Below are positions 1 to 62,438 of a stretch of 62,438 nucleotides of DNA, piece after piece. Every line of letters begins with the position of its first letter. Position 1 is the stretch's first letter. Made by a program: the position numbers and the translations under genes. Origin of the DNA: an uncultured Eubacteriales bacterium (lineage in GTDB: Bacteria; Bacillota; Clostridia; Christensenellales; Aristaeellaceae); contig CADCHI010000007.1 in assembly GCA_902801165.1 (NCBI GenBank), positions 81,302 to 143,739 on the forward strand, read 5' to 3'. Under the pieces are notes generated by a model. That model made no database searches, was not told the DNA's origin, and saw only the letters and a program-made list of their open reading frames with translations.

Positions 1-606
1 GGCATAGAACAGCGCCAGCGTGGCCAGCACCGCCTTGGACAGGGGCAGGTAGATCTGGATCAGCGTGCGGATGGGGCCCGCGCCGTCGATCTCGGCGGCC
101 TCCCTCAGGCTCTCGGGCACGCCGTAGAAGAAGGAGCGCATGATGATCATGTTGTACACGCTCAGGCAGCTGGGGATGACCAGCACCCAGATGGTGTCCA
201 GCATGCCCAGGTTGCGCAGCCACAGATAGTGGGGAATCATGCCGGCGGAGAAGTACATGGTGAACAGCACGATCACGTTGATGACCTTGCCGCCCTTCAG
301 CTCCTTATAGGTCAGCGGATAGGCGCACATGATGGTCATCGCCAGGGACAGCAGCGTGCAGCCCACGGTCAGCAGGCCGGTGTACCACAGGGAGTGGACG
401 TACTTGGGGTCCTTCAGCACCGTGGTGTAGGCGTCCACGTTCCAGCCCTTGGGCCAGAGGACGACCTCGTTGCGGATCAGGTATTCGGCGGAGGAGAGGG
501 AACGGGCCAGCACGTTCAGCAGCGGCACCAGGCACACAAACATGACGATGAAGCTGATGATGGCGATGATCCAGTCGCCCACCTGAGTGGATTTCGATTT
601 AATCAT
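1..606 (-). CDS. Sugar ABC transporter permease, LplC/MalG type (partial)
   Basis: Inner-membrane permease of a CUT1-type carbohydrate ABC importer. The gene reads leftward from an ATG at 606 and runs off the left edge, so about 202 N-terminal codons are present and the C-terminus is missing. The start MIKSKSTQVGDW is followed by a hydrophobic helix (IIAIISFIVMFVCLVPLL). The cytoplasmic EAA loop that contacts the ATPase is visible as ESLREAAEIDGAG near residue 170. It lies 15 bp downstream of the LplB-like permease, so the two form a heterodimer encoded in one operon. LplC relatives commonly handle complex oligosaccharides; no ATPase gene is nearby, which fits use of a shared MsiK-type ATPase. 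The substrate cannot be read from the sequence. Confidence 0.9.
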   Translation of the reverse strand, partial: MIKSKSTQVGDWIIAIISFIVMFVCLVPLLNVLARSLSSAEYLIRNEVVLWPKGWNVDAYTTVLKDPKYVHSLWYTGLLTVGCTLLSLAMTIMCAYPLTYKELKGGKVINVIVLFTMYFSAGMIPHYLWLRNLGMLDTIWVLVIPSCLSVYNMIIMRSFFYGVPESLREAAEIDGAGPIRTLIQIYLPLSKAVLATLALFYA

Positions 607-621
607 TGATCGCGCACCCCC

Positions 622-1581
622 TTACATAATGCCGCGCTCGCCCATGCGCTTGGCCATCGCGTTGGCGGCAACGAGGAAGATGACGCCGACCACGGACTGG
701 AACAGGCCCACGGCGGTGGTGAGGGCGAACTTGTTGGCCTTCAAGCCGTTCTGGTACACATAAATGGAAATAACCTGTGAGACGTCCGTGACCAGCTTGT
801 TGCTCAATGCCAGGGGACGGTCGAACTCAGAGCCCAGGATGCGGCCCAGGTTCATGATCAGCAGCGTGATGATGGTCGGCCGCAGGCCCGGCAGCGTCAC
901 GTGCCAGATGCGCTTGAAGCGGCCCGCGCCGTCCACGGCAGCGGCCTCATACAGCTCGGGGCTGATGCCCGTCAGCGCGGCCAGGTAGATGATGGTGCCC
1001 CAGCCGGCTTCCTTCCAGATGCCCAGCACCACGTAGGTGCCGACCCACCAGTTGGTGTTGCTCATGAAGGGGATCGACGCGTCGGGGTTGCCGGTCATGC
1101 GCTTGTAGAGGATGTTCACCAGGCCGTCGTTGCTGGCCAGAAGCCTCAGCGCCAGGCCGGAGATGATGATCCAGCTCAGGAAGTGGGGCATGTACAGCAC
1201 GGTCTGGGTGATCTTCTTGAAGCGCTTGAAGGACAGCTCGTTCAGCAGCAGCGCCAGCAGGATGGGCGCCGGGAAGCCGCAGATGAGGTCCAGCAGGTTC
1301 AGCATGATGGTGTTGCGCAGGGCGTTGATGAAGGTGCGATCCTTGAATGCCTTGACGAACCACTCAAAACCGCCGTTCTTCGCCCAATCCAGCTCCCAGG
1401 GATTCTTGAAGATGTTGTTCTCCTTGAACGCGCCGAGGATCCAGACCATCGGAACATACCGGAAGATGATAAAGAACGCGAGGGGTAGGATCAGGAGTAA
1501 ATAGAGTGTTCCGTAACGGCGCATGTAGGCTCTGAAATTCGACGACCGATTGCTCGGCAGCCTGCTTGCATTGGTATTCAA
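622..1581 (-). CDS. Sugar ABC transporter permease, LplB type
   Basis: First permease of the pair (binding-protein-dependent transport family PF00528). Six membrane segments can be followed from YGTLYLLLILPLAFFIIF onward, and the EAA loop is ELYEAAAVDGAGRFKRIW. An open frame reaches back to an ATG at 1632, but that ATG has no ribosome-binding site. A strong AAAGGAGGAGG sits 6 nt before an in-frame TTG at 1581, which I take as the start (319 aa, MNTNASRLPSNRSS). Downstream it is nearly contiguous with the LplC-like gene. The AT-rich gap upstream carries a probable AraC-type operator, so the divergently functioning but co-oriented regulator upstream is its likely controller. Confidence 0.88.
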   Translation of the reverse strand: MNTNASRLPSNRSSNFRAYMRRYGTLYLLLILPLAFFIIFRYVPMVWILGAFKENNIFKNPWELDWAKNGGFEWFVKAFKDRTFINALRNTIMLNLLDLICGFPAPILLALLLNELSFKRFKKITQTVLYMPHFLSWIIISGLALRLLASNDGLVNILYKRMTGNPDASIPFMSNTNWWVGTYVVLGIWKEAGWGTIIYLAALTGISPELYEAAAVDGAGRFKRIWHVTLPGLRPTIITLLIMNLGRILGSEFDRPLALSNKLVTDVSQVISIYVYQNGLKANKFALTTAVGLFQSVVGVIFLVAANAMAKRMGERGIM

Positions 1582-1683
1582 GCGCAGCCTCCTCCTTTCT
1601 TTTTCGGGGCCATTTTGGCTGCCCCGCGCCATTTTTGCTCAAACTATTTGGAATTGTGCGAAAATACACCCTCTATTATTTGT

Positions 1684-1740
1684 ATTATACTGTCAAATTG
1701 TGATTATCACCTATCAGATCATCATATAAAACTATCAGAT
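1684..1740 (-). promoter_or_regulatory. Promoter with paired AraC-type direct repeats upstream of the LplB/LplC operon
   Basis: Read on the minus strand there is a TATAAT -10 (ATTATA at 1684-1689 on plus) with no good -35 at 17 bp. Just upstream lie two perfect copies of ATCTGATAG (plus-strand CTATCAGAT at 1711-1719 and 1732-1740) with a 21-bp period, two helical turns. Tandem direct half-sites abutting the -35 are the classical layout for AraC/XylS activators. The neighbouring AraC gene is the obvious candidate protein (inference). Confidence 0.6.
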
Positions 1741-1744
1741 ATTG

Positions 1745-2635
1745 CTATTTTGTCCCGTCAAACCCCCGAGGCGCGTGCTGGCGCATCCGCCGATACTGGG
1801 AAGGGGTCACGCCCTCGTACTGCTTGAACACGCGGTTGAAGGTGGCGATGGAATCAAACCCCGCCTGGAGGGCCACCTCCGTCACCCTCATTTGGGGATT
1901 GGACAGCAGGCGGCGGCAGAGCACCAGGCGCTGGCGCATATAATAGTCGTAGAAGCTCATGCCGGAATAGAGCTTGAAGGTGCGGGCGAAGTGGTACTTG
2001 CTGTAGCCGCAGTAGGCGGCCATGTCGTCCAGGGTCAGCTTCTCGGCACAGTGCTCGGCGATATAGCTGCAGGCGTTGGCCAGCACGGTCATCGCCAGGT
2101 GCTGCCTGGGCGTGACCTGGGCCCTCTCCCCCGCCTCGTCCGACAGCAGGTGCTGGGCCGTGCGCACCAGCACCAGCCGCAGCCACAGCCGGGCTGCCGT
2201 GGGCGAAAGGGCCTTGTCCTGGTCGAATTCCCGCACAGCGTTGATGAAGTAGCCCCGGATCTCCTCCAGCGCGGCGCCGTCCCGGTCGGCGCGCAGGTGG
2301 ACGCAGGGGTACAGCACGCGCTGCACCTGGGGCAGCCCTTCGATGGTGTAGAACTCCCTCTGGTCGATCAGGAACAGGTAGCGGAAGCCGTCCTCCGGGG
2401 CGAAGATCTCGTGCACCACGCCCGCGGGCACCATGAACAGTTCCCCGGGCTCGATCTTGTAGGCGGTCTGCCCCACCATGACGGTGTAGTCGTTCTCCAT
2501 GGGCATGATGATCTCCGCCGCATTGTGCCAATGCGCCGGATAGTCGTCGGGCTCCCGATTGCGGTAGAGGCGCACCGAATCGTCCACGTGGTGCTCGATC
2601 TGCCTCAGCTTGAAGAAGGATTCCTGCATGCCCAT
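1745..2635 (-). CDS. AraC family transcriptional regulator with N-terminal cupin
   Basis: Ligand-responsive DNA-binding regulator. The N-terminal part (HWHNAAEIIMPMEND, then GELFMVPAGVVHEI) has the cupin pattern of an AraC sugar-binding jelly roll. The C-terminus has the two AraC helix-turn-helices: TLDDMAAYCGYSKYHFARTF, and VTEVALQAGFDSIATFNRVF followed by the signature EGVTPSQYRRMR. The open frame starts at 2707, but the first 24 residues (MKIIRLCAFFHCV...) look non-conserved; MGMQESFF at 2635 is the more likely start, giving 296 aa. It lies upstream of and co-oriented with the LplB/LplC genes, whose promoter has paired direct repeats, so it is probably their activator. The inducing sugar is unknown. 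Confidence 0.9.
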   Translation of the reverse strand: MGMQESFFKLRQIEHHVDDSVRLYRNREPDDYPAHWHNAAEIIMPMENDYTVMVGQTAYKIEPGELFMVPAGVVHEIFAPEDGFRYLFLIDQREFYTIEGLPQVQRVLYPCVHLRADRDGAALEEIRGYFINAVREFDQDKALSPTAARLWLRLVLVRTAQHLLSDEAGERAQVTPRQHLAMTVLANACSYIAEHCAEKLTLDDMAAYCGYSKYHFARTFKLYSGMSFYDYYMRQRLVLCRRLLSNPQMRVTEVALQAGFDSIATFNRVFKQYEGVTPSQYRRMRQHAPRGFDGTK

Positions 2636-2754
2636 CACCCAACAATATTTTAACAAAAAAACGCCGTCGACGCAATGGAAAAATGCGCACAATCTGATGA
2701 TTTTCACTGCGGCCCGCCCTTGGCGCCGTCCCGCCCGGGGTTTTGTTTCTTTAC

Positions 2755-2783
2755 TTGCAAAAAGCCTATGATGGGGTTATAAT
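2755..2783 (+). promoter_or_regulatory. SigA-type promoter for serS
   Basis: TTGCAA (2755-2760), 17-bp spacer, TATAAT (2778-2783). The leader to the serS start at 2823 is only about 35 nt, too short for a T-box, so serS here is not under T-box control. Confidence 0.65.
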
Positions 2784-2822
2784 ACTGGCATCAAAATCTA
2801 CGATAAATCGAGGGAAGAGAAC

Positions 2823-4103
2823 ATGCTGGACATCAATCTGATCCGTACCAATCCCGATCTCGTGCGCGAGAATATCAAGAAGAAGTTCCAGGACGAGAAG
2901 CTGCCCATGGTGGACGAGGTGCTGGAACTGGACAAGAAGAACCGCGACGCCATCCAGCGGGCGGACTATCTGCGTTCCCAGCGCAACAAGATCTCCAAGC
3001 AGATCGGCATGCTGATGGGCCAGGGCAAGAAGGACGAGGCCGAGGCCGCCAAGCAGCAGGTCAAGGACATGCAGGACGAGCTGGCGGACATCGAGCAGAA
3101 GGAGACCGAGTACGCTGAGGAGATCCGCAAGCGCATGCTGGTGATCCCCAACATCATCGACGCCTCCGTGCCCATCGGCAAGGACGACAGTGAGAACGTG
3201 GAGAACGAGCGCTTCGGCGAACCCGTCGTGCCCGAGTGGGAGATCCCCCACCACACCGAGATCCTGGAGCGCCTGAACGGCCTGGACCTGGATTCCTCCC
3301 GCCGCACCACCGGCTACGGCTTCTATTATCTGAAGGGCGACATCGCCCGGCTGCACAGCGCCATCCTCTCCTACGCCCGGGACTTCATGATCGACCGCGG
3401 CTTTACCTATTATGTGCCTCCGTTCATGATCCACGGCAACGTGGTCACCGGCGTGATGAGCTTCGCCGAGATGGAGAACATGATGTACAAGATCGAGGGC
3501 GAGGACCTCTACCTGATCGGCACCAGCGAGCACAGCATGATCGGCAAGTTCATCGACCAGATGCTGGACGAGAAGGACCTGCCCCAGACCCTCACCTCCT
3601 ACTCCCCCTGCTTCCGCAAGGAAGTCGGCGCCCACGGCATCGAGGAGCGCGGCCTGTACCGCGTCCACCAGTTCGAGAAGCAGGAGATGGTCGTGGTCTG
3701 CAAGCCCGAGGACAGCATGATGTGGTATGAGCGGCTGTGGAAGAACACCGTCGACTTCTTCCGCACGCTGGACATCCCGGTGCGCACCCTGGAGTGCTGC
3801 TCCGGCGACCTGGCCGACCTGAAGGTGAAGAGCTGCGACGTGGAGGCCTGGTCCCCCCGCCAGAAGAAGTACTTCGAGGTGGGCTCCTGCTCCAACCTGG
3901 GCGACGCCCAGGCCCGCCGGCTGAAGATCCGCGTCAAGGGCGCGGACGGCAAGAAGTACCTGCCCCACACCCTGAACAACACCGTGGTGGCCCCGCCCCG
4001 CATGCTGATCGCCTTCGTGGAGAACAACCTCCAGGCCGACGGCAGCGTCCGCATCCCCGAGGCCCTGCGGATGTACATGGGCGGAAAGACCGAGATCCGC
4101 TGA
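2823..4103 (+). CDS. serS: Seryl-tRNA synthetase
   Basis: Cytoplasmic class II synthetase that charges tRNA-Ser. The N-terminal coiled-coil arm that grips the tRNA long variable arm spans about residues 30-100 (many K/E/Q, e.g. KKDEAEAAKQQVKDMQDEL). Motif 2 is clear at FRKEVGAHGIEERGLYRVHQ and the serine pocket TSEHSMIG is present. Length 426 aa is normal. The motif 3 region reads NNTVVAPPRMLIAFVENN, where most bacterial SerRS have a GLAVGRTLAAILEN-like sequence; the catalytic Arg and Glu are kept. The start has AGGGAAGAG just upstream. The gene is monocistronic, with its own promoter and a tandem hairpin terminator. Confidence 0.96.
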   Translation: MLDINLIRTNPDLVRENIKKKFQDEKLPMVDEVLELDKKNRDAIQRADYLRSQRNKISKQIGMLMGQGKKDEAEAAKQQVKDMQDELADIEQKETEYAEEIRKRMLVIPNIIDASVPIGKDDSENVENERFGEPVVPEWEIPHHTEILERLNGLDLDSSRRTTGYGFYYLKGDIARLHSAILSYARDFMIDRGFTYYVPPFMIHGNVVTGVMSFAEMENMMYKIEGEDLYLIGTSEHSMIGKFIDQMLDEKDLPQTLTSYSPCFRKEVGAHGIEERGLYRVHQFEKQEMVVVCKPEDSMMWYERLWKNTVDFFRTLDIPVRTLECCSGDLADLKVKSCDVEAWSPRQKKYFEVGSCSNLGDAQARRLKIRVKGADGKKYLPHTLNNTVVAPPRMLIAFVENNLQADGSVRIPEALRMYMGGKTEIR

Positions 4104-4119
4104 GCAAAAATTGTCCTTC

Positions 4120-4210
4120 GCGCCGGGACGGAACCCCGTCCCGGCGCTCATAATTGAACAGCCCGTCCGAACGCGACGCAGCGATGCGCCGTCTGGACGG
4201 GCTGTTTTTA
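4120..4210 (+). terminator. Tandem hairpin terminator after serS
   Basis: The first hairpin has a 12-bp stem (4120-4131 with 4136-4147, GCGCCGGGACGG). The second pairs AACAGCCCGTCC near 4158-4168 with its complement at 4195-4206 and runs into a TTTTTA tract. The second is a canonical intrinsic terminator. Confidence 0.85.
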
Positions 4211-4303
4211 TACCTATTATACATATTCCTTTCCCATCGGCATCGCGCCGCCGAGGTTAATTTCAATATCGCAACGAATAAGCAGTAAATTTCAAAACAA
4301 GCA

Positions 4304-4332
4304 TTGACAAATTGGCAAAACAGCTATAGAAT
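4304..4332 (+). promoter_or_regulatory. Strong promoter for the xylo-oligosaccharide transporter operon
   Basis: TTGACA (4304-4309), exactly 17 bp, then TAGAAT (4327-4332). It points at the binding-protein gene at 4549. A palindromic element (4354-4472) occupies most of the 200-nt leader between them. Confidence 0.7.
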
Positions 4333-4353
4333 ATTAAATACAAGAGCACAATT

Positions 4354-4472
4354 TAGAGTGTGTTTCTAAAATGAGGCATGTGCAGTTTCGAGCGGATTGG
4401 GCTGCATTTCAAGGCGATTTCCCGCAGGCTTAGTGGGGCTAAGTCAAGGGCCGAATTTAGAAACAGACTCTA
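4354..4472 (+). mobile_element. MITE-like palindromic element, copy 1
   Basis: This 119-bp element begins TAGAGTGTGTTTCTAAA and ends TTTAGAAACAGACTCTA, inverted termini that match except at one or two bases. It codes for nothing. The interior carries CGCAGGCTTAGTGGGGCTAAG, itself able to fold. A second copy (145 bp) lies at 39841-39985 with the same termini and the same inner block. The terminal TA on both ends would fit a TA target duplication of IS630/Tc1 type (inference). It sits between promoter and ribosome-binding site of the sugar operon, so it is transcribed. Confidence 0.75.
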
Positions 4473-4548
4473 ACGCATTCCTCAACATTTCCACGGATTT
4501 TTAGTCCGCCCACGGGCGGCTGAAAAATAAAAAAGGAGGCTTCCACGT

Positions 4549-5868
4549 ATGAAGAAAATCTTGGTTCTGATGCTGGCCCTGATGCTGGTCATCTCGTCCA
4601 TGGCGGCTCTGGCGGAGATTCCCGAGCTGACCAAGGAACCCCTGACGATCACCCTTTGGGACATCGCTCCCGAAGAGCCCAACAAGTCCATCCAGGAAGG
4701 CGCCGTGCAGCGCTTCATGGCGGACTATCCGAACATCACCGTCAACCAGGTGCATCAGCAGAACGACAACTACAAGCAGCAGCTGGTTGTCGCGATGAGC
4801 GCCAACGAGTGCCCCGACATGTACATCCACTGGGCGGGCGGCCCGATGGCCGAGTACTACAAGTCCGGCTTCGTCAATGACCTGACCGAGATGTACAACA
4901 AGTACGATCATCCGGACTTCATCGACGCCGCTGTGGCCCAGGCCTCCTATGACGGCAAGGTCCTGGCCATCCCCTTCGGCGGCCTGTCCGGCTGCGACAT
5001 CTTCTACAACAAGACCATCTTTGCCGAGGTCGGCATTGAGGTTCCCACCACCATCGACGAGCTGGAAGCGGCCTGCGACAAGCTGCTCGAGGCGGGCTAC
5101 GTGCCCTTCGCCCTGGCCAACGGCTCCAAGTGGACCGGCTCCATGTACTACATGTATCTGGTTGCCCGCCACTCCGGCAATGCCGAGTTCGACGCCGCCT
5201 ATGATGGCACCGGCTCCTTCACCTCTCCCGCCTTCATCTGGGCCGGCGAGAAGATCCAGGAATGGGTCAAGAAGGGCTACTTCAACGACGGCTTCAACAG
5301 CATGATCACCGACAACGGCGAAGACCGCATGCTGATGTACAACAACACCTGCGCGATGATGCTGCATGGCTCCTGGCAGGTTGGCTCCGTCATGACGGAC
5401 AACATGGACTGGTACAAGGCCAACTTCGGCACCTTCCGCTTCCCGGAGGACACCGAAGCTGCGGCGGCCGGCGTTCCCCAGAACGTTGAGATCGGCACCG
5501 CGGTCGGCAACGCTTTCTCCTTCAACTGCTGGAAGGAAGACGGCTCCGTCGATCAGGAGAAGCTGGATGCCTGCTACGTGCTGGCCACCCAGTACTACAG
5601 CGACGACCAGTACAACGAGGAGCAGGTCGCCGTTGGCCGTACCCCCTCCATCAAGGGCTTCGACCAGGTTGAGGACGAGAACATGAAGGTCGTCATCGAC
5701 ACCTTCTTCAACGCCTCCAACGTGCAGCTGTGGTATGACCAGTACCTGCCCGCCTCCGTCACCGAGGTGCACAAGGACTGCATGACCGAGCTGTTCGGCC
5801 TGACCAAGACCCCGCAGGAAATCGGCGAAATGCAGGATGCGGCCATGGCTGCTGCCCGCGAAGGCTGA
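4549..5868 (+). CDS. Extracellular sugar-binding protein of a CUT1 ABC transporter
   Basis: Solute-binding protein, 439 aa, exported and then held at the membrane surface. The signal peptide MKKILVLMLALMLVISSMAALA ends in an ALA-E cleavage site and no lipobox cysteine is visible. The mature part starts with LTITLWDIAPEEPN, the usual first beta-strand of family 1 extracellular binding proteins, and contains YIHWAGGPMAEYYKSGFV and typical aromatic substrate-pocket residues. An AAAAAAGGAGG ribosome-binding site precedes the start. It is followed by stem-loops, two permeases, a GH120 beta-xylosidase and a GH3 enzyme, so xylo-oligosaccharide is the likely cargo (inference from neighbours). Confidence 0.92.
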   Translation: MKKILVLMLALMLVISSMAALAEIPELTKEPLTITLWDIAPEEPNKSIQEGAVQRFMADYPNITVNQVHQQNDNYKQQLVVAMSANECPDMYIHWAGGPMAEYYKSGFVNDLTEMYNKYDHPDFIDAAVAQASYDGKVLAIPFGGLSGCDIFYNKTIFAEVGIEVPTTIDELEAACDKLLEAGYVPFALANGSKWTGSMYYMYLVARHSGNAEFDAAYDGTGSFTSPAFIWAGEKIQEWVKKGYFNDGFNSMITDNGEDRMLMYNNTCAMMLHGSWQVGSVMTDNMDWYKANFGTFRFPEDTEAAAAGVPQNVEIGTAVGNAFSFNCWKEDGSVDQEKLDACYVLATQYYSDDQYNEEQVAVGRTPSIKGFDQVEDENMKVVIDTFFNASNVQLWYDQYLPASVTEVHKDCMTELFGLTKTPQEIGEMQDAAMAAAREG

Positions 5869-5881
5869 TCGAGCGCACACT

Positions 5882-5936
5882 GAATGCCTTCGGCATTCGT
5901 GCGGAATACCCGCAGGAGTTTCCCTGCGGGTATTCC
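5882..5936 (+). terminator. Intercistronic stem-loops between binding protein and permeases
   Basis: There are two hairpins in a row: GAATGCC/GGCATTC (5882-5898) and a 14-bp perfect stem GGAATACCCGCAGG with its complement (5903-5936). Neither has a T-run. In ABC operons such structures commonly reduce read-through and protect the upstream mRNA, giving more binding protein than permease. Confidence 0.6.
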
Positions 5937-6049
5937 TGCATAAGGCCAATCGAATGCGTCGCGCCAGCTGACGGTCAACCGCATTGCGTGCAGTGGACGG
6001 GCGGTTGCCGGGGCGCATTGGATTTTATCAAAAAGGAGGCGTAAGCCAT

Positions 6050-6961
6050 ATGGGAAAACACTCCAGAAGGATGCTGGCGGAGACGTCGCAGAAGGGCACG
6101 GCCCTGGCCGCGACGCTGTTCCTCGCCCCAGCGCTTATCCTGATCGCCCTGTACATGATCTATCCCGTAATTGATACCTTCGTCACCAGCCAGTACCAGT
6201 GGAACGGCATTTCTGCGGACAGGATATTCATCGGCCTGGACAACTGGAAGACGCTGCTTCAGGACTCCAAGTTCTGGGCTTCCTTTTCCCACAACCTGGT
6301 CGTCATGGTCTTCTCGATCCTGCTGCAGATCCCGCTCGGTCTGCTGCTGGCCACATTCCTCGACAGCGTGGGGCGCAAGTCAAACATCTTTAAGATCATC
6401 TGGTTCTTCCCCTACCTGATGAGCTCGGTCGCCATCGCGTTCCTGTTCAACTACATCCTCGGCACCAACGACGGCCTGTTCACCTCCATCGCCACGCTGC
6501 TGAACGGCAAACGAACGATCGTCGACCTGCTGGGCAAGAGCCCGCAGGCGCTGTTCGCGGTCATCGGCGTCATGGCCTGGCAGTTCACGCCGTTCTACAT
6601 GGTGTACTTTATCGCCGGCTATTCCAATATCTCCACCTCGCTGTACGAAGCAGCGATCATCGACGGCGCAAACCGCCGGCAGTACCTGTTCAAGATCGCC
6701 ATTCCGCTGCTGGGCCCGATCTTCAAGACTGCCTGCACCATGTCGATGATCGGCTCCCTGAAGTACTTCGACATGATCTGGAACATGACCCAGGGCGGCC
6801 CCGCGGGCGGCACCGAGTTGATGGCGACCTACATGTACAAGCTGTCCTTCCAGCAGTGGAAGATGGGCTACGGCTCCGCCGTGGCCGCCGGCATGTTCAT
6901 ACTGATCACCGTCATCGCGCTGCTGTTCCAGAAGGTATTCGTCGTAAAGGAGGATTATTGA
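6050..6961 (+). CDS. Sugar ABC transporter permease, MalF/UgpA type
   Basis: Inner-membrane permease, 303 aa, partner of the next gene. The open frame extends back to 5984, but AAAAAGGAGG lies 9 nt before the ATG at 6050 (MGKHSRRMLAETSQ), which I use. The first helix is LAATLFLAPALILIALYMIY, and the EAA loop is SLYEAAIIDGANRRQYLF near residue 200. The stop is one base before the ATG of the next permease, indicating tight translational coupling. With the binding protein upstream and GH120/GH3 genes downstream, it likely imports xylo-oligosaccharides. Confidence 0.92.
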   Translation: MGKHSRRMLAETSQKGTALAATLFLAPALILIALYMIYPVIDTFVTSQYQWNGISADRIFIGLDNWKTLLQDSKFWASFSHNLVVMVFSILLQIPLGLLLATFLDSVGRKSNIFKIIWFFPYLMSSVAIAFLFNYILGTNDGLFTSIATLLNGKRTIVDLLGKSPQALFAVIGVMAWQFTPFYMVYFIAGYSNISTSLYEAAIIDGANRRQYLFKIAIPLLGPIFKTACTMSMIGSLKYFDMIWNMTQGGPAGGTELMATYMYKLSFQQWKMGYGSAVAAGMFILITVIALLFQKVFVVKEDY

Positions 6962-6962
6962 C

Positions 6963-7850
6963 ATGACCAACGATGTCAAGTTGGCACAGCAGCAGCTTGC
7001 CGAGCAGAAATACAAGCGCGAGCGCGTCAAGAGCCGCATCTCGTGGATCATCGCGTGGTTCCTCGCGTGCTTCTGGATGCTGGTCGCGCTGATTCCCTTC
7101 GCCTTCATGATCTTCAACTCCTTCCGCAAGCAGTTTGACATGTTCACGCAGGGCGTATTCCACCTGCCGCAGCCCTGGGTTTTTGAAAACTACCCGAACA
7201 TCATACGCAACGGCTTCTTCGGCTATTTCTCCCGCTCGGTGCTGATCGTCGCCATCTCGCTGGTGCTGATGCTGATCATCTCCTCGTTTGCGGCCTATCC
7301 GCTGTCCCGAATGAAGTTCAAGCTGCGCAACCTCATCTACGCCGGCATCATCGCCATGATGTCCATCCCCATGCACGTCACCCTGATCCCGATCTTCAAG
7401 ATGACCAACTGGATGGGCCTCTACGACAACAAGTTCTCGCTGATCGGCCCCTACGTGGCCTTCGCGCTACCGATGTCGGTGTTCATCCTGACGGGCTTCA
7501 TGACGACCATCCCCCGCGAGGTCGAGGAGGCCGCAGTCATCGACGGCTGCAACAAGTACAGCATGTTCTTCCGCATCATCTGGCCGCTGTCCAAATCGGG
7601 CCTCTCCACGCTGGCCATCTACAACGGCGTCTCGATGTGGAACGAATTCGCCTTCGCCAACACGCTGCTGCTGACGGCCAACCAGAAGACGCTGCCGCTG
7701 GCGCTGGGCCAGTTCAAGGGCGAGCACGCCATGGACATGCCGCTGATGCTGGCGGTGCTGGTGCTCTCCGCGCTGCCGATGATCATACTGTTCATCGTCT
7801 TCCAGGACAAGCTGGTCAAGGGCATGATGGCCGGCGCGGTGAAGGGATGA
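6963..7850 (+). CDS. Sugar ABC transporter permease, MalG type
   Basis: Second permease of the CUT1 importer, 295 aa. After a charged cytoplasmic N-terminus come WIIAWFLACFWMLVALIPFAF and five more hydrophobic segments. The EAA loop is EVEEAAVIDGCNKYSMFF. AAAGGAGG overlaps the end of the preceding gene, with a stop-to-start gap of 1 nt. No ATP-binding subunit is present in the operon, as is usual for Firmicute CUT1 systems that share one ATPase. The downstream gap (7851-8060) holds a heptamer-repeat palindrome. Confidence 0.93.
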   Translation: MTNDVKLAQQQLAEQKYKRERVKSRISWIIAWFLACFWMLVALIPFAFMIFNSFRKQFDMFTQGVFHLPQPWVFENYPNIIRNGFFGYFSRSVLIVAISLVLMLIISSFAAYPLSRMKFKLRNLIYAGIIAMMSIPMHVTLIPIFKMTNWMGLYDNKFSLIGPYVAFALPMSVFILTGFMTTIPREVEEAAVIDGCNKYSMFFRIIWPLSKSGLSTLAIYNGVSMWNEFAFANTLLLTANQKTLPLALGQFKGEHAMDMPLMLAVLVLSALPMIILFIVFQDKLVKGMMAGAVKG

Positions 7851-7902
7851 TTTTCAGCAGGTTCAATGGTTCGTAATAATAAACCGAAATACAACAAGGA
7901 GA

Positions 7903-8004
7903 GGGAATAGGGATTAGACAAGTCAGTGGCTGCCGCGTTCTTTCTGAAGTCGTTGGAACAGAAGCGGCGGAAGCATCTTTTTCTAATCCCTAATCCCTAA
8001 TCCC
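7903..8004. repeat. Heptamer-repeat palindrome, locus A
   Basis: The left arm has GGGAATA GGGATTA G (7903-7917). The right arm has three perfect CTAATCC heptamers (7983-8003) in inverted orientation. The 65-bp core contains a further GCTGCCGC / GCGGCGG inverted pair and no ORF. This is the smallest of four heptamer loci in the window (others at 16471, 35177 and 42853). It fills the gap between the permease and the GH120 gene. Confidence 0.7.
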
Positions 8005-8060
8005 TTCTAAGGTAGTCCATTTACAGTCACCCTACCCATAAACAAGGAGGAACGACGCCC

Positions 8061-10049
8061 ATGATTTATTACGTCAACGCCAACGCCCCCATGGAGGGCA
8101 ACGGCCTGAAGGAGACCCCCTTCCGCCATATCGACGACGCGGCCCGCGTGGCCGTGGCCGGCGACGAGATCCTCGTCGCGCCCGGCATCTATCGTGAAAA
8201 AGTGACCCCCCGCCACGGCGGCACGGAGGATGCGCGCATCGTCTATCGCTCCGAGGAGCCCCTGGGCGCGGTGATCACCGGCGCGGAGGTGCTGACCGGC
8301 TGGACGAAGTTCAAGGGCAGCGTGTGGACCAACCGGGTCAACAACGGCGTGTTCGGCAGCTACAACCCCTACATCAACATGGTGTGCGGCGACTGGTACT
8401 TCGCCCCCACCGTGCGCCACACCGGCGCGGTGTTCCTGAACGACGCCATGATGTATGAGACCGTCACCCTGGACGAGTGCCTCGCGGGCGAGGCCGACCC
8501 CTGCGCCTGGGACGCCGAGGCCTCCACCTGGAAGTGGTACACCGAGCAGGACGGCGACGAGACCGTGCTGTACGCCAACTTCCACGACCTGGACCCCAAC
8601 GCCCAGAAGGTGGAGATCCTGGTGCGCCGCAACTGCTTCATGCCCGATGAGAACGGCATCAACTACATCACCGTCTCCGGCTTCGACATCAACAAGGGCG
8701 CGACCACCTGGGCGCCGCCCGCCGCCTACCAGGACGGCCTGATCGGCCCCCACTGGTCCAAGGGCTGGATCATCGAGGACTGCGCGGTCTGGGGCAGCAA
8801 GTGCTGCGGCATCTCCCTGGGCAAGTACCGCGACCCCGAGAACGACATGTACTTCTACACCAAGCACGTGAAGAGCCCCACCCAGATGGAGCGCGACGCC
8901 GTGTGCCGCGGCCAGTATCACGGCTGGCTGAAGGAGAAGGTCGGCAGCCACATCATCCGCCGCTGCCACGTGCACCACTGCGAACAAACCGGCATCGTGG
9001 GCCGCATGGGCGCGGTGTTCTCCACCATCGAGGACTGCCACATCCACCACGTCTGCAACAGCCAGCAGCTGGGCGGCGCGGAGACCGCCGGCATCAAGCT
9101 GCACGCCGCCATCGACGTGACCATCCGCCGCAACCACATCCACAACTGCATCATGGGCGTGTGGCTGGACTGGGAGGCCCAGGGCGCGCGCATCAGCCAG
9201 AACCTGCTCCACGACAACCACCGTCCCGAGGGCATCCTGCCGGCCAAGGGTGCGATGTTCTCCAACGACGTGTTCATCGAGGTGGGTCACGGCCCGACGC
9301 TGATCGACAACAACGTGATGCTGTCCAAGGTGTCTCTGGTCATGCCCTCCGAGGGCATCGCCTGCGTGCACAACCTGATGTGCGGTTCCTTCGCCCACAT
9401 CAATTCCGGCGTGGACAGCATCGTCAACGGCCAGCGCGAGCCCCGCTACACCCCCTACCACATCCGCCATCGCACCGAGGTCGCGGGCTTCATGACCATC
9501 CTGCACGGCGACGACCGCATCTACAACAACATCATCGTGCAGAAGCACCCGGTCGTCAACCCGGACTGCAAGCCGAACACCCCGGACTACGAGTACGCGG
9601 GCACCGCGCCCTTTGACATCTTCCCGTCCTATGACGAGTGGATCGCCAACTTCATGATGGACCGCGAGCCCGAAATGCACGCGCTGGCCCAGTATCACTT
9701 CGGCCATCTGCCCGCCTGGGTGGACGGCAACGCCTACTTTAACGGCGCGAACGTCAGCCGACACGAGAAGCACGGCCTCATTGAAAAGGACGCCAAGGTC
9801 ACCGTGGAGCTGGAGGAAGTGGACGGCAAGTGCGTGCTGAAGACCAACCTGTACGACTTCCTGGGCGACTTCCGCGACGGCATCATCACCACGGACACGC
9901 TGGGCAAGGCCTTTGAGCCGGAGGAGCGTTTCGAGAATACCGACGGCACGGACATCATCTTTGACCGCGACTACTTCGGCGGCCACCGCGGCCTCGCCAC
10001 GCTGCCCGGCCCCTTCGCCGAGGGCGGCAAGGAGTGGAAGGTCTGGTAA
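8061..10049 (+). CDS. GH120 beta-xylosidase (right-handed parallel beta-helix)
   Basis: Glycoside hydrolase, 662 aa, that releases xylose from xylo-oligosaccharides. It shares long stretches of the GH120 pattern known from the Thermoanaerobacterium enzyme: GLIGPHWSKGWIIEDC, AGIKLHAAIDVTIRRNHIH, WLDWEAQGARISQNLLHDN and the C-terminal KEWKVW. By that alignment the nucleophile is Asp370 (in LDWEAQG) and the acid/base is Glu407 (in DVFIEVGHG). A 14-residue insertion (PEGILPAKGAMFS) separates them compared with the type enzyme. No signal peptide, so it acts in the cytoplasm after import. GAGGAACG precedes the ATG. A GH3 gene follows. Confidence 0.88.
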   Translation: MIYYVNANAPMEGNGLKETPFRHIDDAARVAVAGDEILVAPGIYREKVTPRHGGTEDARIVYRSEEPLGAVITGAEVLTGWTKFKGSVWTNRVNNGVFGSYNPYINMVCGDWYFAPTVRHTGAVFLNDAMMYETVTLDECLAGEADPCAWDAEASTWKWYTEQDGDETVLYANFHDLDPNAQKVEILVRRNCFMPDENGINYITVSGFDINKGATTWAPPAAYQDGLIGPHWSKGWIIEDCAVWGSKCCGISLGKYRDPENDMYFYTKHVKSPTQMERDAVCRGQYHGWLKEKVGSHIIRRCHVHHCEQTGIVGRMGAVFSTIEDCHIHHVCNSQQLGGAETAGIKLHAAIDVTIRRNHIHNCIMGVWLDWEAQGARISQNLLHDNHRPEGILPAKGAMFSNDVFIEVGHGPTLIDNNVMLSKVSLVMPSEGIACVHNLMCGSFAHINSGVDSIVNGQREPRYTPYHIRHRTEVAGFMTILHGDDRIYNNIIVQKHPVVNPDCKPNTPDYEYAGTAPFDIFPSYDEWIANFMMDREPEMHALAQYHFGHLPAWVDGNAYFNGANVSRHEKHGLIEKDAKVTVELEEVDGKCVLKTNLYDFLGDFRDGIITTDTLGKAFEPEERFENTDGTDIIFDRDYFGGHRGLATLPGPFAEGGKEWKVW

Positions 10050-10067
10050 TCCGGAAAACACTAAACA

Positions 10068-10096
10068 AATGGCCCCCTTTCATCGAGGGGGCCATT
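10068..10096 (+). terminator. Intercistronic hairpin between GH120 and GH3
   Basis: A perfect 10-bp stem, AATGGCCCCC (10068-10077) with GGGGGCCATT (10087-10096), has a 9-nt loop. There is no T-run, and the GH3 ribosome-binding site starts a few bases later, so it is more likely an mRNA-stability or attenuation structure than a full terminator. Confidence 0.55.
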
Positions 10097-10117
10097 CTTA
10101 CGAGGAGGAGCGAGAAC

Positions 10118-12190
10118 ATGAGAGCGACCAAGGCATACCGCCTGGCGCTGACCGACGAGGCAAAGAAGATCGTCAGCCAGATGTCCCTGGAGGAAAAGGT
10201 CTACCTGATGAGCGCCAACCTGGACATCAGCATCATGACGCCTGAGTTCGTGGGCGAGATGATGTCCAACGACGAGATGCACTACAACGTCACCCCCTAT
10301 GAGGCGGGCGGCTGCGAGCGCTTTGGCCTGCCGCCGATGAAGTTCGCCGACGGCCCCCGAGGCGTGGTCTGTGGCAACGGGCAGAGCACCTGCTTCCCGG
10401 TGTCCATGGCCCGCGGTGCCACCTTCGACACCGCCCTGGAGGAGGAGGTCGGCCGCGCCATCGGGCGCGAGGTCCGAGCCTACGGCGGCAACCTGTTCGC
10501 TGGCGTGTGCATCAACATGCCCTACAATCCCGGCTGGGGCCGCAGCCAGGAGACCTACGGCGAGGAGACGAACCACATCGGCGCCATGGGCGCGGCGCTG
10601 GTGCGCGGCGTGCAGGACGAGGACGTCATGGCCTGCGTGAAGCACTTCGCCTTCAACAACATGGAGAACGCCCGCTTCAAGGCCTCCGTCACCTGCGACC
10701 AGCGCACGGAGAAGGAGGTCCTGCTCCCCCACTTCAAGGATTGCCTGGACGCCGGCGCGGCCAGCATCATGAGCTCCTACAACCGCTACAACGGCGTGCA
10801 CTGCGGCCACCACCACTACCTGCTCACCGAGGTGCTGAAGGGCGACTGGGACTTCGACGGCTTCGTGATGTCCGACTTCATCTGGGGCGTGCTGGACACC
10901 GTCGAGGCGGCCAACGGCGGCCAGGACATCGAGATGATGCTGACCCACTTCTTCGGCAACAACCTGGTCCAGGCCGTGAAGGACGGCTTCGTGCCCGAAT
11001 CCCGCATCGACGACGCGGCGCTGCGCATCGTGCGCACCATCCTGGCCTTCGACCGCGGCCACAAGGAATACGACATGTCCGTGGTCGGCTGCAAGGACCA
11101 CATCGCCCTGGCGAAGCGGGCCGCCGAGGAGTCCATCACCCTGATCAAGAATGAGAACGTGCTGCCGCTGGACAGGGCGAAGGTCAAGAAGCTGGCCCTG
11201 ATCGGCAAGCTGGGCGACAAGGCCAACATCGGCGACCACGGCTCCTCCCAGGTGCGCGCGGCCTACACCGTCACCCCGCTGGAGGGCCTGCGGGCCGCGA
11301 ACCCCGGCTGCGAGGTCGTGTTCGACGACGGCTCCGACCTGGAGCGGGCGAAGAAGGCCGCGGCGGAGGCCGACGCGGTGGTGTTCGTGGTGGGCTACAA
11401 CCACGACGACGAGGGCGAGTTCGTTTCCGCCGAGCAGAACGGCAACTACCTGGGCGCCATCGGCGGCGACCGCAAGGCCGGCCTCGGCCTGCACGCCGAC
11501 GAGATCGCGCTGCTGAAGGCCGTCGCCCCGGCGAACCCCAACCACGCCGTGGTGCTCATCGGCGGCAACATGATCATGATGACCGAGTGGTACGACGTCG
11601 CCAACGCCATCCTGATGGCCTACTATCCCGGCCAGGAGGGCGGCACGGCCATCGCCGAGATCCTCTACGGCGACGTGAATCCCTCCGGCAAGCTGCCCTA
11701 CGTGGTGCCCTACCGCGAGGACGACCTGCCCTGGGTGGACTGGGAGGCCACGGACCAGTACTATGAGTACTACCACGGCTACGCCCGCCTGGACAAGAAC
11801 GGCGTCAAGCCCCTGGTGCCCTACGGCTTCGGCCTGTCCTACACCCGCTTCGAGCAGTCCGCCCCGGCGCTGAAGGTCGACGGCGACAGGCTGGTCGCCA
11901 CGGTTTGCGTGAAAAACACCGGCGACCGCGCGGGCGACGAGGTCGTCCAGCTCTACGCCGGCTACGAGAACTCCCGGATCGACCGCCCGCTGCGCCAGCT
12001 CTGCGGCTTCGCCCGCGTGAGCCTGGAGCCCGGCGAGGAGAAGGCCGTGAAGATCGCCGTGCCGCTGGAGAAGCTGAAGTGGTACGACCCCGTGCACCGC
12101 GAGTGGAAGCTGGAGGCGATGGAGTACACCTTCTACGCCGGCTCCAGCGAGGCCCTCGAGGACCTGAAAGGCGCGAAGATCGCGCTGTAG
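10118..12190 (+). CDS. GH3 family beta-glycosidase
   Basis: Beta-glucosidase/beta-xylosidase family enzyme, 690 aa. The N-terminal TIM-barrel part carries KFADGPRGV, CVKHFAFNNME and the nucleophile Asp253 in FVMSDFIWG. The alpha/beta sandwich domain follows (residues about 350-560, SITLIKNENVLPL), then the linker SGKLPYVVPYRED and a fibronectin-III-like C-terminal domain (residues about 590-690, VCVKNTGDRAGDEVVQLY). An open frame goes back to 10034, but GAGGAGGAG sits just before the ATG at 10118. No signal peptide, so cytoplasmic. Next to a GH120 xylosidase it probably removes other glycosyl units from imported oligosaccharides; exact specificity is not readable. Confidence 0.93.
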   Translation: MRATKAYRLALTDEAKKIVSQMSLEEKVYLMSANLDISIMTPEFVGEMMSNDEMHYNVTPYEAGGCERFGLPPMKFADGPRGVVCGNGQSTCFPVSMARGATFDTALEEEVGRAIGREVRAYGGNLFAGVCINMPYNPGWGRSQETYGEETNHIGAMGAALVRGVQDEDVMACVKHFAFNNMENARFKASVTCDQRTEKEVLLPHFKDCLDAGAASIMSSYNRYNGVHCGHHHYLLTEVLKGDWDFDGFVMSDFIWGVLDTVEAANGGQDIEMMLTHFFGNNLVQAVKDGFVPESRIDDAALRIVRTILAFDRGHKEYDMSVVGCKDHIALAKRAAEESITLIKNENVLPLDRAKVKKLALIGKLGDKANIGDHGSSQVRAAYTVTPLEGLRAANPGCEVVFDDGSDLERAKKAAAEADAVVFVVGYNHDDEGEFVSAEQNGNYLGAIGGDRKAGLGLHADEIALLKAVAPANPNHAVVLIGGNMIMMTEWYDVANAILMAYYPGQEGGTAIAEILYGDVNPSGKLPYVVPYREDDLPWVDWEATDQYYEYYHGYARLDKNGVKPLVPYGFGLSYTRFEQSAPALKVDGDRLVATVCVKNTGDRAGDEVVQLYAGYENSRIDRPLRQLCGFARVSLEPGEEKAVKIAVPLEKLKWYDPVHREWKLEAMEYTFYAGSSEALEDLKGAKIAL

Positions 12191-12201
12191 GGCGGGATGA
12201 G

Positions 12202-12368
12202 AAGGGACTGTCTCAAAACAGCGAATTGCGAAAGAATCATCAGGCGATGATTCAGAAAGCACCGTAGGGGCGCCATAATTGGCGCCCGCGGCGGAAGGTC
12301 CGCTCCCAGCGGCATTTCTGCCGTCCCTACGAATGGATTCTGCAACGCTGTACTTAAGACAGTCCCTT
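12202..12368. mobile_element. Second MITE-like element with GGGACTGTCT termini
   Basis: This 167-bp non-coding palindrome fills the 197-bp gap between GH3 and the VanY-like gene. The termini are AAGGGACTGTCTCAAAACAGCG and its imperfect inverse ending AGACAGTCCCTT, about 24 bp each. The interior has GGGGCGCC/GGCGCCC and GTAGGG/CCCTAC inverted pairs. It is unrelated in sequence to the 4354 element. Confidence 0.6.
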
Positions 12369-12387
12369 TTGCTAAAGCTGCGTGCCC

Positions 12388-13047
12388 CTACCCGTTACCG
12401 CCCAGAAATTCCTCCAGCACCTGGCCGGTCTGGTGCATCCGCGTGGCGGCGTCCACCCCCACGTAGCGGTAGTGCCAGGGCTCGTAGCTGATGCCGGTGA
12501 TGTCCGCTTTGTTGGCGGGATAGCGCTGGATGAAGCCATACTCGTGGGCGTGGGCCATCAGCCAGCTGTACTGGGGTGTGTTCTCAAAGCCGTCGCCGGT
12601 CTCCACGGTCACGTCGAAGGCCATGCCCGTCTGGTGCTCGCTGGCCCCGGGCTGCTGGGCCTTGCCGGGCTCGCTCTGGGCGTAGACCTCCTGCTGGCGC
12701 TGGTAGCTGCGGTAGCCGCTGGTGACGATGTAGCCGTTCATGTCGGCCTCCTCGGCGGCGTGGAACATCCGCTCCATGGCCTCGTAGGTCTGCCGCGTCA
12801 GCATGATCTCGCTGCTGGCCAGCCGGAAGGAGTGCCGCTGCTGGTATAGGTTCACCAGCTCGTCCGGCACATAGTCCGCCTCCAGCCGGTGGCTCTCGTT
12901 CACCAGCAGTATGTTCCCCCTGAACCGCGTGGATTCCACGCCAAAGTGCCAGCCCAGGCCAAAGGCCCCCGCCAGCAGCGCCACGGCCACCGCCGCGACC
13001 AGTATCCTCTGCCCCGGCCCCTGCCGGCGCTTCTTTTTCTTCGCCAT
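12388..13047 (-). CDS. D-alanyl-D-alanine carboxypeptidase, VanY/M15B family
   Basis: Membrane-anchored zinc peptidase that trims D-Ala from peptidoglycan stem peptides; 219 aa. A basic start (MAKKKKRRQ) and one transmembrane helix (ILVAAVAVALLAGAFGLGW) place the catalytic domain outside. Family motifs are SGYRSYQRQQEVY, the zinc ligands in SEHQTGMAFDV (His and Asp), and the catalytic Glu with third ligand His in YEPWHYRYVG. GGGGAGAGGGG precedes the ATG. No van genes are nearby, so a housekeeping role is more likely than glycopeptide resistance. Confidence 0.92.
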   Translation of the reverse strand: MAKKKKRRQGPGQRILVAAVAVALLAGAFGLGWHFGVESTRFRGNILLVNESHRLEADYVPDELVNLYQQRHSFRLASSEIMLTRQTYEAMERMFHAAEEADMNGYIVTSGYRSYQRQQEVYAQSEPGKAQQPGASEHQTGMAFDVTVETGDGFENTPQYSWLMAHAHEYGFIQRYPANKADITGISYEPWHYRYVGVDAATRMHQTGQVLEEFLGGNG

Positions 13048-13133
13048 GCCCCTCTCCCCTTCGTATCCCGGGCGGCGGTCCGCGCCTGCCCCTCCTCCTC
13101 ATCATACCCCCGGTTCCCGCGCCTGTCAAGCGG

Positions 13134-13162
13134 TTGACAATTACGCCGCCCTCTGCTATAAT
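13134..13162 (+). promoter_or_regulatory. Strong promoter for the ABC-F gene
   Basis: Perfect consensus boxes TTGACA (13134-13139) and TATAAT (13157-13162) with a 17-bp spacer. It starts a leader of about 220 nt ahead of the ABC-F start at 13388. Confidence 0.8.
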
Positions 13163-13198
13163 GAGGCCATCCAAGGAAAGGCAGGTACACCTGTACTG

Positions 13199-13296
13199 AT
13201 GAAGATCCGCAACTGACATCCGGCCGCAAAAATTCTCCCCTTCTGTTCCATCGGGCAGAGGGCCAGTTTTGCCGCCGTTTGGAGGTTGCGTTTTTT
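13199..13296 (+). promoter_or_regulatory. Probable attenuator leader with 5-codon ORF
   Basis: The leader contains ATG AAG ATC CGC AAC TGA (13199-13216, peptide MKIRN). The last two sense codons, CGCAAC (13208-13213), are complementary to GTTGCG (13285-13290), which directly precedes six T residues (13291-13296). Inside, 13221-13231 pairs with 13267-13277 (10 of 11). The fold is therefore an intrinsic terminator whose outer stem lies under the leader ORF. A ribosome held on the ORF would prevent it, as in attenuation of other ABC-F resistance genes (mechanism inferred). Confidence 0.55.
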
Positions 13297-13387
13297 GCAC
13301 GGCCAAGCGTCGTTGCGCCGCGGCGGCAACAGCCCCGGCGGCACTGTGTTTTTGCGCTCCCTCCCCGGCGGAAAGGAGTGTATTTTT

Positions 13388-15061
13388 ATGCAAAAGCTGT
13401 TGCTGGAAGCCAATCACATCACAAAGAACTACGGGGACCAGACCGTGCTGGACATCGACCGGCTGAGGATCTACGACGGCGAGCGCGTCGGCCTGATCGG
13501 CGAAAACGGCGCGGGCAAGTCCACGCTGCTGGCCCTGCTGGCCGGCGAGCTGGCCCCGGACGCTGGCGATGTGCGCCGGTATTGCCCGGCGGCGCTGATC
13601 CGCCAGAGCGGCGAGACCCGTCTGGACGCCAACGCGCGCCTGGCCTCGGAGTTCCGCGCGCCGGAGGCCCGGGAAGGCCTCTCCGGCGGCGAACAGACCC
13701 GCCGGCGCATCGCCGGGGCCCTCTCCGAGGACGCACCGCTGCTGCTGGCGGACGAGCCCACCACGGACCTGGACGCCTCCGGCATCGAGCGCCTTCGCCA
13801 GCGCCTCGCCGCCCACGACGGCGCGCTGGTGCTCGTCTCCCACGACCGCGCCCTGTTGAACGCCCTGTGCACCCGCATCCTCCACCTGGAGGACGGGCAT
13901 ATCTCCGACTTCCCCGGCAGCTACGCCGACTACCAGGCGGAGCTGGCCCGGCGGCGCGCCTACCAACAGTTTGAATACGACCAGTACCGGGCCGAGCGCT
14001 CCCGGCTGAAGGCCATGGCCCAGCAGAAGGCGGAGTGGGCCGCCTCCGTGCGGAAGGCGCCCAAGCGCATGGGCAACAGCGAGGCGCGGCTGCACACCCG
14101 GGAGTACACCAACGCCGTGCTGCGCCAGAGCGCGGCCAAGCGCATCGTCCAGGACCGCATGGACCGGCTGGAGGTCAAGGAGCGCCCCAGGGACCTGCCG
14201 GACATCCGCATGGCCCTGGGCGTGGCCCACCCCATCGCCGCAAAGGTGGCCCTGACCCTGCGGTGCAGGCAGCTGCGCGCCGGCGACAGGACGCTGCTGG
14301 CAAACGCCGCCCTGGAACTGCCCACCGGCTCCCGAACCGCCCTGATGGGCGAAAACGGCTGCGGCAAGACCACGCTGCTCCGGGCGCTGCGAGGCGAGCC
14401 CTCCCCGGGCACCCGGCTCGTTGGCGACGTGCGGCTGAATCCCGCCGCGCGGCCCGCCTGGTTCGACCAGGACCATGCCCGGACGCTGCGCTTCGACGCC
14501 ACCGCCCTGGAGAACGCCCTGTCCGACTCCGCACTGCCGGAGAGCGTGGCCCGCACGGTGCTCGCTCGGCTGAACCTTCGGGGCGACAGCGTGTTCAAGC
14601 CAGTGCGGGTGCTCTCCGGCGGTGAACGGGCCAAGGTCGCCCTGGCGAAGCTGCTGCTGTCGGACGCGAACCTGCTGCTGCTGGACGAGCCTACCAATCA
14701 CCTGGACGTGTTCACGATGGAGGCCCTGGAGCAGCTGCTCTGCGGCTACGGCGGCACGGTGCTCTTCGTCAGCCACGACCGGACCTTCGTGGAAGCGGTG
14801 GCCACCCGGGTCGTCACCCTGGCGGACAGGCGGCTCGAAGCCTTCGAGGGCACGCTGGCCCAGCGGGAGGCGGAGGCCGACCGGGACCGCCAGGCCGAGG
14901 CAGAGCAGCTGGCCGTCACGGCGCTGGAGATGCGCATGGCGGCGCTGGCCGGGCGCATGGCTGCCCCCAGGAAGGGCGACCGGCCGGAGCAGCTCAGCGC
15001 CGAGTACGACGCCCTGGCCCGACAGCTGCGCGACCTCAAACGGGGCCAAATGAAACAATAA
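13388..15061 (+). CDS. ABC-F ATPase, probable ribosome-protection type
   Basis: Soluble protein of 557 aa with two ATPase domains and no membrane segments. Domain 1 has Walker [10 protein letters not shown] and LSGGEQTRR; domain 2 has GENGCGKTT, LSGGERAKVALAK and LLLDEPTNHLD. The basic linker (about residues 190-280) includes KAPKRMGNSEARLH, a pattern I associate with Vga/Lsa-like members that displace antibiotics from the ribosome. The first Walker B reads ADEPTTDLD. AAAGGAG precedes the ATG at 13388; the open frame upstream to 13286 lies in the leader. The strong promoter plus an attenuator-like leader argues for drug-inducible expression. A housekeeping EttA/Uup-like role cannot be excluded. 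Confidence 0.85.
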   Translation: MQKLLLEANHITKNYGDQTVLDIDRLRIYDGERVGLIGENGAGKSTLLALLAGELAPDAGDVRRYCPAALIRQSGETRLDANARLASEFRAPEAREGLSGGEQTRRRIAGALSEDAPLLLADEPTTDLDASGIERLRQRLAAHDGALVLVSHDRALLNALCTRILHLEDGHISDFPGSYADYQAELARRRAYQQFEYDQYRAERSRLKAMAQQKAEWAASVRKAPKRMGNSEARLHTREYTNAVLRQSAAKRIVQDRMDRLEVKERPRDLPDIRMALGVAHPIAAKVALTLRCRQLRAGDRTLLANAALELPTGSRTALMGENGCGKTTLLRALRGEPSPGTRLVGDVRLNPAARPAWFDQDHARTLRFDATALENALSDSALPESVARTVLARLNLRGDSVFKPVRVLSGGERAKVALAKLLLSDANLLLLDEPTNHLDVFTMEALEQLLCGYGGTVLFVSHDRTFVEAVATRVVTLADRRLEAFEGTLAQREAEADRDRQAEAEQLAVTALEMRMAALAGRMAAPRKGDRPEQLSAEYDALARQLRDLKRGQMKQ

Positions 15062-15104
15062 CCGCTATGTTTACCTTGAAGGGGTAGAAAAAACATAAAG
15101 GGCC

Positions 15105-15113
15105 TGTTATAAT
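15105..15113 (+). promoter_or_regulatory. Extended -10 promoter for purA
   Basis: TGTTATAAT (TGn plus TATAAT at 15108-15113) lies 85 nt before the purA start. No convincing -35 is at 17 bp. The leader contains CGAACATT, faintly like a PurR box, but with too many mismatches to call. Confidence 0.5.
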
Positions 15114-15197
15114 GGGGTGTAATCGGTCGAGAACGGCCATTTACACGAACATTATCGGCACCCATAGCAATTATCATTCGATTTTGAGGTGAATACA

Positions 15198-16472
15198 ATG
15201 TCCAATACCGCTATCGTCGGCATCAACTGGGGCGATGAGGGCAAGGGCCGCATGGTCGACTACTTCGCGGGCCAGTTCGACGTGGTCGTCCGCTACCAGG
15301 GCGGCAACAACGCCGGCCACACTGTCATCAACGAATACGGCAAGTTCGCGCTGAACCTGCTGCCCTCGGGCATCTTCCACCGCGACGCCATCAACCTGCT
15401 GGGCGCGGGCGTGGTGATCGACCTGAAGCACATCAACGGCGAGATGGCGCGCCTGCGCGAGAAGGGCGTGGAGATCACCCCCGACAACCTGAAGATCTCC
15501 GACCGCGCCATCATGGTGCTGCCCATCCATCCCAACCAGGACAAGTGGGAGGAGCAGCGCCTGGGCAAGGACCACTTCGGTTCCACCCTGCGCGGCATCA
15601 GCCCCATCTACGGCGACAAGTACATGAAGAAGGCCATCCAGATGGGCGACCTCATGCACCCCGCCACCCTGGAAAAGCACCTCAAGCGCCTGATCGACTG
15701 GAAGAACGAGACCATCGTGCAGGGCTACGGCCAGGACAAGATCGACTTCGACGAGACCCTGGCGTGGATCCACGAGTGGGGCGACAAGCTGATCCCCCAC
15801 ATCTGCGACGCCGGCGAGCTGCTGCAGGGCGCCGTGGACGCGGGCAAGAGCGTGATGTTCGAGGCCCAGCTGGGCGCGCTGCGCGACATCCAGTATGGCA
15901 TCTATCCCTTCACGTCCTCCTCCTCCCCGCTGGCGGCGGAGGCCCCTGTGGGCTGCGGCCTGCCGAGCATCAAGGTGGACGAGGTCATCGGCGTGACCAA
16001 GGCCTATTCCACCTGCGTGGGCGAGGGCCCCTTCGTGGGTGAGCTGGACGGCGACGCCGCCCACGACCTGCGCGAAGCTGGCGCGGAATACGGCGCGGCC
16101 ACCGGCCGTCCCCGCCGCGTGGCCTGGATGGACATCCCCGCCACCCGCTATGGCACCCGTCTCCAGGGCGCGACGGCGCTGGCGCTGACCAAGATGGACG
16201 TTCTGTCCTATTTGAAGGAGATCCCGGTCTGCGTGGCCTACAAGCTGAATGGCGAGACCATCGACCGCTTCCCCTACACCCCCGACCTGTACGACTGCGA
16301 GCCGGTCTATGAGACCCTGCCCGGCTGGAACTGCGACATCACCAAGGCCCGCAAGTGGGAGGACCTGCCGAAGGCCGCCCGTGATTACGTCGAGTTCATT
16401 GAAAAGCGCGTCGGCGCGCCCATCAAGTACGTGAGCGTTGGCGCAGAGAGAGAAGCGCTCATCATTCGATGA
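15198..16472 (+). CDS. purA: Adenylosuccinate synthetase
   Basis: Converts IMP, aspartate and GTP to adenylosuccinate in AMP synthesis; 424 aa. The GTP-binding loop NWGDEGKGRMVDY, the IMP loop GGNNAGHTV and STLRGISPIYGDK are all present. The open frame begins at a GTG at 15189, but GAGGTG lies 6 nt before the ATG at 15198, so I use that. Its stop codon overlaps the first base of a heptamer-repeat element that separates it from purB, the next enzyme of the same pathway, on the same strand. Confidence 0.95.
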   Translation: MSNTAIVGINWGDEGKGRMVDYFAGQFDVVVRYQGGNNAGHTVINEYGKFALNLLPSGIFHRDAINLLGAGVVIDLKHINGEMARLREKGVEITPDNLKISDRAIMVLPIHPNQDKWEEQRLGKDHFGSTLRGISPIYGDKYMKKAIQMGDLMHPATLEKHLKRLIDWKNETIVQGYGQDKIDFDETLAWIHEWGDKLIPHICDAGELLQGAVDAGKSVMFEAQLGALRDIQYGIYPFTSSSSPLAAEAPVGCGLPSIKVDEVIGVTKAYSTCVGEGPFVGELDGDAAHDLREAGAEYGAATGRPRRVAWMDIPATRYGTRLQGATALALTKMDVLSYLKEIPVCVAYKLNGETIDRFPYTPDLYDCEPVYETLPGWNCDITKARKWEDLPKAARDYVEFIEKRVGAPIKYVSVGAEREALIIR

Positions 16473-16948
16473 ATTGAGAATTAGGATTTAGGAATTAGGA
16501 ATTGGAATAGCTGCTGACGGGAACTCGAGGGTATCATTAATGCATGATAACATCGTGTTGGAAAAGGCAATGGATTTTTCCATTCGCATAGTCAGATTGT
16601 ATCAGTACATGACGACTGAAAAGAAGGAATTTGTGATTTCCAAGCAGCTCCTCCGCAGTGGAACGTCCATAGGCGCTAATATCACCGAAGCCTTGAGCGC
16701 GGTAAGCCGTCGTGATTTCCTGAACAAGATGTACATTGCCTTCAAGGAGTGTTCAGAATCGTTATACTGGATCGAACTCTTGTATAAAACCGAGTATCTG
16801 ACCATGTCCCAGTATCAAAGTATATCCTCGAATTGTACAGAATTGCGCAAACTGTTATCCAGTATTACCAAGACGACCAAGGCGAGATCATGATGTATCG
16901 GCATTGCTGGCTGCAATTCCTAATTCCTCATTCCTGATTTCTAATTCA
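16471..16948 (+). mobile_element. Heptamer-bounded element carrying a four-helix-bundle gene, locus B
   Basis: The left arm is five degenerate heptamers (GAATTGA, GAATTAG, GATTTAG, GAATTAG, GAATTGG; 16471-16505). The right arm is the same unit inverted (AATTCCT, CATTCCT, GATTTCT, AATTC; 16915-16948). Between them is one ORF of 117 aa. The unit starts on the purA stop codon and ends 18 bp before the purB start, as if inserted into a purA-purB operon. Three other heptamer loci in the window have the same arm design but no ORF. Confidence 0.65.
16540..16893 (+). CDS. Four helix bundle protein (S23 / bAvd-like)
   Basis: Small basic helical protein, 117 aa, of the family TIGR02436/PF05635 found inside 23S rRNA intervening sequences and related to the accessory protein Avd of diversity-generating retroelements. 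Family features: KAMDFSIRIVRLYQYM at the start, KQLLRSGTSIGANITEAL in helix 2, DFLNKMYIAFKECSESLYWIELL, and the KLLSSITKT end. The biochemical role of free-standing members is unknown. The composition is clearly more AT-rich than the flanking purA and purB, and inverted heptamer arrays enclose it, both signs of mobility. No reverse transcriptase is nearby. Confidence 0.85.
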   Translation: MHDNIVLEKAMDFSIRIVRLYQYMTTEKKEFVISKQLLRSGTSIGANITEALSAVSRRDFLNKMYIAFKECSESLYWIELLYKTEYLTMSQYQSISSNCTELRKLLSSITKTTKARS

Positions 16949-16966
16949 AAGTGCCTGGAGGTTACC

Positions 16967-18394
16967 ATGAATAAAAGCACCTACGAAACTCCCTTGAACA
17001 GCCGCTACGCGAGCCCGGAGATGCAGTACATCTTCTCCCCCGACAAGAAGTTCACCACCTGGCGCAGGCTGTGGGTGGCCCTGGCCGAGAGCGAGATGGA
17101 ACTGGGCCTGCCGGTCACGCAGGCGCAGGTGGACGAGCTGAAGGCGCACATCGAGGACATCGACTACGAAAACGCCCGCAAGCACGAGCAGCGGGTGCGC
17201 CATGACGTGATGGCCCACGTGCATGCCTACGGCGACGTGTGCCCGAACGCCCGCGGCATTATCCACCTGGGCGCGACGAGCTGCTACGTCACCGACAACG
17301 CGGACATCCTGATGCTGCGCGACGCCCTGACCCTCATCCGCGAAAAGCTGGTGGAGGTCCTGCGCCGCCTGAGGAAGTTCGCCTGGGAGTACAAGGGCCT
17401 GCCCTGCCTGGGCTACACCCACCTGCAGCCCGCGCAGCTGACCACCGTCGGCAAGCGCGCCACGCTGTGGATGCAGGATCTGACCATGGACCTGGACGAG
17501 GTCAACTTCGCCCTGTCTTCCCTCAAGCTGCTGGGCAACCGCGGCGCGACGGGCACGCAGGTCAGCTTCATGGAGCTGTTCGACGGCGACGGCGACAAGG
17601 TGGACGAGCTGGAAAGGCGCATCGCCGAGAAGATGGGCATGGAGGCGGTGTTCGACGTCTCCGGCCAGACCTATCCCCGCAAGCTGGATTCCCGCGTGCT
17701 GGGCTGCCTCTCCGGCATCGCCCAGAGCGCCTACAAGTTCGCCCAGGACCTGCGACTTCTCCAGTCCTTCCGCGAGGTGGAGGAGCCCTTTGAGAAGAGC
17801 CAGATCGGCTCCTCGGCCATGGCCTACAAGCGCAATCCCATGCGCTCCGAGCGCATCTGCGCGCTGTCCCGGCATGTGATGGCCGTCTATCAGGACGCCG
17901 CCATGACCGCCGCCACCCAGTGGTTCGAGCGCACGCTGGACGACTCCGCCAACCGCCGCCTGTCGCTGCCCGAGGCCTTCCTCGCCACCGACGCGGTGCT
18001 GGAGCTGTACGCCAACGTCGCCGACGGCATGGTGGTCTACCCGAAGATGATCGAGAAGCGCGTGATGGAGAATCTGCCCTTCATGGCCACCGAGGACATC
18101 ATCATGGAGTCCGTCAAGAACGGCGGCGACCGCCAGGAGATCCACGAGCGCGTGCGCGTGCACTCCCAGGCCGCGGCCACCCGCATGAAGGCCGAGGGCC
18201 TGGAGAGCGACCTGATGGAGCGCATCGCCGCCGACCCCGCCTTCCCCATCAGCCATGAGGCGCTGACCGCGCTGCTGGCCCCGGAGAAGTACACCGGCCG
18301 CGCCGAGGCGCAGACCGAGCGCTTCCTGACCCACACCGTGGACCCCATCCTGGCGAAATACAACGCCGTGGACATGGGCAAGATAAGCGTATAA
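16967..18394 (+). CDS. purB: Adenylosuccinate lyase
   Basis: Acts twice in purine synthesis: SAICAR to AICAR, and adenylosuccinate to AMP. 475 aa. The fumarase/aspartase superfamily signature is SSAMAYKRNPMRSE with the catalytic serine loop; HLGATSCYVTDNAD and YTHLQPAQLTT carry the catalytic histidines. The frame is open from 16904, but CTGGAGG sits 5 nt before the ATG at 16967 and upstream codons lie in the repeat arm. The pairing with purA is functional; three hairpins follow the stop. Confidence 0.95.
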   Translation: MNKSTYETPLNSRYASPEMQYIFSPDKKFTTWRRLWVALAESEMELGLPVTQAQVDELKAHIEDIDYENARKHEQRVRHDVMAHVHAYGDVCPNARGIIHLGATSCYVTDNADILMLRDALTLIREKLVEVLRRLRKFAWEYKGLPCLGYTHLQPAQLTTVGKRATLWMQDLTMDLDEVNFALSSLKLLGNRGATGTQVSFMELFDGDGDKVDELERRIAEKMGMEAVFDVSGQTYPRKLDSRVLGCLSGIAQSAYKFAQDLRLLQSFREVEEPFEKSQIGSSAMAYKRNPMRSERICALSRHVMAVYQDAAMTAATQWFERTLDDSANRRLSLPEAFLATDAVLELYANVADGMVVYPKMIEKRVMENLPFMATEDIIMESVKNGGDRQEIHERVRVHSQAAATRMKAEGLESDLMERIAADPAFPISHEALTALLAPEKYTGRAEAQTERFLTHTVDPILAKYNAVDMGKISV

Positions 18395-18399
18395 CGATC

Positions 18400-18511
18400 G
18401 TCGGCACGTTCCGTTGGAACCCGCCGACCCGGAAAACGTTCCGTTTTCCCAATCTGCAAAATTCCAACAAGCACTCCCGGGAACCGCGCGACTCAGCCGC
18501 GCGGTTCCCGG
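18400..18511 (+). terminator. Three consecutive hairpins between purB and the ROK gene
   Basis: Hairpin 1 pairs GTCGGC with GCCGAC (18400-18428) with inner GTTCC/GGAAC. Hairpin 2 is GGAAAACG/CGTTTTCC (18431-18449). Hairpin 3 is a 14-bp stem CCGGGAACCGCGCG with its complement (18477-18511). None has a T-tract, so termination is uncertain. Confidence 0.45.
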
Positions 18512-18545
18512 CCGCAAATATAACAAACACAAGGGAGGTCAAAGC

Positions 18546-19499
18546 ATGCGCAATTACGCCATCGGCATCGACGTGGGCGGAACCCAGATCAAACTCGGCC
18601 TGTTCGATGAGAACATGCAGCTGCTCTCGGAGCAGCGCTTCCTGACGGACAAGGACAGCACCGCCGTCGAATTGATGAACTTCCTGGACCAGCAGGTGCG
18701 CGCCATGGTGGAGCGGACCGGACTGACGCTGAAGGATATCCGGGGCGTCGGCGCGGCCTTCCCCTCCTCCATCGACACCAAGCGGGGCGTCGCGCTGGAG
18801 AGCAGCAACATCGTGCTGCTGAACGACCAGCCCGTCCGCGACATGCTCCAGCAGCGCCTGGAGCTGCCCGTCTACGTGGACAACGACGGCAACGTGGCCG
18901 CCCTGGCGGAGCACCGCTACGGCGCGGGCCGGGGCTATGACGACATGATCTACGCCACGCTGGCCACCGGCATCGGTGGCGGCCTGATCCTCAACGGCAA
19001 GCTCTACCACGGCATGCACGGCATGGCGGGCGAGATCGGGCACATGTTCATCTCTGATTCCACCGGCTATCCCTGCGCCTGCGGCGTCATCGGCTGCGTG
19101 CACTCCATCTGCTCCGGCGTCTACATGGCCCGCTACGCCATGGACCGCATCAAGGAGGGCGAGGAGAGCCGCATTCTGGACTACGCCGGCACCGTGGCCA
19201 ACATCGACATGGTGGCCGTGGGCCGCGCCCTGCAGATGAATGATCCCCTGGCCCTGGAGGTGGTCAACCGCGGCGCGGAGTACCTGGGCCGCATGTTCCA
19301 CAGCCTGAACCAGATCTTCGACATCAACATCTTCGTCTATGGCGGCGGCATCACCAACCTGGGCCACCGGTTCACGGACCGCATGATCGCCTCCTACCGC
19401 CACCACTCCCTGATCGATCAGCTGTATCCCGCCAAGTTCCTGCCCGCCGAGCTGGGCGAGCGCGCGGAGATCATCGGCGCGGCGCTGCTGGTGCCGTGA
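18546..19499 (+). CDS. ROK family sugar kinase (glucokinase-like)
   Basis: Cytoplasmic kinase, 317 aa. The ATP-binding motif GIDVGGTQIKLGLFDEN, the sugar-binding DNDGNVAALAEHRYG, and GLATGIGGGLI-type glycine loop (here LATGIGGGLILNGKL) are present. The ROK zinc motif appears as GEIGHMFISDSTGYPCACGVIGC; after GC most ROK kinases have xE, but here it is VH. GGGAGG precedes the ATG at 18546. A glucokinase, N-acetylmannosamine kinase or other hexokinase are all possible; no DNA-binding domain is attached, so it is not a ROK repressor. Confidence 0.88.
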   Translation: MRNYAIGIDVGGTQIKLGLFDENMQLLSEQRFLTDKDSTAVELMNFLDQQVRAMVERTGLTLKDIRGVGAAFPSSIDTKRGVALESSNIVLLNDQPVRDMLQQRLELPVYVDNDGNVAALAEHRYGAGRGYDDMIYATLATGIGGGLILNGKLYHGMHGMAGEIGHMFISDSTGYPCACGVIGCVHSICSGVYMARYAMDRIKEGEESRILDYAGTVANIDMVAVGRALQMNDPLALEVVNRGAEYLGRMFHSLNQIFDINIFVYGGGITNLGHRFTDRMIASYRHHSLIDQLYPAKFLPAELGERAEIIGAALLVP

Positions 19500-19632
19500 T
19501 CGGGAAATCATTGGAGTGACCGCGCTTCACCCGGGTGACGACATGCCCCGCCGGGAGACCGCCTCCCGCGAAGAAGTCTAACACGACTACGCCGGCGCGG
19601 GGCCCTTCCCCGACGCCTGAAAGGAGGGCGAC

Positions 19633-20445
19633 TTGAACCAGCTGTTTTCCAAGCCGGACTGGTACTGCGCCCCCTGCGGAAGCCTGTGGGCCGGGATCAC
19701 CGAACAGACCATCCCCGGCATGCCGGCCTTCATGAGGGGCCTGCGGGTGATGTTCGCCGCCGACTTCCACGTCCTCGACCGCACCACGGACGGCGAAATC
19801 GAGGCCCTGGTCGATCGGATGGCCTCCAAGAAGCCCGACCTTCTCCTCCTCGGCGGCGACTACGGCGACACCGCCCCGCTGTCGGAGCGCCTGTTCGCCG
19901 CGCTGGCCCGGCTGCGCCCGCCCCTGGGCGCCTATGGGGTCATCGGCAACAACGACGCCGAGGCCTGGCGGGGCCGCCTGCGGGACCTGCGCCGCACCAT
20001 GGCCCACGCGGGCTGCAAGCTGCTGGTCAACCAATCCGCCCGCCTGGAAGTCGACGGCGGCACGCTGTACATCGGCGGTGTGGACGAATGCCTCTACGGC
20101 AGGCCCGACGCCAGGGGGCTCTATCCCGAGCGCCCCGCGCCCGACGCCTGCCGCATCCTGCTGAGCCACTACGCCCGGGTGCCGGAGAATCCGCCGGAGC
20201 TGGTGCTCAGCGGTCACACCCACGGCGGCCAGTTCAACCTGCTGGGCGTCACGCCCTTCACCATCGGCTTCGAGCGCCTGTGCAACTCCCGGCACACCCG
20301 CCGCCGCGTGGCCTCCCAGGCCATCGCGGGACTGCGGGAAACCGGCGGTACAAAGCTGCTGGTCACCAAGGGCATCGGCGCCAGCCGCATCCAGCTGCGC
20401 GTCGGCGTGCGGCCGGAGATCAACCTGCTGCGCTTCGAGCCGTGA
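19633..20445 (+). CDS. Metallophosphoesterase, YkuE/YaeI-like
   Basis: Calcineurin-type phosphoesterase, 270 aa. Metal-binding motifs in order: FAADFHVLD, LLGGDYGD, VIGNNDAE, and the C-terminal GHTHGGQFNL. Start is a TTG at 19633 with AAGGAGGG 4-5 nt upstream. No transmembrane helix is visible, unlike many YaeI proteins. Substrate is unknown; relatives act on lipid or nucleotide phosphates. It stands alone, followed by 180 bp of non-coding DNA and an RNA gene. Confidence 0.85.
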   Translation: MNQLFSKPDWYCAPCGSLWAGITEQTIPGMPAFMRGLRVMFAADFHVLDRTTDGEIEALVDRMASKKPDLLLLGGDYGDTAPLSERLFAALARLRPPLGAYGVIGNNDAEAWRGRLRDLRRTMAHAGCKLLVNQSARLEVDGGTLYIGGVDECLYGRPDARGLYPERPAPDACRILLSHYARVPENPPELVLSGHTHGGQFNLLGVTPFTIGFERLCNSRHTRRRVASQAIAGLRETGGTKLLVTKGIGASRIQLRVGVRPEINLLRFEP

Positions 20446-20628
20446 CGGCGCGCCTTCGCCCTCCGAAGCGAACCGTGCAGCCGGCCAAGCGAAGGCCTCT
20501 TGAAGCCTTCCCGCCCTGAATATGCGCAGACTTTGCCCCTGTCCCGGCGTTGCCTTTGCGCGAACTTTGCAGACCTCGGTCGGCATTTGTGCATGTTAAA
20601 TAAAAAGCACGAAATTTGCAAAAGGCCA

Positions 20629-20657
20629 TTGACTTTGCCCTGTGCAGCGGCTATAAT
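20629..20657 (+). promoter_or_regulatory. Promoter of the non-coding RNA
   Basis: TTGACT (20629-20634), 17 bp, TATAAT (20652-20657). No reading frame with a ribosome-binding site follows before the terminator at about 20903. Confidence 0.75.
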
Positions 20658-20663
20658 AAAGAC

Positions 20664-20903
20664 AGTTCAAGGCGATGTGCCGAGAACGACAAACCGGTCA
20701 ATATCCTGTGGTGTGCGTTAGTCAATGCTTTTACCCACAGATTCATAAAAGGATTCCGGGTCGGTATGCAGATGCCAAGCCTCCTTCGCAGTGGAAGGCA
20801 GCAAGCAGCCGCAGGTCTCCGCCCTGCCTGAGCGGCGGGTGAAAAAGCAGCGACAGACGGCATTTACGGGATATCTTAGGAGCTCGCGAGGGCTCCCTTT
20901 TTT
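20664..20903 (+). ncRNA. Structured non-coding RNA of about 240 nt, family not identified (6S-like?)
   Basis: It is bounded by a near-consensus promoter and by a terminator (GGAGC stem, then six T at 20898-20903). Foldable parts include a long hairpin, CCGG..ATCCTGTGG with CCACA..GGAT.CCGG (about 20694-20767), then GCCTCC/GGAAGGC and GCCGC/GCGGC. The 5' block GATGTGCCG can pair partly with CGGCATTTAC near the 3' end, giving the closed rod expected of 6S RNA. It lacks the SRP core (GGTCCGGAAGGAAGCAG), the RNase P cores and the tmRNA ends. 6S is a guess. Confidence 0.6.
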
Positions 20904-20992
20904 ATGCCTTTTTCGCCCTCCACCCAGTTTATTCCGCCACTCGCCTGCGTATATATTCCTGTCGGAATCCTTTTCATCGGAGGTCCTGCCCC

Positions 20993-21805
20993 GTGACCAA
21001 TTCCCAGCGCGCCGCGGCGGGCGGCGAAGCGCTCCGGCGCATCCCCCTGCAGCGCATCCGTCCCAACCCGGCCCAGCCCCGCCGCAGCTTTCCGCAGGAG
21101 TCCATCGACAGCCTCGCTGACTCAATCCGCCTCCACGGGCTGCTCTCGCCGCTGCTGGTGCGTCCCTGCGTCGACGGCCAGTTCCAGCTGATCGCCGGGG
21201 AGCGCCGCCTGCGGGCCCTGCGGCAGCTCGGCGCGTCCCGGGCGGACGCCCTGGTGCTGGCCGGGGGCGAGTGCGACTGCGCCTTGATCGCCCTGGTGGA
21301 AAACCTCCAGCGGGAGGACCTGCACTTCCTGGACGTGGCCGCGGCCTGCCGCCGAATCCTGGACCGGCACCCCATCACCCAGGAGCGGCTGGCCCTCAGC
21401 TTGTCCTGCAGCCCATCGGCCCTGGCGAACCGCCTGCGGCTGCTGAAGCTGCCCGAGGCCGTCCAGGCGGCGGTGCGCCGGGGCGGCCTGAGCGAGCGGC
21501 ACGCCCGGGCGCTGCTGAAGCTGCCCCGGGAGGCCGACCAGCTGGCCCTGGCGCTGCGTGCCGCGGAGGCGCACATGAGCGTCAAGCAGCTGGAGGCCTG
21601 CGTGGAGCAACGACTGAACCCCGCCGCCCCCGCACCGAAGCCCGGTCCCCTGCTGCGGGACAACCGCATCGTCATCAACGCGCTGATGGACACCGTGCGC
21701 CAGCTGACCCGCATCGGCGTGCCGGTGGTCAGCCGCGTGCAGGAAGGCGCGGACTATGTCGAGGTGATCGTCCGCATCCCCGCCGCCAAGGGCCCGGAAA
21801 AATAA
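20993..21805 (+). CDS. ParB/Spo0J/Noc family DNA-binding protein
   Basis: CTP-dependent DNA-clamp protein family, 270 aa. Starts at GTG 20993 after CGGAGG. The N-terminal CTPase motifs are GERRLRALRQLGA and ENLQREDLHF. The central helix-turn-helix (ITQERLALSLSCSPSALANRL) and dimerising C-terminus follow. No parA lies beside it, so it is either a nucleoid-occlusion Noc-like protein or an orphan ParB. Located between the non-coding RNA and, on the other strand, the murB-whiA-crh operon. Confidence 0.88.
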   Translation: MTNSQRAAAGGEALRRIPLQRIRPNPAQPRRSFPQESIDSLADSIRLHGLLSPLLVRPCVDGQFQLIAGERRLRALRQLGASRADALVLAGGECDCALIALVENLQREDLHFLDVAAACRRILDRHPITQERLALSLSCSPSALANRLRLLKLPEAVQAAVRRGGLSERHARALLKLPREADQLALALRAAEAHMSVKQLEACVEQRLNPAAPAPKPGPLLRDNRIVINALMDTVRQLTRIGVPVVSRVQEGADYVEVIVRIPAAKGPEK

Positions 21806-21828
21806 AAGGGACGGATTGCTCCGTCCCC
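21797..21828 (-). terminator. Intrinsic terminator of the murB-whiA-HPr operon
   Basis: The stem GGGACGGA/TCCGTCCC (21808-21827) is followed, on the minus strand, by TTTTATTTTT. It lies just past the HPr-like stop and overlaps the end of the convergent parB. Confidence 0.75.
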
Positions 21829-21853
21829 TCCGATTCCATTCTGCTTTTCCGTC

Positions 21854-22117
21854 TCAGCCGTCGCATCGGCCCGCCAGCACCGCCGCCGCCGACTCCATGG
21901 CGGCCTGCTCGTCCTCGCCCTCGGCGATGACGCCGACCGTCGTGCCCCTGGCGCATTCCACCGACAGTATGCCGATCAGCGAGTCCAACAGCACCCGCTT
22001 GCCGCCGCACTCCATCAGCAGCTTCGCCCGATGGCGCTCCGCTACCTGGGCCAGCCTCGCCGCGATCTCCGGCGTCAGATTATCGCCGCACTGAAACACT
22101 ACCTCCGTGCGCACCAT
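21854..22117 (-). CDS. HPr-like protein lacking the phospho-histidine (Crh-like)
   Basis: 87-aa HPr-fold protein. Aligned to HPr, the catalytic His15 is Thr15 and Arg17 is Glu17 (CGDNLTPEIAARL in place of SGIHARPATVL), so it cannot carry phosphate for PTS transport. The regulatory Ser46 is kept at exactly position 46 (LDSLIGILS). This is the logic of Bacillus Crh, which has Gln15 and is phosphorylated only on Ser46 by HPr kinase to act with CcpA. Crh also lies directly downstream of whiA, as here. Start ATG 22117 after GGGGGAGAG. Probably a carbon-regulation adaptor (inference). Confidence 0.85.
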   Translation of the reverse strand: MVRTEVVFQCGDNLTPEIAARLAQVAERHRAKLLMECGGKRVLLDSLIGILSVECARGTTVGVIAEGEDEQAAMESAAAVLAGRCDG

Positions 22118-22190
22118 GCCTGTTCTCTCCCCCAACTCATCTCTTTCGGTATATCGGGACCGGCATCCGCCGAGCAAAACGCGGATGGTC

Positions 22191-23147
22191 CTACAGCTTC
22201 ACCTCGTCGCCGCAGCGCAGCTTCTCGGCGATGTCGGCGAGCCTGCGCAGCCTCGCGCTGACGCCGGACTTGCCCAGCGGCGGGTCCATCAGCTCCCCGA
22301 GGTCGGCCAGCGAGGTCTCCGGGTTGTTGGCCCGCACAAAGGCCATCTCCCGCAGCGGCTTCGGCAGCTTGTCCAGTCCGATCTCCGCGTCTATGTAGTG
22401 GATGTCCCGGATCAGCGCCTCGGCGGCCCCCATCACGCGATTGATGTTGAAGCTGTCGCAGTTCATCTGCCGGTTCACCCGGTTGCTGACTTCCTTCTTC
22501 ACCCGCACGTTCTCAAAGGCCATCATGGCGCTGCCCGCGCCCATCAGCGAAAGCGCGTCGCTGATGGCCTCGGCCCGCTTCAAGTATACCACATATTTGG
22601 ATTTTCTGCACCTGTTTTTAACTTCGATTTCAAAATAATTCAGCTGGTCGGCGATGAACGCCGCCAGGCCCTCCGTCGGCGCGGAGAACTCGATGTGGGC
22701 GTCCTTTTCGGGATTGCTCGCCGCGCCGCACATCAGGAAGGCCGCCCGCAGGAAGGACTTCCGGCAGCAGGCAAAGCGCACCGTCTCCTCCAGGGGCAGC
22801 TGGCGCACGCCAAACAGGGCGGATTCGTCCAGCAGGCCCAGCTTGTCCAGCAGCCCCGCGGCTTCCTCTTCCGGCATCGCCAGCTGGTAGCGGGTCTGGT
22901 TGTTCAGCCCGTCGCCGGTGATGGTTCGGATCTGCCCGACGACGCCCCAGAACTGCTTCACCATGCCGAAATAGCGGCGCACCGTAGGGGCCTCCGCCGA
23001 GGTGATGGTCACCGCATAGCGGTTCCGCCCCCGCCAGGCGATGCCGCCGCCGCACAGCAGCGCGGCCGTCAGCTCGCTGCAGGCGCAGCAGGGCTCCCCC
23101 ACCGGCACGCGGGCCAGTTCGCCCCGGACATCCGACGCAAAAGACAT
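22191..23147 (-). CDS. whiA: DNA-binding protein WhiA
   Basis: 318 aa. WhiA has an N-terminal LAGLIDADG-like homing-endonuclease fold without nuclease activity and a C-terminal helix-turn-helix; in Firmicutes it affects cell division and chromosome segregation. Visible here: MSFASDVRGELARV start, CCACSELTAALLCGGG, RAAFLMCGAASNPEKD, and the C-terminal LADLGELMDPPLGKSGVSARLRRL. Start ATG 23147 lies one base after the murB stop, with GGGAGAGG upstream. In most Clostridia rapZ and yvcK stand between murB and whiA; they are absent here. Confidence 0.93.
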   Translation of the reverse strand: MSFASDVRGELARVPVGEPCCACSELTAALLCGGGIAWRGRNRYAVTITSAEAPTVRRYFGMVKQFWGVVGQIRTITGDGLNNQTRYQLAMPEEEAAGLLDKLGLLDESALFGVRQLPLEETVRFACCRKSFLRAAFLMCGAASNPEKDAHIEFSAPTEGLAAFIADQLNYFEIEVKNRCRKSKYVVYLKRAEAISDALSLMGAGSAMMAFENVRVKKEVSNRVNRQMNCDSFNINRVMGAAEALIRDIHYIDAEIGLDKLPKPLREMAFVRANNPETSLADLGELMDPPLGKSGVSARLRRLADIAEKLRCGDEVKL

Positions 23148-23148
23148 G

Positions 23149-24054
23149 TCAATCCTCTCCCAGTATGCGCACCTCGGTCTCCAGGCGCACGCCAAAGCGC
23201 GCCTCCACCGCGTCCTGAACTCTTTCGATCAGCGCCAGGACGTCCGACGCCGTCGCGCCGCCGGCGTTCACGATGAACCCGGCGTGCTTCTCACTGACCT
23301 GCGCCCCGCCGACAGCGAGGCCCTTCAGGCCGCTCTGCTCGATCAGCGCCCCGGCGAAGTAGCCCTCCGGGCGCTTGAAGGTGCTGCCGGCGCTGGGGAA
23401 GTTCAGCGGCTGCTTGTCCCGGCGGCGAGCGTTCAGCTCCCGCATGCGCGCCGCGATCGCCTCCGGGTCGTCCGGCGTCAGCATGAACCGCGCGGACAGC
23501 ACGATGCCGCCCTCCCTCAGGGGCAGGCTGGTGCGATAGCCCATCTGCATCACGTCCTTCGTCAGCGTGCGGACCTCGCCGTTCAGATACACCTGGGCGT
23601 CCACCAGGCAGTCCGCCAGCTGGCCGCCGTAAGCCCCCGCGTTCATGGCGCAGCCGCCCCCCAGCGTGCCGGGAATGCCGGAGGCGAACTCCAGCCCCGA
23701 CAGGCCGCTGGCCTGGGCGTAGGCCGCCACCCGGGCCAGGGAGGCCCCCGCCCAGGCCGTGAGCACGTTCTCCGTCCGGGCGATGGCCGCCATGCCCTCG
23801 CCAATGGCGATCACCAGGCCGCGAATGCCGCCGTCCCGCACCACCAGGTTGGAGCCGTTGCCGATCACGACCACCGGCACGCCCGCGGCCTTCGCCGCCT
23901 CCAGCGCGCCGATCAGCTGCTCCTCGCCCTCCGGCAGGAACAGCACGTCCGCCGGTCCGCCCACGCGGAAGGTGGTGTGCTTCGACATGGGCTCGTTTTG
24001 CAATATCTGATCCTCGCGTGCGATGGCACGCAGCGATTCGAGAAGATTGATCAT
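23149..24054 (-). CDS. murB: UDP-N-acetylenolpyruvoylglucosamine reductase
   Basis: FAD enzyme that makes UDP-MurNAc for peptidoglycan; 301 aa. FAD-binding features are NEPMSKHTTFRVGGPADVL and VIGNGSNLVVRDGG; the active-site region has SGIPGTLGGGCAMNAGAYG, the proton-donating Ser in PSAGSTFKRPEG, and the C-terminal Glu in ETEVRILGED. Start ATG 24054 follows GAGGTG. It heads a three-gene operon with whiA and the Crh-like gene. A palindromic repeat block begins 11 bp upstream of the start. Confidence 0.95.
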   Translation of the reverse strand: MINLLESLRAIAREDQILQNEPMSKHTTFRVGGPADVLFLPEGEEQLIGALEAAKAAGVPVVVIGNGSNLVVRDGGIRGLVIAIGEGMAAIARTENVLTAWAGASLARVAAYAQASGLSGLEFASGIPGTLGGGCAMNAGAYGGQLADCLVDAQVYLNGEVRTLTKDVMQMGYRTSLPLREGGIVLSARFMLTPDDPEAIAARMRELNARRRDKQPLNFPSAGSTFKRPEGYFAGALIEQSGLKGLAVGGAQVSEKHAGFIVNAGGATASDVLALIERVQDAVEARFGVRLETEVRILGED

Positions 24055-24064
24055 AATATAAACA

Positions 24065-24122
24065 CCTCATCCGTCTCGCGCCTTGCGCGATCCACCTTCC
24101 CCTGAAGGGGAAGGCTTTTGGT
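24065..24122. repeat. Short CTCATCCGTC / CCTTCCCC palindromic repeat
   Basis: CCTCATCCGTC (24065-24075) is followed by a short GCGC hairpin and by CCTTCCCCTGAAGGGGAAGG (24095-24114). The same blocks recur in the larger element at 24261-24485. It sits in the murB leader region. Confidence 0.6.
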
Positions 24123-24260
24123 TCCCTCAACATTAAAAAGATACTATATAGTTCTATGATAAATTGGAATTTGCGAAGCTGCGCCTGGAGGCAATTGCTG
24201 CCGCACTTTTGGTATCCGACGGGTCGGCCAACAAACAGCCTCCCGTCGGTGTTGGCGGAA

Positions 24261-24485
24261 TAATGACCTCATCCGTCAGCCCTTCGGGCTGCCACCTTCC
24301 CCAAAGGGGAAGGCAAGGGCTACGGCTGCCGCTCTTTCCCAAAGCCTTCCCCTTTGGGGGACCGAACGCCCGAAAAACAGTCCAGCGGACTGTATTTAGT
24401 GAGGTCGGGTCGGCAGACCCCTGGAATGGTGGATTTCGTCGAAATCGCTTGCGATTTTGGCGAAAGACGGATGAGGTCTTCATTA
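24261..24485. mobile_element. 225-bp palindromic element with CCTCATCCGTC termini
   Basis: Starts TAATGACCTCATCCGTC and ends GACGGATGAGGTCTTCATTA, inverted copies apart from 3 inserted bases. The interior holds CCTTCCCC AAA GGGGAAGG, CAGTCCAGCGGACTG and TTTCGTCGAAA hairpins. No ORF. It occupies the gap between murB and the MBOAT gene and shares blocks with 24065-24122. Confidence 0.6.
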
Positions 24486-24523
24486 CTCGGAAATTCCAAG
24501 TTATCAACAGAACCGAGCAGTTA

Positions 24524-25930
24524 CTAAAAGTTAAAGTAGATGAACGGGTTGTAGCTGCCCACCGCCACGTAGGTGATGGAGATGAAGGTCAGCGCCAGCA
24601 GGCAGGCCGAGCCGACCACCTTCATCAGGTTGGGGCTCACATGCAGCCGGTCCCGCAGGAACTCGGGCACGGGCAGGCTGAACAGCACGCCAGCGGCCAG
24701 GAACGGGCCGTACTCCCGCAGGAACGCGCCGGTCAGGCCGTTCCACACAGGCGCGCCGCCCAGGCCGAACATCGATCCATAGAATATGCGGGCCACGTGC
24801 AGGTTATCCGAGCGGATCATCACCGTGATGGTAACCACCACGAACATGGCATAGAAGTGGCCGATCTTGTGGTTCGACATCCACTTGCCCATGCCGGTCA
24901 GCCGCTCGATCACCAGGAACACGCCGAAGCCAAAGCCCCACAGGAAGTAGGTCCAGGCCGCGCCGTGCCACAGGCCGGTCAGCGTCCAGACCACCATCAT
25001 GTTGAACACCAGCCGCGGGGTCTTGACCCGGCTGCCACCCATGGGGATGTACAGGTAGTCGGTGAACCAGCTGCCCAGGGAGATGTGCCAGCGCTTCCAG
25101 AACTCGCCCACCGACTTGCAGATGAAGGGATAGATGAAGTTCTCCAGAAAGTGGAAGCCGAACATGCGGCCCAGGCCGATGGCCATGTCGGAGTAGCCGG
25201 AGAAGTCGTAGTACACCTGCATCAGGTAGGCGCAGGCCGCCAGCCAGGCGCTGACCACGGACAGGTCCTTCGTCTCCAGGGCGAAGGCGGTGTCCACCAG
25301 CAGGCCCAGGTTGTTGGCCAGCAGCATCTTCTTGCACAGGCCGCGCATGAAGCGCACCGTGCCCTCGATGAAGTCGTCCAGGTTCTCCCGGCGGTTCTGG
25401 ATCTCGTCCGCCACGGTCTGGTAGCGCACGATGGGGCCGGCGATCAGCTGCGGGAAGAAGGAGATGTACAGGCACACGTTTATCAGGTTCTTCTGCACCT
25501 GGCCCTTGCCGCGATAGACGTCGATCACGTAGCTCATGGCCTGGAAGGTGAAGAAGGAGATGCCGATGGGCAGCGTGATCTGCGGCACCGGCAGGCGCAG
25601 GCTGAACCACAGGTTCAGGCTGTTCATCAGGAACATCAGGTACTTGAACACGCCAAGCAGCCCCAGGTTGAACACCACCATCAGGGTCAGGGCCAGCTTG
25701 GCCTTCTTCTTGTCCCCGCGCACCTTGTCCACCCACAGGCCGAACAGCCAGTTCATGGCGATGGACGCCATCATGATGGGAAAGAACTTCGGCGCGCCGA
25801 AGGCGTAGAAGCCCAGGCTCATCACCGACAGGAAGATGTTCGCCGCCTTGCGCCAGCGCTTCAATATGTAGTATCCGATCAGCACCGCCGGCAGGAAGTA
25901 GAACAGGAACTCAATGCTGGAAAAGACCAT
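24524..25930 (-). CDS. MBOAT family membrane O-acyltransferase (AlgI/DltB-like)
   Basis: Polytopic membrane enzyme, 468 aa, that moves acyl groups across the membrane onto extracellular polymers. Start ATG 25930 (MVFSSIEFLFYFLPAVL) has AAGGAG upstream. MBOAT features are the pore-forming segment VGEFWKRWHISLGSWFTDYLYIPMGG and the catalytic histidine in GLWHGAAWTYFLWG. Relatives acetylate alginate, cell-wall polymers or teichoic acids. The usual partner (SGNH/AlgJ-like acetylesterase or DltD) is not adjacent. Which polymer is modified cannot be said. Confidence 0.93.
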   Translation of the reverse strand: MVFSSIEFLFYFLPAVLIGYYILKRWRKAANIFLSVMSLGFYAFGAPKFFPIMMASIAMNWLFGLWVDKVRGDKKKAKLALTLMVVFNLGLLGVFKYLMFLMNSLNLWFSLRLPVPQITLPIGISFFTFQAMSYVIDVYRGKGQVQKNLINVCLYISFFPQLIAGPIVRYQTVADEIQNRRENLDDFIEGTVRFMRGLCKKMLLANNLGLLVDTAFALETKDLSVVSAWLAACAYLMQVYYDFSGYSDMAIGLGRMFGFHFLENFIYPFICKSVGEFWKRWHISLGSWFTDYLYIPMGGSRVKTPRLVFNMMVVWTLTGLWHGAAWTYFLWGFGFGVFLVIERLTGMGKWMSNHKIGHFYAMFVVVTITVMIRSDNLHVARIFYGSMFGLGGAPVWNGLTGAFLREYGPFLAAGVLFSLPVPEFLRDRLHVSPNLMKVVGSACLLALTFISITYVAVGSYNPFIYFNF

Positions 25931-25965
25931 GGTCGCACTCCTTGAGAGCATAATTTTACTGATAC

Positions 25966-25994
25966 ATTATAGCGCAAATCATGGCGTTTGTCCA
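25966..25994 (-). promoter_or_regulatory. Promoter of the MBOAT gene
   Basis: On the minus strand TGGACA, 17 bp, TATAAT (plus-strand ATTATA 25966-25971 and TGTCCA 25989-25994), about 36 nt from the start codon. Confidence 0.6.
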
Positions 25995-26033
25995 TCACCC
26001 ACGCGCTTTCTGCACCCGCACTTAACGGGACGC

Positions 26034-26062
26034 TTGCCATTTGCGCCGCGTTGTGCTATGAT
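26034..26062 (+). promoter_or_regulatory. Promoter of the secreted-protein gene at 26097
   Basis: TTGCCA (26034-26039), 17 bp, TATGAT (26057-26062) with an extended TGC in front of the -10. Confidence 0.6.
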
Positions 26063-26096
26063 TGAGTTAAACCGGTTTGTGAAAGGCGGCGATCCC

Positions 26097-26906
26097 ATGA
26101 AAAAGATCGTGCTTCTCATTCTGTGCCTGCTGCTGGCCGCATGCGCCTTCGCGGAAAGCGGCGACCCGTCGCCTGCGCTGAGCCTGCAGCCCGGCGAGGT
26201 GACCGGCGAATTCGACGCGCCGGCGTTCACAAACCCGGAGGCGCGCTACACCGATTACTTCGTGGAAACTACCGACGGCAGCGAGAACGCGATTTTCATG
26301 TTCCTGGACTTCATGAACGACGAGGCGGAGGACATGAAGGACGGCGGCTCGCTGATCGTCACGGAGCACTGGGGCGTCAGCGAGGACAACCCGGCCGGTA
26401 CGAAGGTGTCCATCCAGCTCCAGCAGAGCCCCTTCGGCCCCATGATGATCGCCCGGACAAAGGTGCTTTGGATCACCGAAACCGTCTACTTTTGCGGCGA
26501 ATACGCCTTCATGGGCGACGACGACGGCGCGGAAGCCGCCAACGGCAATTCCGCCGAGGAGATGGAGTTCTACACCACCGCCTACCACTTCCCCTATGGG
26601 CGGCTGGAGTGCCTGCAGGGCGTGCGCCAGGACGAAAACGGCTACACCTATTTTTTCGTCAAGAGCGACGACGACATGAGCTTTGAATTCGTGATTGGCG
26701 CGGAAATGCGGATCGTGCAGCTGCGCGTGTATGTCCGAAACGACGAAGGCGCGCTGCTGCTGAACAACACCGTGGACTATGAAACCGCCCCGGCGGCGGA
26801 GATCCCGCAGGCGGTGCTGGACGCCTTCGGCGAGGTGATGCCGACGCTGCCCGAGGCGACGGAGCCGCCGCAGGACGAAGCGGACGAATCCGGGGAAACC
26901 CGTTGA
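26097..26906 (+). CDS. Secreted protein of unknown function, possible lipoprotein
   Basis: 269 aa. The start MKKIVLLILCLLLAACAFAES combines a lipobox-like LAAC with a possible type I site after AFA, so it may be a lipoprotein or fully secreted. The mature part is acidic and beta-rich, with an even alternation of aromatic residues (e.g. TVYFCGEYAFMGDDD). The C-terminal tail is low complexity, rich in E, P and D. I do not recognise a family. AAAGGCGG precedes the ATG; the open frame to 25914 upstream crosses the promoter and is not used. DUF4867 follows after 40 bp, so the two may be cotranscribed. Confidence 0.75.
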   Translation: MKKIVLLILCLLLAACAFAESGDPSPALSLQPGEVTGEFDAPAFTNPEARYTDYFVETTDGSENAIFMFLDFMNDEAEDMKDGGSLIVTEHWGVSEDNPAGTKVSIQLQQSPFGPMMIARTKVLWITETVYFCGEYAFMGDDDGAEAANGNSAEEMEFYTTAYHFPYGRLECLQGVRQDENGYTYFFVKSDDDMSFEFVIGAEMRIVQLRVYVRNDEGALLLNNTVDYETAPAAEIPQAVLDAFGEVMPTLPEATEPPQDEADESGETR

Positions 26907-26946
26907 TCGATAGGTTCAAAAACATGAATAAGGAGGAACCCGACAA

Positions 26947-27570
26947 ATGAAGATCTATTCCATCTACGACGCCGAATTCAAGCCCTATGGCCAAGTGCTG
27001 GAGGGCTACGACACCCGGGAGCTGCGGGAGGCCATGATGAAGATCGACCTGCCCGAGGGCGTGAACTACGAGCCCGGCATCGCCAGCCTGGAGGCATGCG
27101 CCATCTTCGCGCCGCTGACCGACCGCGCCTACGGCGGCATGCCCATCCAGCTGGGCATGTGCTGGGGCCACAACACCAAGCTGAACTGCCTGGAGTACCA
27201 CCGGGACAGCGAGGTCAACATCGGCACCCATGACTTCGTGCTGCTGCTGGCCAAGCAGGACCAGATCGTGGACGGCGTGCTGGACACCGCGCTGGTGAAG
27301 GCCTTCCGCGTGCCCGCCGGCGTGCCGGTGGAGGTCTACGCCACCTCGCTGCACTACGCCCCCTGCCACACCGACGCCGCCGACGGCTTCCGCGTGGCCG
27401 TGGTGCTGCCCAAGGGCACCAACACCGCCAAGCCCGATTTCGCGCCCCTCAGCGAGGAGGACAAGTGGATGACCGCCCGCAACAAGTGGCTGCTGGCCCA
27501 TCCCGACTCCGCCGAGGCGAAGGACGGCGCCCACATCGGCCTGAAGGGCGAGAACATCGACATCGCCTGA
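26947..27570 (+). CDS. DUF4867 family protein
   Basis: Cytoplasmic protein of 207 aa. The pattern MKIYSIYDAEFKPYGQVLEG, YGGMPIQLGMCWGHN, LEYHRDSEVNIG, and ATSLHYAPCHTDA matches DUF4867, a small cupin-like family found mainly in Clostridia and often near sugar or sugar-acid metabolism genes. Conserved His/Glu residues in LEYHRDSE and LHYAPCH could bind a metal (inference). TAAGGAGG lies before the ATG. A clear terminator follows. Function unknown. Confidence 0.85.
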   Translation: MKIYSIYDAEFKPYGQVLEGYDTRELREAMMKIDLPEGVNYEPGIASLEACAIFAPLTDRAYGGMPIQLGMCWGHNTKLNCLEYHRDSEVNIGTHDFVLLLAKQDQIVDGVLDTALVKAFRVPAGVPVEVYATSLHYAPCHTDAADGFRVAVVLPKGTNTAKPDFAPLSEEDKWMTARNKWLLAHPDSAEAKDGAHIGLKGENIDIA

Positions 27571-27585
27571 TTGATCCAATACCAT

Positions 27586-27623
27586 GGAAGGGGACAGCGG
27601 AAACCCGCTGTTTCCTTCTTTTT
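27586..27623 (+). terminator. Intrinsic terminator after DUF4867
   Basis: GGAAGGGGACAGCGG (27586-27600) pairs with CCGCTGTTTCCTTC (27605-27618) and is followed by TTTTT. Confidence 0.8.
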
Positions 27624-27720
27624 GGCGCATCACGATAAGTTGAGGGAGATAGCAAAATGAACCTTGGTTGGTCCTTTTCAATGCTGTTTGCCGACGAACC
27701 TCTTTTTTTCACTTTGGCGC

Positions 27721-27749
27721 TTTACATTTTTTGACAATGCTGTTACAAT
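27721..27749 (+). promoter_or_regulatory. Promoter of the L,D-transpeptidase gene
   Basis: TTTACA (27721-27726), 17 bp, TACAAT (27744-27749) preceded by an extended TGT. The 50-nt leader has a normal ribosome-binding site (ACAAGGAG). Confidence 0.6.
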
Positions 27750-27802
27750 AATGTCATCATCCCCGCCGCAGGCCGCGGCGGAACGACAAGGAGCGTTGCC
27801 CT

Positions 27803-29125
27803 ATGAAATTCCTGCGCATGATGGCCCTGGCGCTCGCCGCGGTGCTGCTGCTGGGTATGCTGCCCGGCCCGGCCACCGAGGCCGCTGCCGAGCTCAGCCA
27901 GCAATACTGGATCGGCGTCGATGTCGCCAACCAGCGCGTCACCATCTACCGCACCGCCGACAACAGCGTGGTGCACCGCTGGCGGTGCTCCACCGGCGCG
28001 CCGGCCACCCCCACCCCGCTGGGCACCTATCACCTGCCCACCGGCCGAAACACCGATCGCAAGGAGTGGTACCACTTCGGCAACTGCTACGTGAAGTGGG
28101 CCGTGCGCATCACCGGCGGCATCTACTTCCACTCCATACTGTTCAACAAGCGCGCGGACAACACCATCATCCAGTCGTCGGTAGACAAGCTGGGCAACAA
28201 GGCCTCCCATGGCTGCATACGGCTTGAGATCGCCCATGCCAAGTGGATCAGCGACAATGTCGCCAACGGCACGCTGGTGGTCATCCACAAGGGCGTGAAC
28301 GACTCCCGGATCACGAAGGTCCTGGGCGGCAGCGCGGGCACCTCGGTGACTCCCTCCCTGCCGGCGCCGCCCACGGTGAAGGCCCTCGCGCTGGACCAGT
28401 CCGGCACCGTCACCCTGCAGAAGGGCCAGACGCTCCAGCTGAACTGCGCCATCCAGCCCGCCGACGCCACCACGGTCCTCACCTGGAAGAGCAGCAAGAC
28501 CAAGTACGCCACCGTGTCCAACACCGGCCTGGTCACCGCCGTGGGCCACGGCACCGCCACCATCACCGTCAAGGCGAGCAACGGCGTCAGCACCTCGGTG
28601 AAGGTGACCTCCGTGGACAACACCGTGCCCACCAAGGTCAGTCTCGACCGCGCCGGCACCGTGGTGATGAACCTGGGCGACACCCTCCAGCTGAACGCCG
28701 CGCTGGCCCCGGAGACCGCCGTCAGCGCGCTGACCTGGAAGAGTTCCAAGGCCAAGGTCGCCACGGTCAGCGCCGCGGGCCTCGTCACCGCCAACGCCGT
28801 GGGCACCGCCAAGATCACCGTGCAGACCGCCAACAAGAAGAAGGCCAGCGTCACGGTGAAGGTCGTCAACCCCTACGCTCCCACCAAGGTGAACATCGCC
28901 GAGGGCAGCGTGGTGACGTTGAAGGAGGGCCAGACGCTCCAGCTGAACGGCGTGCTCACCCCGAACACCGCCGTCTCCACCCTCACCTGGAGCTCCTCCA
29001 AGAAGAAGGTCGCCACGGTCAGCGCCACCGGCATGGTCACCGCGCTGAAGAAGGGCACGGCCCGCATCACCGTCAAGACGGACAACGGCAAGCGCGCCCG
29101 AATCACCATCAAGGTGGTCAAATGA
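27803..29125 (+). CDS. Secreted L,D-transpeptidase with three Big_2 Ig-like repeats
   Basis: Cell-wall enzyme, 440 aa. A signal peptide (MKFLRMMALALAAVLLLGMLPGPATEAAA) is followed by a YkuD catalytic domain (about residues 35-175): HSILFNK with the helper histidine and the nucleophile cysteine in NKASHGCIRLE. Three bacterial Ig-like group 2 repeats follow (about 195-275, 275-355 and 360-440), each with GQTLQLN or GDTLQLN, LTWKSS and ATVSxxGLVTAxxxGTA. Such repeats bind wall polymers, so the enzyme is likely retained in the envelope, forming 3-3 crosslinks or attaching proteins. Own promoter and terminator, so monocistronic. Confidence 0.93.
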   Translation: MKFLRMMALALAAVLLLGMLPGPATEAAAELSQQYWIGVDVANQRVTIYRTADNSVVHRWRCSTGAPATPTPLGTYHLPTGRNTDRKEWYHFGNCYVKWAVRITGGIYFHSILFNKRADNTIIQSSVDKLGNKASHGCIRLEIAHAKWISDNVANGTLVVIHKGVNDSRITKVLGGSAGTSVTPSLPAPPTVKALALDQSGTVTLQKGQTLQLNCAIQPADATTVLTWKSSKTKYATVSNTGLVTAVGHGTATITVKASNGVSTSVKVTSVDNTVPTKVSLDRAGTVVMNLGDTLQLNAALAPETAVSALTWKSSKAKVATVSAAGLVTANAVGTAKITVQTANKKKASVTVKVVNPYAPTKVNIAEGSVVTLKEGQTLQLNGVLTPNTAVSTLTWSSSKKKVATVSATGMVTALKKGTARITVKTDNGKRARITIKVVK

Positions 29126-29179
29126 CGGCACGTTCCCGGGAAAGTTCCATCCCCCGCGCCGGCAGAGGCGCATAATACA

Positions 29180-29217
29180 GCGGCACAGTTCATTTCGAAC
29201 CGTGCCGCAATTTTTTG
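29180..29217 (+). terminator. Intrinsic terminator after the L,D-transpeptidase
   Basis: GCGGCACAGTTC pairs with GAACCGTGCCGC across a 5-nt loop, then AATTTTTT. Confidence 0.88.
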
Positions 29218-29244
29218 TATCTGCCCGAATCCATCGCCGGGCCG

Positions 29245-30315
29245 TCACAGGTTCAGCCCGCGCTGGCCGAACTCGCCGTCGCTGCTGGCGAAGTAGCGGT
29301 GCAGGTCGTAGGGGGCGTAGATGCCGGTGTCCGTCACCACGCCGGAGACCAGGTGGGGCGGCGTGATGTCGAAGCTGGGATAGTAGCCCTTCACGCCCTG
29401 GGCAGCGGTGCGCACGCCCATGGCCTGGAGCACGAACTCCGGGTCCCGCATCTCGATGTTCACGGTGTCGATGGTGGGATGGCCCGGGTCCGGCGCGCCG
29501 GTGACGAAGTAGGGCACGCCCATGTACTTGGCCACGATGGCGATCTGGAAGGTACCCACCTTGTTGACCACGTAGCCGTCCAAGCTGATGGCGTCCGCAG
29601 CGGAGGTGAACACGTCCACGGCCTCGTTCTGCATCACGGTGGCGGGCATGTTGTCGGTGATCACCGTCACGTCAAAGCCCATGTCGTGGCACACGGTGGC
29701 CGTCAGCCGGGCGCCCTGGAAGTAGGGACGGGTCTCCGGGCAGAACAGGCGGATGCGCTTGCCCCGGTCCCGGCACTCCTTCAGCAACATGCCGACGATG
29801 GTCTCGCCGAAGCACTGGGTCATCACGGTGCCGTCGTCCGGGAACATGTCCACCAGGTACTTCGCCGTGCGGTGTACCTTGCTGTAGCGCAGGTTGTTGG
29901 CCTCCACGGTGTGGTCCACGATGGCCTTGGCGGCGTCGCTGCCCTCCGCGATCGCCTTCCTCGCCGCGGCCAGGCAGCCCTCGGTGATGATCTGCATCCG
30001 TGAGACCGTGGTCGGCCGGGCGTGGGAGATGTTGTCGGAGGCGTCCTCGAGGTAGGCCAGCTGATCCGCAGCCTTCCTGTCGCGGCACTCGTGGGCCGCC
30101 AGCGCCATGCCCATGGCCGCGGCGGTGTAGGGTCCCGCGCTCTGGGTCACCATGTCGGCGATGGCCTGGGTGACCTCCTGGTGGGTCTTGCAGGTGACGA
30201 ACTCCACCTTCGTGGGGTACACGCGGCGGTCGAGGATGCGCACCTCGCCGGCGTCGAACCAGGCCACGTTTTCATATTGCAGCATGAACGCCAGGTCTCT
30301 GTCCTGTCTCTCCAT
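29245..30315 (-). CDS. mtnA: Methylthioribose-1-phosphate isomerase (eIF2B-alpha-like)
   Basis: Isomerises 5-methylthioribose-1-phosphate to 5-methylthioribulose-1-phosphate; 356 aa. The family pattern is ISHARPTTVSRMQ, a cysteine in VMTQCFGETIVG at the position of the catalytic Cys, ETRPYFQGARLTA for phosphate binding, and the catalytic Asp in TSAADAISLDGYVVNKVGT. The Cys and Asp loops differ somewhat from typical MtnA (THCN, GADRI), so related isomerase substrates such as 5-deoxyribose-1-phosphate or ribose-1,5-bisphosphate are possible. Last gene of the ahcY-PNP-deaminase-mtnA operon; its ATG is one base past the deaminase stop. Confidence 0.88.
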   Translation of the reverse strand: MERQDRDLAFMLQYENVAWFDAGEVRILDRRVYPTKVEFVTCKTHQEVTQAIADMVTQSAGPYTAAAMGMALAAHECRDRKAADQLAYLEDASDNISHARPTTVSRMQIITEGCLAAARKAIAEGSDAAKAIVDHTVEANNLRYSKVHRTAKYLVDMFPDDGTVMTQCFGETIVGMLLKECRDRGKRIRLFCPETRPYFQGARLTATVCHDMGFDVTVITDNMPATVMQNEAVDVFTSAADAISLDGYVVNKVGTFQIAIVAKYMGVPYFVTGAPDPGHPTIDTVNIEMRDPEFVLQAMGVRTAAQGVKGYYPSFDITPPHLVSGVVTDTGIYAPYDLHRYFASSDGEFGQRGLNL

Positions 30316-30316
30316 G

Positions 30317-31630
30317 TCAATGCCCTCCGTACAGCCTCTCGACGGCCTTCTTCGCGTCGTAAAGCGCCTTGTCCCGGTCGATGGTCAGGTATTCCCCGTT
30401 CTCGTACAGGATCTTGCCGTCCACCATGGTCATCACCACGTCGGAGGCCTGGGCGGAATAGACCAGCATCGGCAGCGGCTCAAAGGCCGGATACAGGTGC
30501 GGCCGGTCCATGTCTATGGCCACGACATCCGCCTTCATGCCCACGGCCAGGCAGCCGGTGTCCTCGCGGCCCTGCAGGCGCGCGCCGTTCAGCGTCGCCA
30601 TCCGCAGGATCGCCGAGGGCGGCATCAGCTCCGGGTCCATCAGGTAGCCGTTGATGCCGATGGCGGCGATGTGCATCTCCTCGAACATGTTCAGGTTGTT
30701 GTTGCTGGCCGCGCCATCGGTGCCCAGGGCCACATTCAGCCCGCGCTCCAGCATCTCCGGCACCGGCGCGAAGCCGCTGCCCAGCTTCAGGTTGCTGGTG
30801 GGGTTGTGGATGGGGCTGACGCCGTGGGTCTTGAGGATGTCCAGGTCGCCGTGGGTGCACCACACGCAGTGAGCCGCGGCGGCTGGCAGGTCGAAGATCC
30901 CCATCGACTCAAACCACGCGGCGGGGGTCAGCCCGTGGCGGGCAACGCATTCCTCGTGCTCCTTGCGGGTCTCGGACAGGTGCAGCTGCACCCGGGCGCC
31001 CTTCTCGCGATAGGGGCGGATCTGGTCGGCATAGTAGCGGGTCACGGCGTCGTTGGTGGTGTACTCGGCGTGAACGCCGAAGTCCACCCGCACCCGGCCG
31101 TCCTGGACGCCGTGGAACTGGTCGAACAGCGCCAGCGATTCCTTCACGCGGAAGTTCTGCTCCGGCGGCTCGGAGGGATCGAAGGCCTGCACCACGCGGG
31201 TCAGGTTCACCTTCATGCCCACCTGCTCGTTCAGCTCGATCAGGGTGGCGGGCTCCATGTACATGTCGCTGAAGCTGGTCACGCCGGAGGCCAGCAGCTC
31301 CAGCACCGCCAGCTCGTTGCCGGCGATGAAGTCGTCTGTCTTCATCCGGTCCTCCACCGGGAACACGGCCTCATAGAGCCAGCGGTCCAGGGGCAGGTCG
31401 CTGCCGATGCCCCGCAGCAGCGTCATGGCGGCGTGGCAGTGGCAGTCGATCAGGCCGGGGATCAGCAGCTTGCCCCGCATGTCCTTCTCGCTGTCGTAGG
31501 CGGCCTCCGGCTTCGCCTCGCCGATGTAGTCGATGGTGTCGCCGTCGATGCCCAGGAAGCCCCCCCGGATGGTCTTATAGCGCTTGTCCTGCCACGCCAG
31601 GATGTCGGCGTTCTTCAACAGCAGCCTCAC
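30317..31630 (-). CDS. mtaD: 5-methylthioadenosine / S-adenosylhomocysteine deaminase
   Basis: Zinc amidohydrolase, 437 aa, that removes the 6-amino group of adenosine derivatives. Metal motif IDCHCHAAMTLLRG, then HLSET and the catalytic GTDGAASNNNLNM typical of the MtaD/SsnA-like group. The start is GTG at 31630, which overlaps the upstream PNP stop (GTGA) and has GGGGGAGG before it; an open frame to 31951 lies within PNP and is a shadow. Between PNP and mtnA it would deaminate MTA, SAH or 5'-deoxyadenosine to the inosine analogue that PNP can cleave. Confidence 0.9.
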   Translation of the reverse strand: MRLLLKNADILAWQDKRYKTIRGGFLGIDGDTIDYIGEAKPEAAYDSEKDMRGKLLIPGLIDCHCHAAMTLLRGIGSDLPLDRWLYEAVFPVEDRMKTDDFIAGNELAVLELLASGVTSFSDMYMEPATLIELNEQVGMKVNLTRVVQAFDPSEPPEQNFRVKESLALFDQFHGVQDGRVRVDFGVHAEYTTNDAVTRYYADQIRPYREKGARVQLHLSETRKEHEECVARHGLTPAAWFESMGIFDLPAAAAHCVWCTHGDLDILKTHGVSPIHNPTSNLKLGSGFAPVPEMLERGLNVALGTDGAASNNNLNMFEEMHIAAIGINGYLMDPELMPPSAILRMATLNGARLQGREDTGCLAVGMKADVVAIDMDRPHLYPAFEPLPMLVYSAQASDVVMTMVDGKILYENGEYLTIDRDKALYDAKKAVERLYGGH

Positions 31631-32463
31631 AGTGCCACCTCCCCCAGGCGCGCGATGATCTTCTTGACATAATCGCTGAATGGCCCGGCGATGGATTGGG
31701 CGGTATCCCGGACTTCCTCGTTGGTCAGCGGCTGGTCCAGCACGCCCGCGGCCATGTTGGTCATCACGCTCAGGCACAGCAGCGGCAGGCCGCAATGGGC
31801 CGCCGTCAGCGCCTCGGTGACGGTGGACATGCCCACCGCGTCCGCGCCAAGGATCCGCGCCGCGCGGATCTCCGCCGGCGTCTCGTACTGGGGGCCGGGG
31901 AAGAACATGTAGACGCCCTCGTGCAGCGTCAGCCCCGTCCCCTCGCCGCACTCCCGGGCAAGCTGGCGCAGCTCGGGCGTGTACATGCGGGACACGTCGA
32001 AGAAGCGTGGCCCGAACTCCTCCACGTTGGGGCCGCGCATGGGACTTGCGCCGTTGAGCTTGATGTGGTCGGACACGAGCATCACATCTCCCGGCCGGTA
32101 GGAGGTGTTCACCGCGCCGGCGGCGTTGGTCAGGATCACGACCTTCACGCCCAGCAGCTTGAACACGCGCACCGGGATCACCAGCTGCTCGAAGTCATAG
32201 CCCTCGTAGGAGTGGAACCGCCCGGACATGCACACCACGCGCCTGCCCGCCACAGTGCCGAAGATCAGCTTGCCGGCGTGGCCCTGCACGGTGGAAACCA
32301 GGAAATTCGGGATGTCCGCGTAATCGATGACGACGGAGTCTTCGATCGCGTCCGCGAAGGGCCCCAGGCAGGAGCCCAGCACGATGGCCACCTCTGGCGT
32401 CCAGGGTACGATTTTTCGAATGTAATCCACGGATTCCTGGAAGTATTCGAGCGAGTATTTCAT
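31627..32463 (-). CDS. punA: Purine nucleoside phosphorylase, trimeric (6-oxopurine type)
   Basis: Cleaves purine nucleosides with phosphate to base and sugar-1-phosphate; 278 aa. Phosphate-site motifs are IVLGSCLGPF and SGRFHSYEGYDF; the family signature is FPGPQYETPAEIRA..GADAVGMSTVTEA. The base-specificity residue is Asn in VMTNMAAGVL, the pattern of enzymes for hypoxanthine and guanine nucleosides; adenine-specific MTA phosphorylases have Asp there. It therefore suits deaminated substrates (inosine, methylthioinosine), matching the neighbouring deaminase. ATG at 32463; AGGTGG lies upstream. Confidence 0.92.
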   Translation of the reverse strand: MKYSLEYFQESVDYIRKIVPWTPEVAIVLGSCLGPFADAIEDSVVIDYADIPNFLVSTVQGHAGKLIFGTVAGRRVVCMSGRFHSYEGYDFEQLVIPVRVFKLLGVKVVILTNAAGAVNTSYRPGDVMLVSDHIKLNGASPMRGPNVEEFGPRFFDVSRMYTPELRQLARECGEGTGLTLHEGVYMFFPGPQYETPAEIRAARILGADAVGMSTVTEALTAAHCGLPLLCLSVMTNMAAGVLDQPLTNEEVRDTAQSIAGPFSDYVKKIIARLGEVAL

Positions 32464-32492
32464 TTGCCTCCACCTCTTCGTTGCGACTCAAC

Positions 32493-32531
32493 CGACCTGT
32501 CGCACAGGAGAGCCTCCTGTGCGACAGGTCG
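32493..32531 (-). terminator. 18-bp perfect stem-loop between ahcY and PNP
   Basis: CGACCTGTCGCACAGGAG (32493-32510) pairs perfectly with 32514-32531 around a 3-nt loop. There is no T-run on either strand, so it is probably an mRNA processing or stability structure that sets ahcY apart from the downstream genes. Confidence 0.55.
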
Positions 32532-32542
32532 ATCCGGCGCCG

Positions 32543-33793
32543 TCAAATCGTCGATTTCCTTAGATAGTCCTCCTGCTCGGGCGTCAGCGTATCGATGCGG
32601 ACCCCCAGGAACCGGAGCTTGCGGTTGGCGACCTCCAGGTCCACCTCCCTGGGAACGTCGATCAGCTTCTCCGTCAGCGCGCCCGCGTGCTCCACGAGGT
32701 ACTTCGCGGAGAGGGCCTGGATCGCGAAGCTCATGTCCATGATCTCCGCCGGATGCCCGTCGCCCGCCGCCAGGTTCACGAGCCGGCCCTCCGCCAGCAC
32801 GTACACATGCCTGCCGTTCGGCAGCGTATAGCCCATGATATTCTGCCGCATCTCGCGGGTCTCGGTCGAGATCTCCCTCAGCCGCTTCATGTCCACTTCC
32901 ACGTCGAAGTGGCCGGCGTTGCAGAGCACCGCGCCTTCCTTCATCTCCATGAAATCGGGCTCCGTGATGACGCCGGCACAGCCGGTGACCGTCACGAACA
33001 GGTCGCCCCGCTTCGCGGCCTCGCGCATCGGCATGACCTCGAATCCGTCCATGTACGCCTCGATGGCCTTGACGGGATCCACCTCCGTCACGATGACCTT
33101 CGCGCCAAAGCCCTTCGCGCGCATCGCAACGCCCTTGCCGCACCAGCCGTAGCCCGCGACGACCACGGTCTTCCCGGCGACGATCAGGTTGGTCGTCCGG
33201 TTGATGCCGTCCCATACGGACTGGCCGGTGCCGTAGCGGTTGTCGAAGAGATGCTTGCAGTCAGCGTTGTTGACCTTTACCATGGGGAAGCGCAGCTTGC
33301 CCTCGTTGTTCATGGCGATCAGTCGGACGATGCCCGTGGTGGTCTCCTCACAGCCGCCGATCACATATTGCACCTCATCTGTCAGCTCCGTGTGCAGCAT
33401 GTGGACAAGATCGCCGCCGTCGTCGATGATGATGTTCGCGTGGTGAGAGAGGGTCTCGCGGATGTGCGCGTTGTACTCCTCCTCCGTGGCTCCGTGCCAG
33501 GCAAATACATTCAGTCCCTCCGACACCAGCGCCGCCGCCACGTCGTCCTGCGTGGACAGCGGGTTGGACCCGGTCACATACATCTCAGCGCCGCCCGCGG
33601 CGAGGACCAGGCAGAGATAGGCGGTCTTTGCCTCCAGGTGGATCGACAGCGCGATCCGCTTGCCCGCAAAGGGTTTGGTCTTTGAGAAGTCTTCCTCCAG
33701 GCTCCTCAGCAGCGGGCAGTTCCTCCGCACCCACTCGATCTTGTTTTTGCCGGATGGCGCCAGGCTGATATCCCTGATAATGCTCACAATCAT
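32543..33793 (-). CDS. ahcY: Adenosylhomocysteinase
   Basis: NAD-dependent hydrolase splitting S-adenosylhomocysteine to adenosine and homocysteine; about 416 aa. Substrate motifs IHLEAKTAYLC and NNADCKHLFDNRYGTGQS; the NAD Rossmann loop VVAGYGWCGKGVAMRAKG; the C-terminal LAAGDGHPAEIMDMSFA. Start is ambiguous: ATG at 33793 has GGAGG only 2 nt away, while the GTG at 33787 has ideal spacing. It opens the operon, so the encoded pathway begins with SAM-cycle by-products. Confidence 0.94.
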   Translation of the reverse strand: MIVSIIRDISLAPSGKNKIEWVRRNCPLLRSLEEDFSKTKPFAGKRIALSIHLEAKTAYLCLVLAAGGAEMYVTGSNPLSTQDDVAAALVSEGLNVFAWHGATEEEYNAHIRETLSHHANIIIDDGGDLVHMLHTELTDEVQYVIGGCEETTTGIVRLIAMNNEGKLRFPMVKVNNADCKHLFDNRYGTGQSVWDGINRTTNLIVAGKTVVVAGYGWCGKGVAMRAKGFGAKVIVTEVDPVKAIEAYMDGFEVMPMREAAKRGDLFVTVTGCAGVITEPDFMEMKEGAVLCNAGHFDVEVDMKRLREISTETREMRQNIMGYTLPNGRHVYVLAEGRLVNLAAGDGHPAEIMDMSFAIQALSAKYLVEHAGALTEKLIDVPREVDLEVANRKLRFLGVRIDTLTPEQEDYLRKSTI

Positions 33794-33839
33794 GCCCTCC
33801 TGTATGAGAATCAAACGTCGATGACAATACGTCTCTTAC

Positions 33840-33868
33840 AGGATAATCCATGACAAATCAAAAGTCAA
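33840..33868 (-). promoter_or_regulatory. Promoter of the ahcY operon
   Basis: On the minus strand TTGACT, 17 bp, TATCCT (plus-strand 33863-33868 and 33840-33845). The leader is about 40 nt, with no room for a SAH or SAM riboswitch. Confidence 0.6.
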
Positions 33869-33939
33869 GCAAACGGCGGCAAAAGAAGCGACGGCCGGCT
33901 AAAAATGCGTAATATTAATGGAAACACGGGAAAAAACGC

Positions 33940-34021
33940 TCGACACCGAAGCGCAAAAGTGATATGATAAACGAGAACGATCCACCGGACAACAGCCGGA
34001 ATGTTCGGCTTTTGTCCCGTG
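33940..34021 (+). promoter_or_regulatory. Promoter and leader hairpin of the nucleoside transporter operon
   Basis: TCGACA (33940-33945), 17 bp, TATGAT (33963-33968). A few bases after the expected start, 33983-33998 pairs with 34006-34021 (14 of 16), a long hairpin with a 7-nt loop near the 5' end of the transcript. I do not recognise a riboswitch class. Confidence 0.5.
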
Positions 34022-34082
34022 TCTGCCCCGCGTTTGAAGCCGCACAGGCTTTGAATAGATCCAACAAAGGAGCTGCCCTCTC

Positions 34083-35111
34083 ATGAAGAAAATCGTTTCC
34101 CTGCTCATCGTATTCGTTCTGGTTCTGGCCACCATCGGCGCCTGCGCCGAGGAGACCAAGAAGATCGCCGTCATCTGCGACCCGGTCGGCGTGAACGCCT
34201 TCCTGACCCAGGTCGTGGAGAAGGTCGAGGAGCTCGCCGGCACTTATGGCTACGAGTATCGCATCCTCGAGTGCTCCGACACCGACAAGTGGCAGTCCAG
34301 CTATGACGCCGCCGTGGCCGAAGAGTACGACCTGATCCTGGGCGTCGGCTGGCAGTCCGCCGAGTACGCCGCCGCCAAGGCCGAAGAGGCCGGCGACACC
34401 ATCGCCTTCGCCGTCATCGACACCGACGCCGGCAGCGACAAGGTCGCTTCCTACAGCTACAACGAGGAGCAGGCCGCCTACCTGATGGGCGCCATGGCCG
34501 GCTACGCCTTCCCGAACGAGACCAAGTTCGGCTACATCGGCTGCTTCGAGGGTTCCGGCTCCTTCAAGTATCGCTGGGGCTTCATGGAGGGCGTCAAGTC
34601 CGTGATCCCGGACGCCCAGATCACCTTCAACTACACCAACTCCTACGCCGACCCCGCCCCCGCTTATGAGTTCGCCAAGCAGCAGCAGGCGCAGGGCTGC
34701 ACCTACATCTTCGGCGGCGCTGCGGCCTGCAACGAGGGCATCTTCAATGCCGCGCTGGAGCTGGCCCAGGAGGGCAAGTACATCTACTCCATCGGCCAGG
34801 ATACCGACATGACCCGCGAGGATAACCCCTACATCCTGTCCTCCCAGCTGAAGAACACCGGTGTCACCGCCGGCATCATCATCGACGCCTACTTCGACGG
34901 CACCCTGGAGAACGGCCTGCACGTGCTGGAGATGAAGGACAACGCCATCGGCGCGACCCACATCACCGCCGAGGGCGCCTACCTGAACAGCGAGATCCTG
35001 ACCGACGAAGTCATCGCCCAGTGCAAGGCTGTGGCCGACGCCATCGCCTCCGGCGAGCTGGTGCTCGAGATGCCCGCCTCCGAGGACGAGTACACCTTCC
35101 CGATCTTCTGA
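34083..35111 (+). CDS. BMP family (PnrA/Med-like) nucleoside-binding protein
   Basis: Extracellular binding protein of 342 aa with signal sequence MKKIVSLLIVFVLVLATIGACAEE; IGAC resembles a lipobox, so it may be a lipoprotein. BMP family members (PnrA, RnsB, BmpA) bind purine nucleosides. Seen here: IAVICDPVGVNAFLTQ, the YDLILGVGWQ segment, FAVIDTDAG, SYSYNEEQAAYLMGAMAG, and GGAAACNEGIFNA. AAAGGAG precedes the ATG. It is divergent from ahcY and heads the transporter operon, so imported substrates probably feed the PNP/deaminase route. Confidence 0.9.
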   Translation: MKKIVSLLIVFVLVLATIGACAEETKKIAVICDPVGVNAFLTQVVEKVEELAGTYGYEYRILECSDTDKWQSSYDAAVAEEYDLILGVGWQSAEYAAAKAEEAGDTIAFAVIDTDAGSDKVASYSYNEEQAAYLMGAMAGYAFPNETKFGYIGCFEGSGSFKYRWGFMEGVKSVIPDAQITFNYTNSYADPAPAYEFAKQQQAQGCTYIFGGAAACNEGIFNAALELAQEGKYIYSIGQDTDMTREDNPYILSSQLKNTGVTAGIIIDAYFDGTLENGLHVLEMKDNAIGATHITAEGAYLNSEILTDEVIAQCKAVADAIASGELVLEMPASEDEYTFPIF

Positions 35112-35127
35112 TCGACGCGACAACCGC

Positions 35128-35158
35128 AACGGCCCTTTGGTTCGTCCAAAGGGCCGTT
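35128..35158 (+). terminator. Stem-loop after the nucleoside-binding protein gene
   Basis: A 13-bp perfect stem AACGGCCCTTTGG with its complement, 5-nt loop, followed by CC and no T-run. It has the same position in its operon as the 5882-5936 hairpins. Confidence 0.6.
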
Positions 35159-35176
35159 CCATCGCAGTACCGTGAA

Positions 35177-35361
35177 GAATCAGGAATGAGGAACCCGGCG
35201 CAAATCCGGACATTCCCACATCGACCGGATTCCCAATTTCTAATCCCTAATCCCTAATTCCTAATCCCTAATCCCTGATTCCCCATTCCTGATTCCTCAC
35301 TCCCAATTCCCAATTCATAATTCCTAACTCCTAATTCTCAATTCCCCATTCCCAATTCTCA
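35177..35361. repeat. Heptamer array with 19 tandem units, locus C
   Basis: From 35229 to 35361 there are exactly 19 consecutive 7-bp units of consensus ATTCCTA (variants ATCCCTA, ATTCCCA, ATTCTCA, ACTCCTA). On the left (35177-35193) are two and a half units of the inverted sequence (GAATCAG, GAATGAG), with a 35-bp core between. The array ends 26 bp before the ATPase gene, inside the transporter operon. It is not a CRISPR: no spacers. Confidence 0.8.
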
Positions 35362-35387
35362 ATTATCTCAAGGAGCGTACACCAGCT

Positions 35388-36893
35388 ATGATCTTCGAAA
35401 TGAAGCACATCACCAAGACCTACGACACCGTCGTGGCCAACGATGATGTCAGCCTCCACCTGAACCCCGGGGAGATCCTGTCCATCGTCGGCGAAAACGG
35501 CGCGGGCAAGTCCACGATCATGAAGATCCTGTACGGCCTGGAAAAGCCGGACTCCGGCGAGATCATCGTGGGCGGCGCGCCGCGGCACTTCCACAACCCC
35601 TCGGACGCCATGGCGGCAGGCATCGGCATGGTCCAGCAGCACTTCATGCTGTTCGAGCAGATGACGGTAGCCGAGAACATCGTGTTCAAGAACGAGCTGC
35701 GCAAGGGCCTGTTCATGGACATGGACAAGGCCGTGGAGACGGTGCGGCAGCTGTCGGACCGCTACGGGCTGAAGATCGACCCCAAGGCCCGCATCGCGGA
35801 CTGTCCCGTTGGCCTGCGGCAGCGGGTGGAGATCCTGAAGATCCTCTACCAGAACGCGGAGATCATCATCTTTGACGAGCCCAGCGCCGTGCTGACGCCC
35901 CTGGAGGTGGAGGCCCTGCTGGACACCATCCGGGGCCTGGCGAAGGCGGGCAAGAGCATCGTGCTGATCACCCACAAGCTCCAGGAGGTCATGGCCGTGT
36001 CCGACCGCGTGTACGTCATGCGGCAGGGCAAGGTCGTGGCGGAGCGCATGGCCGCCGAGACCGACATGGAGGAGCTGGCGATGCTGATGGTGGGCCATCC
36101 CCTGGCCAGCTACCAGATCGACCCGCCCGTCCCCGGGAAGACCCTGCTGGAGACCCGGGACCTCTGCCTGGTGGAAAACGGGCGCAAGGTGCTCTCCGAC
36201 ATCAGCCTGCACGTGAACGCGGGCGAGATCGTGGGCATCGCAGGCGTCTCCGGCAATGGCCAGAGCGAGCTGATCCAGTGCATCACCGGCCTGGCGCGCT
36301 CCACCGGCGGCCAGGTATTCGTAGCGGGCGCGGACGTGACCAACCGCTCGGTGAAGGCCATCCGGGACGCCGGCCTGGCCCACATCAGCGAGGACCGCTA
36401 CGTCTGGGGCAGCGCCACGGACGGCACCCTGGAGGAAAACACGCTGATGATCCGCCAGGACGACGCGCCTTTCAGCAAGAGGGGCATCGTCAACCACAAG
36501 TCCATCCGGGACTACGCCGTGCGCCTGATCAAGGAATTCAACGTCAAGGCCTCCTCCCCCGTCCAGAAGATGCGGGAGCTGTCCGGCGGCAACGCCCAGA
36601 AGCTGATCGTCGCCCGGGAGATGAGCCTGGACACCCCGGTGCTGATCTGCTGCGAGCCCACCCGGGGCATCGACATCGGCGCGATGGAGGCCATCCACCG
36701 CCGCATGCTCCAGCGGCGCGACCAGGGCTCCGCTATACTGCTGGTCTCCTCTGAGCTGACGGAGATCATGAGCCTTTCGGACCGCATCTACGTGATCTTC
36801 GAGGGCAAAATCGTGGGCGAGTTCACCCGCGGCAGCATGGACGACAAGCACCTGGGGCTTCTGATGGTGGGAGGTACGATCAACCATGAATAA
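35388..36893 (+). CDS. Nucleoside ABC transporter ATPase, double domain
   Basis: 501-aa cytoplasmic ATPase with two fused domains, NupO/RbsA-like. Domain 1: [19 protein letters not shown]-loop [27 protein letters not shown] and Walker [14 protein letters not shown]. Domain 2 is degenerate at Walker A ([13 protein letters not shown]), as in the family, and has [16 protein letters not shown] plus [11 protein letters not shown]. The weak GGAGCG ribosome-binding site lies just after the heptamer array. Overlaps the next gene by 8 nt. Confidence 0.93.
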
Positions 36894-37986
36894 CGAGCGA
36901 AACTGGAAGCGGACGCTGCTGGCCGCGGTGGACACCATCACCCAGCCGCTGATCGCCGTGCTGATCAGCTTCCTGCTGGGTGCGGTGGTCATACTGGTCA
37001 TCGGCAAGAACCCGCTGCTGGCCTACGGCGAGATGATCCGCGGCGCCTTCGGCAAGCAGGTCTACCTGATGAACACCCTCAAGCGCGCCACGCCCATCGT
37101 CATGGGCGGCCTGGCGGTGTGCATCGCCTGGCGCAGCGGCTACGAGGCCATGGGCGGCGAGGGCCAGATGATCCTGGGCGCCATGGCGGCGGCGCTGGCG
37201 GGCTACTACCTGCCCCTGCCGGCGGCCCTGCGCATCCCGGCGGCGCTGATCGCCGCGGCGGCGGTGGGGGCGCTGTACTCCATGTTCTCCGGCTGGCTGT
37301 TCGAGAAGTTCGACGTCACCTTCGTCATCTCCACGCTGATGTTGAACTACATCGCCAACTACTTCGCCGCCTACCTGTGCAACTACCCCCTGCGAGACCC
37401 GGATGCCAACGTCTACCAGATGCAGAACGCCCAGACCGGCAAGCTGGGCCCGGAGGCCATCCTGCCGCCCATCGTCAAGGGCTGGGTGCACTGGGGCTTC
37501 GTGCTGGCCATCGTGGCGGTGCTGATCACCTGGTTCCTGTTCAAGAAGACCAGCTTCGGCTTCAAGAGCCGCATGGGCGGCCTGAACCCCCGCTTCGCCC
37601 TCTACGGCGGCATCAACGCCCGGAAGATGCTGTACCTGGTCATGATCCTCTCCGGCGTGATGGCGGGCCTGGGCGGCGCCTTCGAGACCATGGGCAGCAA
37701 GAGCCGCTACGTGGACCAGATGATCTTCTCCACCGGCTACGCCTGGACGGGCATGGTGGCGGCGCTGCTGGCCAACATGAACCCCATCGGCACGCTGGCG
37801 GCCTCGATCCTGCTGGCGGGCCTGGCCGTGGGCGGCAGCACCATGATGCTGAACATGGACATTCCGCTGGAGGTCTGCAACATCATCGAGGGCATCATCA
37901 CGCTGTTCATGAGCGCGCGGATGATCCGCATCGTCGCCGGCAATCACCGCCGTCGCAAGCAGGCGAAGGGAGGCAGCGAAGCATGA
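36886..37986 (+). CDS. Nucleoside ABC transporter permease, NupP-like
   Basis: Polytopic permease, 366 aa, branched-chain/ribose type (PF02653). The glycine-rich segment GGLAVCIAWRSGYEAMGGEGQMILGA and FDVTFVISTLMLNYIANYFAAYL match NupP/YufP-like subunits. Its C-terminus is basic (HRRRKQAKGGSEA). The start overlaps the ATPase gene by 8 bp and the stop overlaps the next start as ATGA, showing coupled translation. Forms a heterodimer with the next gene product. Confidence 0.92.
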   Translation: MNNERNWKRTLLAAVDTITQPLIAVLISFLLGAVVILVIGKNPLLAYGEMIRGAFGKQVYLMNTLKRATPIVMGGLAVCIAWRSGYEAMGGEGQMILGAMAAALAGYYLPLPAALRIPAALIAAAAVGALYSMFSGWLFEKFDVTFVISTLMLNYIANYFAAYLCNYPLRDPDANVYQMQNAQTGKLGPEAILPPIVKGWVHWGFVLAIVAVLITWFLFKKTSFGFKSRMGGLNPRFALYGGINARKMLYLVMILSGVMAGLGGAFETMGSKSRYVDQMIFSTGYAWTGMVAALLANMNPIGTLAASILLAGLAVGGSTMMLNMDIPLEVCNIIEGIITLFMSARMIRIVAGNHRRRKQAKGGSEA

Positions 37987-38888
37987 ATTATCTGGCACAG
38001 GTCATCAATTCCACCCTCCGCGAGATCACCCCGATCCTGCTGGTGTCCCTCTGCGCCGGCGTCTGCAGCAAGGTGCAGGTGTTCAACATCGCCCTGGAGG
38101 GCACGCTGCTGATGAGCGCGTTCTTCGCCTTCCTGACCCACTACTTTCTGCGCAACATCTTCCTGTCCGTCGCCGTGGCCATGGTGGTGGCCATGGGCAT
38201 GACGTTCATCATGTCCTTCTTCATCGTCAAGCTGAAGGGCCAGCCGATGATCGTCGGCATGGCGCTGAACACCTTCGCCCGGGGCTTCACCACCTTCCTG
38301 CTGTCGGTGGTGTTCAAGACCAAGGGCGCGGTGAATCCCTCCGACCTGAAGGGCCTGACCAAGCTGGACCTGCCCGGCATCCGCCGCATTCCCTTCGTGT
38401 CCACCATGTTCAGCTCGCTGACCGTCATCGACTACCTGGCCTTCGTGCTGGCCGTCGTGATGTTCATCATCATGTACCGCACGGTCATCGGCTTCCGGCT
38501 GCGGGCCCTGGGCATCAACCAGAGCGCCGCCAGCAGCCTGGGCATCAACGTGCCCAAGTACCAGATCCTGGCCACGACCTTCTCCGGCTGCATGATCGGC
38601 CTGGCCGGCTGCCTGCTGACCCTGGGCCGCAACGCCATGTTCATCCAGGACATCTCCGGCGCCCGCGGCTACGTGGCGCTGGCCGCCAACAACCTGTGCA
38701 AGGGCCACCCCCTCGGCGCCATCATCTCCAGCGCCCTGTTCGGCTTCACCACCGCCCTGGCCCAGAGCCTCCAGGGCACGGCCATCCGCCAGCAGCTGCT
38801 GCAGTGCATCCCCTACATCGCCACCATCGCCGCCATGGCCTTCTACAACGCCTACGCCAAGGCCAAGGCCAAGAGGCAGGCGGCATAA
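37983..38888 (+). CDS. Nucleoside ABC transporter permease, NupQ-like
   Basis: Second permease, 301 aa (MNYLAQVINSTLREITPILLV). Conserved: FNIALEGTLLMSAFFAF, GQPMIVGMALNTFARGFTTFL, and GLAGCLLTLGRNAMFIQDISGARGYVALAA. The ATG at 37983 is within the ATGA overlap; an open frame running back to 37119 is a shadow of the preceding gene. Last gene of the importer; three hairpins follow. Confidence 0.92.
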   Translation: MNYLAQVINSTLREITPILLVSLCAGVCSKVQVFNIALEGTLLMSAFFAFLTHYFLRNIFLSVAVAMVVAMGMTFIMSFFIVKLKGQPMIVGMALNTFARGFTTFLLSVVFKTKGAVNPSDLKGLTKLDLPGIRRIPFVSTMFSSLTVIDYLAFVLAVVMFIIMYRTVIGFRLRALGINQSAASSLGINVPKYQILATTFSGCMIGLAGCLLTLGRNAMFIQDISGARGYVALAANNLCKGHPLGAIISSALFGFTTALAQSLQGTAIRQQLLQCIPYIATIAAMAFYNAYAKAKAKRQAA

Positions 38889-38901
38889 CCACAAAGACGC
38901 A

Positions 38902-39009
38902 AATCCGCCGCGGAAGTTGTTCCGCGGCGGATTCAATTCGTTGAAAAACCTTGGTTTTTCAACGAGAAGGGAAACGCGGAAATTCGTTCCGGGAGAAACG
39001 AATTTCCTG
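38902..39009. terminator. Three consecutive hairpins after the transporter operon
   Basis: Stems: AATCCGCCGCGGAA (38902-38915) with 38920-38933; CGTTGAAAAACC (38939-38950) with 38953-38964; GGAAATTCGTT with AACGAATTTCC (about 38979-39009). They separate the rightward transporter from the leftward aldolase and could terminate both. Confidence 0.6.
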
Positions 39010-39041
39010 ACAGGCGGTTCTAAATATCTATTGGCTCTTTC

Positions 39042-39671
39042 TCATTCCTTCCCAAGGAACCGGCGCACCTCGGCGGACTCCACCACCCGCACGGGGCCGT
39101 GGGTCAAGGCCAGGGAGTAGGCCTTGGCGGCGTCCTCGATGTACACCGCCCGGGTGTAGGCCTGGGCCAGGGTCTCGCCCATGGCCACCGCGCCGTGGTT
39201 GCCCATCAGGCAGCCGTTGCGCTCCTTCAGCACCTTCACGCAGTTCTCCCCCACCTCGGGGCTGCCGGGCAGCGCGCCCTCGGCCACGGGGATGTCCCCG
39301 CCCAGGAACCAGGCAATCTCGTACAGCACCACGGGGATGTTCATGTGATTGATGGCAAAGGACGTGGCGTAGGGCGAATGGGTGTGCACCACCGCGCACA
39401 CATCCTCGAAATTGCGGTAGATCGCCGCGTGCAGCTTCCACTCGGAGGAGGGCTTGTGCTTCCCCTCCAGCACGTTGCCGTCCAGGTCGATGACCATCAT
39501 GTCGTCCTCGGTCATGTCCTCATAGGGAAAGCTGCCGGGGGTAATGTACATGCGCCCGGTCTGGCGGTCGTACACGGACAGGTTGCCGCTGGTGGCGGCG
39601 AACATGTGGTCCTGGAAATAGGCCCGGCGGGTGACCTTCAACAACTCCGCCCGAATCTCAGCGCCGCTCAT
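39042..39671 (-). CDS. Class II aldolase (FucA/AraD-like)
   Basis: Zinc aldolase/epimerase family, 209 aa. The phosphate and catalytic elements: SGNLSVYD, catalytic Glu in PSSEWKLHAAIYR, zinc ligands HTH in VVHTHSPYATSFA and His in GNHGAVAMGETL. Such enzymes split fuculose-1-phosphate, rhamnulose-1-phosphate or, in the DHAP shunt, 5-methylthio- or 5-deoxyribulose-1-phosphate. Proximity to mtnA, PNP and a nucleoside importer favours the last (inference). MtnB dehydratases are in the same superfamily but no mtnC/mtnD follow. Start ATG overlaps the upstream small ORF stop (ATGA). Confidence 0.88.
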   Translation of the reverse strand: MSGAEIRAELLKVTRRAYFQDHMFAATSGNLSVYDRQTGRMYITPGSFPYEDMTEDDMMVIDLDGNVLEGKHKPSSEWKLHAAIYRNFEDVCAVVHTHSPYATSFAINHMNIPVVLYEIAWFLGGDIPVAEGALPGSPEVGENCVKVLKERNGCLMGNHGAVAMGETLAQAYTRAVYIEDAAKAYSLALTHGPVRVVESAEVRRFLGKE

Positions 39672-39796
39672 GCTTCCACCTCCATCTTGTCCAGTTCCCG
39701 CTCCAGGTTGACCATGATGTCGTCGGGGACCTCCTGGCCCACGGACAACCGCGTGAAACTGGTTGTGGAAAAGCCCATCTTTTCGGGGTTGTACAT
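39668..39796 (-). CDS. Small protein of 42 aa coupled to the aldolase
   Basis: Begins MYNPEKMGFSTTSFTRLSVG and ends ELDKMEVEA. GGAGGT lies 9 nt before the ATG at 39796 and the stop overlaps the aldolase start, so it is very likely translated and coupled. It does not match a family I know. It might be a conserved small subunit or the N-terminal leftover of a deleted gene. The palindromic element copy 2 begins 44 bp upstream. Confidence 0.5.
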   Translation of the reverse strand: MYNPEKMGFSTTSFTRLSVGQEVPDDIMVNLERELDKMEVEA

Positions 39797-39840
39797 CGAT
39801 AAACGACCTCCATGCGCGTGATTGACGGTTCCCCGCGGGC

Positions 39841-39985
39841 TAGAGTCTGTTTCTAAAATGCCTGAAGCGCATTTTCGGCGTATTAGACTGCATTTCTGCG
39901 TTGATTTTCCTTGACTTAGCGCCACTAAGCCTGCGGAACAAATCCACTCGAAACTGCATCTTCCTGCATTTAGAAACACACTCTA
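39841..39985 (-). mobile_element. MITE-like palindromic element, copy 2
   Basis: 145 bp with the same termini as 4354-4472 (TAGAGTGTGTTTCTAAA on the minus strand, perfect TAGAGT/ACTCTA ends). Shared inner blocks are TGCAGTTTCGAG and CGCAGGCTTAGTGG. This copy has an extra segment near its right end. Relative to the gene downstream of it (leftward aldolase unit) it has the same orientation as copy 1 relative to the sugar operon. Confidence 0.75.
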
Positions 39986-40112
39986 GGCGCTGCCGCCCTG
40001 CCCACGCTTAATTTATTATATCACCCTTACGTTGCTTTCACAACCTTCAAACCCGGTTTGATGGCAAAAACGTAAAAGGGGCAAGGCGTTCGACCATTCC
40101 ATTGCCTTCTTA

Positions 40113-40141
40113 TTGCCGCCCGCCCCGGAGCATGGTATAAT
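40113..40141 (+). promoter_or_regulatory. Promoter of the ACT-domain gene
   Basis: TTGCCG (40113-40118), 17 bp, TATAAT (40136-40141), about 26 nt before the ATG. Confidence 0.55.
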
Positions 40142-40173
40142 AGCTCAGAAACGGAAATAAGGATGGATGCATT

Positions 40174-40539
40174 ATGGAACTCAAGGTGCTGGACTGCGGC
40201 CTGACCGTGTGCAAGGTCGCTTCCCTGGAGGGCTTCGACCTGACCTCCGAGCCCTGCTTCATCGGCAGGACGGACGAGGAACTCTCGCTGGTCTGCCGGA
40301 CGGAGGTCGTCCCCAGGGAGACCCTCGCCCGGGAGGACGGCTGGCGGGCCTTCCGCGTTCAGGGCGTGCTGGACTTCTCCCTGAGCGGCATACTCGCGCG
40401 GCTCTCCGCGGTGCTCGCCGAGAAAAAGATCGGCATATTCGCCGTGTCCACCTACAACACCGACTACATCCTCGTCAAGGGCGAGAACCTGTCCCCCGCC
40501 CTCGCGGCGCTGGAGGCGGCGGGCCATACCGTCGTCTGA
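40174..40539 (+). CDS. ACT domain protein
   Basis: 121 aa, two ACT-like halves (PF13840 type, as in aspartokinase regulatory and CASTOR-like domains). The C-terminal half reads FSLSGILARLSAVLAEKKIGIFAVSTYNTDYILVKGENL, the typical ligand-binding loop pattern. No catalytic domain is attached, so it probably senses an amino acid and acts through a partner. AAGGATGG precedes the ATG. Monocistronic. Confidence 0.85.
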   Translation: MELKVLDCGLTVCKVASLEGFDLTSEPCFIGRTDEELSLVCRTEVVPRETLAREDGWRAFRVQGVLDFSLSGILARLSAVLAEKKIGIFAVSTYNTDYILVKGENLSPALAALEAAGHTVV

Positions 40540-40629
40540 CCGGTTCGCGCTTGAAAAGAAAGGTCGGCGCATCCTTATGGGACCCGCCGGCCTTGAAAAT
40601 ATCCCGTTTTTCTGGCATGTGTATTTTGA

Positions 40630-40657
40630 AGGATTCTTCGCTGCGCTCAGAATGACC
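40630..40657. repeat. GGATTCTTCGCTGCGCTCAG motif
   Basis: AGGATTCTTCGCTGCGCTCA followed by GAATGACC, in the 160-bp gap before ogt. It resembles a short intergenic repeat seen widely in gut Firmicutes genomes (from memory). One copy only in this window; the rest of the gap holds nothing recognisable. Confidence 0.35.
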
Positions 40658-40701
40658 ACGTTCCGCCGATTGTCGTGCCATTCCTGAGTTGTTTTGCCGC
40701 G

Positions 40702-41238
40702 TCACTTTTCGGCGCAGGGCTTCGGCGCGAAGAAGCGGTCCTCATAAGCGCTCTCCAGCCGCAGCAGCGCCTGCTTGCGCTCGATACCGCCGCCGTAGCC
40801 GGTCAGGCTTCCGTCGGTGCCGACGACCCGGTGGCAGGGAATGATCAGCGAGATCGGGTTGCGGGCCACCGCGCCGCCCACCGCCTGGCTGGACATGTGC
40901 GCCGCGCCGCGCTCCCGGGCCAGTTCCCGGGCCAGCTCCCCATAGGTCGTCGTGTGGCCGTAAGGGATTTTAAGCATGAGCTCACCGACGCGGTTGCGGA
41001 AGGGCGACCCCACCAGGTGCAGCGCAGGGGTGAACCCCGGGTCCCTGCCGGAGAAGTAGATCTCCAGCCAGCGCCGCGCCTCGTCGAAATACGGCGACGG
41101 GCGCTCCTCCGCGTCCTCGGAGAGGCCCAGAGCCAGGTAGCGCTGGTTCTCGGTGAACCACAGGCCGGTCAGGCCCTCGTCATCCGCAGCCAGCAGGATC
41201 CTCCCCAGCGGGGAATCGCAAGTCCCCTTGTACTTCAC
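40702..41238 (-). CDS. ogt: Methylated-DNA--protein-cysteine methyltransferase
   Basis: Repairs O6-methylguanine by transferring the methyl group to its own cysteine; 178 aa. The active site is LIIPCHRVVG, preceded by IPYGHTTTYGELAREL and followed by GYGGGIERKQALLRLE. Start is most likely GTG at 41238 (VKYKGTCDSPLGR), with AAAGGAAC 7 nt upstream; the open frame continues to 41301. Monocistronic. Confidence 0.92.
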   Translation of the reverse strand: MKYKGTCDSPLGRILLAADDEGLTGLWFTENQRYLALGLSEDAEERPSPYFDEARRWLEIYFSGRDPGFTPALHLVGSPFRNRVGELMLKIPYGHTTTYGELARELARERGAAHMSSQAVGGAVARNPISLIIPCHRVVGTDGSLTGYGGGIERKQALLRLESAYEDRFFAPKPCAEK

Positions 41239-41423
41239 GGGAATCGTTCCTTTCGTTTTTTCGGTTGGCGCCGCGTCCCTTCGGGACGACGGCGCTGTCA
41301 TGTTCTTACACGGGTATTATAGCATTTTTCCGGCAATTTGAAAATGTCTTTCCTTGTCGCAAACCGAAGAGCGAAGAGGCCGCCGCACAGCGCGACGACC
41401 TCCCACTTCTGTGATGCGTTTTG

Positions 41424-42761
41424 CTAATTCTCCTTCACGAAACCGTCCATCACGTTCTGGTAGCACCGCCGCGTCTGCTCGTCGAAGCAGCTCATCACGA
41501 CGGTCATGCCGTAGTACGGGTTTTCCGCAAACCAGGCGGTGATCGTCAGGATCGCCACCATCGCGGCCTCCTGCCGGGGGTAGCCATACGCGCCGGTGGA
41601 GATCGCCGGGAAAGCGATGGTGTGGATGTTGTGGGCCTTCGCCAGCTCCAGGGAATTGCGATAGCAGTCGCTGAGCAGGAGCTTGCACTTCGTGTCCCCT
41701 GCCCGGTACACGGGGCCCACGGTGTGGATCACGTGCCTGGCCTTGAGCCGGTAGCCGTCGGTGATCTTGGCCTCGCCGGTCTCGCAGCCGCCCAGCCCGC
41801 GGCATTCCTCCAGCAGGCAGGGACCTGCGGCGCGATGGATCGCGCCATCCACGCCTCCGCCGCCCAACAGGGACTTGTTGGCGGCATTGACGATGGCATC
41901 CACGTCCAACAGGGTGATGTCGCCCATCTCCAGGCAGATCCGGTTCTCGGGCCGGGTCGGCCGCACGCGCGTCCGCAGGGCGTCAAAGCGCTCCAGCACC
42001 GCGCGCATGTCCTTTGGCAGCCGTGCCTTGCACTCAGCCGCGAGCGCCTCCGGCACGCCGTAGAACGCCTCGGCGATGCCCCCCGCGATGCAGGTCAGGG
42101 TGTCGCAGTCGCCGCCCAGGGAGACTGCCGTGCGGATGACGTCCTCGAAGTCCGTTCCCTCCAGGAACGCCGTGATGGCCTCCGGCACGGTCTTCTGGCA
42201 GGTCTCCACATGGTGGTAGGTTGGCCGGATCTGGTCGCAGGTGCGGGACAGATTGTAGCCGAATTCCCGGACGATGTAGTCCTTGATTTCAGCCTTGCCG
42301 GCGCCGGTGCGGGCCAGGTAGATGGCGCTGGCGACGGCCTCCGCGCCTTTGATGCCCTCGGGGTGGTTGTGGGTCACGGCGGCGGTCAGGGCCGCGACGC
42401 GGCGCGTGGTCTCCAGGCTGTCGTAGAGCCAGCCGGCGCTGGACACGCGCATGGCGGAGCCGTTGCCGTAGCTGCCATAGGGCTGGGTACTGCCGCTGAG
42501 CAGCCAGCGGTAGAACATGCCGCCGTAGCCGGCGTCGGGATACATCCGGCCCCACTTGTGCATCGACCGGATGAGCGCGTCATGGATCTCCCCATCCGGC
42601 TTGCCGAGGGTGTCCATCAGGGCCTCCGCCACGGCGATGGTCATGGCCGTATCGTCCGTGTACTCGCTCTCGCGGGAGAACAGCGGGAATTCCTTCGTCT
42701 TGTTGCCACGGTCAAACTCATAGGGGGCGCCGATCATATCGCCCAGGATTGCTCCAAACAT
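41424..42761 (-). CDS. ADP-ribosylglycohydrolase fused to a macro domain
   Basis: 445 aa, two ADP-ribose hydrolase modules in one protein. Residues 1-260 are an ARH/DraG-type glycohydrolase: GAILGDMIGAPYEFD, magnesium ligands in YTDDTAMTIA and GGDCDTLTCIAGGIAEAFYG. Residues about 275-445 are a macro domain: EMGDITLLDVDAIVNAANKS, GGGVDGAIHRAAG, and AFPAISTGAYGYPR. It would remove ADP-ribose from Arg/Ser or DNA and hydrolyse O-acetyl-ADP-ribose or ADP-ribosyl-Glu/Asp. ATG 42761 with GAGGAAAC upstream. Another macro protein lies next upstream. Confidence 0.93.
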   Translation of the reverse strand: MFGAILGDMIGAPYEFDRGNKTKEFPLFSRESEYTDDTAMTIAVAEALMDTLGKPDGEIHDALIRSMHKWGRMYPDAGYGGMFYRWLLSGSTQPYGSYGNGSAMRVSSAGWLYDSLETTRRVAALTAAVTHNHPEGIKGAEAVASAIYLARTGAGKAEIKDYIVREFGYNLSRTCDQIRPTYHHVETCQKTVPEAITAFLEGTDFEDVIRTAVSLGGDCDTLTCIAGGIAEAFYGVPEALAAECKARLPKDMRAVLERFDALRTRVRPTRPENRICLEMGDITLLDVDAIVNAANKSLLGGGGVDGAIHRAAGPCLLEECRGLGGCETGEAKITDGYRLKARHVIHTVGPVYRAGDTKCKLLLSDCYRNSLELAKAHNIHTIAFPAISTGAYGYPRQEAAMVAILTITAWFAENPYYGMTVVMSCFDEQTRRCYQNVMDGFVKEN

Positions 42762-42852
42762 TTTGTTTCCTCCTCGCTCTTGTTGATGGTTTGATTATAC
42801 ACGAAAGGGAACGCAAAAAGGTCGTTTGGCAAGCGACAAATGATTGACAGTC

Positions 42853-43041
42853 AACAGGCATCAGGCAACAGGCAGTAGTCAGGAAGCCGCTTCCGCATTT
42901 TCGCCCAATCCCACGCTAAAGGCGGCAGCCACTATTCCTTTTCCCTCATCCCTTTTCCTTAGGCGCAGATAAAAAGGCGGCAGCCACACTCTGACTGTTC
43001 CCTGTTGCCTGTTGCCTATTGCCTTTTCCCCGTTCCCTGAA
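42853..43041. repeat. Heptamer-repeat palindrome, locus D
   Basis: Left arm AACAGGC, ATCAGGC, AACAGGC, AGTAGTC (42853-42880). Right arm seven inverted units from GACTGTT to CCCTGAA (42993-43041) in an exact 7-bp register. The unit sequence differs from loci A-C but the plan is the same. The core has a direct repeat AAAGGCGGCAGCCAC. A 15-bp stem-loop (43038-43072) abuts it, ending at the stop of the macro gene. Confidence 0.65.
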
Positions 43042-43075
43042 CCCGGAATTTGCCGCGCAAATTCCGGGTTCAGCA

Positions 43076-44128
43076 TCACTCATCCAGCGTCGGCAGGCCG
43101 TAGCTGAACAGGGCCGTGTTGAGCTCATAGATGTTGTAATTCCCATTCGTGATGAAGTAGGACACGATCAGGTCGAACCGGCTGCTGGGCGACAGCGCGA
43201 TCTCCGCCCGGGAGAGCAGGTCCCGGGTCGTGGGAAGGTCCAGCCGCAGCGCGATGGCAAAGGCCACCGCCGTCCGCTTCGTCGGCTTGTAATCCTGTTT
43301 GCTGCGGATGCGGGAGAACACCTTTCGGTCGATGTTGGCCTTCTTGTAGACCGTCACCTCATCCATCCCGCTGGCGTCGATCAGCTCGAACAGCCGCTGC
43401 CGGAAGCTCTTCCCGGGCTCTCCGAGCACGGCGTCCAGGTCCCTGCCGGACAGCGGGGGCATCGGCGCCGCGGCCTGGGCCGCGCCGGCCCGGGTGTTCA
43501 TGAGCCGGGCAGAGCGCTCCCGCTCCCGTTCGCGCAGCAGCCCCCTGCGGCCGCGCTCGTCATTGTTCCCGAGACCGTATTCCTCGGCGCATATCGCCTC
43601 GGCCGCGTGCTCGTCGATGTACTGCTCGATGCCCCCGATCAGGTCCTCGGACAGCTCCAGGGCCCGCCTGTCGAACACCACCAGGGTGACGTGCATCTCG
43701 TGGGTCAGCAGGAACCGGCCAATCTCCGCCAGGGCGATGTTCAGGGCCTCGTCCTTTGGGAACCCATAGATGCCGGTGGCGATCAGCGGAAACGCGATGC
43801 TGGCGCACTCCAGGCTGGCTGCCAGCGCCATCGAGGCGCGGTAGCAGGACTGGAGGGTTTCCCGCTCGCCGTGTTCGCCGTTGATCCACGCCGGGCCCAC
43901 CGTGTGGATGATATACTTCGCGTCCAGATCAAACGCCGGGGTGGCCGCGGCCTGTCCCGGTTCGATGGCGCCGATCTTCCTGCGCTCGGCGAAGAGCTTC
44001 TCCTCCCCCGCCGCCGCGTAGATCGCGCTGTCCGTGCCCTGCCCGATCGCGGGCTGCGGGTTGGCCGTGTTGACGATCGCGTCCGCCCGGACCCGGGTGA
44101 TGTCGTTTCTGACGATGGAAAAGGGCAT
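43076..44128 (-). CDS. Macro domain protein with C-terminal XRE-like helical domain
   Basis: 350 aa. Residues 1-170 are a macro domain (NDITRVRADAIVNTANPQP, IGQGTDSAIYAAAG, AFPLIATGIYGFPKDEA) that binds ADP-ribose. A charged linker (about 190-240, many R/E) leads to a C-terminal helical domain: SFRQRLFELIDASGMDEVTVYKKANIDRKVFSRIR and ALRLDLPTTRDLLSRAE. I have seen this tail on many clostridial macro and kinase-like proteins; it resembles a degenerate HTH but its role is unknown. GAGGAGAT precedes the ATG. Its neighbour is another ADP-ribose hydrolase. Confidence 0.88.
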   Translation of the reverse strand: MPFSIVRNDITRVRADAIVNTANPQPAIGQGTDSAIYAAAGEEKLFAERRKIGAIEPGQAAATPAFDLDAKYIIHTVGPAWINGEHGERETLQSCYRASMALAASLECASIAFPLIATGIYGFPKDEALNIALAEIGRFLLTHEMHVTLVVFDRRALELSEDLIGGIEQYIDEHAAEAICAEEYGLGNNDERGRRGLLRERERERSARLMNTRAGAAQAAAPMPPLSGRDLDAVLGEPGKSFRQRLFELIDASGMDEVTVYKKANIDRKVFSRIRSKQDYKPTKRTAVAFAIALRLDLPTTRDLLSRAEIALSPSSRFDLIVSYFITNGNYNIYELNTALFSYGLPTLDE

Positions 44129-44186
44129 CTGAATTCATCTCCTCGCGGCATGCTTTACAGACAGTATAGCACACAAGGGCGGCCCC

Positions 44187-44214
44187 TTGCAATTCCGGGA
44201 ATACCTGTTATAAT
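44187..44214 (+). promoter_or_regulatory. Promoter of the flavin reductase gene
   Basis: TTGCAA (44187-44192), 16 bp, TATAAT (44209-44214) with extended TGT. Confidence 0.6.
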
Positions 44215-44309
44215 GAAAGTGGGGATGGAGGGCGCGCGCTGTTCGCCATCCCCGAAGCGAACCCGCCCGCCACAGGATACGGGCGGCACGAGAAAGGAAT
44301 GAAGCAGTC

Positions 44310-44882
44310 ATGAAGAAGAACCTGGGCGTTGTGCCGGCGGTCTATCCGATGCCGGTGTTGATGGTGGCGGCCTATGACGAGAACGAGAAGGTCAACGTGA
44401 TGAACGCGGCCTGGGGCCAGATCTGCGACGAGGACAAGATCATACTCTTCATCGGCGAGGGCAAGCGCACCTGGCTGAACATCAAGGCCAGCAAGGCCTT
44501 CACGGTGGCGCTGGCGGACGAGGCCCACATGGATGTGGCCGACTTCTTCGGCATTGCCTCCGGCAACAAGATGGACGACAAGTTCGAGCGCACCGGCTAC
44601 CACGCCGTTCCCAGCGACAAGGTCCACGCCCCGATCATCGAGGAGTTCCCGCTGGTCATGGAGTGCGAGCTGCTGGAGTTCCTGCACACCGAACACGTGG
44701 ACGGCATCGTGGGCAGGATCGTCAACGTGAAGGCCGAGGAGGCTGTGCTGAACGAAAAGGGCAAGGTCGACCCCGAAAAGCTGCACGCGCTGATGTTCGA
44801 CCAGTTCCAGAACGGCTACTACGTCACCGGCGCGAAGGTCGGCAAGGCCTGGAACGCAGGCGCCGCGTGGATGAAGAAGTAA
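44310..44882 (+). CDS. Flavin reductase family protein
   Basis: 190-aa FMN-binding split-barrel protein. Pattern: VVPAVYPMPVLMVAAYDENEKVNVMNAAW, ILFIGEGKRTWLNIKASKAFTV, and ASGNKMDDKFERTGYHA. Relatives bind FMN and reduce flavins or substrates with NAD(P)H. AGAAAGGAATG lies before the ATG. A flavodoxin-fold reductase follows 70 bp downstream on the same strand, possibly in the same transcript. Confidence 0.88.
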   Translation: MKKNLGVVPAVYPMPVLMVAAYDENEKVNVMNAAWGQICDEDKIILFIGEGKRTWLNIKASKAFTVALADEAHMDVADFFGIASGNKMDDKFERTGYHAVPSDKVHAPIIEEFPLVMECELLEFLHTEHVDGIVGRIVNVKAEEAVLNEKGKVDPEKLHALMFDQFQNGYYVTGAKVGKAWNAGAAWMKK

Positions 44883-44952
44883 GGCGCCGATCGACGGGGC
44901 GGCCGGCAAGCGGCCTCCCCGTCGTTGGCAAATCAACGCATCGAGGTGCCCT

Positions 44953-45528
44953 ATGGAAAGACCGATTCTGTTCATCAACGCCTGCGTGCGCAGGGATTCC
45001 CGGACCCGGCGGCTGGCCGACAAGCTGCTTGCGAGGCTGGGCGGCCCCATTGAGGAGGTCCGCCTGGACGAGGTCTCCTTTCCCGTGGTCGACGCGGATT
45101 TTCTCGATCTACGCGACCGCCTGATCGCCCGGGGCGATTTCAGCGACCCTGCCTTTGACCTCGCGCGGCAGTTCGCCGGGGCAGAGACCCTCGTGATCGC
45201 CGCGCCTTACTGGGACCTCTCCTTCCCAGCCGCGCTGAAGCAGTACTTCGAGCAGATCAACGCAGTGGGCGTCACCTTCAAATACACGGAGGAGGGCGTG
45301 CCCGTCGGCCTTTGCAGGGCCCGCAGGCTGTTCTACGTGACCACCGCCGGCGGCTGCTACGCGCCGGAGGAGTACGGCTTCGGCTACATCCGGGCCTTGG
45401 CTAAGAATTACTACGGCATTCAGGATGTCCGGCTGATCGAAGCCGTCGGCCTCGACCTCTATGGAGCCGATGTCGACGCCATCCTCGCGTCTGCGGAGGA
45501 GAAGATCGCCGGCATGGACCTGGACTGA
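44953..45528 (+). CDS. NAD(P)H-dependent FMN oxidoreductase (flavodoxin-like fold)
   Basis: 191 aa. FMN-phosphate loop INACVRRDSRTRRLA at the N-terminus, IAAPYWDLSFPAALKQYFEQI and TTAGGCYAPEEYGFGYIRA as in AzoR/NQO-like quinone or azo reductases. Cytoplasmic. GAGGTG before the ATG. It lies behind the flavin reductase gene and in front of a bidirectional terminator. Confidence 0.88.
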   Translation: MERPILFINACVRRDSRTRRLADKLLARLGGPIEEVRLDEVSFPVVDADFLDLRDRLIARGDFSDPAFDLARQFAGAETLVIAAPYWDLSFPAALKQYFEQINAVGVTFKYTEEGVPVGLCRARRLFYVTTAGGCYAPEEYGFGYIRALAKNYYGIQDVRLIEAVGLDLYGADVDAILASAEEKIAGMDLD

Positions 45529-45573
45529 CGCGGCCGTGGGGCTTTGCCCACAAATCCCCGTACAATGCCAACA

Positions 45574-45609
45574 AAAATCCCTGCCCGTTCATTTCGCGGC
45601 AGGGATTTT
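45574..45609. terminator. Bidirectional intrinsic terminator
   Basis: AAAATCCCTGCC (45574-45585) pairs with GGCAGGGATTTT (45598-45609), with A-run on the left and T-run on the right. It can end both the rightward reductase pair and the leftward oxidoreductase. Confidence 0.8.
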
Positions 45610-45680
45610 GCGTTTGCGGGCTTGCCGGGAGCCGGGCAGCGCCGCTTATTTCATTTTGCGTGAAGGATGTCCTTCCCTCG

Positions 45681-46694
45681 TCACCGGGCACCGACCGCCT
45701 GCTCCAGCCTCAGCCAGAAGCGCGCGTCCTCGACAGCCTCCCACAGCGGATAGGGCGAGGGACCGCCCTGCAGGTATTCGGCCATGTCCAGCAGGATGGT
45801 GGCGATGGCATACTCGTCCTGCAGGGTGTCCAGGAACAGCTCCGGCCGCCAGGCCTTGCGCAGGTCCCGCAGGTACTGGGTGTCCAGGCAGCGGTACTTC
45901 TCCGGGATCTCCGGCATCAGCGCCCGCCGCCAGGGCCGGTTCTCCGCGTCCAGGCCGTAGAGCGTCGTATCACTCCACTCGCCCGTTTCTCCCCGAACGG
46001 TGAAGTGCCGGGTCCGGATATAGGAGCGGTATTGCAGCGGCGAAAAGTCATAGATCGCGGTCTTGCCGGACTCGAAGGTCACCAGCACCTGGTCCCGGGC
46101 CTCGCCCGTCCTCCGGCCATCCAATATCGCGCCGTACCGGGAATCGGTCTCCACGGCGGGGCCGGAGCGCCGCGCGCCGCGCAGGGTATAGCGCTCCTGC
46201 CCGGTCATCAAGGCGCGGCGGATCAGGCTGGCGGCGTGATAGTCGTGGACCAGGGAGATATAGGCCGTCTGGGGTTCACCGATCAGCCCCTGCGCCACGG
46301 CCTCCAGGCCGGCGGCCAGCAGGGGCTGGCGGTGGTACTGCTCGCAGCAGACGATCTTCGCGCCGCCCTCGGCCAGCCTTTGCAGGCGCTCCAGCTTTTC
46401 CTCGGTGTCCCCCACCGGCGTCTCCGTCACCACGGGCCAGCCCCGCAGCAGCCACTCCTCCGCGACATCGGCCACGTGTCCCCGGTCCACCGCCACGACG
46501 ATGAAATCCGGCCTGAAGGCCTCGGCCTCCTCCGCGGTCAGCACGGCGTCCACGCCGGTGTTCCGCTTCAGCTTCGCGGCCTTTTCCTCAGACCGACACA
46601 GGAACAGCGCCCGGAACAGCTCCGGCCAGGTTTGGGCGACACGCCCGAAGTATTCGGCCCGATAGCCCGAGCCCACGATCACATAGGAAAGCAT
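45681..46694 (-). CDS. Gfo/Idh/MocA family oxidoreductase
   Basis: 337 aa. N-terminal Rossmann fold YVIVGSGYRAEYFGRVA, then VVTETPVGDTEEKLERL where the family has its EKP motif (here ETP, lacking the usual lysine). The C-terminal alpha/beta domain contains the long beta-sheet (SPLQYRSYIRTRHFTVRG). Substrate may be a sugar or cyclitol; the missing Lys raises doubt about classical dehydrogenase chemistry. Start at 46694 has only a weak ribosome-binding site. Confidence 0.85.
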   Translation of the reverse strand: MLSYVIVGSGYRAEYFGRVAQTWPELFRALFLCRSEEKAAKLKRNTGVDAVLTAEEAEAFRPDFIVVAVDRGHVADVAEEWLLRGWPVVTETPVGDTEEKLERLQRLAEGGAKIVCCEQYHRQPLLAAGLEAVAQGLIGEPQTAYISLVHDYHAASLIRRALMTGQERYTLRGARRSGPAVETDSRYGAILDGRRTGEARDQVLVTFESGKTAIYDFSPLQYRSYIRTRHFTVRGETGEWSDTTLYGLDAENRPWRRALMPEIPEKYRCLDTQYLRDLRKAWRPELFLDTLQDEYAIATILLDMAEYLQGGPSPYPLWEAVEDARFWLRLEQAVGAR

Positions 46695-46817
46695 GCGTCA
46701 TTCCCCCCGCTTCAAACATTCTGCCTGTATTATACCGCACATCAATTCCATCGACAACATCAATTGGGCCGGCATCGGGTCCGATATTAAAAAAGTATTT
46801 CATTTGCACCGGTATCG

Positions 46818-46847
46818 TTGGACTTCGACAGGTTCTTCGGATATAAT
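46818..46847 (+). promoter_or_regulatory. Promoter of the repeat-containing secreted protein
   Basis: TTGGAC (46818-46823), 18 bp, TATAAT (46842-46847). Confidence 0.55.
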
Positions 46848-46907
46848 GAGGGTGTTGGTCAAACATCACACCGCGGGCCGTGCCCGCGAAACGGAGGTGC
46901 GCCTATT

Positions 46908-47918
46908 ATGAAAAAAATCGCCCTGATACTGGTTGTTTGCATTGTCCTGTCCCCCGTGTGCCTTGCGGAGGGCTCCTCCGCGCAGCGCTTTCTCTCCAAC
47001 CTGTCCGACACCTGGGATTCATTCCTCGACATGGCCGACGACGCCGGACAGAGCGTCTCCCAGTGGGCCGATGAGTCGGGCGTGACCGGCTGGGTGGAAG
47101 GCGCCGTGAACGGCGTCGCCGCCTGGGCCGACGAATCCGGGCTGACCGGCTGGGCGCAAGGCGCGCTGGACGACATCTCCGCCTGGGCCGACGACATCGG
47201 CTTTACCGAGTGGGCACAGCAGGTCAGCGCCGAAGCGCAGGCGCTGATCGAGGAGAACCGGCCAGCCGTCGAGGCATGGCTCGCCCAGGCCGGGGAGGAC
47301 GTCCAGCAGGCGTGGAACACGCTGCTGAACGCGCAGGATCACTCGGAGGAAGAGGTGCAGCAGGCGCTGGAGACCGTGATGGAGTCGCGCAGCGGCGAGA
47401 TCGCCGAGGGCTTCGCCTACGAGCACGATCCCCGTGAAAACCCCGAAGCCATGAAGGACATCGTGGTCAATCCCGATGCCGTGTACGGCTTCTCCCCCAG
47501 CCCCGATTCCACCCGCCTGAGGGAATTCGTGGACGCCCTCGACTGGACCGATCCCGAGCAGGTCGCGGCGGCCAGGTCCCAGCGGCAGGCCTATCACGAC
47601 AGCATCTCCGAGCTCTACCGCATGATCGAGGACATGCTCACCCGGGGCGAAGACGTGGAAACCATCGCCCGCGCGGTGAGCCAGCGGCGCAACGAGCTGC
47701 GGCTGGAATCCTATGCCAACGACCCCGACGGCCTGGCCGCAATCAAGAAGAGCAATCTCGAAACCTATGGGGACGAGATGGGCCCGACTGCCGATTCCCT
47801 GTATGAGAAATACGGCTCCTGGCAGACCGTGTTGGAGAAGGCCCTGGGCACCAACGCGGGCATGGACGCCTGCCTCGGCTTCTACGATGAATACTACGAC
47901 TATTATGACATCGGATGA
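46908..47918 (+). CDS. Secreted protein with internal WADESG-type repeats
   Basis: 336 aa. Signal peptide MKKIALILVVCIVLSPVCLAEGSS (cut after CLA). Mature residues about 30-110 contain three tandem repeats of about 25 residues: QWADESGVTGWVEGAVN, AWADESGLTGWAQGALDD, AWADDIGFTEWAQQ. The rest is helical and acidic, with AHD-poor, E/Q-rich stretches and a tyrosine-rich end (FYDEYYDYYDIG). I do not recognise a family. GGAGGTG precedes the ATG at 46908; the frame open from 46818 overlaps the promoter. Likely extracellular, function unknown. Confidence 0.78.
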   Translation: MKKIALILVVCIVLSPVCLAEGSSAQRFLSNLSDTWDSFLDMADDAGQSVSQWADESGVTGWVEGAVNGVAAWADESGLTGWAQGALDDISAWADDIGFTEWAQQVSAEAQALIEENRPAVEAWLAQAGEDVQQAWNTLLNAQDHSEEEVQQALETVMESRSGEIAEGFAYEHDPRENPEAMKDIVVNPDAVYGFSPSPDSTRLREFVDALDWTDPEQVAAARSQRQAYHDSISELYRMIEDMLTRGEDVETIARAVSQRRNELRLESYANDPDGLAAIKKSNLETYGDEMGPTADSLYEKYGSWQTVLEKALGTNAGMDACLGFYDEYYDYYDIG

Positions 47919-48303
47919 CGCCTCGCACAGCGCCCCCTGGGACTGCGAATAGCGTTCCGCGGCGCTGACCACGCCGCAAGAAAACCCCTGCATCCATCGC
48001 TCTGGCTCCCTGTTTTATTGTTTGCATCTAAACGTCATTTGTTTAGTGAAATAATACATTGAAATATTATCCCTCGAGCCACCCATACATCAAGTCAATG
48101 GCATTTAACTTCCAGCAATGTTCGCAACCCTGACCCTCATCCTTTTTGTGGATGCTTTGATGCTCCATTCCAGCATATGACGAAGGAAAAATCTATAATA
48201 TAAACTTCAATTTGGAGCCTTTGGTACTTTTTCAAATTTCAGTATGCCCAGCAATTTGTTTTGTGCTATAATGGCTTTATCAGTTCATAGGAGGGCGCGG
48301 ATC
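47919..48303 (+). other. Gene-free stretch with a partial island repeat and the nudC promoter
   Basis: 385 bp without a supportable gene. Positions about 48158-48205 are a degenerate fragment of the 230-bp island repeat (GCTCCATTCCAGCATATG..CGAAG..CTATAAT). An extended -10, TGCTATAAT (48264-48272), lies 32 nt before the nudC start. Composition turns AT-rich here. Confidence 0.55.
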
Positions 48304-49140
48304 ATGATCCAGGACATCTTTCCGCACAAGCTGCACAACGAATTCATCCCCGGCCGAGCACTGGATCCAGACGGACTGCTGTTTGTCTTCAGAGGAAGCG
48401 AGGTGCTCTGTGGAATCGAACAGGATACCATGGTATTGCCCAAGGTCGGTCAGATCGTGGAGATTTCAAGCCACCGCTTCCTGTTCACGCTGGACGAGTC
48501 ACCCTGCTTCTGGGGCATGGACGACTTGACCAATACCCCCGGGGGCTGGCAGTTCATCCCGGTGAGGGATCTGCGGAATCGGGCCACGGGACCCCGGGAG
48601 CTGATCTTCGCGGCCTGGACAGCGTTTCAACTGGTGAACTGGTACAGGGACAACCGCTATTGCGGGCGCTGCGGCGGCGAGACTGTTCCCGTGGAGGATG
48701 AGCGCGCCATGCAGTGTCCCTGCTGCTGTCGGCGCATCTACCCGCGCATTATCCCCGCGGTAATCGTAGGGGTCATCAACGGCGACAGCATCCTGCTGAC
48801 CAAATACAAGGGGCGCGACATTCCCTTCTATGCGCTCATCGCTGGGTTCACCGAGATCGGCGAGACGCTGGAAGAGTGCGTCGCCCGGGAGGTCATGGAA
48901 GAGACCGGACTCACGGTCAAAAACATCCGCTACTACAAGAGCCAGCCCTGGGGCATCGTGGATGACCTGCTTTCCGGGTTCTACTGCGACGTGGACGGCT
49001 CCACCGAAATCCACATGGACGACCACGAGCTCAAGGAGGCCTTGTGGGTGCGTCGGGAGGATGTGGTTGGCCAGCCCAACGACTTCAGCCTCACTAACGA
49101 GATGATGATAGTGTTCAGGGCGGGAAAAGAACCCAAATAG
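48304..49140 (+). CDS. nudC: NADH pyrophosphatase / RNA decapping Nudix hydrolase NudC
   Basis: 278 aa. Zinc ribbon CGRCGGETVPVEDERAMQCPCC (about residues 120-142), then IYPRIIPAVIVGVINGD and the Nudix box GFTEIGETLEECVAREVMEETGL with all catalytic Glu. The SQPW signature after the box is present (YYKSQPWGIVDD), although the following FP residues are changed. It hydrolyses NAD(H) and can remove NAD caps from RNA. AGGAGGG lies before the ATG at 48304. Last core-type gene before the AT-rich island. Confidence 0.93.
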   Translation: MIQDIFPHKLHNEFIPGRALDPDGLLFVFRGSEVLCGIEQDTMVLPKVGQIVEISSHRFLFTLDESPCFWGMDDLTNTPGGWQFIPVRDLRNRATGPRELIFAAWTAFQLVNWYRDNRYCGRCGGETVPVEDERAMQCPCCCRRIYPRIIPAVIVGVINGDSILLTKYKGRDIPFYALIAGFTEIGETLEECVAREVMEETGLTVKNIRYYKSQPWGIVDDLLSGFYCDVDGSTEIHMDDHELKEALWVRREDVVGQPNDFSLTNEMMIVFRAGKEPK

Positions 49141-49292
49141 CAACAAGGTCCTCCTTCGGCACAGCGACCGAAGGGGCGATTCTTTTGCCATTGATCGATG
49201 AACGGATACATGGTTATAGCATGAGCATGATGCTTGAACAAATTGATCTACACACCTGCAATGCTCAAACGCATAATTCTGCAATGATGCTC

Positions 49293-49525
49293 TTACCGAT
49301 TTAGGGTTTTCGCAATAGCTCATACTCATACACTGCTCCCACTTCAAAAGGAATGCTCGTAGAAAAAGGTTTGTAATGCGTGACTCCGTCCGATTTTGCT
49401 CCATTTCAGCATATGCCGAAGACAATTTCTATAATTCGATCTGTCGTGTCATCCTCATTCCGCCAGGATAAACAAAACACCCCGGACAGTTCCACTACAT
49501 TGCGGAATTGTCCGGGGCTGTTTTT
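49293..49525 (+). repeat. Island-flanking repeat, left copy
   Basis: 233 bp, about 90 percent identical by eye to 60021-60246 in the same orientation. Shared landmarks in order: TTACCGATTTAGGGTTTT, TCCCACTTCAAAAGGAATGC, TTTGCTCCATT.CAGCATAT, CTATAATTCGA, GTCGTGTCATCCTCATTCCG, and a hairpin CCCCGGACAGTTCC / GGAATTGTCCGGGG ending in a T-run (a terminator for rightward transcription, here from nudC). The two copies enclose about 10.5 kb. Confidence 0.85.
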
Positions 49526-49576
49526 ATGCGTGTGACTAATAGCGAAAATACAGCACATGGATAATTGTGAAGAGAA

Positions 49577-49948
49577 TCATCGGAATACAGAAATAACAAT
49601 ACCGAGAGCTATGAAGAAGCATCCAGATACTACTATTCCCCATAATGGGTTGTCTTCATGTTCAAGTGTTGATATATAGTCGTAGTAATTCATGAAACCC
49701 GTACCACTTCTGTCGAGGGCATGCTTAATCGTATAGATAAAATAGTATATCCAATCGAAGAAGCCTGTCCTGGAAACAAGTCGAAAAAACGTATAGAGCA
49801 AAAGCAGCATGCCGACGACGATAAAGCCATCGGAGCATAATGTTTGCGTCGGATGCTTTAATCCTCTTCTTATAAGAATAAAAGCAAGGAAAAGTATACT
49901 TCCAACTGCCAAGGATGAAATAATACTCTTCTTTATTCTTTTAAGCAT
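49577..49948 (-). CDS. Small membrane protein, DUF3899-like
   Basis: 123 aa with three to four hydrophobic helices (SIISSLAVGSILFLAFILI, GFIVVGMLLLLYTFFRLV, WGIVVSGCFFIALGIVISVF). The segment SDGFIVVGMLLL..SRTGFFDWIYY fits DUF3899, a family of unknown function common in Firmicutes. AT-rich codons. A ribosome-binding site is weak (GGGGTG). First gene inside the repeat-bounded region. Confidence 0.65.
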   Translation of the reverse strand: MLKRIKKSIISSLAVGSILFLAFILIRRGLKHPTQTLCSDGFIVVGMLLLLYTFFRLVSRTGFFDWIYYFIYTIKHALDRSGTGFMNYYDYISTLEHEDNPLWGIVVSGCFFIALGIVISVFR

Positions 49949-50025
49949 GCAGCACCCCTTATCTTGCGATCCTCAACTACACAATCGCATCTGAATATAG
50001 AGAAAAATCACATACCATTATTGAA

Positions 50026-50579
50026 TCAAATTCCCTGCAGTTCAGCTGTCCTGCAACATGCCACAAAATGGCCTGGATAGCACTCCTTCAACTCTTGGGG
50101 TTGTTTGCAAGCTTCACAGGCATACTGGCAACGGCTGGCAAAGCGGCAACCCGGCTTGGGATCGATAGGTGAAGTGAGTTCCCCTTTTACAACAATCCGT
50201 TTTGTCGGATGATGTATGTCGATCGAAGGAATCGCTGAGAGCAACACTTGTGTATAAGGATGGACAGGATTGGCAAACAACTCATTGGTCGGGCATGTTT
50301 CCACCATCTGACCAAGATACATTACAGCAATATCACTGGATATGTGTTCTACTACAGACAAATCATGTGTCACAAACAGATAGGTCAGCTTGTATTCTTC
50401 CTGCAAGTCCATCAACAGATTCAATACCTGGGCTTGAATGGATACATCAAGTGCGGAGACCGGTTCATCGCATACAATGAACTTGGGCCGTAGCGCAATT
50501 GCCCGGCCTATGCCCACCCGTTGCCGACGACCTCCATCCAGTTCATGTGGATATGCATTGCGCAGTCGGGTTTCTATAC
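50026..50579 (-). pseudogene. Oligopeptide ABC transporter ATPase (OppF/DppF), 5'-truncated
   Basis: Only the C-terminal half of a peptide-transporter ATPase remains. The frame can be read from the ABC signature (YPHELDGGRRQRVGIGRAI) through Walker B FIVCDEPVSALDVS, the H-loop FVTHDLSVV and the OppF-type tail GCRFASRCQYACEAC. Walker A and Q-loop are absent. Its 5' end abuts the truncated 3' end of an acyl-CoA dehydrogenase at about 50580, so a deletion or recombination joined two unrelated genes. The ORF from GTG 50517 could still make an inactive fragment. Confidence 0.8.
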
Positions 50580-51629
50580 CTACCCATACCCGCCATATAT
50601 CTGTAGTGCCGTGTTGACAACCTCTCGCCCATATGTAGTCGCAATCAGCTTCGCCATAGCGGCTTCTTTGGAATGCTTTTTACCTTGTGCTGCTAGACTT
50701 GCGGCTCGATAGATCATCAATCGAGCGGCGTCGAGCTTCGTCGCCATGTCTGCTAAATACCACTTAATACCCTGATTAGCATTGATCGGTTTGCCAAATT
50801 GGATGCGTTCGCCGGAGTATTTCAGTGCATGCTCAAACGCTGCTGTGGCTACACCCAGTGCCTGAGCGCCGGTGCCAATACGCGCTCCATCCAATGTAGC
50901 GAGTGCATAATGCAACATGTTGCCAATTCCCATTTTCCCACCGAGGATATTGTCTTCGTGAACATGGACATCCTGAAAAATAACCTCAGTAGTGGGCAGC
51001 GCGCAGATTCCCATTTTATTCTCCGCGCGTCCGATGGTGATCCCTTCACTGTTCGTATCCACGATAAAACCCGTATAGCCGCGCTCTCCTGAAAGCGCAT
51101 CAGCCTGGGCAACTACCAGTAGATAATCAGAAATATCACCTGCTGTGACGAATTGCTTTGTACCATTGATCACATATATGTCGTTTTCTTTTCTGGATGT
51201 CGTTCGCACTCCTGAAGCATCCGATCCCGCTCCCGGTTCTGTCAGGCAGAACCCGCCTATTTTATCCGCTGAAAGTATCTCCGGTATGTACTTCTGCTTT
51301 TGTTCCTCTGTCCCAAACATTTCGATGAATGTTGGGAAGCCATGTCCCAGCAACGCATATGCCGCTCCATGGGTCAAACTCGCCTTTGAGAGTTCCTCGA
51401 TCACAATCATCTCCATGATAGGATCCTTGCCTACACCCCCGTAGGCTTCGCTGTGGTTGACGCGAAGTAGACCGAGCTCGGCTATTCTATGCCATGTCTC
51501 CATTGGAAAGTTGTGCGTACGATCGATTTCAGCAGCTTCCACTTCACAGACTCTCTCAGCAAAATCAGCAGCCATTTTTTTCACCATCTGTTGCTGCCTG
51601 GTCAACTCAAAATCCATGTTGTTCACCAT
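50580..51629 (-). pseudogene. Acyl-CoA dehydrogenase, 3'-truncated
   Basis: 349 residues of an FAD-linked acyl-CoA dehydrogenase (normally about 380). N-terminal helical domain FELTRQQQMVKKMAADFAER, FAD/substrate motifs GGFCLTEPGAGSDASGV and YVINGTKQFVTAG, and C-terminal IQFGKPINANQGIKWYLADM are present. The frame stops at ALQIYGGYG, just before the region (normally ..YEGTSEIQ) that holds the catalytic glutamate in most family members, so it is probably inactive. No ETF genes are nearby. Less GC-rich than the core genes. Confidence 0.8.
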
Positions 51630-51810
51630 ACTTTCATAACTGTGTCGGTCAGCTCCTTGTATACAGTCATCAACTGGCTAGATTATAAGTGTGCGCAGTG
51701 TGTCATTTCAACCTATTTTTCACATAATCTTTTCTTTTTTTACGTGTAGTTATTTCTGACTCGTCGAATATTGACTTTCAGCTCTGTTTAGCATTAAAAA
51801 CATGCACACA

Positions 51811-51846
51811 AAAACCACCCATCTGCAAACAGGTGTGTGGTTTTGT
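51811..51846 (-). terminator. Intrinsic terminator of the sigma-54-type regulator
   Basis: On the minus strand AAAACCACACACCTG pairs with CAGATGGGTGGTTTT (two GU or mismatched pairs), followed by T-rich sequence. It lies 40 bp after the regulator stop. The remainder of 51640-51884 shows no gene and no -24/-12 promoter that I can see. Confidence 0.65.
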
Positions 51847-51884
51847 AGAGTGACTATATGTATTCTTACTCTTTCTCTGGCCAG

Positions 51885-53849
51885 CTAAGCTTCAGGGCTT
51901 TTATCGTCCATACTCTGCAAAGCGTATTTTTCCAAGTACCGATAAAGAGAACGACGCGAAATCCCCAGTTTTTGTGCCGCCAATGATTTGTTGTTGCGAC
52001 ATGACAGAAGCGTTCTCTGCAGTTCGACTTTTGTTATTTTTGCCCTTTTGAACGTCTTATAAATCGCTATATCGTCCAGAAGCTTGGGATCATTCACATA
52101 TTGATATATGTCTTCGCTCTCAATATATTGTCCCTCGGTCAACATGGTAAGCGACTCAATTGTATTTTGCAATTCCCGCACATTTCCCGTCCAAGGGAAA
52201 CTCTGCAATAAGCGTTTTGCTTCCGGAGAAAGATGCTTGGTTTCTATGTTTGACTTTTTACACAGTCGTCGAATGAAGTAATCCGCCAACACCGATATGT
52301 CCTGCCTACGGGCACGGAGGGGTGGCAGAAAAAGTGCTGATTCATTGAGCTGGTAGTATAACTCACGGCTAAAACGATTCTCCTTCACTGCGGTATTTAG
52401 CTCCGGGCTGGCCGATGAAATGATGCGTACATCCACGGGTATTTCCAGATTACCTCCCTCACGTACTATGGAGCCGCGCTCAATGGCATTCAGCAGAGAC
52501 ATCTGAAACTCCAGGGGTAATGTTTCTATTTCACCTATGAACAGAGTCCCATTGTTGGCCAGTTCAAAGAAGCCAATGTTCAAAATATCATGACGAACCT
52601 TATCTTCAAAGCCAAACAGCTGACGAACTAATTGATCCCTTGGAAGAGATGCGCAGTTAACCGCAACAAACGGACCATCTCTTCGAGGGCTGGCATTGTG
52701 CATTGCCTGAGCAAAAACAGATCTTCCCGATCCAAACTCGCCAATGATGAGTATGTTTTTATCACCTTCGGCATACTGTTTGGCTTGCCGCACAGAGACC
52801 TGAAAGCTACTGGTGCTGCCAATCAAATTTCTGAATGTAAACAGTGCATTGTTGCCCACTGCCTTTGCTATACGAGCCGCCAAGTATTTCATAGAAGACA
52901 CATAAACCTGCATGCCTCGAATATTGAGCAGTGGTTGATAATAGGGATCTGTAGTAATACGGAAGCTTTCAGTTCTTCCTTTTACCGTCAGATCAATCAG
53001 TTGATTGTTCACACGCTTTCGCGTATCCATGATGTTCCAGAATTGCTTGTTTGCCGGTAATGGATCAATGAGCTCAGTCAGGGATTTGAAGTATATATCG
53101 CAGGCAGGTGTTCCCAGAATTCGAAACAGATTGCGATCACAGTACATAACATACTTTTTGCCTGTTTTGGTGTTCTCGTCCACTTTAAGGATACCGCGCT
53201 CATCGTTCTCCAAGGATTGTTCAATTGTGTCTGCCATGAAAAAATGCAGGTTTATATCATATGCCATGGAATTGGCGAGGAGTAGATAGCATTGCTTTGC
53301 CTTTTCTGCCGGAACAATTATCGCAATACCGCCGAGTACATGTGGCGCACTTCCATCCTGTGGTTCTAAACGACATGGGGAAAAATACACCGCCTTGTTC
53401 AAAAGAGGACGTGCAAAACTCTCTGCCCCACAAGTTACCATGGGAGTATCATTCTTCAAACCGAGATTAACGGCGTTGGGCCCAATATGATCGATTCTCC
53501 AGTCAGAAAGCCTACAGATACCTTCATCTTCCAGTTTGGACAGCACGTCGGTTTCTCCATAGCATTTTAATATAATACCATTCTGGTTGAACAGTGCTAC
53601 CGCGATGCCTTCTTCGCTGCTCTGGTTCATCACCAGACCAACACAGCGGTTCATGTAAGCATACAAGCGCAGCGAATCCTGTTTAAGCTTCGAGAATGTA
53701 CTTTCCCAATAGCCAGGAAGACGATCTATATCATAGGATGTCCTCAATGCACATGCATCTTTCCATGCTTCCACCAGAGAGGGGGAAAACGTGTCTGGAC
53801 AAATACCTGTTTTGTGGATCTGCTGCCATGTAGAGAATCTGTTTGTCAT
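51885..53849 (-). CDS. Sigma-54-type activator, AcoR-like, with degenerate AAA motifs
   Basis: 654 aa. N-terminal GAF-like sensor (about 60-210) and a PAS-like segment (about 235-330) precede a central AAA-like domain and a Fis-type C-terminal HTH (ATKVELQRTLL.., SLAAQKLGISRRSLYRYL). The AAA domain shows NVRELQNTIESL and LRARRQDISVLADYF, but Walker A is GEFGSGRS (Lys to Arg, about residue 370), Walker B is TLFIGEIE (Asp to Gly, about 435) and the GAFTGA loop after LFGFE is replaced by DKVRHDIL. It therefore probably cannot remodel sigma-54 polymerase and may act as a plain DNA-binding regulator. Confidence 0.85.
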   Translation of the reverse strand: MTNRFSTWQQIHKTGICPDTFSPSLVEAWKDACALRTSYDIDRLPGYWESTFSKLKQDSLRLYAYMNRCVGLVMNQSSEEGIAVALFNQNGIILKCYGETDVLSKLEDEGICRLSDWRIDHIGPNAVNLGLKNDTPMVTCGAESFARPLLNKAVYFSPCRLEPQDGSAPHVLGGIAIIVPAEKAKQCYLLLANSMAYDINLHFFMADTIEQSLENDERGILKVDENTKTGKKYVMYCDRNLFRILGTPACDIYFKSLTELIDPLPANKQFWNIMDTRKRVNNQLIDLTVKGRTESFRITTDPYYQPLLNIRGMQVYVSSMKYLAARIAKAVGNNALFTFRNLIGSTSSFQVSVRQAKQYAEGDKNILIIGEFGSGRSVFAQAMHNASPRRDGPFVAVNCASLPRDQLVRQLFGFEDKVRHDILNIGFFELANNGTLFIGEIETLPLEFQMSLLNAIERGSIVREGGNLEIPVDVRIISSASPELNTAVKENRFSRELYYQLNESALFLPPLRARRQDISVLADYFIRRLCKKSNIETKHLSPEAKRLLQSFPWTGNVRELQNTIESLTMLTEGQYIESEDIYQYVNDPKLLDDIAIYKTFKRAKITKVELQRTLLSCRNNKSLAAQKLGISRRSLYRYLEKYALQSMDDKSPEA

Positions 53850-53897
53850 ATTCCTATGCCTTCTTCCCTATCATTTCCAGAAACTGTATCCAAGATT

Positions 53898-55937
53898 TCA
53901 TTCCACACCCAGTGCCTTAAACACCGCGTCTTCCGCGCTGCTATATGGTATCAGCTGAAATGCACCCATAAGATCAGCCGGTACAGTGGCAAAGTCAATC
54001 ATTGAGACCGATGGAATCAGAACCTTCTTTGCGCCGCTGTCCAGGCAGCATTGCAGCGTATTGGCCAACTCGTCCACCTTCATGATCGTGCCGCTGATGC
54101 TGATCTCACCGAGCACCGCCAGGCTCCCCAGCGTGGGCCGTCCCAAGGCTATGGAGCACAGAGCGATCAGACTGGGCAGGGCCAGTTTGCCGGTCATACC
54201 GATGCCCTGCAAATCCTGATAGTTGATGATGTAATCCTTCGTCGTGGTGCTGATGCTGCCGCTGATGCGGTTGCCGTTGGCCTTCAGGAAGTTGAAGGCC
54301 GTGCTGCTGCTCTCGCGGGCGTCGCGGTCGGAGCCGATGCCCGTGCGGTCGAACTTGCCGTTGCCAGGCAACATCTGGCTCTCCAAGCGGAACACGCCGA
54401 TCATGCCGGACTTGCCACGACTGACGGTGTACACCTGCCCGGGATTGCAAATGCCCTCCGGGATCAGCTTGCCGCCGCCCTGCTCGGGCACGGTGACGTA
54501 GCGCTCCTCAAAGGTCTCATTGTCGATATAGCTGAAGTTCACGTCGTAGAACTCCATGCCGCCCAGCTTCTTCAGCTGCTCCTTCACGCGGCGGCGCATC
54601 TCCAGCGCGATCTTTAGGACTTCCTCAAGCTCTTCCTTGCTGAATTCCCCATCAGGATAGATCAGCTTGAGCAGCCCATCCATCGTCCGCCTGACGGCGA
54701 TCACATCGCGCTGGTTCAGGTTCTTGCCCAGACGGAACCAACGATCCAGTGCGTCGCTGTACTGCTCCTTGCGCAGTTCACGGACGAACTCAGCCAGATA
54801 GTCGGTGATAAAGCCATAGTCATCGGTGAAATGCTCCGGACGGAACTTGGGCACCTCCCAGCCGGGCAGGTAGCAGTGGATGCGGTCCAGGAAGGCCGTG
54901 TCCGTGCCCATCTCCGGCGGAAAGGGGTCGAACAGGCTGCTGGTTTTCAGCAGCACATCCACGCTCTGGTTGATGTTGCCCACGAATACCATGGAGGCAG
55001 ACGCAGCCTTCTCCTCCTTGCCGCGCGCGAAGGAGCCAGAGGCCATGTAGTCCTTCATGATCTGCACGCCGTCCTTGTCCTTGAACCGGATGCCGGCCAC
55101 CTCGTCAAAGGCCACGCAATCCCACAGCCCCACCAGGCCCACGGTCTTGCGACCCATGTTGTAGAACAGGTTGGCCACGGTTGTCTGGCCGCCGGAGACG
55201 AGGATGCTGTTGGGGGAGATTTCCTTGTAAAGATGGCTCTTGCCGGTGCTCCTCGGGCCGAGCTCGCATAGGTTGTAGTTGTTCTCCACCAGCGGGATCA
55301 TGCGGATGAGCAGCAGCCACTTTTCCCGAAGTGTCAGCCGATCCGGCTCCATGCCGATGGAGCGCAGCAGGACATCCATCCACTCCTCTTTGCTGAACGC
55401 CTTGCGGCCTTCCTTGACCTCGTGGAGATCTACACGGGGCATCTGAATGGGCGTCAGCTTCCGGATGCGGATGGGATAGCCGTTCTTCTTTTCCTCTTCG
55501 ATGTACTCATAATCCAGTTGGATGATACACCATATGCCACCGCAGAGGAGCCGGTCATACATTTCGGGATAAGCATCCTCGATCGGAACCTTGGGCAGCC
55601 CGAGGTTGGAAAAAGACGCGAAGTAGCAGTTCTTCTGGATGTCGAGCGACACCGTAACCATGTCGATGACGGTGTAGCTGCCGATCCGGCGCAGCTGCGA
55701 CAGTATCTTCTGCGCTTCATCCGGGCGCACATAGTTCTCTGCCAGGATGCGCTTGACGTTCTGAACACCCGCCTCGATGACCTCTTCATCATCGGATGAG
55801 CAATACTGCCCCAGCAGGAACTCCAATACATAGACCGGCACGTTCGCGCCTTCCTTGATGGTCTTCGTCAAGTCCTTGCGGACGATGCGGCCGTCGAAAT
55901 ACTGGCGAAGTCTCTGGTTGATGCTCGGCGTATCCAT
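53898..55937 (-). CDS. brxL: BREX system Lon-like AAA+ protein BrxL
   Basis: 679 aa. BrxL is the last gene of type 1 BREX phage-defence operons. Here: N-terminal MDTPSINQRLRQYFDGRIVRKDLTK, AAA+ Walker A LGPRSTGKSHLYK (about 230), CVAFDEVAGIRFKDK as Walker B, VFVGNINQSVD as sensor, and a C-terminal Lon-like fold ending GEISISGTIMKVDELANTL..GAKKVLIPSVS. The Lon catalytic Ser and Lys are not at their expected places, so proteolysis is doubtful. ATG 55937 after AGGAAAGGA. The partner pglZ upstream is truncated and brxA, brxB, brxC and pglX are missing, so the full system is not encoded here. Confidence 0.9.
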   Translation of the reverse strand: MDTPSINQRLRQYFDGRIVRKDLTKTIKEGANVPVYVLEFLLGQYCSSDDEEVIEAGVQNVKRILAENYVRPDEAQKILSQLRRIGSYTVIDMVTVSLDIQKNCYFASFSNLGLPKVPIEDAYPEMYDRLLCGGIWCIIQLDYEYIEEEKKNGYPIRIRKLTPIQMPRVDLHEVKEGRKAFSKEEWMDVLLRSIGMEPDRLTLREKWLLLIRMIPLVENNYNLCELGPRSTGKSHLYKEISPNSILVSGGQTTVANLFYNMGRKTVGLVGLWDCVAFDEVAGIRFKDKDGVQIMKDYMASGSFARGKEEKAASASMVFVGNINQSVDVLLKTSSLFDPFPPEMGTDTAFLDRIHCYLPGWEVPKFRPEHFTDDYGFITDYLAEFVRELRKEQYSDALDRWFRLGKNLNQRDVIAVRRTMDGLLKLIYPDGEFSKEELEEVLKIALEMRRRVKEQLKKLGGMEFYDVNFSYIDNETFEERYVTVPEQGGGKLIPEGICNPGQVYTVSRGKSGMIGVFRLESQMLPGNGKFDRTGIGSDRDARESSSTAFNFLKANGNRISGSISTTTKDYIINYQDLQGIGMTGKLALPSLIALCSIALGRPTLGSLAVLGEISISGTIMKVDELANTLQCCLDSGAKKVLIPSVSMIDFATVPADLMGAFQLIPYSSAEDAVFKALGVE

Positions 55938-55961
55938 TCCGGTGCTTCCTTTCCTCATTCC

Positions 55962-56972
55962 TTAAAACCCAAAGTCGCCCGCAAACGCTATATCCATTTG
56001 CACTTCATGCCGGAATACTTCCATTTCGGTCTTATCGTCGATGGCGACGAGGTAATACCTGCGAGTATTGTCATAGCGCTGATTCTTGAAGGAGAACCTC
56101 AACCGGAATACGCGCCGGGAGGTATCCTTCTCCTTGCTGTCTGCGACATGCTGGTTTTCGCTGGAAATCTTCTCACCGCTGTCCGTGACGAAATAGACGC
56201 GGTACTTCGCTTCCTTCACCACGTCGCTGACGGGCTCTGTCTGCACGAAATCCAGCGTTGCGATCAGGTTGGTGATCTTGTTCAGCAGGCTCACCAGGGC
56301 GATCTTTGCCGGTTCCGTCTCCTTGTGTGCCTTCTCGGTCTTGACCTTCAGCAGCGGAATGATCATCTCCTGCGGCGAGCACCCTCCGTGAGCATAGTTC
56401 TGCCCGGAACCAGGCGCTTTGAACAGGTCGCTGCCCAATGGGAAATTGACCACCCGGGAATCCTGACCGCTCGTAATGGCACTCAGCGGAACGCTGCCGA
56501 TGCCGCCGTCCGTCTCAGGCGTTGCCGCGATGGCATAGCGCTGGCTGGCCTTGGAGATGCCGCCGATCTTGTCGCCGTCCGTCAGCTTCTCGCGCTTGTA
56601 GATGAAGCCGTGGTCGGAGGTCACGATGAACCTACTGGTATTGGCGCTGGTGGTCAGTCTGCGGATCAGCCAGGCGATCTCGTCCACCGCTTCTTCGCAA
56701 GCGTTAAACACCTCATTCTGGGTGTTGAACTTGTCGCCGCGTGCGTCGATCTGGTTGTGATAGACGTAGACGACCTCCTGCCGCGCGAACACGCCGCGAA
56801 GCTGCTCGACGCTCATGCCTCGGATCTCATCAAACTGCACGGCACGGCTCAAAGGTCGCGCCTTCTGGAGCGCCACTTCGCGCTGCGGCAGGTCGATAGT
56901 GGGAAGCTCGTCCACCGTCGCGTGGTCTGCGTCCACAACCGTGTAATTGCGGTGCGGCAGCAGCGCCGCCAT
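55962..56972 (-). pseudogene. pglZ: BREX phosphatase pglZ, C-terminal fragment
   Basis: About 336 C-terminal residues of a type-A PglZ (full proteins are over 800 aa). It begins at MAALLPHRNYTVVDAD, which in intact PglZ follows an IPSYTQLG-like stretch, and keeps VVYVYHNQIDARGD, the phosphatase-superfamily FIVTSDHGFIYKR, and GGCSPQEMIIPLLKV. The N-terminal half, with the other metal ligands, is gone. The break point near 56970 is shared with a truncated integrase reading in another frame on the same strand. BrxL follows 25 bp downstream in the usual BREX order. Confidence 0.82.
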
Positions 56973-57939
56973 AGGTATGCCTTAGATCATACATCTGCAC
57001 ATGTGGAAGATGCTTCCAGTTTTCTGGGAGTCTATCAGTGCGTCTGCCGGCACCTTGTGGAGCATGACCATTATGAACGTCTTCAAGCATATTCCAAAAC
57101 GTCTTCCAGTTTGCTCTACATGCGGCCTGTGAGACAGGATCACCTCGTGCAGATAGGCAGACCAGCCCCTGGTCTGGAATGGCACTCAGGACTGCTCTCA
57201 GTGGCTCAGTTACTGGTATCTCGCGCTGCCCAGCCTCAGACTTTACTTGACCTGGAACGACTACTAACTGACCGTACTCGAAATGAGATCCATCGGAGAT
57301 CGATATGAATTCATCCGTAATGTTCTCACGCTTCAAAGCGAACACCTCACTAGGCCTTAGCCCAGCATACAGCATAAACATAGCCCAGATGCCTGCCGGA
57401 TGTATTTGCCAATTCCTAGTTATCAAATCAACTAAATACGACTCTAAAACATCGTGAGAACCTGTCTTGACATACTCCCAATTAACCCCATCACACGGAT
57501 TTTTCAGTATATAGTCATTCTCAATAGCCGCCTTAAACATGCTAGTGAGATCACGGCGCACCTTATCAACGTGAGACTTGGTGAAAGTGGACTGCGTTTT
57601 TGCATATTCTTGTACGTCAGCTTGCTTGATATCTATCAGCCTGCGGTTTTCTCCAAGATAATCGATTAACCGATTAATGTTCGAGCCTTTATTCAGCTTA
57701 TTTCGATAGCCGCCAGTTGCGTACGTTTTGACCCATGTACTCCCCCACTTCCCAATCGTCATAATCTCAGCATCTTTGGCAAGCTGTTGTTCTTGCAAGA
57801 AAGCATCTCTCTTTCTCTTGGCTTCTTTCTGTGTATCGCCATAGAAATACTTTCTAATGCGCTTTCCGTTCTCGTCATACCCTATCGTGACATTCACCAT
57901 ATACCGCTCATCAGAGCGTTTTTGCTTCTTAGTCGGCAT
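56830..57939 (-). pseudogene. Tyrosine recombinase/integrase, 3'-truncated and fused to pglZ sequence
   Basis: Phage-type integrase with N-terminal arm-binding domain (KIRKYFYGDTQKEAKRKRDAFL), SAM-like core-binding domain (about 60-150) and the start of the catalytic domain: catalytic Arg in YAGLRPSEVFAL, Lys in VKSEAGQREIPV, and QMYDLRHT. Right after LRHTYGG the frame enters pglZ DNA out of frame (AAAAPQLHGCGRRPRD..), so the distal His/Trp and the nucleophile Tyr are lost. The protein cannot recombine DNA. The frame as open ends at 56830; real integrase ends about 56970. Downstream of an XRE repressor, as in integrative elements. Confidence 0.82.
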
Positions 57940-58011
57940 TAGATCACCACCACTTCTTCATGTGATCAAGCGTCGAAATCTCAAATATCTCCTCAACAGC
58001 ATCTTGACAGC

Positions 58012-58425
58012 TTATTCAAACGCATCCCAATCTACTCTCACATATGGTTCAGGGCTGTCAAACTTACTCCAAGTCGGCTCAACATCCAGTAATTTGCAGA
58101 CAGCTTTTTTCATCTCATCATCTGCTTTATGGAAATTATTCAGCAGTCTCATATCGAATGGCGTAAGTTGAGAGGTAAACATATAATGACTGTTCACATC
58201 GGGATCGTCATACAAACCCAGCAACCATTCTGGAGTAGTCCTCAGCCCCGTGGCAAGAGTTTGTAGTTGTGCCAACGGTATGTTCTTGATCTTGCCAGAT
58301 TCATATCTTTGCAGTGTTGATTTGCTCAGTCCTGTTCTTTCTGCCAACGCTTGGTAGCTCATTCCGAGTTCGTTTCTTCTACTTTTCATCCTCTCTATAA
58401 TCGAAACCTCTTGTTTGTCAATCAC
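58012..58425 (-). CDS. XRE family repressor (phage CI-like)
   Basis: 137 aa from the GTG at 58425 (VIDKQEVSIIERM), which has GAGGAGG 8 nt upstream; the frame is open to 58497. HTH: RRNELGMSYQALAERTGLSKSTLQRYESGKI. The C-terminal part (LTPFDMRLLNNFHKADDEMKKAVCKLL) is typical of phage and ICE repressors in Firmicutes. It lies between the integrase remnant and a divergent Cro-like gene, the standard immunity switch. Confidence 0.85.
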   Translation of the reverse strand: MIDKQEVSIIERMKSRRNELGMSYQALAERTGLSKSTLQRYESGKIKNIPLAQLQTLATGLRTTPEWLLGLYDDPDVNSHYMFTSQLTPFDMRLLNNFHKADDEMKKAVCKLLDVEPTWSKFDSPEPYVRVDWDAFE

Positions 58426-58444
58426 TACTACCACCTCCTCATAT

Positions 58445-58557
58445 ATAATACCATATTTAGGCCAATGACGCAACGAAAAAGTGCAAGAAAGTTGCAAAAA
58501 TGGGTTGACAGCTTCGACAGCTTATGGTATATTATGTGCGTCCCATATATGCAACGA
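58445..58557. promoter_or_regulatory. Divergent promoters and candidate operators of the switch
   Basis: Leftward: TTGCGT, 17 bp, TATTAT (plus-strand 58445-58450 and 58468-58473) for the repressor. Rightward: TTGACA (58505-58510), 17 bp, TATATT (58528-58533) for the Cro-like gene. The rightward -35 overlaps a direct repeat GACAGCTTC GACAGCTTA. TCCCATATATGCAACGA (58541-58557) recurs with one change at 58784-58800, each copy about 20 bp before a start codon. Confidence 0.65.
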
Positions 58558-58576
58558 TTCAAAGTGAGGTGAGAAT

Positions 58577-58858
58577 TTGAGAATCGCAAAGCTAAAGGCG
58601 AGGATGGTGGAACGAGGCTTCAACAACATCACCCTCGCAAAAACCATCAACATCAGCGTTAATGCCCTCTCTCGCAAGATAAATGGTGTCAGCCAATTCA
58701 AGGCGAGAGAGATCGAGGCAATTTCTTGCTGCCTCTCCCTCGACTCGCCAAACGAGATAGTTGAGATTTTTTTGCCCGTCGCATCCCATATGTGCAACGA
58801 CAACAGGAAGGAGGAAGAACATTGGGCACCTCAGACTGGCACGACAAGCTCTACCTGA
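58577..58858 (+). CDS. Cro-like small HTH protein
   Basis: 93 aa, start TTG at 58577 with GAGGTGAG in front. Single HTH: MVERGFNNITLAKTINISVNALSRKINGV, then REIEAISCCLSLDSPNEIVEIF. Divergent from the CI-like repressor, so likely its opposing regulator. The 3' end overlaps the start of the excisionase-like gene by 37 bp; a candidate operator repeat lies inside its last codons. Confidence 0.75.
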   Translation: MRIAKLKARMVERGFNNITLAKTINISVNALSRKINGVSQFKAREIEAISCCLSLDSPNEIVEIFLPVASHMCNDNRKEEEHWAPQTGTTSST

Positions 58859-59028
58859 CCCCCACCGACATCGGGAACATACTGAGAGTAGGCATGAACA
58901 CGAGATACCAAATCATCAGGCAGATGCCCCACATCAAGATCGGGAACACGTACAGGATCTCCACCATAGCCTTCCAGCATTGGCTGAAGGAAAACAAAAG
59001 GAAGAATGCTCGGCAAGCATACCCGTAG
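58822..59028 (+). CDS. Excisionase-like HTH protein
   Basis: 68 aa from the TTG at 58822, which follows AAGGAGGAAG at good spacing. Winged-helix/MerR-like pattern LYLTPTDIGNILRVGMNTRYQIIRQMPHIKIGNTYRI..FQHWLKENK, as in excisionases and helix-turn-helix DUF3853-type proteins of integrative elements. With the integrase remnant and the repressor it makes a mobile-element control module. Confidence 0.75.
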   Translation: MGTSDWHDKLYLTPTDIGNILRVGMNTRYQIIRQMPHIKIGNTYRISTIAFQHWLKENKRKNARQAYP

Positions 59029-59359
59029 TTCCGTAGACGTCTTCCGCCTCAAGCCCCTTCAAATGTGGTCCTACAAAGACCGCTGAGATCCTGCTTGAAG
59101 CATGCGCAGAAACAGACACGTGCATCTCTGACTTTTGGTAGAACCATCCACAAAGCCCTTGAGACCCTCGACATCGCTGAAGCACTCGCATTCGCAAGAC
59201 GGACAAACTCTTTACAATCAAAGCCTATTTCAAGTGATGAAAACAAACAAGAGGACATCGGATATCTCCGCTGCCCGCTCTTTTCACTACCAATGGATCT
59301 ACGATGCTTATTGCTTATTATACGGTCTTTGGGATCGACCAAGCTCCTTGAATTTCCAT
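59029..59359. other. Gene-free or decayed stretch
   Basis: Overlapping open frames exist on both strands (for example 59065-59376 plus) but none has a ribosome-binding site or a recognisable pattern. I see no confident feature; it may be degraded coding DNA of the element. Confidence 0.4.
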
Positions 59360-59857
59360 TTATTCCTGACGCTTGACTATAATGGACATTCCTTTCCCTT
59401 CATCATCAGACTTTATTCTTATCCCTTCGACTTTCTCGGCTAGAAGCGCTTCAAGATCCTTTGCAACTCGCCTCCACATCTTTTTGTTAGCAGGTTTCTC
59501 CTTGTTACGGTGATTGGGATTGGCTGGGGTAACTGACATGATATTTGCCAATGCGGCCCACTCTTTCGCACTAAAACAGTTACTTGAAAAGTCATATCCC
59601 TCTAAATACCAAAAATAGGCATAATACTGGATCTCCTGTCTATCATGAAAAAAGCCTTTCCAAGCTTCTGGCTGTGATTGCTCACGAATTTTTGTTATGG
59701 TGGAGATAATCTGGTTTTCAAAGTGCTCTAAGGCTTCGGAATATGTAATCTCATCCCTTTTGCGCTCTTCTGCTTTTTCAAGTTTTTCTCTCCTTGCTCT
59801 TTCTGCTTTTCTCTTCTGCGCTTCGCCCAACCAGTGGAGTCTCTTCGCAATTTCCAT
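59360..59857 (-). CDS. Hypothetical protein with basic coiled-coil N-terminus
   Basis: 165 aa. AGGAGGGAAG precedes the ATG at 59857. Residues 8-60 are highly charged and probably coiled-coil (AQKRKAERARREKLEKAEERKRDE). The middle has aromatic-rich YYAYFWYLEGYDFSSNCFSAKEWAALANIM and the end is mixed charged (KGMSIIVKRQE). Not recognised. Lies between the excisionase module and the right island repeat, on AT-rich DNA. Confidence 0.6.
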   Translation of the reverse strand: MEIAKRLHWLGEAQKRKAERARREKLEKAEERKRDEITYSEALEHFENQIISTITKIREQSQPEAWKGFFHDRQEIQYYAYFWYLEGYDFSSNCFSAKEWAALANIMSVTPANPNHRNKEKPANKKMWRRVAKDLEALLAEKVEGIRIKSDDEGKGMSIIVKRQE

Positions 59858-60020
59858 GGATCTTCCCTCCTGAGATCGAAATGTTTCAAATTCACTGCAT
59901 GTAGAAGAACGTTGCCTAATAAGATATCAATGTCCATGCCAACTCTTGATCCAGACTCATTCATAATCTCCCCGTCTGTTATCGATTCTGTTGTGATTAT
60001 TATAATAGTCTTGAGCGGCT

Positions 60021-60246
60021 TTACCGATTTAGGGTTTTCCCAATGTCTCATACACTACTCCCACTTCAAAAGGAATGCTCGTAGAAAAAGATTTGTAATG
60101 CGTGGCCTCGTCCGATTTTGCTCCATTCCAGCATATACCGAAGACAATTTCTATAATTCGAACTGTCGTGTCATCCTCATTCCGCCAAGATAAACAAGAA
60201 GCCCCGGACAGTTCCGTGATATGGCGGAATTGTCCGGGGTTTTTTA
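60021..60246 (+). repeat. Island-flanking repeat, right copy
   Basis: 226 bp matching 49293-49525 in the same orientation with the same landmarks and the same terminal hairpin (CCCCGGACAGTTCC / GGAATTGTCCGGGG, then TTTTTT). Differences are point changes and a few small indels (for example ATAGCTCATACTCATAC against ATGTCTCATAC). Duplicate ends of this kind fit element boundaries or a recombination hot spot. Confidence 0.85.
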
Positions 60247-60311
60247 ATATTTTGCTGTGCTAATGCACGACATGACTTTCAGATTATTAATGGATTCAAG
60301 AGCATCGGGGA

Positions 60312-60941
60312 CTAAACCATCCCTCTCTCAATTCCATCTCGGATAATCATTTCCAAGTATTGCTTCTGTGATTTATCCCCGATATCTGAAAACACTGCAT
60401 TGTAAGCTACCAGTGCTGTGCGCACATAGTGACTGTTCTCCTCAAAGAGCTGCCGATCGATTGGAAAGCCATGATCGTCAGCAAACTGGCAGCAGAAATG
60501 GATGGTTGTTCTCGTATTGCCCTCTCGGAAAGCGTGGATCTTCCAGAGCGCCGCAAGATCGCGAGAGAAGTACTTGGTCATTTTATTGAGATCATACTTC
60601 CCCCACGGGCGCCTACGCATTGCTCCAAGAACATCAGCCAGGCGCTTTCTGATATCAGGATAATCCGTGTATTCCACAGAGAGCCCGCCCAACGCCGGCT
60701 CTTCCTTCACGATATTCATCTTCCGGGGTTCCCCGGCCCAATCATAAAGATCCTGAAAGATGTACCGGTGAAAGGCCAGATAGTGCCGCACTCCATAGTC
60801 TCCTTCTATGGAGTTTCTCGCCAACTCCCTCAGACGCAGCGAAGCGAAGTCAGCCTCGGCATCATCCAGATCCTGCTGCGTCGTAAGATTGAACTTATTC
60901 CTCAGGATCGTGGTACCAGGCAGCACATACGGATCAGTCAT
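60312..60941 (-). CDS. Fic domain protein (AMPylase toxin)
   Basis: 209 aa from the ATG at 60941, which overlaps the antitoxin stop. Fic core motif is HAFREGNTRTTIHF (about residue 140), with the catalytic His, Phe, Glu, Gly, Asn and Arg kept; Pro is Ala and the last Arg of the long consensus is Ile. The flap HRYIFQDLYDWAGEPRKMNI is typical. Class I Fic proteins transfer AMP to target hydroxyls and are blocked by a small antitoxin, here the preceding gene. Confidence 0.9.
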   Translation of the reverse strand: MTDPYVLPGTTILRNKFNLTTQQDLDDAEADFASLRLRELARNSIEGDYGVRHYLAFHRYIFQDLYDWAGEPRKMNIVKEEPALGGLSVEYTDYPDIRKRLADVLGAMRRRPWGKYDLNKMTKYFSRDLAALWKIHAFREGNTRTTIHFCCQFADDHGFPIDRQLFEENSHYVRTALVAYNAVFSDIGDKSQKQYLEMIIRDGIERGMV

Positions 60942-61128
60942 CAGCTTCACCCTTGGCCTTGTATTTCTTGTCTAAATACTTCTTCAAGTCCTGAGTGGTG
61001 GCCTTCCCCTGCTTTTCCAATTCAATATACTTCTTGAAATCTTCCGTCGGCTCCAGACCGTCCACCTTGATCAGGCCTATGGCATAATCCCATGCCTTTG
61101 CAACGGACATCTCTGTCATATCAAACAT
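60934..61128 (-). CDS. VbhA-like antitoxin of the Fic protein
   Basis: 64 aa. The segment AWDYAIGLIKVDGLEPTEDFKKYIELEKQGKATTQDLKKYL matches small VbhA-type antitoxins, whose helix carries (S/T)xxxE(G/N) with the inhibitory Glu. Here the motif reads LIKVDG, Asp instead of Glu and no Ser/Thr four residues before, so inhibition may be weak or use another contact. Overlaps the Fic start by 8 bp, giving coupled expression. Confidence 0.8.
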   Translation of the reverse strand: MFDMTEMSVAKAWDYAIGLIKVDGLEPTEDFKKYIELEKQGKATTQDLKKYLDKKYKAKGEADD

Positions 61129-61573
61129 CTCCCGTGATTTACTATGCTCATTTTACCACAGAAAGCAATAGAAGGCAAATGCTTTCAAATCAAAGATTGC
61201 AATAATCCTCTGGGTAATATACAAGACAATTTGCATTTCCGCAAGAGTATCATGAGCTTACACTTTTTTTCTTCGGTTTGATTTTCGCAGGGATTATTGA
61301 AATTTGCGTCTCATAAATGGTTCTTTCCTTCCAATAAAGGAGTGTTTGAACACTCTAAACACTTCTCGTCTTGAGACCAGGCAATGATTAACTTAATAAC
61401 TCTGTTGGTATACCTTCCCACATTCTAGATATTATTACAACAGAGCTGATCAGTATTCTACCAAAAAAGTCGCATCGTGAGTTGCGGAAAAGATGCATCA
61501 GTCATAGTAAACCCCAGGCTCTAAAAACACGAATTGCCCCGAAAACGTAGTGCTTTCAGGGCTTTTCTAATGA
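61129..61573. other. Gene-free stretch
   Basis: 445 bp of AT-rich sequence with stops in all frames and no recognisable RNA or repeat. A weak hairpin with AGTGTTTGAACACT lies near 61340. Nothing else seen. Confidence 0.5.
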
Positions 61574-61816
61574 TTAGTGGGTTGTGACGTCAGCTGTAGA
61601 TATCACCACATCGTTTTGCGGTGGCTGGTAACAGCAAATCACTTGTATATTGCCATCTCGAGGCACTTTACATTTTGCGCCAAATTTTAACAATGGTGAC
61701 ACTGGCTTCGGTCCATTAGCCAGGCCCTTTCCATTAAGAGCTTGACCTATAATCCAATACGAGCTGACAATTGTACATCGTGCCTTGATCCTTGCTCCAT
61801 CAACAAAATACACCAC
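61574..61816 (-). CDS. Small hypothetical protein or gene remnant
   Basis: 80 codons from a GTG at 61816 without a ribosome-binding site (VYFVDGARIKARCTIVSSYW..). No family recognised. It lies 40 bp downstream of the larA-like gene on the same strand and may be a remnant of a partner gene or a chance frame. Confidence 0.3.
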   Translation of the reverse strand: MVYFVDGARIKARCTIVSSYWIIGQALNGKGLANGPKPVSPLLKFGAKCKVPRDGNIQVICCYQPPQNDVVISTADVTTH

Positions 61817-61856
61817 TGTAATTATTCACAGCTTTCCGGCATCCGGGCTCACCTTT

Positions 61857-62438
61857 TCACACTGACCATGATTCTTGCGGCAACTCTCCTTTTCGAATCC
61901 ATGGCAGTGTCGAGCCGCCATAGGGCATAGCCAATACCGTCGCTTTCGGTCCATGTTTCCGCAGCGATTCATCAAGCGCTGCCTGGACGGAATGCGCAGG
62001 CTTCATGAAGATGCGCTCGACAAGATCGTCCTCCAAATCGCTCACGAGTATGATCTCCGCCTTTTGCATCACCATTGCGATTGCCGCAGCTTTGTGACCG
62101 CCCAGTTGAAACTGCTTGCCGATGCGCTCGATCATGCTTTCCGGAGTCGGCGCGGAGAGCATCCATTCCTCGAACACCTTTTGACCCAATCCTTCCCAGC
62201 AGCTTCCGATCAGTATGATCGTTCCGCCCGGCTTCACCGCGTGCTTGGCATTATCCAATGCCTTTTGCGTCTGGTACAGATTCAGATCTTTAGGGGCGCC
62301 GCCCTGGGAAACAATGACGATGTCCGCCCTTTTATCAATCTCCTTGTATAATGTATTTGGGTTTTGAGAGGGGCCCATACCCTCGAAAAGACTTGTTCGA
62401 TTACCGCAAATGTGCGATAATTGAGCCATTGGGCGGAG
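61857..62438 (-). CDS. LarA/DUF2088 family protein, C-terminal part (partial)
   Basis: About 193 residues of the C-terminal half of a nickel-dependent lactate racemase-like protein; the 5' part is beyond the right edge. Typical pattern: RADIVIVSQGGAPKDLNLYQTQKALDNAKHAVKPGGTIILIGSC, then EGLGQKVFEEWM. In LarA the nickel-pincer nucleotide site is mainly N-terminal, so activity cannot be judged here. LarA homologues are broad and may racemise or epimerise other 2-hydroxy acids. Confidence 0.85.
   Translation of the reverse strand, partial: LRPMAQLSHICGNRTSLFEGMGPSQNPNTLYKEIDKRADIVIVSQGGAPKDLNLYQTQKALDNAKHAVKPGGTIILIGSCWEGLGQKVFEEWMLSAPTPESMIERIGKQFQLGGHKAAAIAMVMQKAEIILVSDLEDDLVERIFMKPAHSVQAALDESLRKHGPKATVLAMPYGGSTLPWIRKGELPQESWSV

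Follow-up and report, generated by a model that had tools for sequence, protein, structure and literature searches.

Anatomy of the insert between purA and purB

Why does a gene for an S23-type four-helix-bundle protein, enclosed by inverted arrays of a 7-bp unit, lie between purA and purB, and does this arrangement represent a resident device or a mobile unit? The locus is part of a 62,438-nucleotide stretch of DNA from an uncultured Eubacteriales bacterium, which we refer to in its entirety as the window. A preliminary interpretation of these letters alone (the sequence-only reading) had proposed a candidate mobile unit, and its parts are located as follows.

16471–16948, + strand: whole element, the S23 gene enclosed by inverted heptamer arms (based on the arrays, the empty sites in sister genomes and the RNA fold)
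16471–16503, + strand: left arm, an array of heptamers of the GAATTAG type that is rich in purines on the coding strand and overlaps the purA stop codon
16540–16893, + strand: S23 (four-helix-bundle) gene, 117 aa (TIGR02436, E 3.6e-32; PF05635, E 4.6e-29; 2rld, E 3.5e-41)
16915–16947, − strand: right arm, inverted heptamer array
15189–16472, + strand: purA, the upstream neighbour on the 5' side of the site (TIGR00184, 437.5 bits, above the cut-off)
16967–18394, + strand: purB, the downstream neighbour on the 3' side of the site (TIGR00928, 403.7 bits, above the cut-off)

The limits of the element are those that the sequence-only reading had described. The left array of degenerate GAATTAG units has as its first base the G in the stop codon of purA (TGA, 16470–16472), the right array is inverted and ends ∼18 bp before the purB ATG at 16967, and the two flanking genes are indeed purA and purB, based on their matches to TIGR00184 and TIGR00928. 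Each arm has an array score of 25.5 on a GGAATTA ruler, and Tandem Repeats Finder likewise detects both arms. The window contains five arrays that score at least 10, compared to none in 17 of 20 order-2 shuffles and one in the remaining 3. The left arm and the inverted right arm match with a local score of 24, and the element thus has terminal inverted repeats. The RNA of the element strand is predicted to fold with the arms as the closing stem (z −3.86, with equally good folds in 0 of 100 shuffles). The site lies between two protein genes, rather than in a 23S or 16S rRNA gene.

The S23 gene is the sole content of the element, as had been supposed. The protein matches the entire TIGR02436 model (positions 1–109 of 109) with 110.8 bits (cut-off 24) and PF05635 with 101.2 bits (cut-off 33.8), and this 117-aa reading frame is the only ORF of at least 80 aa that lies wholly between the arms, such that no transposase gene is present there. 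Its GC content (43%, with 42–43% for the insert) is below that of both neighbours (65% for purA and 66% for purB), also in agreement with the sequence-only reading. Neither PADLOC nor PHROGs yielded a match for the S23 protein, and we rejected a defence gene and a phage family as readings on this basis. The entry of its solved relative, 2rld, has five chains.

Presence, absence and exchange at the purA–purB site

We searched for the purA–purB junction in 28 genomes of the genus, including that of the window, and read the junctions. A full S23 element is present in eight genomes (L110–L117, the window among them), an internally deleted copy in one (L132), and an ORF-less heptamer hairpin in one (L122, with an 82 bp junction). 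The empty sites that had been suggested as a check on mobility exist: five junctions contain only 10–33 bp (L119, L127, L128, L134 and L136). Eleven junctions have other content with no S23 match in the locus, and two were not readable (L126 and L131). Similarly, a second array of the window, at 35177–35364 (described below), was not seen by eye in the 10 sister junctions that were readable among the 28 genomes, the closest sister (G403) being broken across two contigs at that site. The sister purA–purB junctions are too diverged for reading of single bases, target-site duplications included; by eye, the array itself seems to provide the purA stop codon in L116 and L132. The presence of S23 is sporadic, with S23 genes in 20 of the 28 genomes in the genus and in 103 of 396 in the order.

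The insert turns over faster than its flanks. Between the window genome and G403, the 757 codons of purA and purB specify 99% identical amino acids with a dS of 0.178, while the S23 proteins are 69% identical, with a dS that is saturated and not computable. Similar results are obtained for G397 and G415, in which the flank dS is 0.207, but S23 is 68% identical with a dS of 1.94. The pair G396 and G415 fits plain descent (flank dS 0.266; S23 dS 0.551 and 95% identity), and S23 therefore need not evolve fast. The insert at this site is exchanged, by insertion or by recombination; homologous recombination, rather than transposition, would equally yield turnover of the insert between 99% identical flanks. 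In protein trees, the eight purA–purB S23 copies group together in 0% of 200 bootstrap trees, but a single clade of these copies, as from one old origin at the site, is not rejected by the AU test (P = 0.231), and we therefore do not argue for independent insertions from the tree alone; the comparison with the flanks carries the argument instead. No near-identical S23 copies were found at two sites of one genome, and the two identical copies in G400, which might have represented a fresh transposition, lie on contigs that overlap over 2517 bp at 100%.

The S23 protein is under purifying selection in the free-standing copies. The dN/dS values of seven S23 pairs at shared sites are 0.04, 0.14, 0.00, 0.00, 0.27, 0.03 and 0.17, with little information in the two pairs with a dS below 0.1. 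Such selection (dN/dS 0.00–0.27) would be expected if S23 and the arrays were a resident regulatory device, inherited and not mobile, in which S23, bound to heptamers of the intercistronic RNA, controls the neighbouring genes; moreover, most TAACTGA repeats of one genome are reported to lie just 5' of start codons, and a translational role was proposed for them (MacGregor 2015, PMC4679880). We consider this explanation unlikely, given that 5 of the 28 genomes have an empty site and 2 a decayed one, and given the replacement of the insert between flanks that are still 99% identical, the sporadic presence of S23 (20 of 28 genomes in the genus and 103 of 396 in the order) and the copies on plasmids described below.

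Heptamer arrays and S23 genes in other loci and genomes

The pairing of gene and arrays recurs elsewhere. The window genome (88.6% complete) has two TIGR02436 matches in all, both with heptamer arms; the second gene, between gyrB and gyrA, has arms of GGGAAAA, a heptamer unlike that of the purA–purB copy. A scan of genome contigs yielded 48 S23 relatives, most of them in MAGs, whose hosts, according to the record titles, include Clostridia, Bacteroidales, Cyanobacteria, Neisseriaceae, Synergistales, Acidobacteria, Sulfurovum, CPR groups and others. The full set of loci, all collected through their S23 gene, began with 172 that had a match, of which 164 were distinct after exact duplicates were merged and 160 were counted, 4 having a flank of <150 bp; it joins the contig relatives with others from the order and the genus, the order-level ones being 29 new loci and the next 80 down the list of matches. 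Since the loci are related by descent, with many from MAGs, counts over the 160 are not independent.

The association between S23 genes and heptamer arrays, which the sequence-only reading had proposed to examine, is real and extends across phyla. Of the two outcomes that this reading had named as refuting it, a lack of such an association and a lack of empty sites, neither was observed. The best tandem period is 7 in 97 of 160 upstream flanks and 84 of 160 downstream flanks, but in only 21 of 328 control windows, which were taken elsewhere in the same loci and are not matched for intergenic position. A period-7 score of at least 12 is found on both flanks of 72 loci and on either flank of 105, compared to 11 of the 328 control windows; the best period that is not a multiple of 7 reaches a score of 12 in 30 of 160 upstream and 23 of 160 downstream flanks. 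The heptamer unit varies between loci and genomes, but the arms agree within a locus. The median score of the left arm against the inverted right arm is 23, but is 12 against GC-matched foreign arms and 13 in the direct orientation, and scores of at least 20 are reached by 95 of 160 inverted pairs, 27 of 160 direct pairs and 6.2% of foreign pairs, although only in 83 of the 160 loci do the two arms outscore every one of the 15 GC-matched foreign arms. The arrays also have a polarity: the purine-rich arm is upstream of S23 in 68 of 72 loci and the pyrimidine-rich arm downstream in 65 of 72.

S23 loci on plasmids and phages, represented by 20 of 27 matches (H11, H13, H17, H19, H20, H21 and H27 were left out), mostly share the design: in 18 of these 20, the best period on each side is 7 or 14. 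The exceptions are L275, which has another kind of inverted arms (score 40), and the phage locus L288. Plasmid S23 genes were also observed between or beside cas2/cas1, hsdS/hsdR, a methylase and DUF1156/Swt1 (L269, L281, L284, L285, L286 and L287), and the gene order DUF1156, S23, Swt1 recurs in Gloeocapsa and Chlorohelix. The S23 copy on a Monoglobus plasmid (L269, 901–1248) is 66% identical to the window protein, but has two in-frame stop codons and no annotated gene.

The 55 of 160 S23 loci with no period-7 flank at a score of 12 weigh against the reading of gene and arrays as one element. A 7-mer occurs at least three times in a flank of 51 of these 55 loci (control 35 of 116), and at least two inverted copies of a flank 7-mer occur on the opposite side in 11 of 55 (control 0 of 116). 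A second arm design is found in these 11 loci (L052, L056, L059, L153, L159, L160, L177, L181, L187, L201 and L219), consisting of inverted arrays in which a 7–9 nt linker (AGTTATATT, ATGAATTG, ACATCAC or GTGAAAT) alternates with short hairpins of changing sequence. Ten of the 55 loci were checked for a large-subunit rRNA match and had none, which argues against their being 23S intervening sequences (IVS). As a separate observation, Gut-1 RNA (RF01706) is found near S23 genes in 2 of 10 loci scanned (L056, 1873–1943; L214, 808–884).

Heptamer units without an S23 gene are present in the window itself, in three loci.

7903–8005, no strand assigned: ORF-less unit with a short GGGAATAGGGATTAG arm (7903–7917), an inner motif GTGGCTGCCGC (7926–7936) and a CTAATCC array (7983–8005)
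35177–35364, no strand assigned: ORF-less unit with a short + arm (35177–35193) and a long inverted array (35229–35364)
42847–43039, no strand assigned: ORF-less unit with another heptamer (CAGGCAA / TTGCCTG) and the inner motif at 42922–42932 and 42977–42987 on the − strand

The sequence-only reading had noted three nearby ORF-less loci with the arm design of the S23 element, and three are indeed present, but the third uses CAGGCAA / TTGCCTG rather than GAATTAG. The genome of the window has 30 loci with GGAATTA-type arrays, 16 of which are arranged as convergent pairs spaced by no more than 800 bp, S23 being present in one case. A core of GCAAATCC-loop-GGATTTG is present at nine places in this genome (reversed control 0), all nine of which adjoin a heptamer array; five are flanked by arrays on both sides. 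A second inner motif, G(T/C)(C/G)GCTGCCGC, was first spotted by eye and then searched for across array loci and S23 loci, where 10 of 15 matches are just inside heptamer arms and 5 of 15 elsewhere; it is common to S23-bearing elements (L112, L113 and L117) and ORF-less ones (L228, L238 and places in L111 and L112). GTSGCTGCCGC has three matches in the window, each inside an ORF-less heptamer locus (0.24 expected), although the pattern was written after seeing these same places, and the expected number is thus no independent test; the exact inner motif is missing from the window's own S23 element. We take the ORF-less and S23-bearing units, which share their arms, as one family. By eye, another inverted-repeat element (AGAGTCTGTTTCTAAAATGC type) lies within heptamer units of L006, L007, L011 and L223 and within the S23 element of L117.

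Across whole genomes, the arrays use the unit of the resident S23 locus in three of four cases, based on counts of matches that reflect units more than loci, since tandem matches overlap. The pattern for the GGAATTA unit (GGAATTAGGAATTAG) has 72 matches in the window genome and none in its reversed control. The genome of L076 has 51 matches to GGAATTC units (reversed control 4), compared to 0–1 in 11 other genomes, and GAACAGT units have 153 matches in the Pleurocapsa genome of L079 and at most 6 in 11 other genomes. The exception is Sulfurovum, whose unit has 5 matches at two places in its own genome and 4 in G426, and for which the unit read in reverse, used as the control, is a heptamer unit too and has up to 16 matches. 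Within the genus, genomes with more S23 genes have higher counts of GGAATTN units, the only pattern used there (Spearman 0.48, P = 0.009; Mann–Whitney P = 0.017). The correlation is only moderate, and we rejected a rule that arrays need a resident S23 gene, given three clear exceptions (G408, G410 and G419), in which no S23 was detected but 82–125 array matches are present.

The persistence of arrays in those three genomes would be consistent with the arrays being ordinary slippage-prone simple repeats, with S23 merely located in the same loose intergenic DNA, particularly as long simple repeats are described as being most often heptanucleotides in the majority of genomes, and polymerase slippage has been proposed as their origin (Mrazek 2007, as told in PMC4679880). 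Slippage is nonetheless quite unlikely to be the explanation, as it does not lead one to expect arrays that are inverted on both sides of a gene, have one polarity (68 of 72) and match within the locus; nor do control windows, although not matched for intergenic position, often reach a score of 12 (11 of 328).

A probable mobile element with precedents in rRNA

We conclude, with moderate confidence, that the element at purA–purB belongs to the S23/IVS type of mobile DNA, as a small selfish element made up of an S23 gene flanked by inverted arrays of a short unit, usually of 7 bp, that the S23 protein would bind the arms, and that S23-less copies are non-autonomous or decayed relatives. As judged from the sequences, S23 is a probable array-binding protein, which agrees with the suggestion of the sequence-only reading that it may recognise or propagate the arrays. 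In the mechanism that we envisage, the protein, a ring of five in its solved relative, would bind the repeated arm unit as a hairpin in either DNA or RNA, and host enzymes may then copy or insert the unit marked in this way. If the ring does bind a 7-bp unit, this would explain why the arms are arrays, why one unit is common to both arms, and why the unit can drift while the arms are kept alike. In the transcript, the paired arms may form a stem that closes around the gene, such that insertion inside an operon would be tolerated, perhaps by analogy with RNase III cutting, which makes 23S rRNA IVS tolerable.

The window element resembles the 23S rRNA IVS of Coxiella and Leptospira in that a single S23 ORF is found in a stem-forming insert of sporadic distribution (PMC4990558), and in its complementary ends, since its arms pair as the predicted closing stem. 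In Coxiella, the likeness includes the repeats, as tandem GACAGAT heptamers, two or three depending on the strain, precede the S23 ORF (Warrier 2016, PMC4990558). The window element differs in that it lies between protein genes, has inverted arrays on both sides and has ORF-less relatives genome-wide. Thus, the claim that no element of this kind had been described stands in part: S23 inserts with heptamers were already in print for rRNA, although not interpreted in this way, but we are apparently dealing with an undescribed form where such elements are free-standing, have inverted arrays and are accompanied by ORF-less relatives. Among the matches listed in a search of open-licence literature, judged by titles and the beginnings of abstracts, none joined S23 genes to heptamer arrays outside rRNA. 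We read the free-standing, rRNA-associated and ORF-less units as one family of IVS-like mobile elements. According to the Coxiella study, S23 proteins have solved structures but no known function, and S23p of X. campestris is a homopentamer (PMC4990558).

The same study provides the basis for a different view, in which only the RNA matters, the arms being an IVS-like processing hairpin that makes the insert harmless and the S23 protein being cargo with no part in movement: RNase III excises the IVS of Coxiella, the S23p of which is apparently not made (PMC4990558). The fold of the window element, with its arms as the closing stem (z −3.86), fits this view equally, but the purifying selection on free-standing S23 copies, even with two of the seven pairs differing too little, makes it quite improbable that the protein is a passenger.

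Heptameric simple repeats, called STRR in cyanobacteria, are a second point of comparison for the element. The arrays of the window share with those of cyanobacteria, with GGGAATC of Xanthomonas and Nostoc and with TAACTGA of Beggiatoaceae the form of degenerate, mostly intergenic tandem heptamers, and the window heptamer likewise recurs in its genome (72 matches versus 0 for the reversed control). REPIN/RAYT and MITE systems are similar in another respect, consisting of numerous copies of short, gene-less inverted units on which a protein possibly acts in trans; the S23 element differs from them in that its ends are tandem arrays, its unit differs between genomes and no transposase lies between its arms. 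In X. campestris, 70 convergent pairs of heptamer arrays were reported (Rehm 2015, PMC4692102), and the possibility that a repeat-binding protein is itself the mobile element was considered (MacGregor 2015, PMC4679880); a text search of these two papers found S23 mentioned 0 times. Subirana 2021 (PMC8161180) concerns repeats of other sizes.

Avd of diversity-generating retroelements (DGRs) belongs to the same four-helix-bundle family as S23. S23 might by this kinship be a retroelement accessory that works with a reverse transcriptase in trans, but this is very improbable as a general requirement, because 14 of the 20 genomes of the genus that carry S23 lack an RVT_1 match, including G329 with 1387 array matches, although drafts could hide one. 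A resident reverse transcriptase thus seems not to be required in general for S23 elements. RVT_1 matches are present in 8 of the 28 genomes of the genus, and the single match in the window genome is on a different contig (G000:C14), with none near the element, which differs in this from the Avd/DGR arrangement. The term PF05635 appears three times in a DGR paper (PMC10053308).

More tentatively, S23 elements may form their own class of mobile DNA across phyla, in which a non-enzymatic ring protein recognises tandem units that are reinvented in each lineage, builds the arms or keeps them alike, and spreads both S23-bearing and S23-less units; in that event, both the 23S IVS and the heptamers known from cyanobacteria, Xanthomonas and Beggiatoaceae would represent remnants or special cases of this class. 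Neither the number seven nor the spread of tandem heptamers has been accounted for in the long-standing reports of such repeats in bacterial genomes, and the link to S23 is a concrete lead on the origin of these seven-letter repeats. It joins two puzzles and makes both testable, and it offers a role for a protein family whose members usually bear no annotation other than ‘four helix bundle protein’.
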